A DNA stretch of 64,000 nt from Rhypophila decipiens (Eukaryota > Ascomycota > Sordariomycetes > Sordariales > Naviculisporaceae), in NCBI GenBank assembly GCA_033297075.1, contig MU858200.1, positions 1 through 64,000 of the forward strand, read 5' to 3'. Shown piece by piece: positions 1 to 64,000 of the stretch. Position 1 is the first letter of the stretch, and every line of letters starts with the position of its first letter. The position numbers and the translations under genes are program-made. The notes under the pieces were generated by a model, which saw nothing but the letters and a program-made list of their open reading frames with translations, was not told the DNA's origin and did no database searches.

Positions 1-778
1 CCATGCGTTGATCGACTTAATCAAGGCATCCCGAGACTCATAATCGCCCTCAGGAGGGAGACAATCGTCCGGGAACGAGGCAATTCCTCCAACTAAGTTT
101 TGATGAATCCTCAGAGCACTGCTAAACGACGAAGGAGATGTTACTCTAAGTGGACGCGTCAAATCCGCGACGCGTTGTCAATGGCCGACTGGTGGCGATG
201 GGCGACTGTAGTGGTGTGGGGTGGGGCGGGATAGCGGGCTCACATAATGCGCACGGGTACCCGTAAAATTTTAGAGACACGGGTACCCGTGTCCCTATGG
301 GCCCCCAGATCTCTAACTAAGATGACTAAGAGCCGAATTTAATAATGCCTGATTGTTAACGTCTTTGGGAAACCGAATTCATCCGCATTATTAACAATGC
401 ACGTGCAATGGTTATGGCTGAACATTTCGCCCCTAATGAGATAAGCCCCAGATTTCCGTTTACGGCTGTTTACGGTAATTGTGGCAGTGACGATACGGAC
501 AGAGGAGGCTTGCAAAAGTATCATACCTTAAAAACACTCGTTCAGGCCGTTTGAAGTTATTCCATAGCGTATCTTTTGTCTATGAAAATTCAATATGCTC
601 TTCTACCTTCAAAGAAAATTTAAACGATATACATGCCCGATTTGGCTTTTGAGATGACGTTTGAGAACGGAGATTCTCTCCGTTCAAAGGTCAGGGGAGT
701 CCTGTCATCTCTGCCTTTGGGGAAAAGTTATCCCGCTGACAGTGGACCCATGGCTGCCGCTGATTGGCCATCGAGCCC
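1..778. other. Intergenic DNA, no gene seen
   Basis: No open frame here has coding character or homology that I recognise. The only structure seen is a pair of the 11-bp palindrome acgggtacccgt-type sequence at about 251-263 and 280-292, separated by an AT-rich 17-bp spacer, so the two copies can also pair with each other. It could be a hairpin or a binding site, but nothing else supports either reading. Confidence 0.5.
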
Positions 779-786
779 TTCCAGTC

Positions 787-1098
787 TAGGGATGGGTAAC
801 GAAATTTTCAGATTTCGAATTTCAAGTACGTCCGTATTTTTTGAAAACCGTTTCGAAATTTACACCCTTGAAATTCAGGATTTTCAGATTTCAAAAGTGG
901 GCCTCCCTTATATAGGGGGTTACCATAGATTAGGGGTTCTCTCTTATAAAATTGTTAGGGAACTACCTTTTTGTATGGGTAATACCCTTCACCGCCTTCC
1001 TAATATGGTTAGCGTTGAAATTTCATTTCATTTCAATTTCAATGATATAAAAGTTGAAATTCGAAATGGGGGGGTCTTTCCGAAATTACCCATCCCTA
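787..1098. mobile_element. hAT-like MITE, 312 bp
   Basis: The element starts TAGGGATGGGTAA (787-799) and ends with the exact reverse complement (1086-1098). It is flanked on both sides by the same 8 bases, TTCCAGTC (779-786 and 1099-1106), which is a perfect 8-bp target site duplication. An 8-bp duplication with TAGGG-type ends is characteristic of the hAT superfamily. There is no coding capacity; the interior is AT-rich with several GAAATTTC-like motifs repeated in both orientations next to the ends. It lies about 240 bp upstream of the large AT-hook gene, so it could sit in that gene's promoter or 5' leader. Confidence 0.85.
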
Positions 1099-1340
1099 TT
1101 CCAGTCAGACCGCTTCTTGCCGAATTGGGGACAAAGTAAACATTGAAACCTGAAAAAATAGCAACGGCAGTTAGGCTCGTGCATCTTAGCTTGTCGCACT
1201 GTCTTAGCAAAGTAACAATCGCTATCGATATCAACAACCCACCAAAACGTACCATTCGCGACCCCCCTATTGCCCTATTTCGAATTATCGCGACCCAGCT
1301 GCGATGCGATATTCGCAGTCGCCTGAATAATATCCCGACC

Positions 1341-4300
1341 ATGGAGTCAACTTCTCTGATTGACCTCATGTCGTCGCCCGATCCGCTTACGGACGCCGCT
1401 CCGAGCTCTGTGATCCCCTCGTCGCGTCGCGTCACCCGAAGCCAGACCTCGCAGCGCTTCTACGCCATGAACCCTTCGCCGAGGAAGCAGACGTTCGAGC
1501 TGGATGTTGGGAACGATATCTCACCTCAAAAAATACGGGTCACGGTCGAGGCAGAGGATTTTGACCAACCGAACGTCAAACGCCGCTTATTCCAGTCGCC
1601 CACCCCTAAGAGGAATGTGAGGCGCAAATTGAATGCGACAACCACGACAGTACCCCTACGCGGCCTGACCGACGATGAGCGCGGCGCGCCTAGCGAGACG
1701 GCTACTCCCAGACGAGGACGACCGCGCAGATCAGGAACTCCCAGAAAGCCAGCCACACCGGCGACAGTTCGACCTCGACGACCTGCCACACCTGGTGGGA
1801 GGTTTGTACGGTCCAACACGGTCTCGTCCAGGGACGTTCTCCAATCAGACACCGACGCGGCAGAGAACCGGCAGACGCCGCGCCTTTCCAGCAATGTCAA
1901 GAGATTGCCGAGGCGCAAGACCATGACGCCCACGAAGGGCGATGACGTTCCATCATCATTACCACGAAAGAAAAGGGGACGCCCCAGGAAAGAGAGCATC
2001 CTCCCCTCCGATATAGCCGCGATGGCGGAGCAGGAAAGCACAGCAGACGGCGAGGTGGAGGACAATGCATCGGTCGCGCAAACCGAGGACATGGCTTCGG
2101 CTGCTGGAAACCGAGATGATGGGCCAGGAGCTTTCACCGACCTAGACGACGACATATGGCTTGCAACACTCTCCGATCAAGCAACACCTGTCGCGCGTCG
2201 ATGGCACGGAGGAGATGGGCCAATTCCGGAAAATGCCGAGCCAGACTTGCCCTTGCTTGAACCGGAACGAGAACCTGAACCAAGGCCGTCACAACACTCG
2301 GACGCCGATTACTCACAGCCAGAGGAATACATGGACTTTGGAGGAGGTATGGACTCTCATAGTGACGTCGAATCGGAACTGAGCGAGAAGAGTGCAGGTC
2401 AGGGAACGGCGCAAGACACAGCACAAGACACGGTGATGACCAATGAAGAGTTTACCATGATTTCCATTGGTTCTCTGCCGTCGATGCAACCAAACTCGAG
2501 CATGATGGCGGCCGGGCCGCCACAAGAGCTCGGAGAAGCCACTAGTCTGATTATTCACAGAACGTTAGAAGAACTCAGGCAAAGCCGGAACAAGGCAGCA
2601 CAACAGGATGTGATTACCGAAGAAACCCCTGCGGTCACGGCAGAATCGGCCGAAATGAGCTTTGTTCAGCAACCAGAAGACTCGCTGTTTGCGCAGCCCA
2701 AGTCCCCCGGACCTTGGATGATGAGAAGCCCGCGCAGGAACAAGGCCACACCTCTCGCGAAACAAGTAGCTGTCAAGAAGCTCCTCCAAGCAGATAGCAT
2801 CGATCCCTCCGCGCCGCCTCCACTCCTTGATGGCCAGGAAGCCCAGGACACATCCGGCTATGACGACTCCTTTTCCCAGATCCCCGAGGCAGTTCTCGAA
2901 GCCGCCACTCCCCGAAGACGGCGCCAGCCTCTGACCGAGGCGGAAGATGAGAGCAGGCCAACATATATCCAGCCGTCGATTGAACGGCCTTCAATTGTGA
3001 ATCACTCCAATCCCCAATCTGAGTCGAATAGGCTGTTGACCCCTGATGAGACACCGTCGATCCCGTCGGACGATGAAGGAGAGAAATCCCAACCGAGCGC
3101 CGTCAATTCCGCCCTAGACCCAGCCCCCGTTCCCGAAGTACGGTCATCCCCGCCTGATGACGGCCCAAGTCCCGATCGGAACCGCAATGAATTGTTTTCG
3201 CGCCTCTCGAGGACCCGCTCGACCGAAACTCCAACCGAGAAGCAGGCCAGCTTTCACTCCCCGGATCTCGGAGCACCCAACGGACAACAGCTTGGTCTCG
3301 CGCCCCCAGAACCACAACGGCGGCCGACCCTCTCCCCGATTGTACGAGCTGGCAGAGCGCTGCAGTTCATCACCTCAGACCCCCCTTCGCCGCCCAACCG
3401 AGACAGTGTCCTCCGAAGCCCCTTCCGGGGGTCCGTGGCCAAGTCTAGCCCGCCTGCCGAGTTGCCAGCCACGGCCAGGGCTACTGAATCACCACCACAA
3501 ACTCAAAACGAAGAATCGGCAAGACCCGCGGGACGATCCTGGCTTTCACCTTTTACTCATATTAAGGATCTTGTAGTTCAAGGTGCGCAGGCTCTCTCCC
3601 CTCGGCCTGCTTTGGTCTCTGGTATCCAAGATCCGTTTGGTCCTGTGGCCAACGCCTCAGCGAGACCTTCGTCCAGTCGCTCCATGTTTCGATTCCGAAG
3701 TGAACAGCCACAACCTCAACCACAAGCATTGTCTCGTGGCGGTGCAGATGAGGACGAGATGAGCTGGCAAGCTGAGAGTCCACCCCGGCCGTCATCGCAG
3801 GGCCGGCCTGGATCACCGGGTTCGAGTATACATGCTGCGCCAGGTACCTCACCAAGTGACCGACCTCATGCGGCAATGCAAAACAGGTATGAACAGCGGA
3901 TTTTGGCCGAACCCGAAAATGTGGACGAGATGGAAGAGCTGGACGAGATTGAAGACTCCCAGCCGGATCACGACCAGTATCAAGGAAATGTCTTGGATGT
4001 GGAGTCAGAGCCAGAATCAGAGCCGCGGCAGGTGGATCAGTATGAGGAAGAGGAGTTGGAAGACTATGAAGAAGATTTACTTGAGAATGAGTATGGGCGA
4101 GAGGAACTGGAAGTCGAAACAGAACAGGATCACCACGTCGAGGAGGAATCCGAGCAAGAGCAAGAGCAAGAGCACGAAATGGAACTGGAACTGGATCGCG
4201 GACCGGAGCCAGAGCCGGAACCGGAACCGGAACCGCATCAAACACGGGGACAAGCTCAAACAGAAGAGCAAGAGGAAGATGAAGATGAGGACATTTGGGC

Positions 4301-6599
4301 AATCGAGGCTCAGCGCCCTACACCTTTTACAAGCAAACAAAAGGCCCCTCCTCGAGAACCATATGTTTTCCCGCCACGAAGGAGCAAGCTTCCAAGTCCC
4401 TGGAGACAGAACAGCAAACGTCTGGTGTACAGCGACGAGCTACAGCAATTTTCCGATGAGAATATTGGCCCTCAGAGATCAGAGGCTGACGAGTTCAGTA
4501 TGCTGTCTCAGCAGAAAAGCCCGCCAAGACCAACTGCTCTCTTGAACCCCACGCCACATGCAGCCCCAGCTCCCAAGGCCGATCTCTCAGCCTTCTTCTC
4601 GTCGCCTGCGGTCCTTCCAGATGCCACCCAACCGGGGTTCGGATTGTTCAAAGCTCTGGGTGGGAAGCAATCTGTCAGGAAACAGGCGCCTCAACCAGCT
4701 CCCTTGAGGCAGCAAATACGGTCAACATTTCAACCGCCACCAGCTTTCGGAAACAGTCTTTTTCCGCAGTTGCCTCCAGAGGAGCCCGAAGCACGGCCCC
4801 AGCCCCAGACCCGGACGCAGACGCTGCCTTCTATCCCCCAAAAGGAATTCCACATTAATAGAGTCAATCGTGAAACCAGTATTCTGTCGTCGCCGAGAAG
4901 GGAACCCTCTCGAGAGGCAACGGTTTCGGAGCCAGCCCAATCACCTTCCTCTGAAATCCGGCCCCAGACCCGGACGCAAAAGCTGCCTTCTATCCCACAA
5001 AAGGAATTCCACATTGATAGAGTCAATCGTGAAACCAGTATTCTGTCATCACCGAGAAGGGAAGGCTCTCGAGAGGCAACGGGTTCGGAGCCAGCCCAAT
5101 CATCGTCCCCGCCCACACCACAAAGGCCTGTTGTACCCCAAAAGATGAACTTTACTCCCCGGTCTCGAAATGCCGAGAATACTCTGTTTAACCCGAAGGC
5201 GACGGCTCAAGCTCCTGTCGGCTCCAATTCACTTTTCGGGAGTGCCAAACAACGAGTGTCGTCCTTCTTCGCATCGACAGGTCCCGCCGCTGCTGCCCAC
5301 CAAGACGAAGACGACGACTATGATGAGGACATGGAAGAAGAAGACGATGATGATTCAAGAGCGACGAGCCCAGACCTGAGCTTCGAAATGCCGCCGAAAC
5401 TCAACCCTGCCCCTAATCGTGCCATGTCACCTACTAAATCATCCTTCCGCTCGCCCATGAAACCCAAGACGCCCGGCCGGGTAGTCGAGTTCACGAGCAG
5501 CACGCTTTCACCGCTCGCCCAAGCACAGGCTCGAGCCGAGCAGCGACGGGCAAGCGCTTCCCCCGAGAAAGAAGCAGGGCCAGCACCTCCATCCCGGCCA
5601 GCTCTCACGCGTTTCTCCGAGTCGCCGTCATCAACTAGCAGTAACAGTAATGGCAATAGGAGTCCGACGCGTGGTCCACCTCCTTCTTCTTCTTCTTACT
5701 CAAACGCAAAGCAAAAGGGGCAGGACAAAGAGAATAGATGGGGCGAAGAGGAAGAAGAAAATGTCGAGGAAGCGGTCCGGCTACCACGTCATCACCAGCC
5801 TCCATCGTTTAATACCCGGTCGTACCTCTCAAATTCCGCTAGTGGTAAACCGGGCCCATCCTTTCAATTTCTGCCAAAGCCTGCTCCTGCCGCCGCTGCT
5901 ACTCGCTCTCATCCGATTGTTACTACACACCAACTCCCCACGCCAAAACCATCGTCTTCAACAGCTAGCATAACCTCTCAAACTTCGAACAACACCAATA
6001 CCAACACCAATTTGCTGAAGATGAATTCCAACAATAGCCCCAAGAAGGCTCTCACTAGCAGCAATCTCGCCAACAAACCAAAACAACTCTCCACAGCCCA
6101 ATGGACCAGAGACCACTGGCTCCGCCTCGACGAGCTCCTCCAAGCCAGACGCAAGGGGATGCTCGCGTTCCAACTCACGGTGCGACAAGGTCCCACCGGT
6201 GGCTCTGCTCAAATCAACAGCACCGGAGGAGCAGGAAAATCCCATCGTCTACTAGGGAAACAAGTGACTACTGCTTCTGCTGCTGCTGCTGCTGGTGATG
6301 GCGAAGAAGAGAGTATGATCCTCGAGGCGTGGCATTTGGATATTGTCGACGCTTTTAGGAGCGAGGTTTTGCATGGCGGCGCTGAGGCAAGCACAAGTAG
6401 GAATACCGGTGGTGGTGGTAGTAGTAGTAGTCACCTGTGGACAGATGAAGTCCTTGCCAAGAGGTTATTTGCCTTGATGGTTGGGGAGGAGAGGAGAGCA
6501 GCCGGACGGGTGGATCGTGCTGCTAGGGCTAGAAGGGAGAGGCGACGGGAACGAGAACAGCAGCAGCAGCAGGAGGAAGAGGAGGTGAGGTGGTATTAG
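1341..6599 (+). CDS. Large AT-hook DNA-binding protein (about 1752 aa)
   Basis: A single uninterrupted frame of about 1752 codons. The first ATG at 1341 is preferred; the frame is open further upstream but has no earlier ATG. Two AT-hook motifs are visible, one with core GRPRR (around residue 125) and one with KKRGRPRKE (around residue 212), so binding to the minor groove of AT-rich DNA is likely. The rest is mostly disordered: Pro/Ser/Thr-rich, with a long acidic Glu/Asp stretch (about residues 860-1000) containing PEPEPEPEPE runs. A 53-residue block around LPSIPQKEFHI is duplicated in tandem (DNA 4802-4960 and 4961-5107). The only folded-looking part is near the C-terminus, around WTRDHWLRLDELLQARRKG, a motif I associate with fungal proteins named 'AT DNA binding protein'. 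A nuclear chromatin protein is inferred; the exact role is unknown. Confidence 0.85.
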   Translation: MESTSLIDLMSSPDPLTDAAPSSVIPSSRRVTRSQTSQRFYAMNPSPRKQTFELDVGNDISPQKIRVTVEAEDFDQPNVKRRLFQSPTPKRNVRRKLNATTTTVPLRGLTDDERGAPSETATPRRGRPRRSGTPRKPATPATVRPRRPATPGGRFVRSNTVSSRDVLQSDTDAAENRQTPRLSSNVKRLPRRKTMTPTKGDDVPSSLPRKKRGRPRKESILPSDIAAMAEQESTADGEVEDNASVAQTEDMASAAGNRDDGPGAFTDLDDDIWLATLSDQATPVARRWHGGDGPIPENAEPDLPLLEPEREPEPRPSQHSDADYSQPEEYMDFGGGMDSHSDVESELSEKSAGQGTAQDTAQDTVMTNEEFTMISIGSLPSMQPNSSMMAAGPPQELGEATSLIIHRTLEELRQSRNKAAQQDVITEETPAVTAESAEMSFVQQPEDSLFAQPKSPGPWMMRSPRRNKATPLAKQVAVKKLLQADSIDPSAPPPLLDGQEAQDTSGYDDSFSQIPEAVLEAATPRRRRQPLTEAEDESRPTYIQPSIERPSIVNHSNPQSESNRLLTPDETPSIPSDDEGEKSQPSAVNSALDPAPVPEVRSSPPDDGPSPDRNRNELFSRLSRTRSTETPTEKQASFHSPDLGAPNGQQLGLAPPEPQRRPTLSPIVRAGRALQFITSDPPSPPNRDSVLRSPFRGSVAKSSPPAELPATARATESPPQTQNEESARPAGRSWLSPFTHIKDLVVQGAQALSPRPALVSGIQDPFGPVANASARPSSSRSMFRFRSEQPQPQPQALSRGGADEDEMSWQAESPPRPSSQGRPGSPGSSIHAAPGTSPSDRPHAAMQNRYEQRILAEPENVDEMEELDEIEDSQPDHDQYQGNVLDVESEPESEPRQVDQYEEEELEDYEEDLLENEYGREELEVETEQDHHVEEESEQEQEQEHEMELELDRGPEPEPEPEPEPHQTRGQAQTEEQEEDEDEDIWAIEAQRPTPFTSKQKAPPREPYVFPPRRSKLPSPWRQNSKRLVYSDELQQFSDENIGPQRSEADEFSMLSQQKSPPRPTALLNPTPHAAPAPKADLSAFFSSPAVLPDATQPGFGLFKALGGKQSVRKQAPQPAPLRQQIRSTFQPPPAFGNSLFPQLPPEEPEARPQPQTRTQTLPSIPQKEFHINRVNRETSILSSPRREPSREATVSEPAQSPSSEIRPQTRTQKLPSIPQKEFHIDRVNRETSILSSPRREGSREATGSEPAQSSSPPTPQRPVVPQKMNFTPRSRNAENTLFNPKATAQAPVGSNSLFGSAKQRVSSFFASTGPAAAAHQDEDDDYDEDMEEEDDDDSRATSPDLSFEMPPKLNPAPNRAMSPTKSSFRSPMKPKTPGRVVEFTSSTLSPLAQAQARAEQRRASASPEKEAGPAPPSRPALTRFSESPSSTSSNSNGNRSPTRGPPPSSSSYSNAKQKGQDKENRWGEEEEENVEEAVRLPRHHQPPSFNTRSYLSNSASGKPGPSFQFLPKPAPAAAATRSHPIVTTHQLPTPKPSSSTASITSQTSNNTNTNTNLLKMNSNNSPKKALTSSNLANKPKQLSTAQWTRDHWLRLDELLQARRKGMLAFQLTVRQGPTGGSAQINSTGGAGKSHRLLGKQVTTASAAAAAGDGEEESMILEAWHLDIVDAFRSEVLHGGAEASTSRNTGGGGSSSSHLWTDEVLAKRLFALMVGEERRAAGRVDRAARARRERRREREQQQQQEEEEVRWY

Positions 6600-7164
6600 C
6601 TTTTTTTTTTCTTTCCTCATATTATTGTTTGGCTATCATGCATACGGTAAGTATACCGGTAGTGTTTGGTTATGTTTTTTCTGGGAGTACTGTTTCTTTG
6701 ATACTTTTCAGCCCTTTGGGTGGCTTGCTAGTTGGATTGTTCGGTTGGAACTGGTGTACGGGATGGGCAGGCAGGGAGCTGGAAAGGAACATGATGACTT
6801 CAAAATGACGATACCAGATCAGGAATGTATGTTTTTACAATATTACTGTATATATCACATCTACGGCCTCTGTTGTGGATTGGATAGGATACTTGGGCCG
6901 CCGGAAGAGATGGGGAGTTCAAGGTGTTCGCTTTCTTCCAAGAGTGATCTAATCCTCACTTGGCTTGATTTTCAGAATTGATCCGTTATTTTTCTCATGC
7001 AACGAGACTGTGAATTGTTATCATCACGCTTCTCATTTAGACAGGCTAGCGCTCAAAGTGTTTATGGAAGCATAGCATCAAGTAGCAGCTGCGCTAGAGT
7101 AGTATAAATGTTACAGTTACTGTATGTAGGATCCCCACCAAGGCCATGCCCATCAGACCGCCAC
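6600..7164. other. Spacer between convergent genes
   Basis: This is the 3' flank shared by the AT-hook gene (+) and the Rpn6 gene (-). It begins with a poly-T run directly after the stop codon and is AT-rich, as expected of 3' UTRs. No gene is seen. Confidence 0.6.
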
Positions 7165-8552
7165 CTACTCAAGCATCGACGCCTGGTTCGTGTAGAGCAC
7201 ATCGACAACGTTGCTCAGCTTCTCAATCGTAGCAAGGGCAGAGTCATACGACTCATCCCGCTGAGTCTCATCAAAGATGATCAGGCACCCCGCCCCCTGG
7301 TCCAGCACACCGATAATGACCTTGTCCAGAATCATCTGCGAGAGCTTGCGCTCAACCTGCTGGGTATCGAGTCCCACCATCTTGGCAATGTGCGCAATCT
7401 CGACACGGCTAAACGGCTCAATCACCTTGATCAGATTCTGCTCCAACATGGCGTCGTACAGGCGGCGCAGATGGTTGCGGATAAAAGTGTCGCTTCCGAG
7501 CTCATACTTGTACGCCGCCAAGGCACGCTCGTATTCCTCCAGAGAGCGGTTCGAGTGGGCGCGGGCAATCGCCTTCATGGCCTCGAGGGACTGGCCAGCG
7601 TACTTCATGGCCTGTTTGGAGGTCATGACGTTGTTAACATCGTCGGCGAGGTTGAGCATGATCTTGCACAGAAGCATGTACTGCAGCGCCGCCTGGGCAC
7701 GCTGAGGCTCATCTTGAGTGTGGTACCCATCTAGCGCCTCGATGAAGTAACTGTATGCCGTCTGGAAGTCTCTGTCCTCGGCGTGCAGCATGCCAGACTG
7801 CATGTCCAGGTTCGCCTGGAGGAGCGGGGGGGTATAGACGGATGCGGCGCTTGTTCGTGCGCTGGTGAGAGCGGCGCGGGCCTTGGAGATGTTGCCCAGG
7901 GCATGGTATACGCGCGACTCGAGAAGTTGGACCTCGACGAGCACGAGCTTGTCGTCCATGCGCTTCAGCTCGCGGAGGAGTCCGTTGATGAGGGTGAGCG
8001 CTTCATAATACGACTGCTTGGCCATCAAGAGCGTCACGAGACGGGTTTCGAGGTTCTGCCTTAGGAAGCTGCGGCGCTCCGATGTTGCCCATTCTATACA
8101 TGATTTTGTGACGGAGATTTGGATATCGGTCGAGTTGGGGATGTCTTCGAACAGATCGAGTAGTTGGCGGACTTGAGCGGGGAGATGGGGTCAGTCTTGA
8201 ACATTGACATGAAGGGGTGCCAAATGCCTACCAAGCTTGGCTGTCTTTGCCTTGGCGAAAGATGAGAGAACCGTCCGACTTTGGGTTACCAACCCAACGA
8301 GCTCCTGTGAATTCCTGGCGTCGTGTGAGCAAGCAATCGAAATGAAGCGATTCCCGGGCACCTGGCTTACTTTGCATCCCGGTAGAGCTCTCCCAAACTC
8401 AGCAGAGCCGTCTCGTATTCCTTGATCGCAGAATCAGAGTTTACGGATGGTGGTTTGGAAATAATCTCCTTGTAGATCTGTTCGGCTTTCCTGGGGTCCG
8501 AAGATGCCACCTTCTTCGCCTCCTCCACCCTTCCCAAGTCGCCTGATGCCAT
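7165..8552 (-). CDS. RPN6: 26S proteasome lid subunit Rpn6 (PSMD11 family), 423 aa
   Basis: Three exons on the minus strand: 8552-8371, 8314-8232 and 8171-7165, with donors GTAAGC and GTAGGC. Together they give 1272 bases, 423 residues plus stop, close to the usual 420-435 of the family. The protein has the TPR-like helical solenoid followed by a C-terminal PCI domain (about residues 220-400). Recognisable blocks include LVEVQLLESRVYHALGN, ALTSARTSA and the PCI segment VEIAHIAKMVGLD. Rpn6 clamps the 19S lid to the base and the 20S core of the proteasome, in nucleus and cytosol. The junction codons restore the conserved run KNSQELV at intron 1 and KLVRQLL at intron 2, which fixes the splice sites. 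The gene is divergent from Sof1 and shares a 649-bp promoter region with it. Confidence 0.95.
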
Positions 8553-9201
8553 TGTTGTGGTCTTGGTTTCTCGAATTGATTCTTATCGATCGGTCGCAGT
8601 GGCAATGGGGCCTTCGATATGATAATTTCCTGGTGCGATAGTATGCAGCTGCTGAGGGTCGCAAAAGCGTCGATATGGATGGTGCGTTGTTGGATCCGGT
8701 CGGTCTTGGAGTTGAGAGCTTGTGGTTCAGTTACTGAGTCCAGCCCAGCCGCACTTGTAGCTTTGCTAGGTTGCCGTGAGCGCGACGTAATTAGCTTGCC
8801 TGCTCCCGGTGGGTCCACCTGCGGCGCTTCAAGTTGGATCAAGCCTCAAAAGGCTCGTGGCTGGGGCCAATCCAAGGCGGTCAAAGGTTTCTGCCGTCCG
8901 ACCCCGCCAAAATTTCACTGGAAGCGAGTATGGAATTGGTCTTCAACGGCAGTAAGTTGCTGGTCTCGACACTCTAAAACCATTGCGGAATCCAACGAAA
9001 AATACATTGCGTCCCATAAAACAGTGAACCCAAGTTCAGCATTGACGGGCACGTCTCCTATTGCCAAAGAAAATACGACAGGGCCCCGCCCTAGCTCGAA
9101 CCGCGAAATAGAAAGCCGGCCCCCGAAGCAACGACCCGGTTCCTTTTGCAAAGCTATACGATTCTCCTTTCTCGCAGTAAACCAGGTGGAGAACAAGAAA
9201 T
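8553..9201. promoter_or_regulatory. Bidirectional promoter region of RPN6 and SOF1
   Basis: The 649 bp between two divergent start codons must hold both promoters. A CCAAT-type sequence lies near 8868 (gggccaatcc). No TATA box is evident on either side, which is normal for housekeeping genes. No other element could be defined. Confidence 0.4.
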
Positions 9202-10802
9202 ATGAAGGTAACGTTTTCGCCAATATCACAGGGCGCATCATCCGGATGAAGCCGTGTCTGAGGACCTTGAGCCGGACAGTCGTTACTGACAGGCGGACCA
9301 ACAAATCCAGGTAAAAGCTCTAAGCCGTGGTATAACGGCGCAAGTCGCCCCTGGGTCCGATGTTCAGCGTGCGCCGCGCAACCTCGCGCCCGAATTGCAT
9401 CCCTTTGAAAGGGCCCGAGAATATCAGAGAGCTCTCAATGCGACAAAACTCGAGCGCCTGTTTGCCAAGCCGTTCCTCGCGCAGCTGGGCACGGGTCACG
9501 TTCAGGGTGTGTACAGTATGTGCAAAAACAGCAGCTCGATAAGCACTGTCGCTTCCGGCTCTGGTGATGGTGTCGTCAAGGTCTGGGACCTGACATCGAG
9601 GGAGGAATCATGGCATACTGCCGCACATTCGAATATCGTAAAAGGCATGACCTTTACGAACGACAACAAACTTCTGTCCTGTGGCACCGATGGTATCAAA
9701 TTGTGGGACCCCTACAACTCAGAAAGCGACTCCAAGCCGATTTCAACGTGGCAAGAAGGAGGGCCTTATACGGCCTTGACTCACCATCGGTCGGGCAACT
9801 CATTTGCGGCTGCTTCGGGTGCCGGTTGTATACAAGTCTGGGACCTGGACACTAGCACAGCACCGCAAAAGATCCAGTGGCCGAATTTCACGGATACCGT
9901 CACGGATGTCTGTTTCAATCAGGTCGAGACCTCTATCATTGGAGCTACGGCCGCTGATAGGTCGGTCATTCTCTTTGACTTGAGGACAAGCCTGCCCGTA
10001 TTGAAGACGGTTCTCAAGTTTGCGGCCAACCGTATCGTGTTCAACCCCATGGAAGCGATGAACATGGCGGTGGCGTCAGAGGATCACAACATCTATCTTT
10101 TTGATGCGAGGAACTTCACAAAGGCCCAGAATATCATGAAGGGGCATGTGGCTGCTGTGATGGACGTTGAGTTCTCTCCCACAGGAGAGGAACTTGTCAG
10201 TGGTTCTTATGTAAGCTTCAACCCCCTGCCTAACGGACTACCAGTTGCTAACTCAGCTTTCAGGACCGCACCGTCAGGATATGGCAGCGCGACAAGGGCC
10301 AGTCTCGTGATATCTACCACACCAAGAGAATGCAAAGGTATGTCACCTGATCAAGACACTTAACCAAGGCAAATCCTTACGGCCTATAGGGTATTCCGCA
10401 CATGCTGGACCATGGATTCGAAATATCTTCTTACCGGAAGTGACGATGTAAGTGTCATTCTTGGAATCCATCGAAATTTTGCACTTGCTAACTGTGACTC
10501 AGGGCAATATCCGACTTTGGCGTGCCAATGCATCAGAACGGAGCGGTGTCAAGTCAGCGCGACAAAGGACCGCGCTCGAATACAACCAGGCCCTCACGGA
10601 GAGATACTCGCACATGCCCGAGATCAAGCGCATACGGCGGCACAGGCATCTTCCTAAAGTTGTCAAGAAGGCCAACGAGATCAAGCGCGAAGAGTTGGCT
10701 GCCATCAAGAGGAGAGAGGAGAACGAGCGGAAACACTCCAAGAAGCAGTTCACCAAGCGCACGAGCGAGAGAGAAAAGGCGATTCTGGTTCAGCAAAAGT
10801 GA
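9202..10802 (+). CDS. SOF1: Sof1/DCAF13 WD-repeat rRNA-processing protein, 445 aa
   Basis: Five exons: 9202-9207, 9311-10210, 10264-10337, 10390-10447 and 10503-10802, total 1338 bases, 445 aa. The first coding exon has only two codons (ATG AAG); joining it to 9311 yields MKVKALSRG, matching the conserved Sof1 N-terminus, so this start is chosen over the in-frame material near 9395. The body is a seven-bladed WD40 propeller (repeats ending VKVWD, IKLWD, IQVWD, VILFD, IYLFD, VRIWQ, IRLW). The C-terminal 90 residues are the lysine/arginine-rich Sof1-like domain (RYSHMPEIKRIRRHRHLPK). In yeast Sof1 is part of the U3 snoRNP/SSU processome in the nucleolus and is needed for 18S rRNA maturation. 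All introns are short (52-103 bp). Confidence 0.95.
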
Positions 10803-11102
10803 AAGGCTTTCGGGGCTTTGTTTTACAATTGATACCATTACTGTTGACTCTTTCTTTTCATACTGTATTGCATTGGGCGGAGTTTCCGGTGGCTATTCCC
10901 CCAAAAGTTGTTCCTATACGTCTTGTATCTTTCAACATGTTATAGATGCAGAGGCTTATTGAGTATATAATGAAAACAGAGGGGTGGAAACCTGCAAGAT
11001 TTTTAAACTTTGACTAGGATTTAATCTGAAAGTCAAGATTTGGATATAAAGAAGAATAAAGGGGCATGGCTAAAAACAAAAGATTTCAAAAGAAAAAAGG
11101 AA

Positions 11103-11176
11103 TGATCCGAGGCGGGCTCGATCCGCCGACCTTCAGTGTGTTAGACTGACGTGATAACCAACTACACCATCGGACC
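11103..11176 (-). tRNA. tRNA-Val (anticodon AAC)
   Basis: On the minus strand the acceptor 5' arm GGTCCGA (11176-11170) pairs with TCGGATC (11110-11104), with one G-U pair. The D-arm contains the A box TGGTGTAGTTGG. The anticodon stem TCAGT/ACTGA encloses the loop CTAACAC, so the anticodon is AAC (valine). The T-arm GGCGG/CCGCC encloses a 7-base loop ATCGAGC. The gene is intronless. The discriminator base is A (11103), CCA is not encoded, and the gene is flanked by AT-rich DNA. It is the only complete tRNA gene found in the window. Confidence 0.93.
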
Positions 11177-11885
11177 TGGTGATTTGTTGAAAGAGGGCTA
11201 AGAATGATAGCTTTTGCGGGGCAACTTGACGTGGGGCTCACCCAACTCTAGACTATTACACAGCCTTGTTATCGATTAAACTGAACATCCCACTCGTACC
11301 ACCATCTGCAGACCTTGACTCCCATCTAATGTTTTCAAGCATTGTGGTATTTGCTTCATTGATTGATCGTTAATGGGATTTCAAAATCACTAGTGATATT
11401 GCCCAACTGTAAAGATACTACCTAAGACCTTTCGTTCTGCATAACCTTCTTTCTTCCCTCAGCTTTCAACTTTCTTGAGACTTTGAATTTATAGCCCGTT
11501 TGAATCACATTTTCAAAGGTGAATTTAAAGATGTTCTTTCGGCCACGTTAACTCCAGATGCTATCATCTAGACGGATGGTTGTTGAGTATTCCTTTAGAT
11601 AGGACCAAGCCCGCAAGGCTGATGCTTGCCTGTACTCCTGCCCAAGCAGCAAGGTATTTCAACCACACTTTCAACCATCACCAGCACATACGACCATACC
11701 CACTTGAAAACTCAGGATCCCGTCCGCTCTCCAAAGATAAACAGGTGAGGGCCAGACTAGTAGTTGGGTCGGTGACGACCAGCGAATCCCTGGTGTTGTA
11801 TGTTTCCTTTTTTGCTTCTCTGTGTTCTTTTTCATACACTTTCAATCATCATTTCCTCGCAACTGACTAACAGTTAATATACATA
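11177..11885. other. Intergenic, no gene seen
   Basis: About 700 bp between the tRNA and the 3' end of the UstYa-type gene. Only short open frames without coding character are present. Confidence 0.5.
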
Positions 11886-12882
11886 TTACTGATCCGACCT
11901 CTGGGTGGTGTCATTCTCGTCCTCGTCAACAGGCCTCACCCGAGGATCAAAAGGCACAACACCCCGATTCTCCCAAGCCCAATCCCATATCCCCTCAAAG
12001 TCGCGACACACATGCAAAACATCACTCCGGGGCTGAGCCGATTTGATCCCCTCGTTCCACTGAAAGGTGACTACGCTCGTGTCGGCCGCGCACATGATTG
12101 CCTCGCGGAGGACATTCACACAGTGGCTGATATGTTCTGTTCCATACGGGCCACGCTTGGGATGAAATTTCCAGTCGTCTACCAGACTTTGAGCGAGGTA
12201 ATACTCCTTGTCGAGAGCGATACGGATAGAGTTTAGGCAGTGCAGTTGGTGGAAGACTACTAGGTTCGCGGCGTAGTAGCCTGGGTCTGATTGTTTGGGG
12301 TAAGGGAGCGTTTTGTTGGGCAGACGAGAGGCAATGGATTCGGGAAGGCGGAGGTAGGAGACGTTGTAGTAGAGGCTCTTCCAGAGTTGGTCTAGGGGTT
12401 GAGTTGGGGGTGTGGCTTGGTAGGGCGTTTTGAGCGGATTGAAGCCGTAGGAGAATTTTTTTATTTGGTGGATATTTGTTAGGTAACTTAGGTGGGCTGG
12501 AACGGGGGCTGTTGTTTGCGTAGGGGGGTTAGAGTTGGGATGTTATGCTGGGACTTGGGCGACTGAGCATTGTTGAGGACTTACTGAATACAAGGTCGGT
12601 TGGGGAAGAGGCAAGGTTCCCAGACGAAGTTGTGTCGTGGTCGACAAGAGGTCCTTGTTTGAGGTAAAGGAGAAGAATCACGACTGAGAGAAGCAGATTG
12701 AGAGTGTAGGAGAAGATCAAGAATGGTGTGTATGACTTTTGTCCTCCCTGAAAAGAGCCACCGGTCTCGAGAGATGGTGATGCGGACACAGATGGCAAGA
12801 GGTGCTGGTCATCCTGGGCATCTTGTTTGTCCAAAAGAGGTGTGTAAGTTGAACGGGGCTTCTAGAAGTTGAGAGCCAACAT
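11886..12882 (-). CDS. UstYa-family oxidase (DUF3328), start codon region broken or non-standard
   Basis: Two exons are clear: up to 12585 and 12508-11886, with donor GTAAGT and acceptor AACAG. They encode about 290 residues counted from 12834. Just after a short polar N-terminus is one membrane helix (FLIFSYTLNLLLSVVILLLYL). The two signature motifs of the family follow in order: HQLHC (12237-12251) and HISHC (12120-12134), which bind the catalytic metal in UstYa-type proteins. These enzymes oxidatively cyclise ribosomal peptides such as ustiloxin and also act in other secondary-metabolite pathways. The frame contains no ATG downstream of 12882. Between the ATG at 12880-12882 and the body lies an in-frame TAG (12862-12864). 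Either the gene is a nonsense-mutated allele, the base is a sequencing error, or an unusual start is used. The divergent neighbour is a repeat peptide precursor, which fits the RiPP role. Confidence 0.85.
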
Positions 12883-12963
12883 CTTGTAGGCTGAGTCAAA
12901 GAGTTTGGGACGGCGAGGTAGATACTGGGTCCTTCGGATCATCTGTTAGTATTACTCGCTCTC

Positions 12964-12970
12964 CTTTATA
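12964..12970 (-). promoter_or_regulatory. TATA box of the UstYa-type gene
   Basis: TATAAAG on the minus strand. Transcription would start about 30 bp downstream, near 12940, which places the ATG at 12880-12882 some 60 bases into the mRNA and makes it the most likely original start codon. Confidence 0.45.
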
Positions 12971-14235
12971 TCAGGCTCGCTTGAAGTAGGTTCCTGTCAT
13001 GAGACTTTGCAAATCGTCTGCTCAGTATTTCTCTGTATTCATCCTTGTCCTTTGGTTCTCAGACAATCACAAGGCCCCGACCTTATCTCCCATATTATAA
13101 CCAATGCACTTAGTTGCACGCCTCCTCTGCCAATTTGAGCAAACATCCAGATAACCAGCTCCAACATGAATAGTGTGACCTAAATGAGTCCCACGAAGAG
13201 CGCTACTGTGCTGAGCCGCACTCTAGCCAAAATTAATAGAATCAGCAAATTCTGAAGTAAATAACTCTACTAGTCTCGGTCTATGGTGGTACGATACCAA
13301 CGCAATGACCTTGTGTAAGAGGTATGCGTCACACCAACGCAGCCCGGTAGATTGGGTCACAACTATGAATAAACAAGAGGAACAAACATAACTCACTGCA
13401 GGGAATATTTTACCTAGAAGAGTATCGGAAATCACGTCTTGTCCTACCCCATGAAACTATGCAGATATTGCTTTACTAGCCCTTCTTGTCTAGTTTTTCC
13501 TGTCTTACCACCTTCAGCTCCTCTTCTTCGTCTGGTGCGGTCCGAGACCCTGCAGATGAAGGAATGAGAACTTGGAATCTCGACATCATGATCCTACGTG
13601 ACAAGACTCACTGCATGTTCTGCTGGTTGAATAACGAGGCCATCACATGTGGTCCTCACTCCCAAAAATGAGACTACATGTCCTTCGCCCCCACCCTCAA
13701 CCAGATCCCTCCTATGGCATGTAGCTTCCTCTGACTTGACGTTATCCTTGAGAAGATAGCGATGACGGACTATATACGGACTAGTATGCATATAGAAACT
13801 GTCACGAGTACATTTTCAAGGATGCTGTGCCTCAAGCCGGTTGGACATCCAGCTTGTTGGATCCAAGTATCTAGGACCAAGCAGTAAAAATACCAGATAT
13901 TATCTAGGATTTGAGACTCTACTCGACTCAAGTAACGGCATACTAGATTTGGATACAACTTTCTGTGTCTCCGCCGCTCATACATGCAGTCTTCTCCATG
14001 AAGTGATTGAAGTGATTCTGCCTAGAGCCCTAGACCCGACTCGGACCTTTCAAAGAGAACCGTGCAGCGCTGGGGTCATCCGGGGCTTCTTTGGATCCAG
14101 ATAATGATCTTGTATGTAAGAGCCTGGACTAATCTGCAGTTCAAGCAAATTTCAATATAGAACAGAGGACTCTGCCCCAATATCTCGCGACCCCTCTACC
14201 AAGGGGTCCATAACGAAAATTCAAAGGCTGATTTC
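12971..14235. other. Intergenic between oxidase and precursor genes, no gene seen
   Basis: This 1.3-kb spacer was read on both strands for further HxxHC motifs, Kex proteases or methyltransferase-like frames, and none was found. It should contain the regulatory sequences of both divergent genes. Confidence 0.5.
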
Positions 14236-14241
14236 ATGTTG

Positions 14242-14247
14242 TATAAG
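14242..14247 (+). promoter_or_regulatory. TATA box of the peptide precursor gene
   Basis: TATAAG about 154 bp upstream of the ATG at 14396. This gives an expected transcript start near 14272 and a 5' leader of about 125 bases. A strong core promoter fits a small secreted product. Confidence 0.45.
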
Positions 14248-14395
14248 TACTCACTTGATTCCGCCAGCTGCCCATCTCTCCTCCTCTTACTCCCACATCT
14301 TCAACATTCTCGCTCATTCGAAGAGCATTCTCTACCGAAACATAGGCAGAAAACACTTCAGTTCATCACAAAACCAGAAACAACTCAGACCGTTT

Positions 14396-14872
14396 ATGAG
14401 AATGAATCTCCTCAGCCTCGTAACCATTCTCGCTCTCACAGCTGGCTTCGAGGTCCATGCTAGGGTTGTCAATCTTCGAGCAGCTAAGTAAGTCAGAGTC
14501 TTCCTTATATTCTTATATCTTGTATTCATTATTCTGCCTAGATCTCACACTCTAACCCCACCCACTTATCATTGGCATTCTGTTTTCTGCTCACTCGCCC
14601 TTTCAAAGCACGCCCTACCAACCTGCTAGTACGAAAAACCAGAGTAACGAATCCATGAACTCTACAGCCCCCAGAGGATTCATCAACTCGAGCAGCGACA
14701 AGGCTCACCCACAACCTCAGCACCTCCTGAACCCTCGATCACCGGCAGCGGTGATGACTCCAACTTTATCAACTTTCTGGACAAGAGACAGGGATCGCCG
14801 ACTACTTTGGCACCTCAGCCCTCTACCACCGTTGGTGGTGATGACTCAAACTTTATCAATTTTCTTGACTAA
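14396..14872 (+). CDS. Putative RiPP (dikaritin-like) precursor peptide, 98 aa
   Basis: Two exons, 14396-14487 (donor GTAAGT) and 14668-14872 (acceptor CTACAG), give 98 residues. Exon 1 encodes a secretion signal (MNLLSLVTILALTAGFEVHA). Exon 2 encodes two tandem units: 14699-14788 (30 aa) and 14789-14869 (27 aa). Each starts QGSPTT and ends with the identical block GDDSNFINFLD; the first is followed by the Kex2 site KR, the second by the stop. Signal peptide, repeated cores and KR processing are the layout of UstA/PhomA-type precursors, and a UstYa-type gene lies divergently 1.5 kb away. Unlike ustiloxin (YAIG) or phomopsin cores, this one has no tyrosine and carries two phenylalanines. An alternative acceptor at 14677 would change only two to three residues. 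It could instead be a repeat secreted peptide that is not cyclised. Confidence 0.72.
14699..14869 (+). repeat. Two tandem precursor units with identical core
   Basis: Unit 1 is 90 bp and unit 2 is 81 bp. Across the 11 core codons there are three third-position differences (TCC/TCA, AAC/AAT, CTG/CTT) and no amino-acid change. The linker between QGSPTT and the core differs by several replacements and a three-residue length difference. Confidence 0.8.
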
Positions 14873-15108
14873 ATGCTCAACTTGATTTCATGTACTTGAT
14901 TAATCTGTTGTTGGGATAAGTGGTCAGCTCGTGTAAAGAAGACCTGGAGATGTGGAGACTGCATATGAACCAATCATCTTACACGGAATCATGTCACTTC
15001 AAAGTCAGATACAAAAGAAACATGTTGACACATCTACCAGCGTGGAAAGGAAAGGTATATGATTAAGCAATATACCTAGTTCTCATTAGTTCCAAAGATA
15101 TGAGCACA

Positions 15109-16541
15109 TTATATCAAGTTCCTTGAGGGTATAAACAGAGATCCAACCGTCAACACCGATGCGCCCACACCACCCCACAACACGGCAAAAAACACAGTCC
15201 TGTCTTGAAGCATCCTCACAGCCCTGTTCTGCACAGGGATAGTCTCATCAAAGATTTTGTAGACGAGATTCTTGCGCCTGTACGAAACGACCCAGTCCTC
15301 CTCCCTCGTGTAATCGTTCTTGGGCCCAAACGTCTGGAGAGTCTCCTTGCGCAAGGGATCTACCCTGCTGCTAGTCGTGCTGCTGATGCTGTCATTCTGT
15401 CTCGGGTGTTGTTGTCTCCCATCAGTCGATGTCCTCGGGCTGCTTCCTTTTTTGATGTCGCCCTCGTCGAAGATCTCCTGCTCCCATGGGCTACGCTGGC
15501 GCACATTCTTGAAGTGTAATATTACGCAGAGACATTGACACCCCGCAATAAAACTTGTGATTCCAGGCCACCAGGGTATGAGGCACACGATGCGCAGAAA
15601 ATGGCTGCGCCGGGAGAGGATGAGAAGGATATCGATGGCGAATCCGAGCATGATGAGCAATACGCCCACGGCTCGAGCAAACACCATGCGTGACTTGTTG
15701 GTGTTGGACCGAGCCCATCGAACGAAGCCCGGATGCCGGCTTCGAAGGTTGGCCTCGGCAACCGTGAAAGCTGGGAGAAGCGCCGAAGGATGTGTGGTGT
15801 GTTGAGAGGCGCGGAGACACCATTCGCGGTCTTTAGCTGACAGGTTGAGTTGTCGTGGGGCTCCTTCGACAATATACTGTCTTACTACACGGCTGATTTC
15901 ATCACGAAAGGGCTGTATGGTAACTGTTCATCGGGTCAGTAATACAAGTCGTATCTGAAATATGAAGTTGTCTTACACGGTTGCCAGTCCTCTTTTGTGG
16001 AGCCGGTTGGGCTTAGGATCGCGGGTGGAGGAGTCCGCGGTCGAGAAGAATCTCTTGAAGCCGTGGTCGAGATGCTCCCACGGGCTGTTTGTCCATCAAA
16101 CGACTCCCTGGCTTTCTTCTCGGAGTCCATTTCAAGAATTGTCATGATTTTGCCGATCTTGTCACTCCTGGCTCTCTTGTGACTGTAGGTAATGAATCTA
16201 GATCTTGGTTCCTTTGCGTTTTCTGGGTCCCAGGGCTGTGACAGGGCCTTTTGACGAGGAAGCAGCCCACTCCAACGTTCGACATAGTCACAATACCAAA
16301 GGAAAAACTGTAGAGATTCGGCGTTGTGTTCGACATAATAAAGATAGTCCATGAAGTCGTTTAAGGAGCATGGCTAACATAATTCCGTGTCAGTACACCG
16401 TGGTGAATAACCTTCTCATGTGGTACGACTTACAGGAATTGTCCGGTTCTTGATGACATGCTCAAAAGACAGCTCAGCGGGGATCCCATGATGGGACGCC
16501 TTGGCTTGTTCGAGCTGGTGGGCAGTCTCGAAGTCTGACAT
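15109..16541 (-). CDS. RGS-domain membrane protein, Rax1-like, 439 aa
   Basis: Three exons on the minus strand: 16541-16434, 16373-15977 and 15923-15109, total 1320 bases. The N-terminal half carries an RGS-type helical domain (ELSFEHVIKNRTIPPCSLNDF, then DYLYYVEHNAESLQFFLWYCDY), interrupted by a Ser/Pro-rich loop and completed by PFRDEISRVVRQYIVEGAPRQLNL. The C-terminal half has three hydrophobic segments: around VGVLLIMLGFAIDILLIL, a pair around LIPWWPGITSF and CQCLCVILHF, and a final one around AVLWGGVGASVLTVG. RGS plus C-terminal membrane segments and a length near 435 match yeast Rax1, a cortical bud-site/polarity landmark protein; in filamentous fungi such proteins affect growth and stress responses. 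It is a neighbour of the RiPP locus but is conserved, so not an obvious cluster member. Confidence 0.82.
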
Positions 16542-19530
16542 TATAACGAAGTGTGTCGACCAAGGGTCCGTAGCTGTGTGTGGCCTGTTATTGAGCCAAG
16601 TCTAGGAGCGTCGTCCTCGTTGACAGTTCGAGAGTGCATCTGTGCCTCGAGGGAAAAAATAGATATTGAGGATCAAGGCCCGTCTAAATATGGCAGTGTC
16701 CGATTTAAGAACTGATCTGGTCTCTAAGGTAGGTTCAATTTGGAAGCTTCCAAATACTTAAAAACAAAACCATGGTGTGCTACCAAGGTGGGCATGCCAT
16801 CATGTGCCTTGGTGTGATCGGGAGGGAACCCGAGCGTCCTTGCGAGCTTCCTTGTTAGTAACCGCTAGTTCCGCAGGTGCGTGCAATTCCTATCTAGGTA
16901 AATGCCTCGAGGTAGACGCAGACGCAAGCAACCCACCTTGTTTACCAACGGTCGTGGTGGTACCAGGTCCGGCCAGTGTCATGACACTCGGACTGCAAGA
17001 GAACCGATATGGAAGACACTTATTAGAAATAAAGTCAAGGGGGAGGCGATCGGTTTGACTGGGGCCAGGTCCTTGGTTACATTAAACACCCTGAAGAGAT
17101 CTCCAGACCGAGCGAGGAAGAAAACAGACACTGGATGTTGTCAGACTATTGGACCTATCAGATCGTGAACTCTGCAAGGCAGACCATGCTTTGCACGGTG
17201 CCCAATGGGACGGGAGAGGTACCGCAACATCGGATTGTGGTCGAATGACAATATCGCGGATGCATATCATCCTCAATGTGGCTGGGCTTGCTTCATCGAC
17301 GCCAGGCCCAGCACCGAGACCAGTGTTGGGTTTGGGAGGGCCCTTGGAGTGATCAAAATCCGGGGCAAAGTTCGACCCTTTCCCTTTTAGGACCCAATAC
17401 GGGTTACTCTGAACTTGACCGAGCATCCAACGGAAGAGCAGCCCGGCTAGATGCTCAGCCAAGTCCAGACCAGGAACACCTCCCGGTACTCTCGTTTGTG
17501 CTGGGAATGCCCCGGCGAATGATGTGTTTCAGATCTTCGTGTGCAAGGTTCAACGGCCCTCGCTACTTGGACGGCCCAAAAGATATGGAATAGTGGGCAG
17601 ACGGTTTCCTTATGCTTGTCCCGTCCTCGTGGATCAATGGATGTCGCAGCATATCCAGTATCCAGTAGGGCGATAAGCAATTCGAGATGAGGTCGTGACT
17701 TGTGTTGAGCCGCTTATTTCGGTATTTGCAACCATAGTAGTGTAAGTCTGGATGGGGAGGTGACATAACGTGCCCTGCCTTGCAAAGGGGCGTGCCGGAG
17801 CATCCCGAGTGCCTGAGTGCGGCACGGGGGCTCGGCGGGTCGGCTGTTGACCCAGTTGGACTTGCTCTATCTCGGATCAGTTGGTGATGTCCACAGTCCA
17901 GCGGTCCTGATAGCAGCTGCGGCAGATTTGTTGCTCCTGACCGCCCCTCGAAGTGTCCCAGTAAACTGGGCAGGTGGAAATCAGATCAGGCTCAAAGCTG
18001 AAAGCTGGGCGGATGATGATGATTTTCATTTAGCGAACAAAGTTCTGTGCGCAAGAGCAGAGGTCAGCGGGAGTGCGTGATCGACGCAACGAGCCGCAGA
18101 TCATTGTGGTCTGTCCCCAATCTGAGCCGAACACGATCGCTGGTGAAGTACATTGTGAAACCCCCTCTCATCTGCCGTGATACGCTGATAAGGAGGTAAA
18201 TATTCCATGTATTTGAGAACAAAAATGCCGACCGTTCAAACTGTTTGTTTATTTGGTTTCTGTTTTCACCCAACTGAGAGTAATGGCAGGACTTGTTGTG
18301 TTTTGCTGTTGGAGAAGGTGGGAAAGGTCGTTTGACTCGTTTCAGGATCGCGACTTTGGGTGAGGCGGGACCGCGGGATTAATTGGAACTTTCCCAACAT
18401 CACCAAGAAAGAGGAACTGGCACACCTTCTGTGATACAAGACCAGAAGAATCTTGCACCTTCCACAAGGTCCTGCTAATTTCGCTGCCTAGATCTCCACC
18501 AGCTTGGATTTGCAGCACTGGTGAACGAGGAAGGAGAAACTCGGGGAGATGGGTCACCGGTGTAACGGTGTTTGTTCTCGACAGAGAGACGGCAGGAACA
18601 CAACCGGGAAGGTGGTCACAACTTCAACTCTTCACCGGGGAAAGTGCCTGCTCAGTACACACCTTGGCAAGATCTGGATAATATCTCAGATCCAGGAATA
18701 GCAACCATCGTTTCTTGCCTGGCCTAGGTTTCTGGATCTTCTCGTTTGTACGATTCTTGCAACCAACGTCTATCAAACCACGGCTAAATATTTCGCTCAG
18801 AATATTCAAGGCAAGTTACCTCGGCGCTTTCCCTCAGATCTATCGCAGACTTGAGTCTTGGATCGTCATCTTCCGCGACAATAAGTTGGGCAGAAGACTA
18901 GAAAAAAAGCATATGCGAGTGTTTAACGCATGAGTGACCGGTTTCCAGCCCAGTTTGCCTCGGGACAAGTGAAATAAAACCGAGAGTGGTTTGAGGTTTC
19001 TCGCCTGTCCTGGTTTCAAGATGTTACGGCAGTGGTAGTATTTGGCCGTGTAGTTTGTTATTGTCTCGATCACCAAAACAATCTCACATGTTCTTTCCTT
19101 TCCGCGCCCAGGAAGAAGCACTGACAGACGGTTCTTCCTTCCCGAAAGAGGCACAGCGGAGGGTTCCATACTTGCTTGAACCTTATCGGTATTGCAGGGA
19201 CGACAATGTCTGAAGCGGCCGTGGTAAATGCTACTCATCACAACCTTTCTTTCTTGTACAGAGATGTGTACCACCTCCATCGTCAACCTGGAACATTGAT
19301 GACGCGCTCCAGCATCCGGGCTGTCAGAATAATAAACATGGACAAAGCACCGTCGATGCATTGCAGATCACGGCCTGTCATGACACCTCCCTATCGTTTT
19401 CCCGACCGCATGAACCAAACGGCATTTCGTCATACAGCAAAACAGGCCATACACACATGGCCCAGTGTATGTCAGGACGAAGGCGGTGACGTGGAACTGC
19501 CCCGTCTCGGCCTCCTTGCTCCTTCATCTC
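16542..19530. other. 3-kb region without a supportable gene
   Basis: Read on both strands. Open frames are short (longest about 170 codons), overlap each other in several frames and show no recognisable motif. It contains the promoter of the RGS gene (right of 16541) and the 3' flank of the membrane-protein gene. Confidence 0.5.
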
Positions 19531-20548
19531 TCAGTGTGTCTGATCCAGCCACCCCGAGACGACAGTCTGGGAATAGTTCGGCGGCGGGGCTTTCTTGCTC
19601 TTCCGTCGACACATCCACCAAATACCAAGACCAACGAGCACGGCACCCACCGCGCCACCTATGGCGATTCCTGCAATGGTCCCGGCACTTATGCTTGCTT
19701 CTGATGCTCCTTGGTTAGGAGGACCGTTGTTATTGTTGTTGTTCCCGCTGTTTCCTCCATTATTGGTACCGCCGCTGCCGGCGGCAGTGGTTTCTTGTCC
19801 GGGGATATCGAGTGTTGGGAAACCTCCTCCTACTTGACCACCACCATTCCCGTCCCCGCTATCGTCGCCACCGGCACCGTTCGTCGGCGTGGCGAGGGCT
19901 ATACGTGTAGCTCCTGAATTTCCACAGCTGTATGATCTATAGGTGCCAGTGGAATAGGCGCCCGGGACTTTTAATACATAGGTGACACAGGCATTGGTAC
20001 TTTATTATCGGAGGGGGGGCTTGTTAGCACTTTCTTGGCGACAGGTATCGGTATCTCTTGTTCTAGCGAGAGTCTTACCACGTCAGAACGGGACCAATGT
20101 ATTTCATCTGTTCACAGTCAAACTCGTAGTTCTCTAACTGACATTGCTGATTGGACGGGTCGATGCAGCCAATGGCATAGTTGGCATCGCACTCGAGCTT
20201 GTTACAACAGCCGAACTGTAAATATGTGCCCCGGGAGCAAGAAAAGTTGGAGCCGCAGGTCAATGGTGAAGCTGTTGCAAGACAGAAGCATCGAGTACAC
20301 TGCTCATTAGTCCAAAAATCCCGACAGTGGACAATGTGAGAGAAGCAGGCAGGAAAAGGAGGCCACGGGGAAAGGATCCACATACCCGTATCACCACTCA
20401 AATAGGCACATGTAGGGGCCGCATTCTGTCTGAGTCTCAGCTCGACATGCTCCGTTGCTGGGCTGGGTGTGATCTGTGTCGGTGCTGATGGGAGTGTAGC
20501 GCTGGCCACAGCGACCACGTCGGCGCTCGCCACAGGAAGGTGAACCAT
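19531..20548 (-). CDS. Cysteine-rich type I membrane protein, 274 aa
   Basis: Three exons on the minus strand: 20548-20386, 20271-20079 and 19999-19531 (825 bases). After a weakly hydrophobic N-terminus comes a Cys-rich ectodomain (CAYLSGD, SPLTCGSNFSCS, FGCCNKLECD, IGCID and later a CxxxC-like pair). A Gly/Asn-rich linker (GGTNNGGNSGNNNNNG) leads to one transmembrane helix around AGTIAGIAIGGAVGAVLVG, ending in a basic stop-transfer sequence MCRRKSKK and a short cytoplasmic tail. This layout is common in fungi for cell-surface proteins of unknown function that resemble wall-stress sensors. The start at 20548 is the only ATG in frame; the signal peptide is not strong, so a missed upstream exon is possible. 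The YLSGDTASPLTC junction supports intron 1. Confidence 0.8.
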
Positions 20549-21264
20549 CGAGATGATATAATAAATGAATGGATGAGGCGAAGGATAGCAGGGTGAGTCA
20601 GTGGAAGAGCGAGAGATACGGAGATCAAGCGAAGATATGAGGCTCTGTCGTCAAGCGCCAAGAAGGCTTGACGATTGAGAGGTCGATAGGGGTGAATTAA
20701 CACGAGGCTGAGCCAAGGTACCGCTCTTCAAACTCCCTCTTTACAACAAATTCGACCAAAGATTGTTAATTTGACTGGTGAAAACCGACGAGATGGGAAC
20801 TTTCTTCCCAAGAGGTATTTAAATCTCCCCTTTTTTCGCACAGAAGCACGACTTTGAGCCGCACACACCCCCAGCCTTCGAGCTGAAATGCGTTCGGTTC
20901 ATCTGGGTTTAGCGCCTCAATATATCGAATCATCCACGCTCTCTGATTGGTGGCCTTGTGCATTCTCTCTTCACATCCCTGCCAAGCCATCTCCTTTCTG
21001 GGCATGGTCAACAATGTTCGGTTCATGCAGTAGGGGTCTAGATCTGAGCATCAGCTGCTAAAAAGACGAGGAGAGCTGGGGTTCACTTCCCCGCGCGGAG
21101 GTGCTCCGCTGCTCCTGCTGAGACCATTACCGATTGCATCTTATCTTTGCAAGGCTTACTCCGTATGATCGCTGCAGTTCCCTCGAAGTATTCCTTATCA
21201 ATCTAATCTGTTACCCGGCCCCGTCAGTCTTAACAACAGGGAAGGAGCAAGAAAGACACCGTTA
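20549..21264. other. Divergent promoter region, no gene seen
   Basis: 716 bp between the membrane-protein gene (-) and the patatin gene (+). One copy of the motif TACTCCGTA occurs at about 21159. Confidence 0.4.
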
Positions 21265-22570
21265 ATGGACAACGCTTTCCCCTCACCGGCTCAATCAAGG
21301 ACAACAATGTCTCATCTCAGTCTACTCGACGTTGAAAACAAACTCCTAGCCGACGATCTGTCCATCCGTGGAGACGAGAAACCGCCTTCTTACAACACCA
21401 CAAGAAACCTAAAGCTGCTTTCTCTCGATGGCGGCGGCGTCCGAGGGCTCTCCTCGTTATACATCCTCCAGGAGCTCATGATTGCGGTCGCTGATGACCC
21501 TCAGCATCCACCAAAACCATGCTTCTGGTTTGACATGATCGGGGGAACCAGCACAGGAGGGTAGGTATGAGACGCCGCTCCACAGAACCTTGGGTGAAGT
21601 GATTTACCAACATTGTCCCTTCTTGTGCTCAATTTAGGTTGATCGCCATAATGCTCGGGAGGCTCCAAATGTCTGTCAAGGACTGTATCGAGGCCTACAC
21701 GCGGATGATGGGGGGCGTCTTTGTCAAGAGCCGACCCATCTTCAACCTCCCGTTCACCAGCAGCGGCAAGATCAGACCTCGGTTCGACACCAAGGAACTG
21801 GAGAGTGCAATCAAGGCGATTATCGAGGACACAGGTCATGGTGGAGAGACTCTTCGGGATCCGAACTGCAAGTGCAAAGTGTGAGCATAATTATTTTATC
21901 ACCCGGGAACCCCTGAAGCCTATTCTTGAGCTGAAACAGAGACCACAGCTTCGTCTGCGCCACCGAATACGAAACAACCAAAATTCATCTCTTTTCCACC
22001 TACCAGCGGCGAGGCGCTGGGTTTGAAGACGTCTACGAGGAGGCTCTCATTTGGGAGGCTTGCCGGGCGACCTCGGCGGCGACGAGCTTCTTCGATGTGG
22101 CAGAAGTAGGGAGGAGCCGCATGGTCTTTCTGGATGGAGCGACCGGGGCAAATAACCCAATCTTTTACCTCTGGGAAGAAGCCCGGGCTCAGTTTGGGGA
22201 CGACTTTGAGAGACGGCTCCAGCTGGCCGTGTCGGTCGGGACCGGCAGACCGGACATCAGGGCCTTTGGCAGTGATCTGAAGGAGCTGGCCAAGACCATG
22301 ATCAAGATGTCCACCAACACCGAGAACATGAACCAGATGTTTGAGAGGGCGCATATGGATCTTTTCCGGGACGACCGGTTTTTCAGGTTCAATGTCCAGG
22401 TTGGACTGGGGAGTGTCGGGCTCGAAGAGGTCTCCAGGCAGTCGCTTATCAGGGCGGCCACCCATGACTATCTGGAGCTGAACGAGGTGCGCAGACGGGT
22501 GGATGTCTTTAAGCAAAGGGGAAACTATCGAGGTCGGTGGACGAACACTCCAGGCCCCAGCCCTTGTTGA
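21265..22570 (+). CDS. Patatin-like phospholipase, stand-alone, 389 aa
   Basis: Three exons: 21265-21560, 21638-21880 and 21940-22570, total 1170 bases. All the patatin landmarks are present: the oxyanion-hole motif DGGGVRG close to the N-terminus (about residue 55), the nucleophile elbow GTSTGG spanning the first intron (serine at about residue 96), and the catalytic aspartate in FLDGATGANNP near residue 240. The enzyme should hydrolyse acyl ester bonds of phospholipids or other lipids through a Ser-Asp dyad. There is no ankyrin, TPR or NACHT domain after the patatin domain, unlike many fungal NLR-type patatins, so it is a single-domain form. No signal peptide or membrane segment is seen. 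A second + strand gene begins only 48 bp after its stop codon. Two start codons (21265 and 21307) are in frame; the first is taken. Confidence 0.9.
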
Positions 22571-22618
22571 CATGCAGAAATAGTCTTCTAACTGCCAGAG
22601 AGACACCATATAGCCCCC

Positions 22619-23596
22619 ATGGACGAACCATCAATCCCACAGCCCCTCCCGTTGGCAAGCCCAGCCAGCGGTCAATCCAGAGACCCCAACCACACAGCCT
22701 TCCTCCATCTCGACACATCCACCCGGTGTGTCAACCGGAACCCACGGCTCAAGACCAGCTACTGGGCGCGCATCACGCGGGAATCGTACGCTCTCTACGA
22801 ACGATGCTTTAAAGACATGGCGGGCGACATGGACCCACGCAGTGTAATAATCTGTATGTTGATCCCCTTTCCCAACTTACATGTAGCAGCACCTCGGTCT
22901 AATAACAATAACCAAAAACCAGTCGAACAATTCCACTACTACCTAGCCCAATTCTCACCAACCCACCCATCCCTAACCCCGCAACTCATCCACCAAATAT
23001 GGTGTCGACTCCGCGTCCCAGGGAACCCAAACGTGCCCCTGGCCCTACCAAAGCCCCTAGCCATGGCAGCAATCTGCATGGCACACATGGAATCCATCGT
23101 CGACGGACGAATCGTCCCCACGCTGGAACAAGTCCGCGAATATCGCCCTGCTGTCACCAACGGGTACAATTATCCATCCCAAGTCGAGCCACCCGCTGTC
23201 CCCAGGCTAAGCGACAACCGCCTTAAATATCTCCGCCTCTTTGACAAATGGGTCGACTGCTCATGCGGCTGTGGACGACTATGGAATTTCGTACCTGATC
23301 CACCTGATGCACTGCGCGATGATAGACGCCTGAGACAGGGGAGTCGATGTCTGGCTGTTGACCCATCACAAAAAGGAAGTGATGATGCATCTTCGTTTCT
23401 ATCGGCAAAGAGTGGTGGCAGTGTGAAATCATCAAAGGGGGGGCTGTGGAAGAGCATACTGGGAAAAGGAAAAGACAAAGGAACACGGGAAAGTCACAGG
23501 TTATCCGAACACCAGCAGAATAATTTGAGGGCCTGGTTCGCGTTGGATCCAGTCGAGGGGTACGAGCAACGGGAGCAGATTGGGGGATATTACTGA
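22619..23596 (+). CDS. Unknown fungal protein, about 302 aa
   Basis: I do not recognise this family. The frame is open throughout from the ATG at 22619 to TGA at 23594, but a 69-bp stretch (22854-22922) starts GTATGT and ends ACCAG and is probably an intron read in frame; removing it joins VII to FEQFHYYLAQF and leaves 302 residues. Features seen: a Pro-rich N-terminus, a helical middle segment (AMAAICMAHMESIVDGRIVPT), a CSCGCG motif that could bind metal (about residue 210 after splicing), and a Ser/Lys-rich, disordered C-terminal part. The coding character is good. The gene lies head-to-tail 48 bp behind the patatin gene, unusually close for a filamentous fungus, so functional linkage or co-transcription is possible. 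Confidence 0.7.
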   Translation: MDEPSIPQPLPLASPASGQSRDPNHTAFLHLDTSTRCVNRNPRLKTSYWARITRESYALYERCFKDMAGDMDPRSVIICMLIPFPNLHVAAPRSNNNNQKPVEQFHYYLAQFSPTHPSLTPQLIHQIWCRLRVPGNPNVPLALPKPLAMAAICMAHMESIVDGRIVPTLEQVREYRPAVTNGYNYPSQVEPPAVPRLSDNRLKYLRLFDKWVDCSCGCGRLWNFVPDPPDALRDDRRLRQGSRCLAVDPSQKGSDDASSFLSAKSGGSVKSSKGGLWKSILGKGKDKGTRESHRLSEHQQNNLRAWFALDPVEGYEQREQIGGYY

Positions 23597-24918
23597 CTCA
23601 TTACCCAAGGTACCAACGGACGCGCAAAGAAAGGAAATGACCGGAGGAAGTTGGCTGTTTGGCAGATTGACAATGAGGTACAACTTGCTCCTGTACCCAG
23701 GGTTGTGGTTTATGATCGATCGATGGGACGGACTCATTTCAAAGAGCTTCACACCGAACCTGAGAAGGCGGATGTGTAATGTGGTGGGCTCGTGAGTTAT
23801 TATGAGATTGACACAAACACCATCACACAACCGATGGATCGATATAAGATCCAAAGCGAGCGAGTACGAAAGGGGCATGCAGTATGGCCACCTGTGTATA
23901 ACATCTCACGGCTGTACATGGCCATTTAATCAACAGGAGACCACATTATCTGGATGACTGCATTTGTGCGCTTTTTCAGCTGCGTGCTGTGTGCTGCGAA
24001 GCCCAGTTCCATCTGTACATGTAATGAATAATTTTATGGCTTGTGTCGTGCCAGGTGTGTGCCTTCCCGCGGGAGGTCAACATGTGGTCTGCATCATGTA
24101 AACAACGACCCCTGACTTACACAATCACCAAACCAACAGCACAGCCAAGTGACATCTTCACCGCTCATGTAATTAAGTAATTAAATTTTGTATCCGTCCT
24201 GTGACTCCCTTGCGTTCAATCAAGGCCAGACAGACGGCCTGTATCTATGTACAACAGAATGACAGATTACAAGGTCATATCCCGTATCGGTATAACCAAC
24301 ATCATTTCCATCCCTCCAATCCTCTTCTTCGGACCGAAGTGCAGCAACAAATAACTGGTAGACACCCATCCTTCTCCACCCAAGTTACTCCTGAGTGCTA
24401 CCACATTTGTCCACTGTTCCCATCTTGACAAAGTTGATGAGTGAAATGATGCTGTTTGCCCGAAAATAACAAAAACTTAAAAAAGGTATAAGCAAATCCC
24501 GGCTGGGATCTTAACAATAACTACCATAATAGGCAGAAACCCAATCAAGAAGAGAATGTGAAAGGAAAACAAAACGCCAATGTGCCTCCTTTCTGTCCCT
24601 TCTTTGCGAGTCCCACCACCATGCTTTCCATGCGTATAGTCGTACCATTAAAAATCAAGATCCATCGTCTATCGTTCGTCGATAATTCATGTGTCGTTTT
24701 CTGCAGTGAATGTAATCGTGACGGAATGATAGTCTCAACAACTTTCCCAAACCGTGAAAAAGAAAAATGTACTCCAACCATCGTTTCCAGACATCTACTA
24801 GCGATGCTGAGAATGCTGTTGGAGGTGGTACACCAAGTCAACTCGGCGAATGTATTCCAGACCACAAAGTTGCCCAAGTTGGCTTCAAAACCTGGCCGCT
24901 CTTGGCTTCCTAGAAAGC
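23597..24918. other. Intergenic, no gene seen
   Basis: 1.3 kb between convergent genes, AT-rich near 24160-24200 and 24470-24500. No coding frame can be supported. Confidence 0.5.
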
Positions 24919-26555
24919 TTAGAGCCACAGGGTGAATATGAGCATCACACCTACTAGACCGATGCTCATGCCCGCGATCTCCTTATTGGGAGGAGCTGGG
25001 TTCTTGGTCGAGCTGGGAGAGGCAGCTGACCCCGTGTCGGAAGGGTTTGCCGTCGGGGTTGGCGTGAAGGTCCCCTGAAACGTCTCACCAACGGTGGGCA
25101 GCGCAACGTTTCCGTTGATTAACCAGCCGTCCTTGGTCGACGTAGGGCAGGCTCGGGTCGAGAGATCGGTGGGTGTGTAGTCAGAGCTGGCCACGCCCTT
25201 TGGGGTGATGGTTGCCCACTTGGACCTGAGGTTTTCGAAATCTGGCGTAACCGGCTGCGGTGTGCCTGCCCGTGTAAAGCCGCCTTCGATGTTCTTGCCA
25301 GTGACAGTCGGCTCGACCTTGGGGCCGTAGGAAATCAGGCCATAGTGGTTCGCCTCCTCGATCCATTCGTATACGATGGAGCCGCTCCAGTCGTTGACCA
25401 TCTCAGGACCAAAGATGGCCTCCTGGTCGTCGAAAAGACGGGGACCGGGCACATTACAACCGGTCTCCGAAAAGAATATGGGAACTGGGAAGTTCTCTGC
25501 TGTCTTCTGCAGATTGGCGTAGCCCGATACAGCATAGGTTGTCTTGTCACACCACTCGTACGAGTTGAGAGCAAAGAAGTCGACGTTGTCCGCTTCTCGG
25601 CCGCCACAGGTTAGGTAGTCCTGGAGCATCGGCCGGAGTTCTGCAATGTCAGCGGCCGAGTAGCCGATGGGGACCTTGCGATAGCCCTTCTTGTCTCTGT
25701 ATGCCTTCATGTCGCGTGTGGCGCTCTTGATGAACGGAGCGACTTGGGACTGGTTGGCCATGGCAATAATCTCGTTGCCAATGAAGAAGCCCAGTACATT
25801 GTTGAAGTCGATGAAAGCGTCCATGACCTCCGCGTACCTATCATGTTGGGTCTGGTTCCACCAAGGATCATTCTGTCATGACAATTTTTAGCAAAAACCG
25901 CGAGAGGCAGGGAGCGACGGCTTGTATGGCGGTACATACAGGTAGAATATAGGTATCGAAGGTATCCAGGTCAATCAGGGTGTAAATGCCAGCATCAGCA
26001 AAGGTAGCCATGCACTTGGAGTGGTCTGCCTTGGGGTCGACATGGTAGACACGGATCGTGTTGGCGCCGAGAGTCTTCATAAGCGTGGCATCTCTGGAGC
26101 ATTGTTCGGCGTCGACGAGGGGATCGGCTGCATTCTAGTGTCAGAACTTTATGCTCTTGGAGCATCCCGCGGTAACTAGTCGCGACTTTAAAGCCCTTAT
26201 GAAGTGCAAATAAGGCCCCAATAAGCTGATGCTAAGGCGTTATCTCTGCAGTAGAATTGCATTGATCGAGTCCCTTGCAGCGGTGCTTTTTGACTATTTA
26301 CCGCGGTATGCTGTGCTCGAGGACAGTGGGCTGCGCTTGTACATACCTGGTGTCAACTGGTAGGCGACCCCTAAAATCCACACGAATTAGTCTCAGAGTC
26401 CAAACGTCTTTTGATATCTCCCGACTTTACATACCCTTCATGAAGAATTGTTTCCCCTTGCTGTCAAAGAATTTGTTTCCCTTGACAGAGATGACGTCGA
26501 GAGCGTTGGCAGCTCCTGCGCCAAGGAGCGCGACGGAAAGCCAAGACAGTTTCAT
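24919..26555 (-). CDS. GPI-anchored GH72 beta-1,3-glucanosyltransferase, 428 aa
   Basis: Four exons on the minus strand: 26555-26435, 26370-26347 (24 bp), 26127-25940 and 25872-24919, total 1287 bases. A signal peptide (MKLSWLSVALLGAGAANA) is followed by the family start DVISVKGNKFF and KGVAYQLTP. The two catalytic glutamates of GH72 are in IGNE (about E145) and FFSETGC (about E247). The domain ends near residue 340. There is no cysteine-rich CBM43 module; a Ser/Thr/Pro linker leads directly to a C-terminal hydrophobic tail (AGMSIGLVGVMLIFTLWL), typical for GPI attachment. Gas/Gel enzymes cut and rejoin beta-1,3-glucan chains at the plasma membrane and wall. The small exon 2 is needed to keep the frame and supplies conserved residues. 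Confidence 0.95.
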
Positions 26556-29500
26556 GTTTCTTGACTTTTGTTTTTTCTTGGTGTGATCTAGGTTACCCCG
26601 ACCTGCCAAACAGTGTTTTACTCTTGATCTTCGATTGATAAGAAATGCGATCGATCCTTCTACTCGGAGACAGAGAATCCTCTTGTCGCTGGACAACTCA
26701 CGGCTACAATCGCTTGTTGAAGTGTAGCACGGGGATACTTCGTTACAGCTGGAGGGAAGGTGGTGCTCTTTCGTCCGGTCTCGAGCCTCTTTTTCTTTCT
26801 CGACAAAACGAAGGATGTGGACACAGGTCCAGCTGGTAGTTTCCCTGTCGAACAAGGCCGACACTGATGCAATTGGCGAAGAGAATCGCACCTGCCAAGC
26901 TCGGAGGGAAAAAAACAGCAAAAAGATAAGGCGGGCGGGGAGCTTCTGGAGCGCCGATAACGAGAGGGTGTCGATGTCTTGGCGTCAAAAACGAGAGAGA
27001 TACCAAGGCCCGATATTTGAAGAACACTCCGTAGGAAAGAAGATTGACAGAGAGATCCGGAAGAGCGAAAGTAGTGTAGAGATGGAGGTTTTTCTTTAGT
27101 CGGATGGGGGGAGAGGACCTTGGTATACGGTACCCAGCTGGAGGCAATGGAAGCTCCAGGGGTGGTGGTGGGTTGTTCCCTGTGGAGGTTGTTGGCTGAT
27201 CGCCAGCGGCCAGACCACCAAGGCCATTGTAGTGTACGGATCCGTATCAATTGGGTACCTGCCGTTCCACTTGACGGGGGTCACAGCTTCTGCTGCTCTC
27301 AACAATCGAAATTCATCGACCAATGACACAAGCACAACACGGAAAAGAGCTGAGGCAACATTGGCCAAAACCTGCTTCAATATTTTCCTAAATTTTCATG
27401 CGATGGCCGGATTCCGTATCCGGTCACAACGACGAAGCAGCCCTCTCTCAGGCACCATATCGAAGAAGAAAATGCAAGGTTGATCGTGAGATCTTGCAAC
27501 AATCAGAAGTTCTCTCAATATTCTCTGCCTTGTTTTTCCAAGTCGTCAGTACCCACAACCCGCACCTTGCTGCAGCTGGCTGCACTGCTGTCCCCACTTG
27601 ACTGCGTTTTCTTGGTTTCTCCCCTGGTCGGCGATGCAGCCAAGAAACCGGGCAAGGTAACATGGGGGTACAATCCCAGCTTGATGAGATTTTGCCCGCC
27701 AGCCGTCACGCCTGCTACACCATCACCCGTACCAACTCCCGGGACGGTACACTGTACTGACCTGCTACGTACAGTACGTGTATGGTGGACTTTGGAATTT
27801 GAGATTAAAACATCACAGATTCTTTGGCCAAGGTTAACCTGCGGACTGTCGTGACGCGATCCTTCTGTGTTCTCAGGCTCCCGAAAGGTCCGGAAGCGGC
27901 AAAGAGTTCGAGATCTGAGACTGCCATGAGGGCAGCTACGCACAGCGAAAGCCTCATTCCGGGTTCAAACCCAAAGATATTTGCAGTTGTCTTGCGTGGC
28001 AGTCCAGGCAGACAGATATCTCCAAACTGTTATCAATACAGCATGGCCAAAAGGATTCGAGTCTTTTCGAAGTTTGACGTTTCACAATAGTTAAAAGAGG
28101 CTGGGTTTTGCTGACAATTTATGGTAAGCTATACTCCGTACCCGTGAGGCTAATTTAAGCCATTTGATTCCTCACAAACAGTCGAGGACGAGCAGGAGGA
28201 AAGTTCATCTGGATCTTTGTCACCAGCCCTCCCGACGGGCTAAATTACACTACTGCAGCAAAACTTCGAACAACGCCGGTTGCCCGTTTCTGCTGTTGTC
28301 CTCCTTGTCTCACGATTATCTAGCGTGGTGTCTCGATCCAATACATGACCACCAGAAGCCGTGGACAGGTACTTTCCGCTCCCATCGGTCGACGGCAACT
28401 GCAGACGAATGTTTTAGTGTACACTATTGTAACCCGTACAGCGTACACTAGCCCGTATACCAAAGGATCGATATCATCACGGCGTGATACCTTCCTCTTT
28501 GCCCCTCCATCCGGTACGGAAGTGCCCCTCGCTCGCTGCTGTGCCCGAATTTGTTTCGAAACAAACGGCCCGCGATTTGATTCCCAACAAACAGGTTGCG
28601 TCGTTCCCCTTAAAACAATCATGTTATTTTCTACGTGATGCAAGAGTACTTTACTCAGTAAACCAACCAAAACAGGATTTACACCAACTGCCATGTCAGG
28701 AAGGTGTTCAAGTTCCAACAAACATTCCGCAAATCTTCTAGAGGGTCACTTCAAATCTCCATAAAAATAAATAAATGATGGAGGGTGTGACAGAAGTGAC
28801 AGGGATTGAAATTCGGGCCAACCGCAAAATGAACGTCATTCAGTTCTAGCGAACCAGGAACGCGTTCGTTCGTCTTTTGTTCGCGTCAGGGCGCTGTCAG
28901 GATGGGATGGGGGATGGGTGGTTGGTCGGTCTCAGGATGTGCGGGCCGAGGATGTTTGCAGCGACTGGCAAGTTGCTTGTCACACCTTGTTATCTTGCAG
29001 GCCGACTTGCAGCTGTGCACATATCTGCAGCTGTCGATCGTGACTGTCAGCGTTGGCAGTTGACCGATGCGGCTACTAACAATTGGGTACTAATATTGGG
29101 TAGAAAGTTGTTAGTAATAGCATCTCACCCGGAACTTTGCTCCGGGCTTGCCAGCAAATTTGCATCGAAACACAACGACATCCTGCTAGAAAGCAAGCAC
29201 GAGTCAAGAGATTAACACCAACTTTATGTTGTTTGCATATTGACAATGTTTTGGTTGAACACTGAAACCGTTTTTGGTGATCTAACAAGAAGTGAAATGG
29301 GGTATCTTCGGAACAGCAACAAAACTTATCAGAAAGAAAACCAACGAAAGCAACCCCAGAAGGTCTAACCTTCATTCATACCTGACCGACCAAATACCAT
29401 CATCGAATATCTATAATCCCATGCCAAAGAGACAGGCTCTTGACCGAGCCTCATTATATCCCATATCCCATAACCCATAACCATTCTGCCCTATCATGTC

Positions 29501-29621
29501 CTGTCGTATCCCAGTCCCAGTATAAAGCATTCCATTTCATACATTCATTCATCCATCCATCCCGGTCATGCTTGACCTAACCAAAAAGGAAAGAAGAAAA
29601 ATACCAATATTGAAGCAAGAC
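26556..29621. other. 3-kb region without a supportable gene
   Basis: It begins with the promoter and a pyrimidine-rich leader of the GH72 gene. Open frames between 26600 and 29600 are short and overlapping, without recognised motifs. The motif ACTCCGTA occurs near 27028 and 28133. The 3' flank of the kinase-like gene is at the right end. Confidence 0.5.
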
Positions 29622-31634
29622 TCAATACGATGATAGCAGCTCTTGACGATGTTTGCCCGCTGCTGCATATATGGGAGAAGTAGCAGAAGTCGGCGACGTC
29701 TGGTGGTGATGTTGCCAGGGCGACCTGACCATGGTTCTTATGCTGCGGAGGTTCTTGAGGCCTTGGAATCCTGTCCCGACGCCAGTATGAGCAGCAGCAG
29801 TGGAAGAAGAGACGGAACTATTATGAGAACCAATATCACTAACTGCGGTAGTGGACATGCTCCTCTCCCTCTCAATCGAGGATGCTTGTTGCCGCTGCTG
29901 CTCTCGGACACTGTCCGCCCGCCTGATGGTACTGCTACCGCCGCTGCCGCTGCTCTGGCGTCTGTGCTGGTACTGATCGGTGATGCTTCTGCCTCCACCG
30001 CTGCTGCGCTTGGTCATGATCGACATGGTGTCAAAGTTCTCTCCCCCGGAGGAGTGCGAGGTGGAGAGTCCCGTGGTGGGCGAGTTCAGTTTCAGGCTGC
30101 CGATGCCAAAGTCCCAGCCGCCGTACTGGTGAACACAGTGCGGTTCTGAGATGCCACATGCGTCTCTGAGGATCTGGTACATCCGGGTCTGGACATCGTG
30201 AGCAGCCGGGCGCTCCGAGGGGTGGAGGGCGAGCATTCGCTCGACGACGTGGAGCATGGGCGACATGCCCCTGAAGATTTGATCACTGTCTTTTTTGGAA
30301 GCATCCTTGGCGAGCTGTGTCATCCAGCTTTCTACCTGGCCTAGGTTTTTGTGGAAAGATGAATCGAGTACGGCACCGCCGCGCCCTGGGCTCTTGTGTT
30401 TTGCGGCTCGGTAGGCGGCAAACGGTCGTCCGTGTTTCTTCAGCAAGAAGCTGAGCAACTCTAGAATTACGCAGCCTAGAGAGAAGATGTCGGCTGCTTG
30501 CGGGTTGAGTTGAGGGGTTGGTGCGTGCATCAACGCCATGGGGCTATTCCCATAGTCGGTCAATGAACGGCTGATTGAGAATTGAGCGGGATTCTCGGGA
30601 GAAGTTGAGAAGGACACCATGGTCGCTCGGCGATGGGTGGGGCTCGGCGGCAGTGTCCCGGAAGTCGGTCTGTACCACTGTTCGGGAGCTGCGTAATCGT
30701 ACGACTCCTTGTCGAAGGACGTCTTGTCCGTCATGGCGGCGAAGACGTCGGCGTTGAAACGGGTGAAGTCGGCAAAATGGACCTGGTTATCATGGGAAAA
30801 CAAAACGGTTGACGGCTTGATGTTCCCATGCGAGAGGCCCCGGTTGTGGACATAGCAGAGAGTGTCGACCAGGCAAAGGATCCAGTTCATAACAAGCCTC
30901 CTCCGCTCCTCCTTCTCCATGTTCTTTATTGAGCTTGGCGTGGTTGTGAGGAAAGACTTGAGGTTGAACTCGGTGGCGGGTGTGAAGAGAAGATAGGCAT
31001 AGCCCAGGTGTTTGTAAGACCCCCAGTAAGATACCAAGTGCTCGTTCTGGACGTGCTTGATGCCGTTGATTTCGTACAAAAGGTCCTCTTGGCTAAGAGC
31101 CTCGGGTCCGCCGCCAGGACCGAGAGGAATCCGACGTCGACAAAAGACCATACCGGGCTGGTCGGGGAGGACGACTCGATCCACATGGCCGCCACTGTTT
31201 CCCGTTGGAAGAGTCTGCTTCTTTTCGAGGACGTCCAATGGCACCGCCTCGTTGTCCTGGTATACAACATGCTCGTTCTTCTTAAGTGGGCGCAGCAGAT
31301 AGTAGAACTGGCGGTAATAGAACTTCTTCTCCGACTTTTCGTCCTTGGAAGGAGTCAGTGCCAGGCGCTCGACCTGGTCACGGGCAATGGGTAGGTCTTC
31401 GTCATCCCAAGAGTCATCGATGACTCCAAATATCTGATCAGGGACGCCGAGGTCGACGAGGATGAGGAAGATGCGTCTCGCTTTTTGGTCAATCCAATCC
31501 CAGTACGTCCCATCCGTCAAGCCATCACCGAAGCCCAGTGGCTTGTCTAGTCTTTCGATCTCCTGGGGGAGAAGGTGGTTGCAGACGAACTGCCGAGTGA
31601 CAGCCTTGTCGATGGTATCGGGAGTCCACCACAT
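29622..31634 (-). CDS. Protein-kinase-like protein with degenerate active site, 670 aa
   Basis: A single exon from the ATG at 31634 to the stop at 29622; the frame is open for 12 more codons upstream without an ATG. About 110 N-terminal residues of unknown type precede a kinase fold (residues 140-500). The catalytic-loop HRD is replaced by HGN (LSHGNIKP, about residue 270), the VAIK lysine position reads FCRRRI (about 166), and the DFG is DFT (FADFT). APE is intact (YAAPEQW). Loss of the HRD aspartate and of the ATP-lysine suggests a pseudokinase or a very weak kinase, acting as a scaffold. The C-terminal 170 residues are Ser/Gly/Gln-rich and disordered. I do not recognise a specific named orthologue, although kinase-like proteins with HGN are found in other filamentous fungi. 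Confidence 0.85.
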   Translation of the reverse strand: MWWTPDTIDKAVTRQFVCNHLLPQEIERLDKPLGFGDGLTDGTYWDWIDQKARRIFLILVDLGVPDQIFGVIDDSWDDEDLPIARDQVERLALTPSKDEKSEKKFYYRQFYYLLRPLKKNEHVVYQDNEAVPLDVLEKKQTLPTGNSGGHVDRVVLPDQPGMVFCRRRIPLGPGGGPEALSQEDLLYEINGIKHVQNEHLVSYWGSYKHLGYAYLLFTPATEFNLKSFLTTTPSSIKNMEKEERRRLVMNWILCLVDTLCYVHNRGLSHGNIKPSTVLFSHDNQVHFADFTRFNADVFAAMTDKTSFDKESYDYAAPEQWYRPTSGTLPPSPTHRRATMVSFSTSPENPAQFSISRSLTDYGNSPMALMHAPTPQLNPQAADIFSLGCVILELLSFLLKKHGRPFAAYRAAKHKSPGRGGAVLDSSFHKNLGQVESWMTQLAKDASKKDSDQIFRGMSPMLHVVERMLALHPSERPAAHDVQTRMYQILRDACGISEPHCVHQYGGWDFGIGSLKLNSPTTGLSTSHSSGGENFDTMSIMTKRSSGGGRSITDQYQHRRQSSGSGGSSTIRRADSVREQQRQQASSIERERSMSTTAVSDIGSHNSSVSSSTAAAHTGVGTGFQGLKNLRSIRTMVRSPWQHHHQTSPTSATSPIYAAAGKHRQELLSSY

Positions 31635-34600
31635 GGTTACTGGCGAGATATGATTGTCTAAAGCAAGCACAGTTTGGCTGCTGATATCAGTGAGAGAACT
31701 GGGGTGACATTACTAGATAGATGGCTTTCAGTCGAACAGAGAGGACGGGAGAGTATTGCAAGAGACCATAAAGCAGGCCCGAAGCCAGAGGGAGGTTCAC
31801 CTGTGCCCCATATATGATCTGATGAGGATGGGGGACAGTAAGGGAGCGAGCCCACAATTTCTTGCCGGCCTCATGATAGCGAAATGGCATCCATCCCAGG
31901 AGAGTAATGTTTTAGCTGGGGGTGGCTATGGCTTCCCTTGCTTTCCCCAGTCACGACCCATCCTGCTGGGAGAGAATCCAACGTGGAGGAGGGCCAGAAG
32001 TGACAGGGAACAAGTCGGCTGCCACACGAAGTCTCACATGGAAGAAAGCGCATGGTGCAGCGCTCGGCGCATGATATCGATGCTTGATAGCGAGGGCAAC
32101 ATGAAGGGAAAGGGGGAAAAACAAAAACCGGCTTTCATTGGCCAGCATATGGACCAGAGATAAGGCAAGCAAGAACCACGACAACGCTCATTCGCCCACG
32201 GTATCTGACAGACTCTCAATGTGCGCAACAGACGCCACTTTGATCGCGGGATGGGGTGAAGGCCTGGAGGGAAAGCTGCACGAGAGCAGCAGGTGTCGCA
32301 GGACTCGGGAACTCTCTGTATCGCCCTGCTCTGACTGGCAGCGCCTGCCTCTGGTGATGGGCTTGTTCGCACCTTCTTGGGCTTCTTCGGCAGATTACGG
32401 CTCGTTCTCCACCCCACTCACACTCCCCCTCGCCTCCAAATCGGGTTGGCATCGTGTGCGTGAAGGCATTGTGCACTCTGTGAGGGGTGGCTACTGGTGA
32501 TGGTCGCAAGGGGTGATGGGCCTTTGCCGAGCGGAAAGAGAGAGGGAAAGCGTGGGGGAGAACCCCACACTTTGGACCTCAGCTCTTGCCCTGGTGTTGG
32601 ACGTTCCTTCCTCTGCTCCCCCATCTCGCCTCATGCCATCGACTCATTCGAATACTTATCAGCGCCTTCCCACTCGTCCGAAGAGCTGTACGGGTTACAC
32701 GACAAGGCCTTGATAAAGTCCCGTACGGTGAAGGAGCCTTGGCATCTCTATGGAACACAAACGGACAAGAAAATGATCATCGCCTCTGACTTCCGCCAAA
32801 CATTACAAACTTGGGTTCTGTAGCAGCGGCTAAGGACTTCGAGATGATTTAAATGTCTCTGGTCGAAATTGAGGACAAGCCACCGAGGATGTGTTGTGAA
32901 GTTGGGGGTTCACGCTATCGATATCCAGAGGTTCGTTGGGATAGTGATCTAGACCCTTGTCGGTACCTTGTCAGAACCCTGTATTTTTCCATTTTCTTGG
33001 CCCCCTCTCGCCCTGTACCCCTCTATCACTATCCGTCCATCAAACGGACTGGTACGGGGTACTCAAACATCACCAAATGTCAACCATGAGACACCGCCGC
33101 CATTGGCGATGTTTCCAGTGAACCCCGGATGCAACATCGGAGCTCCCTTCAACACAACGACATCTCTTTAACACCGAGCAGCCTGCCAAGATGTCAGAAT
33201 GCTGATCTACCTGCTCTGATTTCGGCCAAATACACTGAAATCGCGCATACTACCGGGGCTGTCGTGTCGTTGATAGATATGCACATACTCTCCGTTGCCC
33301 AGTGATAATGGAATCATGGAGCCCCAGGCTTCGTAGACAATCTTCCGACGGTGAGTAGCAATGAATCTGTACAAACCGGCTTGATCAGCATGCAACGCTA
33401 CTACAGTGCTGCACACACACGACACACAGACAGACACACCCACAAACCCAGAATGATCCTCAGCCATCCATGGATGATGGCGCTACTGTCCCCACGGTAG
33501 GATGGCGTTTCCCAAATCACCGGGCGAAGCCGCCACGATTTCACGCCTCGGAGCCGAGCGGCGGACCCCTCCATCTCTCCGCCACTTCGGCAGGGCGGTC
33601 TCCTTTAATTACACTTTCGGTGAGGCATTTCACCCTCCAGTTGCACCTATATATGCCTCTCTCATACGGATAGTTCATATCCATTCCCTACGAAGGGTCC
33701 ATGCTCTCTGCAGCTCCTGTAATGTATGTACACCGACTGTTTCCTTCTCAAACAACAAGTTCAACGGGAGCTGCAACCGAACGGCGTTTACTTGAACAGG
33801 AATAGGACTATGCGGGGTTTACATCCGTCCGTGGGTGGTATCCTCCAGATTGTACATGGATGTACTGCACCTACACTTTGCTGGGCCTCTGATAGCAGTA
33901 TGTGCATCCTATCATACATATCCAAGTTGCTGTACGTACAGCACGCAGTATCCGTACATATGTACCTATCTGGAACCACAGAGACCTGGCAGGGCCAACG
34001 GCTTTATGGCGTCTCCTTTTCCTCCTACATGAGATGTTCCGGAGGACGTTCACTCATCGTGGCCTGGGGCATCATCTTCAAGACTACCATCAACAGATAA
34101 CAACAGTAGGCCTATGAAGCCGTATTCGGAAGTGGTACTACCCAACGGTGTTCTCGAGCAAACCTCCCGCCTCTCCAAGTCCTGATATTCCACCCGGCTT
34201 CACTTTCCGGGATGTACCAAGACAAACAAGAATTCCTCACGACGTCTCATGTTCGGTGAGCGCCATCTGAAGATGATGGTATGTGCGGTCTCTGGTTGAT
34301 CTAATCTCAATCTCAGGAGCAATGATCCTTCTCATCATTACACGAGTCCCCCTCGATACTCGGTTCCCGAGAGAGGGGGACAGAGAGAGTATGTTCCCCC
34401 ACGTAAGGCACGGTTCAGGAGATGGCTCAATCTCATATCCAAAAAGAGAGCAAGACTTTGATTAGATTAACGATCCTAGAGTGTTCCAAGGGTCTGAGAC
34501 AAACGATTGTGACGGCGGGGGACGTCTTGACCTATTCAGGTCTAGAGGGCAGCCTGAGAAGGATGTCTACACAGCCAACTGTATGTACATGTACAGACAA

Positions 34601-34992
34601 GATATCGCCAACAGTAGACAAGCTCACAAACTTCCGTTTCCCCAGTCATCCAGGACACTAGAGAAGCTTGTTGCTTCATGTCGGCATATAGGGCCGGCCA
34701 ATTTTCTTGAGTATTTCTTGTCTCTCAGGTCCCTAGCAAGAGCCGGCCGGATTGGGCCTGACTTGCAGATGTCAACTGTCAAGACGATAACATTAGCGAG
34801 CAAGGTGCCGAGGTTCGATAAGGACGAAAATAGCAATCCTCGCTGATCGTTTCTGCTATCCCCTTATCCGTTGTGTAGTGTACTTCCTCTCTAGATAGGC
34901 CGAGGCTTGTTTGTACCTACAAACATCGTACGCTACCATACCTACCGTAGAGCATTATGCTGAAATACCGAGATACGTGGCAAGTCTCGTGA
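31635..34992. other. 3.4-kb region without a supportable gene
   Basis: Promoter of the kinase-like gene, followed by DNA with only short overlapping frames. Several stretches are rich in GTACGG/CCGTAC-type words (for example near 33049 and 33950). No RNA gene was found. Confidence 0.5.
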
Positions 34993-35000
34993 TAATATAT

Positions 35001-35544
35001 GGCGCCTAATATACAGGCACCACTACTCTCATATACAGGCACTAGTCCAATTTGACTTTTTGACTTCCTAGACCAGAGGTATTCATTCAAGCCAGTACAA
35101 GGCATTTATTCGAGCTAATTAAGGCATTTATTCGAGCTAGTTAAGGTATTTATTCTAGTGTAGACTATCTAGTTAAGGCCTCTATTTTAGCTAGTTAAGC
35201 TATTTATTCGAGCTAGTTAAGGTATTTATTCTAGTCTAGACTATCTAGTTAAGGCCTTTATTCTAGCTAGTTAAGGCATTTATTCGAGCTAGTTAAAGTA
35301 TTTATTCTAGTCTAGACTATCTAGTTAAGGCCTTTATTCTAGCTAGTTAAGATATTTATTCGAGCTAGTTAAAGTATTTATTCTAGTCTAGACTATCTAG
35401 TTAAGGCCTCTATTCTAGCTAGTCAAGCTATTTATTCTAGTCTAGACTATCTAGTTAAGGGATCTATTCAAGCTAGTTAAGGTATTTATTCCAACAAGAC
35501 TAGTGCCTGTATATGAGAGGACTGGTGCCTGTATATTAGGGGCC
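35001..35544. mobile_element. MITE with about 45-bp terminal inverted repeats and internal minisatellite, 544 bp
   Basis: The left end begins GGCGCCTAATATACAGGCAC and the right end, read in reverse complement, begins GGCCCCTAATATACAGGCAC. Similarity continues for about 45 bp and includes a second copy of ATATACAGGCAC, so each end has two subterminal repeats. The sequence TAATATAT occurs directly outside both ends (34993-35000 and 35545-35552), a likely 8-bp target duplication as made by hAT-type transposases. There is no coding capacity. Confidence 0.75.
35104..35490. repeat. 76-bp minisatellite inside the MITE
   Basis: The word gtatttattctag recurs at 35222, 35298 and 35374, a period of 76 bp. 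Each unit is made of related 20-34 bp subunits built from tttattc, gagctagttaagg and the palindrome agtctagact. About four to five units are present, the outer ones degenerate. Confidence 0.9.
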
Positions 35545-35552
35545 TAATATAT

Positions 35553-36219
35553 TGGGCCTCTCCAGTCATTCAGAGTGAGATGACGCCCACTGCTCTTCAT
35601 ATCAAGAAATATCAGAATGCTAGAGCTGGACAGGGCCATATTGAAACCAGAAACATTTGCTCTATGTAATTACCATTAGTGCGTGATAGCACATACAAAG
35701 CAGCAGGCGATCAGGTACATGGGTAGATAGGCAAACATGAAAGAAAGGAAAAGGTTGGGCCAGCTCCTTTGCCTCGTTGGTATGTCAGTTCTCGAACAAG
35801 GGCGGAATCAAAAACTCTCCATCTCAGTCAGGACCTTGGTAAGTTGTAAGACGGTGTACACAGATATATAATGGAGGAATGCGGCAGTTATTCACGGCTT
35901 TCGATCTCCTGTTGGTTTCTTACATGTACCTTAAGCAATGTACACTGGATCTTGATTCACTTTTCAACATCAGAAGATCTGCCAGCAACACGAACTTTGA
36001 ACAAGTTCTTATTATACAGGTATGATACATACACATCCAACAGATATGTACTTGCCTTTGCGAAGGCTTCATCTCAAGACCATCTTCACCGTAGCCCATA
36101 ACAGCGTCCAGACGCATGTTGGTAAAGTAAAGAGTTTTGCATGTATAGAGATGTGCTGAGCTTTTCCGACTAAATTACCCCAGCATGCCCCTCATCACAT
36201 AGTTAGGCTGACATGTCAC
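35553..36219. other. Intergenic, no gene seen
   Basis: The spacer between the MITE and the 3' end of the SDR gene. No coding frame is supported. Confidence 0.5.
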
Positions 36220-37379
36220 TCAGAATGGCTGAATAACACTCCCATTCTTCTCGCTCAACCGCGTCCCTTTCCTCCCGACAAACGTCTGCATAGCCGTATC
36301 GACCCCCGCCAGCCGCCTCGCAACAGCCTGAACACCCATAGGCAGCACATTATAAAACTCGATCCACCTCGCGTAAAGCGGCGAGCCAATGGTGGCGTTG
36401 TGTCCATTGTCAATCGCCTTGATAATCTCCTTGGCCACATCCACGGGCTCGACGACGGGCGCGAGGAAGGCGTTGGGCGTCTGGACACCGTAGAACAGAG
36501 GGGTAGAGATCTGGCCCGGGGTCACGAGGACGGTGCGAATCTGCGGGTGTGTCTGGCGGAGCTCGGCGGCGAGGGACTTGTGCATGGCCGTGACGCCGGC
36601 TTTGGCTGCGGAATAGTCGGACAGCTGGGCTGCGCCGGTTGTGCCGATGACGCTGGAGACCGTCACTACTGTGCCGCCGACTTCGCTGCGAGCGAGGGCC
36701 GGGAGGAAAGCTTTGAGGGTATAAAAGTGGCTGAGCAGGTTGGTCGTGAGGCTCTTTTCGATTTCGTCGACCGACATGTCGAGTAGACGCTTGCCAACCA
36801 CGATGGCGGCGTTGTTGATAAGTACGGTGGGAGTGCCGAGCTGCAAAATGAAAGCATCACAAGTTAGACATCGCCCTCAGGTGGAAAGGTGAAAGGTGTA
36901 TAACTCACATCTCTCTCGATTTCAGCCGCTACCTCGGCGACCCGCTGTTTGTCCGTCACATCGCACTTGTAATATGTCACGCCCCTGGCCTCCCCGTTCT
37001 CCATCTCGTTGACGTCCAGCACGGCGACGGTGGCGCCGCGCATGCCATAGACCTCGGCGATCAGCAGGCCCAGCCCGCTGGCACCGCCCGTCACTACGAT
37101 CACCTCCTCGCTGAGATCCACCTCGCGCGGCAGGCCAAAGGCTAGCCTGCTATTTATGGCGCCAACGATCCAGCAGCTGGAGATAAAGGCAGCCCAGACA
37201 ATTGAAACTATCATAGGTGCCGCGTCGTAGTGCATGTTTTGCGCGCGGAAGCAAAGTGGGACGATCCATGCAATAAAGGGGTGGAAGAAGCTCGTCTTGA
37301 GCACCTTGATGAGCATGTCGATCGAGAGCGGCGCGAACCACGAGTCCCGCTGGGGAGGCGTTGAAAATCTTCCCGACAT
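36220..37379 (-). CDS. Short-chain dehydrogenase/reductase with membrane anchor, 363 aa
   Basis: Two exons on the minus strand, 37379-36909 (donor GTGAGT) and 36840-36220 (acceptor TTGCAG), total 1092 bases. A hydrophobic N-terminal segment (about residues 55-74, IVSIVWAAFISSCWIVGA) precedes the Rossmann fold. The cofactor motif TGGASGLG is at 97-104 and NNAA at 166-169. The catalytic set is Ser220, Tyr233 and Lys237 in YSAAK. After the glycine-rich motif the second strand ends in VLDVNE, whose aspartate favours NAD(H). The layout resembles membrane-bound SDRs such as the retinol/17-beta-hydroxysteroid dehydrogenase-like (RDH10/DHRS) enzymes that act on lipophilic substrates at the ER or lipid droplets. 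The substrate cannot be read from the sequence. Confidence 0.92.
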
Positions 37380-38455
37380 CTTGTGCAGTGTTCCTCTTGT
37401 CGAGATTTCGGTTCGGTGATTTGTGGGATTGGTCAATTATGGTGTTATATCGAGAAAGTTGGATTTGACACTTGGAGCTATCGAAGCTCAGGGAACTCTA
37501 GCGCGGTGCTCGTTGGCTTTACCGTTGAGAATGCAAGGAAGTTGGCGCAAAGAGAAAAAAAAAGATCCAATCGCTTGGTTTATGATCTTCTGAAAATGAA
37601 AAGAAAGTGATTAGAGAGGAAACCCAAGAACGAGAAAGGAGATGGTGTTGAAGATATTCTCCTGTTTCTGCTCTCGAAAGTACGAATGTGGTTGAAACAC
37701 CCCTTCGTTCAGTCCAAGCGCCCCCCCATGTTTCGTCTCAGATCTGCAAGGGGTGCCCCACCAGAATCTGTGCCACTCGTTAGGTTGAGATGTTATGTTT
37801 TTAAGCATGATCTTTCATAGAAAACCTCAAGACTAGATAGGTACATTGGCGATGTAGTTAATTATGTTATGGCAGTATTCCATCTTTTACTTTGAGAGTT
37901 TTCTAGAGGTATGTTGATATAACCCGTAGGAGTTTTCGCTTGAAATCCCACTGTCAAGGGTTAGGGTTGTATGCATTCCATCTGATCTGTACGGCAGCAG
38001 TGGACCTTCAGTTGTTTCGAAACACACGCCCTAACCACCAATGACAGCATGTGGCACAGGGGTCAATCCAGCGGCGTGGTCACAGGACTCGGACACCCAC
38101 TGTCCCTGCATCAGTCCCGCCCCGGTCCGGTCACGCGGCGGGCAACACAACATCAACCCGGACCAAACAATCGGGATCAATCTTAGGATCTGGATAGTAA
38201 TACCGACCACCACGCAGGATTGTCACGACTGGAATGCATTTTACACATTGAGCACGGATTTTAAAACACCACAGCCACAGATATTTATGGGATGAACCAG
38301 GCTCTCATAGTTGAGCATTCACCCGAACAACTCGCCATGCAGTTGGCGCTGTGATGCGATATGACTACGGTACCCATCCGGCTCAGATCTTAGGCACAAC
38401 AAACTCAACGAATTCACCCACTTAGCATTGTCGTTTTACCCTCAAACCATTAGCC
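37380..38455. promoter_or_regulatory. Divergent promoter region of the SDR and sugar transporter genes
   Basis: 1.08 kb between two divergent start codons. No coding frame is supported and no specific regulatory site was identified. Confidence 0.4.
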
Positions 38456-40237
38456 ATGAACGGTAACGACCACCTGAACGTTATCAGCAGCCAGCAAGAG
38501 CCTTTACTTGTCGCAGACTCTACTTCGCGAGGAGATGACTTGGACAGGGGGGAACTTGGCAATGGCGACGGTGCTGGCGATGTCCGGTCAGCCCCGGGAA
38601 AGCTGGGAAACGAATCGGCCAGCTTATTTATTTGGATGCTTACCTTTTCCGCCGGCATAAGCGGCCTTCTATTTGGATGTGAGTAGCTCCCTGATCTTGA
38701 GATTGGCGAATGAAACCCTCAACATATGCTGACTTGTCTGGCCACTTAAGACGATACTGGTGTGATATCCGCCACCTTGGTATCGATCGGCACCGGCCTG
38801 TCGGACAGGACCCTCACATCGTTGGACAAATCCATCATCACATCATGCACCTCACTTTTTGCCCTGCTAGTATCACCTTCGGCGTCGGTACTCGCAGATA
38901 GTCTCGGTCGGAAGCGGGTGATCCTTGCCGCCGATGTGCTGTTTGTCGTGGGCGCTCTCATTCAAGCCCTGAGTACTACCATCTTCGCCATGGTGATCGG
39001 ACGATCCATCGTTGGTGCTGCCGTCGGCGCTGCGAGCTTTGTTGTTCCTTTATATATTGCCGAGCTCAGTCCCGCGGCTCATCGCGGCAGGCTGATCACG
39101 ATGAATATTGTCTTCATCACGTTGGGACAGGTCATTGCCTATATTGTAGGTTGGGTCTTTGGGTCCTACGCGAGCCAGGAGACCGGCTGGAGGTGGATGG
39201 TTGGCCTTGGTGCTCTCCCCGCGGCCGTACAGATGGTGCTGTTGCTGTTCATGCCTGAGAGCCCCAGATGGCTTGTCAAGGCAGGGCGGTCCGGCGAGGC
39301 TAAAGCTGTCATTCAGAAGGTCTCTGGTGGGAACCAGCTTGGCACCTCGTCAAGGCTAGTCGATGCTACACTCAAAACCATTGAAATCGAGGTGAGAGAA
39401 GAGGAAGCAGCCAGGAGACTGAGCAGTAGGCGGACAGGTCGCAACTCTCCTGCCTGGGTGGAAGTTATGCGCGAATTGTTCGCGGTTCGAAGGAACAGGC
39501 GTGCGCTTGCCATTGCTTGCCTTCTCCAAGGTCTGCAGCAACTATGTGGCTTTGTAAGTTTCTTCCCTTTCTGTTTTCTGTTCACCCACAATGGCTGACT
39601 CCCCGGTGTCCGCGGTACGCTTTAGAACTCTCTCATGTACTTTTCAGCTACGATTTTTACCCTTGTCGGGTTCCCGATACCTACACTCACGTCTCTTGTT
39701 GTTGCGGTCACAAACTTCGCTTTCACCCTGATAGCCCTTGGCCTGATTGACCGGGTTGGGAGAAGACGAATCCTTCTCTGGTCGATTCCCTTCATGATCG
39801 GGGGTCTACTGCTCGCTGCCTACGGGTTTTCGTTTGTCCAGCTGTCCTCGGATTCGACGAATGAAGCGGGAGTAGGAACTGCCCAGCCGGCCCAGGGCGC
39901 AGCATTTATCATTCTGGTCAGCATCATGATATATGTTGCTGGTTACGCGATCGGCCTGGGCAACGTGCCCTGGATGCAGAGCGAGCTGTTTTCTCTTGGA
40001 GTACGCTCAGTGGGGAGCGGTATCTCAACGGCTACCAACTGGGGCGCCAATTTCGTGATCGGACTGACGTTCCTGCTCCTGATGGACGTCCTCACTCCGA
40101 CATGGACTTTTGTGTTGTATGCTATCATATGTGGCATCGGGTATGGCTTGATCTGGCGGGTCTACCCGGAGACTGCAGGGTTGACTCTAGAAGATGCGGC
40201 GACGCTTCTAGAAGATGACAACTGGGGCGTTCGCTAA
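38456..40237 (+). CDS. MFS myo-inositol/sugar transporter, 545 aa
   Basis: Three exons: 38456-38678, 38751-39553 and 39626-40237, total 1638 bases. Sugar-porter signatures are present in order: YDTGVISATL at the first exon junction, DSLGRKRV in the first cytoplasmic loop, PESPRWLV before the central loop, LQGLQQLCGFN in helix 7, DRVGRRR in loop 8-9 and PETAGLTLED after helix 12. Twelve membrane helices are expected. The helix-10 region GNVPWMQSELFSLGVRSVGS followed by TNWGAN is typical of fungal myo-inositol/proton symporters (Itr1/Itr2, Fst1-like) rather than of hexose carriers. The protein imports its substrate across the plasma membrane. A transposon block begins 220 bp after the stop codon. 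Confidence 0.93.
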
Positions 40238-42243
40238 AGGGTGACATTTTCTTTCCTTCTATAGTCTATAGTACACTTGTATTTTCCGATGATATTTTTT
40301 GCACCATTCATACCTGACTCGGCTATTGAAGGCTTTTCTCGGAATCGATGGCGAGGCTAAAAAAATTTATTACAGGAAGTTTTCTCTGATCTCGAAACCG
40401 GAAGCGGAAAGAGCTGTGAAGTTTGGGCATTAATCCGTCTTTATAGCGTCTATATTGCCACACCTTTATGTTTGTACTAATATAGTAACAGATCAAATAC
40501 ACCGCCTATAAAATCGTCCGTACACACTACTACTACTACTACTACTACTACCACTACCACTACTAACTATCAAGACTTATTAGACTATACTAATACTAGT
40601 ATAAGCTATAGGCGTATAGGAAAGTAAGATGTAGAAATCCCTTATAGTAATAGGGACTTCCTCCCTTTTAATAATAAATAACTAAGCCCTTAGGTAAATA
40701 TATATATATCTACTCTTTAATATATAATATATTCTCTTCTACTCTTTAATAAACTTTAGTTCTTTTAGTACTTTTAGTTAAAAGATAGTTAAGTAGCTAA
40801 TTATTAATCTTAATCTATATTAAGATAAAATTATATAATAAAACTATATTAAGGTTTTATATACTAAAATACTTATTTAGTTATAAGAAAAAGATATTAT
40901 TATATTTAAATAAATACTTTAGAACTACTTTAATAAATAAAAGAAACTAGGATAAGAGGATTATACTATAGTTATTTAAATATAAGGAGTGGGTTATTAA
41001 ATAATTAGAAAAAGGTCTAACTTATAAAGTAATTATCAAAAATCTAGAAAAAGACTTAGACTTTTAAATATTATAAAGAACTTTTACTAGAATTCTAAAC
41101 TAATATAGTCTTTTTTAACTAAAGATCCTTAATAAAGAGTATATACTTAAAGTAGTAGAGTTATACTTCTTTATATATAGTTATAATAATAAAAGTATTT
41201 ATTAAAAACTTTAAAGGTATAAAATAGTTATATTTTTATAAATACTTTAAGACTTCTAACTCTATAATAGATTAAAATAATAATATTATTTAGCTAAAGA
41301 AAGAAATAATATTTTTTATAAAGTGATAGTTTTTATAGAAGTTAATTTCTAGTAAATGTTAGTTATTTTAGACTTTAAAAGAAATCTACTCTATTAATAT
41401 ATTTAGTTTTATAATAGTATTTTGATTAAGAAGAATAGACTTTATAACTAGTATAAAGAAAAGTTCCTAAATAAAGTTAAGTATTAGTAAGTTAGTAACT
41501 AGACTTATTAAAGGAATTTTAAAGTCCTTAGTCTAAACTTCTTATAGTATTTTAATAAATATAAGAAGTTGAAAATATATAACTTTTAAGTCTATATTTA
41601 TATTAATATCTATTTTAAATATATTATTTAAGTATATATTAGTCTATTACTAATAATAGTAATAAATATATTAAAATAGTATTTTTATATAGTTTTAAAT
41701 AATAGAATATAACTATTCTTTATAAGATCTAATTATAGAAAAGAAATAATACTCTAAGTAACTACTTAAATAAGTTTAGTTAATAGTACTAAAATAGTAG
41801 TAGAGATTGTAGATAATAAAAATAACTATTATATTTATTATTAAAGGCTTAATATTTAGTCTTACCATATATATAATACTAGTATAGAGATTATCAGGAT
41901 TAAATCCTAGTTTTAATATTTATATAGTACAGTATTAAATAAATAAATTATAAGTTATTTATTCTGTATAAATATTAGAAGAAGAGAAGGAGTAGTCTAC
42001 TAGTTCTTTCTATTAAACTTATTTTAAAGACCTTATAGATTTTGGTTATTTTATAAAAGACTATTTATTTAATTAAATTACTATATATACTATATATATT
42101 AATATAATTAGAATAGAACTTACTATATTTACTAGTTTCTAGAATAGTTATAAAATCTACTTTTAGTTTAGTTAATTATATATTAATACTAATATCTCTT
42201 AAAACTTTTATAAGACTAATAAAGTTAAGAATTAAAGAGTTAA

Positions 42244-42364
42244 TGTCACGATATGTATATAACCCTTGATTTCAAGTCGGCGTTCGACTTGAAATTCTAC
42301 ATCCTTTTGAAGAAACGGGGTCCGTAGCCTAGTGGTAGGGTTCTAGACTAGTGGATTCGTCACA
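42244..42364 (+). repeat. Left LTR of the TRIM
   Basis: 121 bp. Contains TATATAA at 42256-42262, then an inverted repeat (TTTCAAGTCG/CGACTTGAAA with a 5-base loop) and an A-box-like tRNA motif TAGCCTAGTGG at 42325-42335. Confidence 0.85.
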
Positions 42365-42536
42365 ATTTCAAGTCAAACGGCCACGGTTCGAGCCCCTGAG
42401 TTGGAAAATGATGTGTTCTTTTCGGTTGTTCCTATACATACGGATGTGACCTGATCCCGCCAGACCCCCGCACTAGTTGCTCGCTAGCCCACGAAGGGCT
42501 AGAGTTCGGGGACGAACTCTGGATTGAAACGGGGGA

Positions 42537-42657
42537 TGTCACGATATGTATATAACCCTTGATTTCAAGTCGGCGTTCGACTTGAAATTCTACATCCTTT
42601 TGAAGAAAGGGGGTCCGTAGCCTAGTGGTAGGGTTCTAGACTAGTGGATTCGTCACA
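42537..42657 (+). repeat. Right LTR of the TRIM
   Basis: 121 bp, one difference from the left LTR (in the G-run before TCCGTAG). It ends CGTCACA, directly followed by the target duplication GTTAA. Confidence 0.85.
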
Positions 42658-42830
42658 GTTAATATTAAACTTAATTTATAAAACGTAACTCTTCTTTATA
42701 AGCTATATAAACCTTTAAAGGATATTAAAATTAATAAGTTTATAAATTAGTAAACTAGAAGCTAATATATAGGAAAAACAACTAAGTTAGATTTTAACTC
42801 TTATTTATTACAAACTTTAGAAACTATTAT

Positions 42831-43111
42831 TGTGACGGGCTGGGCCCTGTGAGGGCCTCGGCAACCCTCGGCCGTGGCACCGAGAATGGTGGGGCTCTGC
42901 CCCACCAGCGACCCTTGATGAAGCTATTCCCACCCTGTGCGTCGAAGTCTCCAGAACCTTCTATCCCTCTCTAATCGAACTGACACCATCATGTATATAG
43001 GATGGGCGAAGTCCATCAGACCTCTTTTCTCGTCTCTTCTTTCTCCTTCAAGTTTCGCGTTTTCGTTGTGAACGCTTAGCTAGTTGCAATACACTACCTT
43101 AGCACATTACA
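42831..43111 (+). mobile_element. Solo LTR, 281 bp, not affected by RIP
   Basis: Starts TGTGACGGGCTGGGCCC and ends TTAGCACATTACA, flanked by the perfect 5-bp duplication ATTAT (42826-42830 and 43112-43116). Base composition is normal, in sharp contrast to the AT-rich DNA on both sides. A TATA-like gtatatagg lies around 42995. It differs in sequence from the TRIM LTRs, so it belongs to another LTR family whose full-length copy is not in the window. Confidence 0.85.
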
Positions 43112-43839
43112 ATTATTATCTTTACTTTAAAACTTATAAATAAATATATAAGATTATAAAAGAATATATTAAAAGTAATTAAGTACTACTACTCTTTATT
43201 ATCTAGTTACTAGTTAAGAAAGTAGAATATTATATGAGTATTAAGTTCTTTATTTTATTTTTTATATCTTAAATATCTTTTCCAATATTAATTTAATTTA
43301 AAAAGAGCTTCTTTAAAGAAATTATACTAGTTTTAGTTATTAAGCTAAATGGCTTAAAAATGATCTATTACTATAAGAAATAAGGAATAAAATAGATAAG
43401 AATAATATTAAAAGTAGTTAGAGAGATATATATAAGTAAAGACTATATTAAATAAAGAATATTTAGATTATTTAAGGATATGAAATATTAGTATTAAATT
43501 AAAATAGACTTTAGAGATTTAATTATTTTATTAAGACTATAAACTAATAACGTTACTAGTTTTAAAGTATGTATTAAAGTAATTAATATAATATTAACTA
43601 ACTAGTAAATATTAAGTCTTATTAGCTCTTTATTCTTAAGATAGGGCTTAGAATCGTTAATAATAATTACTAATAACTACTACTATTAAGAAATTTAGTA
43701 ATAAAATATAGAGGAAATACTAAGAAAGAATCGTAAGCTATATTTATTTTACTAATTTAGCCCTTTCTATAGCTAATAATTAAAATAGTATAAATATCTT
43801 AATAGCTAGTAATTAAAACTATATATATATCCTAGTAAA

Positions 43840-44084
43840 AGTGACGGCAAGTGGCTGGCGGCTGGCCGGCTCGGCAATGTGGGGCTTATCACGTCATGGC
43901 TTATCGATTAACCCACTTACCCTACCACCACTTTCTGCCGTATTCACCGCCTTCGGTACGTACTACAACAACGCGCGATCTTCGCGTTGCTTGATTCTTT
44001 CCCCTTTCTTCTTCAACTTAGAATAACTACAATACAGTAGGGCTATTAGCAGCTTTGTCTCTTATTTGCCTGCTCGCCGTGACT
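43840..44084. mobile_element. Short insertion with AGTGACGGC ends, 245 bp
   Basis: Begins AGTGACGGCAAG and ends CTCGCCGTGACT, imperfect inverted termini, flanked by the 5-bp duplication GTAAA (43835-43839 and 44085-44089). Normal base composition inside an AT-rich host. A short open frame lies within it but is not coding-like. Orientation unknown. Confidence 0.7.
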
Positions 44085-44510
44085 GTAAATATATCTTTTA
44101 AACTATATAGTTATTAATATTAAAGAATAATACTAGTATAATAGTTAAAGCTAATTAATATAAGAAATAAGAGAAATAAGCTAAGTTAAAAGTAGATAGT
44201 AGTCTAGTTTCTACTTAGTTAATAAGCTCTTTAATTACTTAGAAAATAAGAGAAATAGATTAAGTTAAGAGTAAATAGTATTCTAGCTCCTACTTAGTTA
44301 GTAAGTCCTTTAACTACTAGAGAGTCTTAATAGTAATCTTTTTAAAGCTAATATAATTCATATCTGCTAAGGAGTTTTAATAGTAATCTTTTTAAAACTA
44401 ATATAATTCCTATATACTAAAATAATAAAAACCTACTTTAAATGTACTTCTTTTTAAACTAACTAACCTAATTATTAAAACTACCTACTAGTCCTTATAA
44501 AGGTAATACT

Positions 44511-44663
44511 TGTGACGATTTGGGAATCTAGAACCACACCACTAGGTCAAACCTCCTTAAAAGGGATGCCAAATTCTAAGCTGCAAGCTAGCCTTAGAAT
44601 TGTGTGTTATATAGCAGTTTCAATAGGGCACTATCGCTTGTGTTATCACGGCTCACCATGACA
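44511..44663 (-). mobile_element. Solo LTR-like element related to the TRIM, 153 bp
   Basis: On the minus strand it starts TGTCATGG and ends AAATCGTCACA, flanked by the 5-bp duplication ATACT (44506-44510 and 44664-44668). It has the same order of parts as the TRIM LTR with different sequence: TATATAA, an inverted repeat (AATTCTAAG/CTTAGAATT) whose second arm lies about 33 bp after the TATA box, then a tRNA-like CCTAGTGGTGTGGTTCTAGA and CGTCACA. Confidence 0.78.
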
Positions 44664-44886
44664 ATACTTAAACTTAGCTAAAGCTAAAGAATAAATAGAA
44701 ACTTAAGAGTAAGGATAAGGATAAGAATACTATTAAGAAGCCTATTCCTACTATTATTCTAATGAATATTACTACTAATCTACTAGTTTAAGCCTACCCT
44801 AAATACTATTAACGATTTAAATATAGATATATAAAATAGAGGTAGTAGTATAAGTATAATAGTTATAGTCTATAAGAGAGTCTAGT

Positions 44887-45110
44887 TGTCACGATATGTA
44901 TATAACACATCCGTATGTATAGGAACAACCGAAAAAAACACATCATTTTCCAACTCACGGGCTCGAACCGTGGCCGTTTGACTTGAAATTGTGACGAATC
45001 CACTAGTCTAGAACCCTACCATTAGGCTACAGACCCCCTTTCTTCAAAAGGATATAGAATTTCAAGTCGAACGCCGACTTGAAATCAAGGGTTATATACA
45101 TATCGTGATA
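44887..45110 (-). mobile_element. TRIM-related element with inverted LTR termini, 224 bp
   Basis: On the minus strand this is a TRIM-type LTR and the start of its interior, but it ends with the first 20 bases of the LTR in inverted orientation, giving terminal inverted repeats (TGTCACGATATGTATATAAC, one mismatch). A 5-bp duplication CTAGT flanks it (44882-44886 and 45111-45115), so the inverted structure itself was integrated. Confidence 0.8.
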
Positions 45111-45149
45111 CTAGTAGATAGTATAATTATGGTAGACTAAGTATATAAG

Positions 45150-45278
45150 AGTAATGGCGGTGTGCTGAATGAGTATATAACCATTGAATTGCAGAAGGTT
45201 CTGATAACCTCTGTAATTTGAGCTCCTTTTTAGGAACGGTTTGGCCGAGTGGTATGGTTCTTGGAGCTCGCCGTCACT
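45150..45278 (+). mobile_element. Short LTR-like element, AGT-ACT ends, 129 bp
   Basis: Starts AGTAATGGCGG and ends CGCCGTCACT, flanked by the 5-bp duplication ATAAG (45145-45149 and 45279-45283). Inside are TATATAAC, an inverted repeat (AATTGCAGA.. / ..CTGTAATT) and a tRNA-like GGCCGAGTGGTATGGTTCTTGG, the same layout as the TRIM LTR. Confidence 0.7.
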
Positions 45279-45320
45279 ATAAGAGAGCTAGTATTTATCT
45301 ATTATATAGAATATATTTAT

Positions 45321-45483
45321 TGTAACGCCAGTGACATACTGTGAGGATCGTATAGAGGAACAACCACCCTATACACCCTCATACGTACTATACATACCAT
45401 TTACTTGATTGGATCTTCCAATCAAGTCTAGTTGCTCTTTTGGGCTATGTTACGTAGTGGTGTGGTATGTCACGATCGTTACA
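45321..45483 (+). mobile_element. LTR-like element, 163 bp, no clear duplication
   Basis: Starts TGTAACGCCAGTGACATAC and ends GTATGTCACGATCGTTACA, so the two ends are also inverted copies of each other (about 16 of 19 bases). An 11-bp stem (ACTTGATTGGA/TCCAATCAAGT) lies after a TATACAT sequence. About 80 bp of normal-composition DNA follow (45484-45567) and could be part of an interior. No target duplication found. Confidence 0.6.
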
Positions 45484-45596
45484 TCCACCAGACCAACGGT
45501 GTTGGCCTGCTTCCTGCGGTGTTCGCATGCCTAGCTTACAGCGTATAAGCTACATGCCTGGCATTACTTTAACATATTACTATATATTTTTCTAGA

Positions 45597-45739
45597 TGTG
45601 ACGATTGTATGCAGAACAACCACTGTATACGTCGTCAGACAAACTATACATACCAATACTAGTAGCGGTTCTTCCGTTCTAGTATCGTGCTCTTTTGAGG
45701 GCTTGTGGCACAATGGTTTGGTATGTCGCTGTCGTTACA
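45597..45739 (+). mobile_element. LTR-like element related to 45321-45483, 143 bp
   Basis: Starts TGTGACGATTGTATG and ends CTGTCGTTACA. It shares GAACAACCAC and ACTATACATACC with the previous element and again has a stem (ATACTAG/CTAGTAT) after the TATA-like site. Flanking bases CTAGA and ATAGA match at four of five positions. Confidence 0.6.
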
Positions 45740-46086
45740 ATAGAGAACTAGGCTAATTCTATATTAAATAAGAATAAGTTAGGACTTAGAAGAAATACCT
45801 AATATAAATATACTTATAATATATAAGTTAATTAACTATATAAACTTTCTTAACTTTATTAGCTTAATACTATAGTTTTCTACTCTTATAGAGTAAATAT
45901 AAGTATTTCTAGTATTATAAACTTATTAATAAAGCTATATATAGTTAAAGCAAGCTAGTTATTAGTAGTCTAGATAATATTAATAATGTTGATATTTAAT
46001 AGTAGTGGTGGTAGTGGTGTATATAGACGATTTTATAGGCGGTGTATTTGAATTATTACTACATTAGCACAAACGTAAGGGTGTGG

Positions 46087-47784
46087 TACCATATGCGTTA
46101 GGAACAAGGCGAAGCCAAGCTTTGCTAGGAGCCTCGGCATCCACAATTTTGGCATGGCGATAATGACGGATGAATGTCTGAGGCTCTGAGCCGGGTGAGC
46201 CCACCAACCGCTGCATCGGCTGGGAAGGGGTACAAAAACGGCTGCCAGATGTTGATACTTGTGCATGCGGCTCAAGCTGAGCTCGGAATTTTGACAGGAT
46301 GACCTGACCTTTTGACCGATACCAGCTCTGTATTTTTCTTTTCGTTTCATTTCTATTTCAAACAAGGTGGAAGGGTCGGTCCTGTCAGAATCCGTAGTAA
46401 GAAGTTAATCCTCCTCGCGACTTCGGGTCGATGTTTTCCGTCGTTAAATTTGTCAGCGTCCCTCCGCTGTGGGTTGACTCAGTAAGGCAATGACTACCGG
46501 TACACCTGCATGAGCTGGTTTCCCCGTTCAATTACACGGTCAGCATTCCGCACTTTGTTTCCACGCCTCACGTTAATCCGTCCAAAATTAACTGCCTCGG
46601 CTTCCATATGGCGCAGGAACTCGCCGTCCTTTTTTCTCTATTCCCCGAATCAAAGAGCTGGTTCGGGTAGTGTCTCCAAGCAAGTGATGGGGGATGAGTA
46701 ATCCCGCCTGCCGCCCCCAAAGAGCGACAGGAAAATGCAAAGTCAACTCGACATGGGTGATCCTACATCATCGGTTTTTGCTACCCCACCCGCTCCACAG
46801 CAAGTTTCGCCATTCTAGCTCTCGATGGGCCGTTTCGACCCTTTTCGCGGTCCACCGTGAGAACTCGGGTTATTGTTGGTGGCCGCTTGCGATTGATTCT
46901 CTCATGAGATGTCCTACGGAGTAAAAGAGAGAAATTATATGTTGGAAGAGCACCCTCGGCTTAAAGATTCCATGTTGGCGGCTCAGCTGGAGCTTATGAG
47001 ATCATAGCTAAACGGCGGGCTTCCGCCGGGATTTCAGTACGGGTCCCGCCTCTGCATACGCAGTAACGTCCACCCGGCGAGGACATGCTTAATTCCGGAG
47101 GCCAAGAAAGATGCCGATTTCCCATGCCATCCAGGCAATGCCATGCCAATCCACAGTCAAGTCCACGCATGGAGCTAGGCCTCTCCGAACCCAACACTGC
47201 TAGGAGTACCTCGAATTAACTCGATGGTAGTGGTACCACCATATTATGCCGATGTGATACATTGCTGATTACAAGTCCCGTCGGCCTCCGTCTCCATCGA
47301 TCTTCTTTACGGGTGCTCCGTTCTTCTTGATCTTTCTTCGATCCTCCCTGTAAATTTTCTTTTAGTCCCCTCCAGCCAAGACAAGGATCACCAGGTTCGT
47401 GGACGTCATTATCATCCCTGATAAGATCGTGTTTATTTTTTTATAGAAAGGGGCAAGGAGTCAAGTTACAAATATACAAACATTGCCCCTCCTGCCCTTT
47501 AAAACATCTCCCGCCCGTTCGTTCCTTCTACTTGGACATACCCTGCTATCTTTTGTTTATATACACGGATACGATACTCGCTGGGTCCTTCTACCTCTAC
47601 CCAACAACCGTTCCTTTCTTACCCCCCTGGTTCGCCTCAAGTAGTGTATACTCAGGGCAGCCAACATCGGACGTTTATATCTTTCCCGGGGCTGTTTCGA
47701 TTTGCGAAATCGGCCTGCTCAAAGAAGAGCGCAACCAAACAATATCAACCACCGACACTGGCCAGAAACACATCCATCGGCGCC
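46087..47784. other. Intergenic, no gene seen
   Basis: 1.7 kb between the transposon block and the MFS gene. Base composition returns to normal at about 46080. The last 300 bp are pyrimidine-rich, as is usual for the leader and promoter of fungal genes. One motif TACGGAGTA at about 46915. Confidence 0.5.
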
Positions 47785-49774
47785 ATGGGCTTAGACGAGG
47801 TGGATCGAGAGCTCGAAAGAGCCGAACAAGATGCGTCCCCTCATGGGCGGCCGTTTCACGGTCGACGTAGCGAGGAGATCGAGCGGGTCATCTCGGCGTC
47901 TTCAGTGTCGACATCGTCCTCGGAGGGCGCGCCGTCGCGGAGAGGCCTCGGCATGAGCAGGATATCCACACAGCGCGACCTCGAGCGCCATCCCACCGAG
48001 CTCAGTCGCATCCACACTCAGAGAAGCCAGCACAGCAGCACCGTCGGGAGGGGCCCCAAGAGCCGAGAGTCCAGGAAGCCGCTGCCCGAGTTCGGTGCCG
48101 GAAAGCCATACCCGCCTCTCTTACCAGACCAGGAAGAATACGTGGTGGAGTTTGACGGTCCCGATGATCCCTTGCACGCGCAAAACTGGCCGCTGAAAAA
48201 GAAACTCCTCACGGCCGCCGTGTTGGGCTTCACAACCATGACATCGGCCTTTGGATCCAGTATCTTCTCAGCCGCGACCCGGATCATCGCCCGCGAGTAC
48301 AACGTCTCCATAACAGTAGGCGTCCTCGGCGTCTCGTTATACGTCCTGGGTTTCGCCTTCGGGCCGACCCTCTGGGCTCCGTTATCTGAGCTGAAAGGGC
48401 GCAGACTGCCCCTAGTCCTGGCAACCTTTGGATTCTCCATATTCAACATCGCCAACGCGACAGCCAAGGACCTCCAGACAATCCTCATCACGCGCTTCTT
48501 CGCCGGCTTCTTCGGAGCCTGCCCTCTAGCAGTCGTCGCGGCCGTTTTCTCCGACATGTTCGACAACCGAACCCGAGGAATAGCCATCACCGTATTCTCC
48601 ATGACCGTCTTCACGGGACCCCTCCTGGCCCCGTTTATCGGTGGCTTCATCGTGGAATCACACCTAGGCTGGCGGTGGACCTCGTACATCGTGTCCATCA
48701 TGGGCTTCCTCTCGTTCGGCCTCTGCCTGCTCTTCCTCGAGGAGACCTACCCGCCCGTCATCCTCGTAGCGAAGGCGTCAGAGCTGCGCCGCCGCACGCT
48801 GAACTGGGGCATCCACGCCAAGCAGGAGGAAATCGAGGTGGACTTTAGGGAACTCGTCAGCAAGAACTTTTCCCGTCCCATGAGGATGTTATTCGGCGAG
48901 CCAATCATTGCCTCCTTGTCGGTATACATGGCCTTCATCTATGGGCTGTTGTATCTCTTCTTGACGGCGTATCCCATGGTGTTCCAGGGCGTGTACGGCT
49001 GGTCGGCCGGCGTTTCCGGTCTTGCCTTCTTTGGCATGATAACGGGCCAGATCATCGCCGGGATCACTGTTCTGATGCAGCAGCCTTGGTACCAGCGCAA
49101 GCTGGCCGCCAACAATGGGATGCCGATCCCCGAGTGGCGTCTTCCCAGCGTTATTGCTGGCGGAGCGTCCTTCGCCGCCGGTTTGTTTTGGTTCGGATGG
49201 GGAGGCTACCGGGCTGATGTGCACTGGATCGTGCCTGTGCTCTCGGGCTTGCTGTCGGGCTTCGGTCTGCTCTCCATCTTTTTGCAGGCGCTGAATTATC
49301 TCGTTGATTCTTATCTCATGTTGTAAGTTCTCTCGCCTTTTCACTCATCGCCGTGGCTCATTGAGTAGTAATACTTGTACTAACAATCTTTTCTTATATA
49401 GCGCCGCCTCAGCCATCGCAGGAAATACCTTCCTCCGCTCCCTCGCCGGCGCGGGGTTCCCGCTCTTCTCGACATATATGTACGACGCCATGGGCATCCA
49501 ATGGGCCTCGACCTTGCTCGGCTGTGTCGCCGCAGCGTTGGTCCCTATCCCCGTGTTGTTTTATCTTTACGGTCATAAGCTGCGCGCGAAGAGCACGTTT
49601 GCGCCTACCCCGCCATCGATGATGCCAGGTGGAGCAGCTGACGAGGTCGCCGGGCTCGAGAAGGAGGAGAGTACAAGTGGTGGAAGTGGAAGTGGAAATG
49701 TCGGCAACGGTGTTGCTTCTGCTGGTGCTTCGGGCGGGTATATACCGCGCAAGACTGAGGATTCCAAGGTGTAG
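47785..49774 (+). CDS. MFS multidrug/polyamine-type exporter (DHA1), 636 aa
   Basis: Two exons, 47785-49322 (donor GTAAGT) and 49402-49774 (acceptor ATATAG), total 1911 bases. A 130-residue Ser/Arg-rich cytoplasmic N-terminus is followed by DDPLHAQNWPLKKK, the usual entry sequence of DHA1 carriers, and 12 membrane helices. Motifs include ELKGRRLPL in loop 2-3, RFFAGFFGACPLAVV in helix 4 and the antiporter-type segment TGPLLAPFIGGFI in helix 5. The C-terminal tail is Gly/Ser-rich. Relatives (Tpo1/Flu1 type) export polyamines, azoles and other toxic compounds by proton antiport at the plasma membrane. The ATG at 47785 is chosen because the sequence before it lacks coding character, although the frame is open to about 47640. 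Confidence 0.92.
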
Positions 49775-50425
49775 TGCTATGGATCTGGTCAGCATGTTTG
49801 GATGATATCTTATGATATCTTGTTGATGTATGTGTTCTTGTGGGATCGAGTGAGATAGGGGGTGGTCGCGGTGGCGCGTCGAGTGGTTGCTTTGATTGAT
49901 TGTCTTTTCTGTTGGTTTATTCCGTACTAATACCCCTTTTTTTATTGTTTCATAGTTGTAATGTATAAAGCGTACTTCCCCTTGGGGGGCAGAAAATAAT
50001 AACATTGCAGTTCTTTTAATGCACTAGTGAGTTTAACGGCTTCCCGGGCCAGTATCTTGACAATAGCTTTCTCTTTCTTCATTCCAACTATGGGATGGCG
50101 TTGCTTCCCGTCTTTATCTCAAACGGAGGGAGTGGAAATCGAGATGACATGCCTGTATCAGAAATCGTAGACCGGATCATATGATAGACCGGATAGCAAA
50201 CCATGGAGGTAAGTAAAGCCGTTCAGATTCCCCCCCTCTCATCTACACCTTGTAGCAGAAACATACATCCCATCCCCGGTGCAGAAGGTTGAATCTAGAA
50301 TAGACAAGGGAATTCCACCACCTCCTTCATGTGCAAAAGAATTTATCTGCTTTATCAAGCAGTCAAGCCAAAATAGCAAGAGCTTTAAACTACCTTGCCA
50401 GCCTCCGCGCCTCTTTCTAACAAAC
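49775..50425. other. 3' flank and intergenic DNA, no gene seen
   Basis: Downstream region of the MFS gene; only short frames. Confidence 0.5.
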
Positions 50426-51112
50426 CTACATATAAAACAATAGACCAAAAAGCATCCAATAACCCAGCACCTGACCATTTACCATGAGACGACAAAGATG
50501 CAAAACACAGTTTAGAACAAACAGATCAGATAAATTCGCTTCTTTTATGTCCATTATAAACCAATGTGACTTTGCATGACCCATCCCAGGAATTGTGTAC
50601 AGCCCGTCCGATCCCATCCAACATCCAAAAACCAGGTCATGACTGGATATCATCGTAACGAAAACAAAAAAAAACGAACTACCCACAAAAGGCAATATGC
50701 CAACAAAGAATGAAAAGAAGTATACAGTATCCGACAAGTACTTCTGTAGTCGAACCGATATCCATATCTCTCCGCTCTCCGCTCTCCGCAAAATCCAATA
50801 CTCATGCGAAGTTATCATATATCCAAAAAAAAAAGGCCTGAAGATGAGGCTTGCTCGAATCCATGCAGGTAGAATTATTCTACTTCTTGGCGCTGTGGTC
50901 TGTATATCACGCTGGTCGTCTTGACCGACTTGCATATCTGCAAGTCTCCCAGAGGATTTGTCCCGGCGTTTGGCCGACTGCGACCGGCGATCTGATAGGC
51001 GAGGACCGTTCAGAAACTGGTCTCGATCCATCATCCGTTCCGATGCTGCTCGTTGAGACGCCGGCAAGAGAATTCTCGGCTCGAATGGTTTTTGCTCTGC
51101 CGGATCCGCCAT
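50426..51112 (-). CDS. Questionable open frame, 228 aa
   Basis: An uninterrupted minus-strand frame from a true ATG at 51112. The first 75 residues are charged and look coding-like (PRILLPASQRAASE, RRSQSAKRRDKSSGRLAD); the remainder is hydrophobic and resembles translated 3' UTR. I recognise no family. It could be a small real gene with a missed intron, or chance. It lies 300 bp downstream of the LisH/WD40 gene on the same strand. Confidence 0.3.
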   Translation of the reverse strand: MADPAEQKPFEPRILLPASQRAASERMMDRDQFLNGPRLSDRRSQSAKRRDKSSGRLADMQVGQDDQRDIQTTAPRSRIILPAWIRASLIFRPFFFGYMITSHEYWILRRAESGEIWISVRLQKYLSDTVYFFSFFVGILPFVGSSFFFVFVTMISSHDLVFGCWMGSDGLYTIPGMGHAKSHWFIMDIKEANLSDLFVLNCVLHLCRLMVNGQVLGYWMLFGLLFYM

Positions 51113-51410
51113 CTTTTGCGTATCCCTCCGACGGGGCTGACTTCCGAAGGACGGAATCGAAGCGGGTCTAGTCGACGTGGCCGGAGTTCGGAATGTCCCA
51201 GACTATCAAGTTCATGCCTGCTGGTCATCCGGGGCCATACTACATGCCAAACGTAGTCAAGGGTCGCACCCTGTCCCTTACTCTTGCAGACCTAGCGGCT
51301 TTTTGTGCGTCATTGGTGGTTTGGAAGCTGCACAAGCCTCGCGCCTGACGGGAGCTTGTTGCGAGCCAGTTAGATCGATGCCTTGAGGAGCTGCGTATAC
51401 CTTATCGCGA

Positions 51411-53776
51411 CTAACGGAAATTGATGACAGCCAGCTGTAGAATGGTTAGCCTTGCAAAAGAGAATCTCACCAATGTAAAATACTAACTCGACCGTTGGCC
51501 CCATACACCAGTTTCTGTCCCTCAGAGTTCCATCCCAAGCACGGGATGAACTCTTCCTCCGTCTCAGTATTCGCCTTCGGACTTTGCCAGCCGGGGTGCG
51601 GCACCCGACTCCAGCTTGCTCGCGGTATTTGATGCTCGCCAACCTTCCATATCAAGATCTTGTCGCTAGTGGCGGCGGCGATAAAGGCGCCGTCTGGTGT
51701 CATCGACAGACCCAGGATCGGCACTGATAATGTCATCGAGTACAGTGGCTTGTTTTCCATGTTGCGGATATTCCAAACGCTGATGACCCCATCCTCGCCG
51801 CCAGATGCTAGTAGCCTCTCATCCTCTTGCGGCCCATTTTTCAACGGCTGCCACTGCAGGGCGTGGATCAAACCGTCATGCGCCACAATGGAGCGACGAT
51901 TCCCCGACTCATCCCATAACTATCATAACATAATATTAGCATCATTCCTCAGCACCGCCCCTATATCCTGAGTCACTCACGTCGATTATGCCTTTATCGC
52001 TAGTAGTCGCGACCAGTTTTGTATGCCAATCGAATTGCACCTGGCCGAAGGCATCGTTCTTTCCAGTCTGAAATTCCCTGCCGTTTACTATACGGATCTC
52101 TGTCCACTGGAGACCAACGAGGCAATCACCACCACACAGGATAAACTCCGTGTCGCTGATCCAAGACACATCTAAGGGGTCATTTCCAAGGTCGTGGTCG
52201 GCAAGGAAATGCGATACAGAGTTTGCCATCGATGAAGAGAATATCGTGATCAACGTGCCGCCGTTCTCTGGGCTAATCCCCAGTATCAGGTCGTTGTTGG
52301 GGCTCCAGCGCAACTTGATGACAGGGGGCTCGACCCCGTCGAAGCGGTGGAGGTTGGTGCCGTCGAGGGCGCAGACGCAGATGCGAGCTTTATTGTCAAC
52401 CTCGACGGCAAGCGCAAGAGCATCGCCGCTCCAGTTCCAGGCCAAAGCCTGAACAGTTGCGTTTCTTGGGACTTCATCCTCAAGCAGATTTTTGAATGGG
52501 CGGGTGGCGCCGTCCACGTGATCCAGCATGCCTGGGCTGTCTTGAGGGCGGGACCCACGCGAGACGGTCCAAACGCGGGCTAGCGCATCGGTTCCAGCAG
52601 CCGCCAAGATTGACGGGTCTTTGGGGTTCCACTCGCAGTGCAGCACGATAGGGTTTTCGTTAGTTCGCGTTGGCGACAGAGCTGAGGACTCAGAATCAAC
52701 GCCACCCAGCTGCAGAAAGACGGTTTCTTGCGTGAGCTCGTGGACTTTGTCGACCTGCGTGCCTTGTTCGGGGCCTTCGGTATGTGGTGTTGGAGAGACA
52801 TCTTGCTCTTCGCCTTCCAAGGGCGAGGGATATGCGTGATTGTCTGCCGCATGGTCAATGTCCATTGGGGTCGTGGCTGAATCCGCCCCATTCTCAAAGC
52901 CGTTGCTCAGTCTTTGCCGTTTGTTAGCGGGCGATCCATTGGGCAATCCGTGATGCTGACTCTCCATCGGCCGCTTTCGTGATGAAGCCTCGTGAAACCC
53001 CTCAGGCTCAGCATCCGACTCGTCCTCATCGTCATCGTCCATATCATGGTCCTTGGTGACCGGCTCGAATTTTAGCGGCCCAAAGACGCCCTGTGCCATC
53101 GCCTCGGCCGTTGCCGGCACATCTTGAGGCACCTGCAAAGCGCCGTCAGCAAGCCCCCCGGCAATGCGACCCCTCGGTCAAGCAGCCAACAAACCAATGT
53201 TGAAGGAAAAATAAGCATGAAATAAAGCCACGGTCAAAAGAAGTCGGTCGGAAAGAAGACCTGTCGGTAAGGAGGTTTAGAAAAACGAGACCCTTTCGCA
53301 TACCTGTTGTGACAAAGAATGTCGCCTCTCATACTCTTCATAGATGAGTCCCTTATTCAAGAGTGACACGAGGGCGTAAACATTGACATGTTGTGCAAAA
53401 TCGAAATGTTTATGAGGTGCTTGAATCCTCCACTCCTTCTGGAGTTTTGCGGCAGTTTCTCGATAGTCTGGACATTGGGGCGAAAGTAGACAGGAGGTCA
53501 CGGTTAGCCTTCAAGAGGTCATACAAACGAGCAGCCTCCGAGCGCACATGGCAGTAGGGGAGGGGTTAGAATTGGATGAGATAGCGACATACTTGATTCG
53601 AGTAAATATCTGTATTTTTCGAACACGTTTTGCCCAACGTTAGCGGCAAAGAGTGAAAATGAAAAGCAATACCCCAAAAGTACTTTGGGCGTGGTGCACA
53701 AATCGGCGCCGGAACACACAAAAACTCACCTCCAAACGAGAAAGTTGACCCGGTCCGTGTCGAGTAGTTCTTTCAT
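51411..53776 (-). CDS. LisH/WD40 corepressor subunit, TBL1/Sif2-like, 611 aa
   Basis: Six exons on the minus strand: 53776-53730, 53609-53593 (17 bp), 53467-53304, 53132-51981, 51919-51488 and 51434-51411 (8 codons with stop), total 1836 bases. The N-terminus is a LisH domain (TDRVNFLVWRYLLESNYRETA), used for oligomerisation and corepressor contact. An acidic, Lys-rich linker containing PANKRQR, a possible nuclear signal, leads to eight WD40 repeats (from NPIVLHCEWNPKDPSILAAAG to the short last exon LAVINFR). The family includes mammalian TBL1/TBLR1 and yeast Sif2 of the Set3C histone deacetylase complex, so the protein probably acts in the nucleus as a repressor scaffold. The junctions restore the LisH helix and the WD repeat IIDLWDESG, supporting the tiny exons. 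Confidence 0.92.
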
Positions 53777-56097
53777 TGTCGATGCACGGTTATCGGTAAT
53801 GTGAGGAAGCGACGAGATTTGATTCTAGAAATACGATGTTTCCGGATATTCAGCGCGTGGGCGCGGGCCGTGGTAACTCGGTCGTGAGGTTAGGTTTTGA
53901 GGGATAAGGTTGATGCTGTTGACGTTTGTTGATTGAGGGCAACATTGAAATGGGAAAAGATTTGAGCGGTTGAGGGTGAGGCAGTACCTCCGGGATTGAG
54001 CTACTAGCAGCCTGGCATTGGGTAGGTGGCCCGTCCAGGGTATTGTGTGTGGGTGTGGGTGTGGGTTGCGCTAGCTGGGGAAGGCGACCTGGACTCCTGG
54101 AGCCACCAAGAAAAGGTCCCAAGGTTTTTCTTCCAGCATGGGTTTAAAGACACCAGTAACGACTACGGGAAGGAGCCACCACGGCCAGAACAGGGCCCCG
54201 CATTCGATTTGGGGTACGGATACCAAAACGATGAAAGGTCGTGCTTCATCAGTCCGATTCTAGCGGCAAGTACAGATTGTATGCGCGACACACATCAAAG
54301 ATACTTGACTTTACATGTACATGTACATACACCTGTACACAACCATCATCACCCCAGTCAGCGCTCCACACACCACACACACCACGCACCCGCACTTTCC
54401 AGGCTGGACGTAACCCGTAGCGCCCAGGCACACCCACGCCTTGGGACGTTCGGCCAGTTTCAATTTTCAGGTCGGTCGGGATTTTGTTTGGACGGATGAA
54501 AGAGGGACGGCTCTCGTCATCAGGATTTCACAGATCGTTTCTCTCACCCATCCAAGGAACAGCGGCACCCACATCGCAGCGCACAAAGCATCAGGTCGCA
54601 GTTCTTGTGCGCCGTTACGGATACATAATGCTAGGTAAATATCGCGACCCACATGGGATCCGCATGTAACCTCAGGCCGGTATTGAAGGAGAGGAAGAAA
54701 CCTGTTCTTTGTTAAGGGTTTCGGGTTCTCATTTCAAGTTGATTATCGTGTAGAGAACTCCTCAAGGTTTTGATTATATGAACATATTAATATCAAGTGC
54801 TATGAAATATGAACAGCCTGAATCTCGTCTCGTTCATCACCAGGGGTTCGGTGGGATCGCAACACAATGAACATAATGACTGAAAGGTTGGGATTAAATC
54901 ACCGGGCCGTTCCTGATTGTACTACAGACCGGCGCAGATTATATCACGTAACATATACCGTAAATACTTGTCACGTATGGTATGGTTCAGCATTTCTCCG
55001 CGCTAAGAGTTTGGATTTTATGATACAACACACCATCCGGATTGGTGTTCGTGATGTGGCGGAACGGAACAAGGGAAGATGAGATTTGTTTCAGTATCAG
55101 ACGGATGAGCAGATGCATTGCAACAATCATCCCCCATTTGTTAATTGAGGAAATGCTTCAGCCGAACCGAATTGGACCTTTGCTCACTACCGTAGCCACC
55201 ATCACTTTGATCATTTCTGCGAGTGACCCATCTCAAAAAGGCTTGCTGGCTCCGCAAAGGATGGGAGAGGAGAGCGGGGGCGCGAGAGAGGATTGGCTAA
55301 CCATCCTTTTTTTCTCATCCTCCTGCAGACTGATCGTCAAGCTGGCCGTTGTAATTTTGACCGAAATGCCACGCATCGACCAAGACCTATCTGATATCTG
55401 CCCTTTTTGTCCCGTCTTGAGATTCCCAAATGTCTGCCACGCACCGAGAAAGCTTCCTATCCGGGTGTCGTTAGATTTCCTGTCTGGGTGGTGCTTGATG
55501 ACAGAGACCGGGCTTTCTCCGCATATCCGTGTTTTCCAAGATACTGTCCGGCCAGCCGTGTGGGTCCACCCCGGTCTGCCGACCTTGGTAAGCAACTAAG
55601 AACTTCCATCAGTCCCAAAGATCGAAGTTGGACTGATTATTCCGTATAGACAGCTAGACACACGCGCACAAGAACGTGAAAGGCGATGTCGAATTGAAAT
55701 ATTATCAGATGCCGGGTTCAACGGAGACACGACATGTCCGATCCGGTGAGAAAACATCGGTACGCTGCAAGTCAGCCACTGGGCCGGTTCGCCGGTTGCC
55801 TGGTTCATGAACTGAGTCTGTGCATCAGGGTCTTGAGGTTTTATGAAAGCGGAACTAGCCGGCGCTGGGCGCTTTCTTGTATTACGTACAGATTACCGTA
55901 CGGATCCATAGAAACCTGGAAACTGTGTAGCGTACGGGGTACGGGTTACTCCGTGCAGTACTTCGTATTATCCCTAACAACAAAAAAGTGAACAACAAAA
56001 GTAACCACCTGTCCAACCACTCGAGGCAGGACCAGGACCTCATCCAAGTTAGTCGACATATTGACAATAAAGCCATCCGAAGCCGACGCAATAGAAA
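53777..56097. other. 2.3-kb region without a supportable gene
   Basis: Promoter of the LisH/WD40 gene at the left and of the TMEM115-like gene at the right. A CA-rich microsatellite-like tract lies at 54350-54400 and a tacatgtacatgtaca palindrome at about 54315. Open frames are short and overlapping. Confidence 0.5.
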
Positions 56098-57334
56098 ATG
56101 CCGCCACGTATAAACATTCCGCCCGTCAGCCGGGTGTTGCTCATCACGTTGGGTCTCCAGTCACTCCTGAGCGCCGCCATCCGTTATCGCCAATGGACCG
56201 CCAACTCTGAGATCGTCATCCCGTACCTCAACCTCATACCCCAGCTCTCCCTCGTCTACCCGTGGACGTTCCTGACGACGACACTGGTCGAGAGCAATGT
56301 CTTCACATTTTCTATCGCCTGCCTCACCCTCTACCATGGCGGCCGATACCTCGAGCGCGCCTGGTCATCCAGAGAATTCGCAAAGTTTCTACTCGTTGTC
56401 GCATTGATACCCAACACGCTCTGCTTTGCCACCATGGTTATATTCTTTACGTTTACTCGCGACGAGAGGTGGACGTATGTCTGGTTCTGACCATTCCTTG
56501 ATAGTTCGCAGGCACTGACAATGTTTGAACAGGTTGACATCAATCGGCGGCACCATCCCGCTCCAGATCTCCTTCCTCGTCGCCTTCAGCCAGCTAGTCC
56601 CCGCCCACACGGTGACGCTCTTCCGGGGCATCCTGTCATTGCGCGTGCCCCGGTTCCCGCTTCTCTACGTGGGCCTTGTACTTCTCCTCTCGCTGACCCC
56701 GATGCTTACCGCCGCCTCCTTCCTCCTCTCCGTCTACGGCCTCGTCACGAGCTGGACCTACCTGCGCTTCTATAAACCCGTGTTCCCAGACCTTATGGAC
56801 CCATCCACCGCCAACCAGGCAAGCTCTCTCCGCGGCGATGCTTCCGAGACTTTTGCCTTTGCCGAGTTCTTCCCCGGTCCCGTGAGACCCTTCGTCGCTG
56901 CCGTGTCAGACCAAATCTTCGACATCCTCGTCGCCATGCGCGTATGTACCCCATTCAGTGCGGCTGCTGCGAGGGGTGGTGACGGATACCATCACCACGG
57001 GGGACATCATCATGGGGCGCATAGAGGCGCTGGCGCACCGGGGAGCGCCAGGGCTGAGGCTGAGAGGAGGAGGGCACTCGCGCTCAAGGCACTCGATCAG
57101 AGGTTACATGCGGCTACGGCGAATGCGGCTTCAAGATCTACTGCTGCCCCCACTCCGTCGGCTGCTGCAGCTTCTGCGCCGGCTGCCACTGGACCCACGG
57201 TGCAGACACAGCCATCGGCTGGTGGTCAGAAGGCTATGACGACGCCGGCTGCTGCCACATCCGCTGCGCCTAGTGGGCTACTAGGGGAGACAAACTATAA
57301 TCCTGATGGAGAGGGTGAAGGCGGCAGGAGCTGA
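56098..57334 (+). CDS. TMEM115/rhomboid-like membrane protein (DUF1751), 392 aa
   Basis: Two exons, 56098-56474 (donor GTATGT) and 56533-57334 (acceptor GAACAG), total 1179 bases. The N-terminal 240 residues hold about six hydrophobic helices in a rhomboid-like arrangement (LTTTLVESNVF and HGGRYLERAWSSREFAKF are the conserved parts), without the Ser-His catalytic pair expected of an active rhomboid protease. The later block YLRFYKPVFPDLMDP is typical of the family. A cytoplasmic tail follows with a His-rich stretch (YHHHGGHHHGAHRG) and Ala/Thr/Pro low complexity. Human TMEM115 is a Golgi protein involved in retrograde transport and glycosylation; the same location is inferred here. Confidence 0.92.
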
Positions 57335-60300
57335 TTTGGGCTTTGATTCTTTTTTTTTCTTTTTTTTATATATATCTTTGATTCTCAATGCATTAGGGCC
57401 AGCTATTAGATATTTAATCACCCCCTCCCTTCCCTTTCTGCGGCGAATTTGGCGTTGTTGTTTTTGAATAACGCCAGTGGCTTGATTGAGTTATCCGGAT
57501 GATTGAGTTATGAGGCTCTGCTCTGGTTATGGGTTTCTTTTCTACGGTCAAGATTTTTAAGACTTTTCCATTTCCCATTTGCCTCCTTTGGTTCGGACTT
57601 TCTGTTTGTTGTATTATCAATGTTGACCTAACGCCTCGGTTCTTCTTATGTCTTTGCGGAGTTTATGTATGGGCTAGACTCACGTTGGGATGGACGGGCT
57701 GGAAAGGATGATACCATGGAGCGAATTCGGGCTGTCCAAGCCAAGGCGGATACGAATAAGAACATTACTGCCAGTTTGCGATCGCTTCTAGGTGTGCTTG
57801 GTTAAAGGTTGTCACCATGCCTGGTGTTGTTGACCGTTGAGACATGTGAGCTACGAAGAGAAGAACGTGAGGGATGTTGCTGAACAGACACTAAGGAGAC
57901 GTTTAGCATGGTACTGCTGGACGGTCTCTATCTAACGGTAGGATCCCCTTTCTGTTCCAACATTCTTTCTTCTCTTTTGGCGGCAGGTGAGCATGCTCGG
58001 GTGTCCCTTGGATAAATTGAAGGGGATAGTCGCGAAGAGTTCTTCTACCCTTGTTGATATGACCATATACCTAGTTGTGTATCAATCGCTTGGTCTTCTT
58101 GCCCCAGGTGCTGGTTGTGCTGGCTATTTCATGCTAATGAGAAGGTATGTTGACCTACGTCCTGACTAGCCTTAATTAATCAGTAATCTCGCCGAGATTT
58201 GTCGATATATGCGTGTGAGTTTTTATTTCTGAATATTCTGTCTGAGGCTTAGGAGAGGGGCTCGAGACATGTCTCCCACTAGCGTATTAACCGGATTCCT
58301 TGTTTTGTGTCTTTTAGCTGGCTGAGTCGGTATAATGATATTGAGGCTGCGAAATGTGTGAAGTGACCTGTATATTAGCCTTGTAATTCTAGTATAGTTG
58401 CGTTACATGATTCCTACCTGAAGAGAGATGTATATTTCCTGTGTTTAGCTATCTGTAAGTGCATTAAATACCACTTTCACACTTCTCTCAGAGAAGATGT
58501 GGAGTAGTCTCCAACGATATTGCGAAGGCTATCAAAATTTTAACCACAGCGGTAAAAGTAGCAAAAGCTCACTGCAGGCCAGAGGGGCACAGAGGAATTT
58601 ACTTTGGCGGTAACGCTTCGTCGTTGGACTTGCAACCAACTCATCTCTGCTGTCGACATCCCCTCTCGGTTGGAAGGACTGGTCGAAAGTTGGGTTTATA
58701 AACCTACGTCACTACTGGACCGAGATTAAACCAAAGTGCTGGGTTGAACTTCGAGGTAGTGAGATACGGATCGGATCACTGTGCCATACTCCATGGAAGT
58801 AGGTGCTTACACTACCTACCGAGCTGTCATAACAGAAAGCTGTGCAAGGATAAATAATCCGGTTGCCTTGTCCAGAATGTCGGACTGAGGCACACGGTAC
58901 ACCGAGACGGTTCGACGCCGTGATGACCTACCGGGTTCCTGATGACATTTCCACCGTCTGGGAAGGAAGTTGATGCTCATCTGCCTCTGTTTTGCGTCTC
59001 GTGCCTGCTTGGGCAAGTACTTACTATGCCATGTTGTATTCCGCAGACAGTTGGAATCCGTCCGCCTACCCATACGGCGTAGCCAGCCCTTTTATCAGCA
59101 TGATTCGATGCTTGTTTGTGGAGTGGTTTTAGGTGTTGGTTCCATGTATTTTGTTTGCTCGTGGAGCGCATTTTGGCCCATTGATCAGTCTGGGTTGGCA
59201 TGATTGTTTGAAAATTCACCCACTTAAATAGAGAGAACAGTTTCCTGCTGCTGGCGGGAGGGCGATGAGGCGTGAGGCGTAAAGATGAAAATCTAGGTAG
59301 ATAGCAAGGCATTATATTTGTGATTCCAGCTAGTCTCAGCTTGATACGGCTACCATAGAGGACAAACTGATTCAAGTCGTTGTTTAATCTGGTTCACACT
59401 GACCGATAAAATTTGGATATGTCAATCCTCCTAAACACGTCTCTAGTTGTGAATAATAGCATTCGTTCTAATCACCGAGAGGTGAGACGACGATGTTCAC
59501 GAAAAGGGGGTGCCAAAATCCAAGTGCTGACAGACAGACCACGGTGAAAACAGAAAAAGAACCTAGCATCGAGTTCTGCGGCAAGGGGATGGATGATGCT
59601 GCAAGCCGCTCGCTACGTATCCTTGACCGGATTCCGGAATAAGGAAGCCGGTGCGGGTAAATTGCGAGGTTTTGTCCTAGGGCAGCAGGAGCAAGAAGGG
59701 CGGCGGGTGATGGCACACGACGTCGGGGAAGCACTCACGACGAACCTGAACAGATTGGCGGGAATATCAGCCAATTGGGGGTTGGAATCCAATCTGTCGG
59801 TCTGTCAAGTCAGCCACCAGAGGCTGGAAGCTGGAACTGTACGGGGTACGGATAAGTTGTACAAATAACTGGTTAAGTATACTCCCCAGTACGTTTAACA
59901 GCACCTTCTAGAGCCACGATGTCTCTTCAATGTCTTATATGGGCAAGACACTCGATTTGGGATTTACCTGATTGTCCCCAAACATAATGGGATTCGGCAA
60001 GTTCGGTAATTAGTACGGATGGCGGATTGCTTTCCCCTCTGGGTTCCATTCCGGTCGACATGTCTGGTGTATCGTTCCGCAACCTCTCCTCACCATCAGA
60101 TCTTCTCTTGTGCCGCCGTACTCCATACATAGCTATGTGCAGGGCATTTCCCGCCTGTTACATGCGTAAAACCGTACCCAGGAGAACGTCGAGTCCGTCT
60201 CTGTGCTGCTGCGCTGTCCGACCAGGCCACGACCAGGTTCTCTGACCGACTCTGTACCACTTGGCCATAAAAGCCAGCGGAAAGTGAAGGGAAGAATATG

Positions 60301-61308
60301 AGGGGGACAAGAAAGGAAATAAGCCGTGTTGGACAGCCTTGCACGACAGTTGACGGCGGCTTTGATGCTTGCTGAAGGAGATCATGACGACGCAAGATGG
60401 TACAGACCTTGGGTAACCACACTCCCGTCGCTGAGGTGAACATCTCATAATCAACAAGGTGAGCTGTGCAGCGACGAATGCTTATCTGAAAGGCTGAAAG
60501 CCGCCCCCACGCTGCTGGTCATTTCAACAACGAGGCCATCCGCAAAACTGAGCTTCTTGTCATCAGGAGCTGCACTTGAGGTGAGTCCGATGATGGGCCG
60601 GCCCGCGAGGCTCACTTCAACGGTTGAGACGGTCGTACCTCATGCCTGGCGATAAAAAAGCTGGATGTATATCTTGCACTCTATTGGCCGTCAAGATACG
60701 GAATAATAGTAAATGATCTGTTCAGCCTCTTGACAAATGTTTGTTGTTCTGTTGATATCACTTCGGTAAATGGCTTGGAAGATGATAACACTCAGAATTA
60801 CAGTTGGCGCGGATCTTGGGTATGTACAAGCCAGCATAATGGAAGCTTCTTTCCATGTTCCGTCCTTGCGTGATGACACCCTCTGGATCTTCCGCAGCGA
60901 ACACGGCCATGGTTTGGGGTTCCTTTGGGAAAACCTGCGGCATCTGTGCTGTTACAGGATTTGCGGAGATCATTGTTTCGTTCCCGGTGTTTAGGATCTG
61001 GAAAATCGCTGATGTGAATCTGTAAGATCTCTTGGCTTGAAATCCGTTCCCAGCGAGAGTCCGGAGTATCCATTTCCCTAACGCCGTAGTGTATCCGTAC
61101 CTGCCACTTTTTGTAACCTTGTTCCTTCCTCCCGGTCTTCGTCATCTTTTCTCGCGGGGGCTTTTCCCTATAAAAATTCTGGGCTCTTGCAGAAACAGCT
61201 CACGTGCAACATAAGTATATAACCTGCAGTTCAACCTATCGCTAGTCAGGACTAGATCTTAAATAAAATGGGGCCTGGTAGATAGCTAAGGGTAGGGCGA
61301 CTTAGGTA
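57335..61308. other. 4-kb region without a supportable gene
   Basis: The longest frames are about 130 codons, without motifs and overlapping in several frames. The first 80 bp after the gene contain T-rich tracts of a 3' UTR. The word gtacggggtacgg at about 59839 also occurs at about 55931. No RNA gene was detected by looking for A and B boxes. Confidence 0.5.
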
Positions 61309-62369
61309 CCGCCTTCTCTAAACCGATATGTTTATATAATCCGTGTACTGCAGCTAATAGGAGGCTGTAATACCCGATTTTTCTACTACTTTACCCTCCT
61401 CTTAGCTAAGCTAGCTAAGCTAGTTATAATAAAGAGGGCCCTATAATACCCTTTTTTTTTTCTTCCTCCTCTCTAACCCTCTTTTTTTGTAATCTTTATA
61501 CCTTTATATATTAATTAAAGTTATTTTTAAGCCTAGAGTACTACTAATTTGATTAAAATACTATAGTTAATACTTAGAGAAACTGATATTATTTATAAGT
61601 TAGAATTATAGATTAGCTAAAAATACTCTTTTTATCCCTTTTACTAACTTAATATAATTAGCTATTATATATAACTTTGAGAATTCTAAGTATTTTTTAA
61701 CTAGTAATAAGTATACCCTTATCTTCTAAAAGCCTAATAGTCCTAGTTTTTCTACTAGAATTTCTTTTAATTAAGAAAGTTATTATTTTAGTTAAGTTAA
61801 AGATAAAAGTAAGAGTATAGTAAAAGGATTTATTAAGGAGGAAAAAAATTAGATAATATATTATCAGTCTTAGAAAATAGTAGAAAAAAGAAAATAATAG
61901 ACTTAAAGTCTAGTATGAATAGTATAAGAAAAAAGTAGTTTATTAGATTAAATTAAGTAAATAACTGTCACGATGTGTATATAACCCTTGATTTCAAGTC
62001 GGCGTTCGACTTGAAATTTGACATCCTTTTACGGAGGGTTCCATGGCCTAGTGGTAGGGTTCTAGACTAGTGGATTCGTCACAATACCCTTATAATAAAA
62101 TACAATTATTTCCCTATCCTTATTAATACATTTAATTATTAACGGTCTCTTAATACTTTAAATAAAAGTAAAAGTAAAAAAAACAAGGGTTAAGATTAGC
62201 TATAATAAAATAGTTCAAAAATTATACTAAAGAAAGTAAAGTATAAAACAATGGCTAGCTTAGCTAACTTAGCTAAGGGGAGGGTAAAATAGCCAAAAAA
62301 GCGGGTATTACAGCCTTCTATTAGCTATAGTACACAGATTATATAAATATATCGGTTTAGAGAAGGCAG
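61309..62369. mobile_element. Tc1/mariner-like non-autonomous element, RIP-mutated, 1061 bp
   Basis: The ends C(C/T)GCCTTCTCTAAACCGATAT are inverted copies continuing for about 115 bp, with mostly C/T and G/A differences. A TA dinucleotide lies directly outside both ends (61307-61308 and 62370-62371), the duplication made by Tc1/mariner/pogo transposases. The interior is very AT-rich without open frames. A TRIM-type LTR is nested inside (61966-62083); without it the element is about 0.94 kb. Confidence 0.78.
61966..62083 (+). mobile_element. Solo TRIM LTR nested in the mariner-like element
   Basis: 118 bp, starts TGTCACGATGTGTATATAAC and ends GGATTCGTCACA, clearly the same LTR as at 42244 (several substitutions and a small deletion before TCCATGGCC). 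Flanking bases ATAAC and ATACC match at four of five positions, a probable mutated duplication. It is much less AT-biased than its surroundings. Confidence 0.82.
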
Positions 62370-62391
62370 TAGTCTAACCATCCTTATAATC

Positions 62392-63130
62392 CTATAGTTC
62401 TAATGCCGACCGTAATTCGGCAGCCCGCAATTCGGAACACTTGCCTCTGTGATATACCCGAATCCATTTATACTGGTATTGAGCAAAGACAAATAGATAT
62501 CCGTAGGGACATGTTCCTGAGATGAGCTGATACTGTAATCTCATCCAGCGGATGGCGGTTCTTACACTAGGAAAGTTCTTAGGGCGCGGCAGTAGTGTAA
62601 GCTTACCGATAACGGGCGATGTGACACCCTTCCCCTGAGTCCCCACTGCCGTGTTTTGAGTGTTCCCCGTTTGAACCGAGGAGGCGGTGACTCGCTTCAC
62701 GCACTTTGGGGCCGCCGGTGGGCCGGTCTGGAGCTCCTCAGGGACTGAATCGTGATGAGCGGGGAATGGTTGCTCCTGTGGGTCGAGGAATCCGCACTCC
62801 GTTAGTCTCCGGAAAGGGCAACATGAAATCCCCTCCCAAGCCGACCTCAGAACTTCGTGGCCGCACGGGCCGCTAAAGCTGACCGGGATTAAGACAGGGG
62901 TGAGTGATGGTGATGTGGCGTTCGTTGGCGGGGCAGCTAGGGAAGGAGACGGTGACAGCCTCGAAGCTACGGGTTATGGAACGGATAATGGTGCAACCAA
63001 ACTTGTGGATGGGCCGAGTACATGCTTCACGAGGCGTAAAAACCACCTTCCCGTTAAGCCATAAGAGTAGTTTGGAGGCCGCCCGCTGGTTGTTTCCTCC
63101 GGACCTTGCTGGGAAATTAGCTGCAGACAA
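62392..63130 (-). pseudogene. Possible broken cysteine-rich gene
   Basis: Two adjacent minus-strand frames read like coding sequence. The upstream one (63130 to about 62873) ends FPSCPANERHITITHPC; the downstream one (about 62890 to 62392) begins SGPCGHEVLRSAWEGISCC and continues through PKCVKR and QLISGTCPYGYLF to the stop 20 bp from the mariner-like element. The change of frame near 62875 could be an intron (an acceptor GCTTTAG is present at about 62870) or a frameshift. Repeated Cys/His pairs suggest a zinc-binding fold. No start codon or named family was identified. Insertion of the neighbouring element may have replaced the original 3' end. Confidence 0.35.
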
Positions 63131-64000
63131 CAGAGCGCTTTGCCCTTTAATTCACGTTTTTTAAGATACACATATATAACAAGATCTTTACAAAACTTTG
63201 TCTTGCAAGTTGTTCTATAATCACGCTTCATATTTACGTCGGAACTTGCTTACTCACATGGCCCGGGCATCTTGGCCGAGTCGAACCGGTTCCTGTGCTA
63301 CCCATTCCTCGTCACCTTGATCAGTCTGAGCGGCGTACAGGTTACCAGTTACCACGCAAACAGCTTCCTACCCAACAAGGGTGTTTCCCACTCCCGCTTC
63401 TTCTATTTCTGCGTATGATCATGCGAATCACCTCTTGGAGGGCAGTTCTGGACAGACGTCGCCACACAGACACATGCCCGCATATCTGCCTACTCTTGGG
63501 GAGCTACTTATTCCTGTCCAGCCAGTGAGACGGGTTGGATGCAAGGAAGTTCTATACAGTCATGCATATGCATACGCACGCGGTTTATACGACATATGTA
63601 CCCGTTCAGTACGAATCCTATTGCCCAATCCTCCTCGGTCTAACAAATGGGTACAATAAAGCGGAGAGAAATACCTCGAAAGCAACTCATTACACACGTG
63701 CATACCGGATACAGATGATGGGGCCCCCCTCTACGAAACAATGTATGCAGTGCGTATGAGCTCGACACTGTGTGTGCTCCGTCGTCACCACCCACCCACC
63801 TCTTCGACCTCCAGCCACACCACTCAGGATAAATTGACAGGTACCGCTCAGATAAAATATCCTCTTTTCCTATTTGCTGCTTTCCAGCCAATAAGATATA
63901 GCCCGGCCTCGTTGGGGCGTTTCAATTCCGTTTTCCTCTCTGATATTTTGACCAATAAAGTTTTCTTGTTTCTTCCAACTGAGAGAGTACTAATCGTACA
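63131..64000. other. Window end, no gene seen
   Basis: Only short frames. The sequence is normal in composition; any gene here would continue beyond the window. Confidence 0.4.

What the first reader, a model, noticed from the sequence alone, without database searches (positions are those of the whole stretch)
11886..14872. Candidate two-gene RiPP locus with a core unlike the dikaritin cores I know
A small secreted precursor with tandem units (each ending GDDSNFINFLD, one followed by a KR Kex2 site) faces a UstYa-family gene that carries both HxxHC motifs. This is the minimal set known from ustiloxin, phomopsin, asperipin and epichloecyclin pathways. Those I recall have a tyrosine in the core; this one has none and offers two Phe, two Asn, one Ser and three Asp as possible cross-link sites. 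No Kex protease, methyltransferase or other tailoring gene lies nearby.
Basis: partly seen in the sequence, partly recalled or inferred. Interest (0 to 1): 0.88.

Follow-up and report, generated by a model that had tools for sequence, protein, structure and literature searches.

The report
Tyrosine-free fungal repeat peptide, broken partner enzyme
A fungus, probably a dung-dwelling Rhypophila, carries a small gene for two repeated secreted peptides beside a gene of the family that ties such peptides into rings, but here the ring-making gene has an early stop, so this looks like one more member of a known kind that may be switched off.

Summary
A 98-aa precursor (exons 14396-14487, 14668-14872) holds two units, both ending GDDSNFINFLD, parted by KR; a 96-aa annotated Rhypophila decipiens protein has identical units and reads straight across the same exon junction. 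Between the two units, QGSPTT and GDDSNFINFLD differ by 9 silent and no amino-acid changes, so they look selected. A divergent UstYa gene with both HxxHC motifs starts 1.5 kb away. The ATG that lines up with a relative's start is followed by an in-frame TAG at codon 7, and no convincing intron removes it. A Tyr-free core is not exceptional: about a third of surveyed repeat sequences near UstYa genes lack Tyr, victorin is reported as cross-linked through Phe, and two other repeat precursors near UstYa genes in this genome lack it. Best reading: a new, narrowly distributed member of the dikaritin-like class, its enzyme probably lost in this isolate. The product is undetermined; a linear, pyroglutamate-capped 27-28-mer is a serious rival.

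The parts
14396..14487 (+). Precursor exon 1: signal-like MRMNLLSLVTILALTAGFEVHA and start of pro-region; the Met at codon 3 matches the annotated start in R. decipiens
   Evidence: signal peptide judged by eye, no predictor run
14488..14667 (+). Intron of the precursor gene, GTAAGT...CTACAG, 180 nt
   Evidence: P0001 continues across the same junction (protein level only)
14668..14872 (+). Precursor exon 2 with both units and stop
   Evidence: (only match in the 45.7 Mb genome)
14699..14782 (+). Unit 1 QGSPTTSAPPEPSITGSGDDSNFINFLD (28 aa); conserved end 14750-14782
14783..14788 (+). KR, Kex2-type site between units (a weaker QR precedes unit 1 at 14693-14698)
   Evidence: cleavage inferred
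14789..14869 (+). Unit 2 QGSPTTLAPQPSTTVGGDDSNFINFLD (27 aa), ends at the stop codon; conserved end 14837-14869
12862..12882 (-). Putative original UstYa start: ATG (12882-12880), five more codons, then in-frame TAG as codon 7 (12864-12862)
12585..12861 (-). UstYa frame after the TAG: N-terminal tail and hydrophobic (membrane-anchor-like) segment
12509..12584 (-). UstYa intron, GTAAGT...CAACAG with a CTAAC branch-like site, 76 nt
11886..12508 (-). UstYa exon 2 with HQLHC (12251-12237), HISHC (12134-12120) and stop
   Evidence: (PF11807, E 1.2e-38)
12883..14395 (.). Divergent intergenic region; TATA-like sites at 14242 (+) and 12970 (-)
   Evidence: consensus match only

Best explanation
This is a small dikaritin-like locus in a Rhypophila-like fungus (Sordariales). 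The precursor enters the secretory pathway, Kex2 cuts after KR and probably after QR, and a Kex1-type carboxypeptidase trims KR; this would release two peptides of 28 and 27 residues that share QGSPTT at the front and GDDSNFINFLD at the end. In lineages with an intact partner, the membrane-anchored UstYa oxidase would oxidise or cross-link the C-terminal block, most plausibly through a Phe ring of (S)NFINFLD. In the assembly studied here the UstYa frame has an early stop, so the peptide is probably left unmodified or the pathway is newly dead. Shown: the sequence features of both genes, the silent-only changes in the two blocks, the UstYa domain, the stop. Inferred: organism, secretion, cleavage, pairing, oxidation, loss of activity.
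For: Precursor kept in an annotated R. decipiens protein with identical units. 9 silent and 0 amino-acid differences in the 17 codons of the two blocks, against 5 amino-acid differences in the 11-column middle (blocks chosen after looking). UstYa domain E 1.2e-38 with both motifs. The part of the genome within 2 kb of any of the 67 UstYa match places is 0.43%. Same divergent layout, intron after the signal-like start, last repeat ending at the stop codon and Tyr-free repeats at C208. Published enrichment of UstYa genes next to such precursors. In P0003 and in the window the shared KQ are residues 19-20 counted from the ATG, with TAG as the window's seventh codon.
Against: The TAG speaks against a working pathway in this isolate. 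The surroundings of the PSN 640 UstYa orthologue could not be read. No precursor relative outside R. decipiens was found. No UstYa named from R. decipiens was among the 9 hits at E <= 1e-10 (the cluster P0002 stands for two members whose sources are not shown), so pairing is not shown in a second species. QGSPTT is as conserved as the supposed core, which fits a long linear peptide as well. At the C208 comparison locus the UstYa match itself contains stops that may be introns and was not modelled in full. No expression or mass data.
Confidence: 0.58

Rival explanations
1. The precursor makes linear secreted peptides (28 and 27 aa, N-terminal Gln turned to pyroglutamate), and the neighbouring UstYa gene is unrelated or a relic. 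The peptide acts as a signal, surface or antimicrobial peptide without rings.
For: Both ends of the unit are conserved, including QGSPTT right after the Kex2 site. Linear, pyroglutamated peptides from Kex2 repeat proteins were detected in Coprinopsis cinerea (passages of PMC9769878). UstYa frame interrupted. No peptidase that would cut out a short core among the 29 scanned ORFs.
Against: UstYa proximity is unlikely by chance (0.43% of the genome lies within 2 kb), though several repeat precursors per genome raise that to a few per cent. The rest of the UstYa frame is open and conserved, so the loss looks recent.
Confidence: 0.27
2. The UstYa gene is intact and the TAG is an assembly error, or is passed by an unseen intron or a non-AUG start; the pathway is live.
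For: After the TAG 299 codons are open with both motifs. Unusual starts exist in fungi (recalled).
Against: 117 single-intron combinations (ATGs up to 13.9 kb, introns 40-400 nt) would bypass the TAG; the best scores 5.33 on a simple donor/acceptor scale, against 7.33 for the real intron. Between the TAG and YTPLL there is no ATG. A DNA search of the genome returned the same letters, but from the same assembly.
Confidence: 0.12
3. The repeat is a chance duplication in a non-coding or unimportant ORF.
For: Only two copies. Four other ORFs of the window show exact repeats from plain DNA duplication.
Against: Codon pattern, same junction and identical units in R. decipiens, 0 of 100 resamples.
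Confidence: 0.03

Closest known systems
Asperipin-2a pathway (aprA, aprY, aprT, aprR; Aspergillus flavus)
   Same: Repeat precursor with one UstYa-type oxidase, few genes (passages of PMC6514808, and PMC7329392)
   Different: Core FYYTGY is Tyr-rich; the cluster has a transporter and a reductase gene. Here two genes, two repeats, no Tyr, enzyme frame interrupted
Victorin pathway (Cochliobolus victoriae)
   Same: Multi-core precursor and a cross-link not made through Tyr: C-terminal Phe side chain to an internal Leu (passage of PMC9233826)
   Different: Cluster-encoded peptidases and chlorination. Core sequence recalled as GLKLAF; the victorin paper PMC7533671 is not held
Ustiloxin and phomopsin (dikaritins)
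   Same: Signal peptide, Kex2 repeats, UstYa proteins. Phomopsin core recalled as YVIPID before KR (string not found in the paper searched); FINFLD before KR is of like length and also ends in Asp, a resemblance from memory only
   Different: They have 2 and 5 UstYa-type genes and need a tyrosinase, and use a Tyr ether; here one interrupted UstYa frame and no tyrosinase in the scanned ORFs
[quoted passage not shown]
   Same: Precursor anatomy, N-terminal Gln after the Kex2 site
   Different: The paper read in passages does not mention UstYa or DUF3328 in its main text

Membership tests
Kex2-processed repeat proteins (KEPs) | N-terminal signal peptide | tested here: inconclusive
   Hydrophobic stretch with V-H-A before the likely cut, by eye; no predictor available
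Kex2-processed repeat proteins (KEPs) | Near-identical units parted by dibasic sites | tested here: met
   Two units, KR between
Kex2-processed repeat proteins (KEPs) | At least 3 repeats, the cut-off of the 1461-genome survey | tested here: not met
   Two repeats only; cut-off in PMC7329392 methods. It is a search criterion rather than biology, and means that survey would have passed it over
Dikaritin-type RiPP | UstYa/DUF3328 gene near the precursor | tested here: met
   starts 1514 bp apart, divergent
Dikaritin-type RiPP | Intact UstYa reading frame | tested here: not met
   In-frame TAG at codon 7, no convincing intron; assembly error not excluded
Dikaritin-type RiPP | Two HxxHC motifs in the UstYa protein | tested here: met
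   HQLHC and HISHC; their His and Cys invariant or at least 90% conserved in 22 rows
Dikaritin-type RiPP | Tyr in the core | tested here: not met
   No Tyr in either unit; not required by the literature: 65.6% of repeats near DUF3328 genes contain Tyr
Dikaritin-type RiPP | Oxidised or cyclised peptide product | not testable with these tools
   Needs LC-MS
Dikaritin-type RiPP (ustiloxin/phomopsin subclass) | Tyrosinase, methyltransferase, peptidase genes nearby | tested here: not met
   None among 29 scanned ORFs of the window; 49 of the 76 ORFs kept were not scanned

The most novel reading that the evidence does not exclude
A two-gene RiPP system in which a UstYa oxidase cross-links a Tyr- and Trp-free C-terminal block (SNFINFLD) through a Phe ring, with Asn, Asp or Leu as partner, and QGSPTT serving as the recognition sequence; it is kept intact in sibling species and caught at the moment of enzyme loss in this one, leaving the unmodified peptide still under selection.
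Probability: 0.15. Interest if true: 0.6.

Novelty: new member of a known kind. Interest (0 to 1): 0.36.

Why it matters
The large survey read here required three or more repeats, so two-repeat precursors like this one are passed over; this locus argues for lowering that cut-off when a UstYa gene lies next door. If strains or species of Rhypophila differ in the UstYa frame, the natural loss would give a ready with/without comparison of what UstYa does to a Tyr-free peptide.

Tried and rejected

Papers: PMC7329392 abstract and sections 6 (part 1), 7 and 13; PMC6339444, PMC12048977, PMC9233826, PMC10880069, PMC6514808, PMC12734299, PMC10512285, PMC9769878 and PMC12186524 passages only; PMC7533671 and PMC12143957 not held, seen only as reference entries.

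Full report
What is there. The precursor gene lies at 14396-14872 on the plus strand with one 180-nt intron (14488-14667, GTAAGT...CTACAG). It encodes 98 aa: a hydrophobic signal-like start, a short pro-region, then QGSPTTSAPPEPSITGSGDDSNFINFLD, KR, and QGSPTTLAPQPSTTVGGDDSNFINFLD, ending at the stop codon. The only relative found in a collection of about 5.8 billion proteins, with a search that needs shared 5-residue words, is a 96-aa hypothetical protein of Rhypophila decipiens (V8F06_002520). It starts at the third codon, has two substitutions in the leader part, continues across the same exon junction, and has every residue of both units and the KR unchanged. A second search that admitted longer proteins found none. 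The precursor has no paralogue in the window's own genome, 45.7 Mb in 408 contigs. The organism is therefore taken to be a Rhypophila or near relative; Rhypophila genomes of dung isolates are listed at about 46 to 48 Mb (passages of PMC12734299). This is an inference.

Is the repeat more than chance? Comparing the two units codon by codon, QGSPTT differs at all six codons and always silently; GDDSNFINFLD differs at three of eleven codons, always silently; the 11-column middle has five amino-acid differences, one silent difference, four identical codons and one gap. Counting sites, the two blocks have 9 synonymous differences in 11.5 sites and none in 39.5 non-synonymous sites (Fisher p 1.8e-8, but the blocks were chosen after looking). 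Over the whole unit it is 14 in 20.2 against 5 in 60.8. None of 100 Markov resamples of the window held an exact 8-residue repeat in a frame. Repeats do arise by plain DNA duplication: the real window has four other ORFs with one, three of them frames of the 159-bp duplication at 4802-5102 and one in the tandem array near 35.4 kb. The codon pattern, not the repeat as such, is the argument.

The partner. On the minus strand a UstYa domain (PF11807, E 1.2e-38) follows a first exon with a hydrophobic stretch, split by a 76-nt GTAAGT...CAACAG intron; HQLHC and HISHC lie in the second exon. Their His and Cys are among the best conserved columns of a 22-row alignment that includes 14 paralogues of the same genome. 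The nearest other protein, from Naviculisporaceae sp. PSN 640, is 65% identical over 95% of the query (P0003; P0002 in that list is the window's own fragment); the best-scoring paralogue in the same genome is 37% identical.

The point that changes the picture. P0003 starts MSSFSSFKHHAAYESLVEKQ. The window reads, in the matching frame and at the same distance from KQ, ATG, five further codons, TAG, then KPRSTYTPLLDKQ. The ATG has A at minus 3. In 7 of the 8 relatives aligned the Tyr of the YxPLL-like motif sits 5 to 12 residues after the annotated Met (P0007 has a long extension). In the window there is no ATG between the TAG and that motif, and the first in-frame Met after the TAG is residue 231 of the spliced frame, past both HxxHC motifs (residues 179 and 218). 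I enumerated single introns of 40-400 nt that would bypass the TAG and keep the frame, with ATGs up to 13.9 kb: 117 combinations, the best scoring 5.33 on a simple donor/acceptor scale where the real intron scores 7.33; the leaders shown do not resemble the start of P0003 by eye. The likely reading is a recent loss of the enzyme in this isolate. An assembly error cannot be excluded, because only the assembly is at hand.

Are the two genes a pair? The UstYa family has 67 match places in this genome at E <= 0.001, 66 of them over Pfam's cut-off and some of them exons of one gene. They fall in 38 groups when 2-kb margins are joined, and 0.43% of the genome lies within 2 kb of one. With a handful of repeat precursors per genome (the survey average in Ascomycota is 5.25), a chance neighbour is a matter of a few per cent. 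I scanned the 37 loci in hand (128,950 bases, overlapping; fetched for 30 of the 67 places plus follow-ups) for repeats with dibasic sites and found two further precursors. At C208, a 186-aa protein with eight IWLW copies, seven of them followed by KK and the last ending at the stop, is divergent from its UstYa with 887 bp between starts and an intron after the signal-like peptide, the same layout as here; that UstYa match contains stops that may be introns and was not modelled in full. At C59, a protein with eight GPPPPSW-like copies parted mostly by KR or KREA-type sites ends about 1.3 kb before a UstYa match on the same strand. Neither has Tyr in its repeats. Five other hits of the scan (L013, and other frames of L015) looked non-coding and were dropped.

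How unusual is a Tyr-free core? In the 1461-genome survey, 65.6% of repeat sequences of KEPs accompanied by DUF3328 genes contain Tyr, so about a third do not (PMC7329392 section 7). Victorin is described as cyclised between the C-terminal Phe side chain and an internal Leu (PMC9233826 passage). DUF3328 proteins are also linked to hydroxylation, chlorination, transacylation and desaturation (PMC10880069 passage). So the core is a new sequence, not a new kind. The survey demanded three or more repeats, which would have excluded this precursor.

Mechanism, with steps marked. Shown by sequence: repeat precursor, KR between units, UstYa domain, the stop. Inferred: entry to the secretory pathway; Kex2 cut after KR and, less surely, after QR; Kex1-type trimming; release of 28- and 27-residue peptides; in lineages with an intact enzyme, oxidation or cross-linking of the SNFINFLD end. 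Against a short ring and for a longer linear product: QGSPTT, directly after the cut, is as conserved as the end block, and N-terminal Gln becoming pyroglutamate is documented for Coprinopsis cinerea peptides of this precursor type (PMC9769878 passages). Also, no peptidase gene was seen among the 29 scanned ORFs. QGSPTT could equally be an enzyme recognition stretch. I put about 0.58 on a dikaritin-like origin with the enzyme probably lost here, 0.27 on a linear peptide with an unrelated UstYa, 0.12 on an intact pathway with a misleading TAG.

Verdict. A real precursor that looks selected and is so far known from one other genome, and a real UstYa gene, most likely a pair; a new member of a known kind; the functional claim for this isolate is weakened by the stop.

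Noticed in passing
L015 / L038 (G000:C208:13660 onward): A second repeat precursor beside a UstYa gene: 186 aa, eight IWLW copies, seven followed by KK, divergent from its UstYa with 887 bp between starts; Trp-rich, no Tyr.
   Followed up: partly
L039 1210-1662 / L019 (G000:C59:116609-117061): Repeat precursor with KREAEA and GPPPPSWKR-like copies, pheromone-like in its Ste13-type EA dipeptides, ending about 1.3 kb before a UstYa match.
   Followed up: partly
G000: 67 UstYa match places in one 45.7 Mb genome, several in groups (C3, C306, C251, C167), some with in-frame stops that may be introns or decay.
   Followed up: no
window 40200-46000: AT-rich block (26-32% GC against about 50%) with tandem repeats at 43.8-44.4 kb; looks like a decayed repeat island.
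   Followed up: no
window 35099-35491: Tandem array, 76-bp period, about 5 copies of a CTAGTTAAGG-type unit.
   Followed up: no
window 1140-6596: 1819-aa open frame without Pfam match, carrying a 159-bp tandem duplication at 4802-5102.
   Followed up: no
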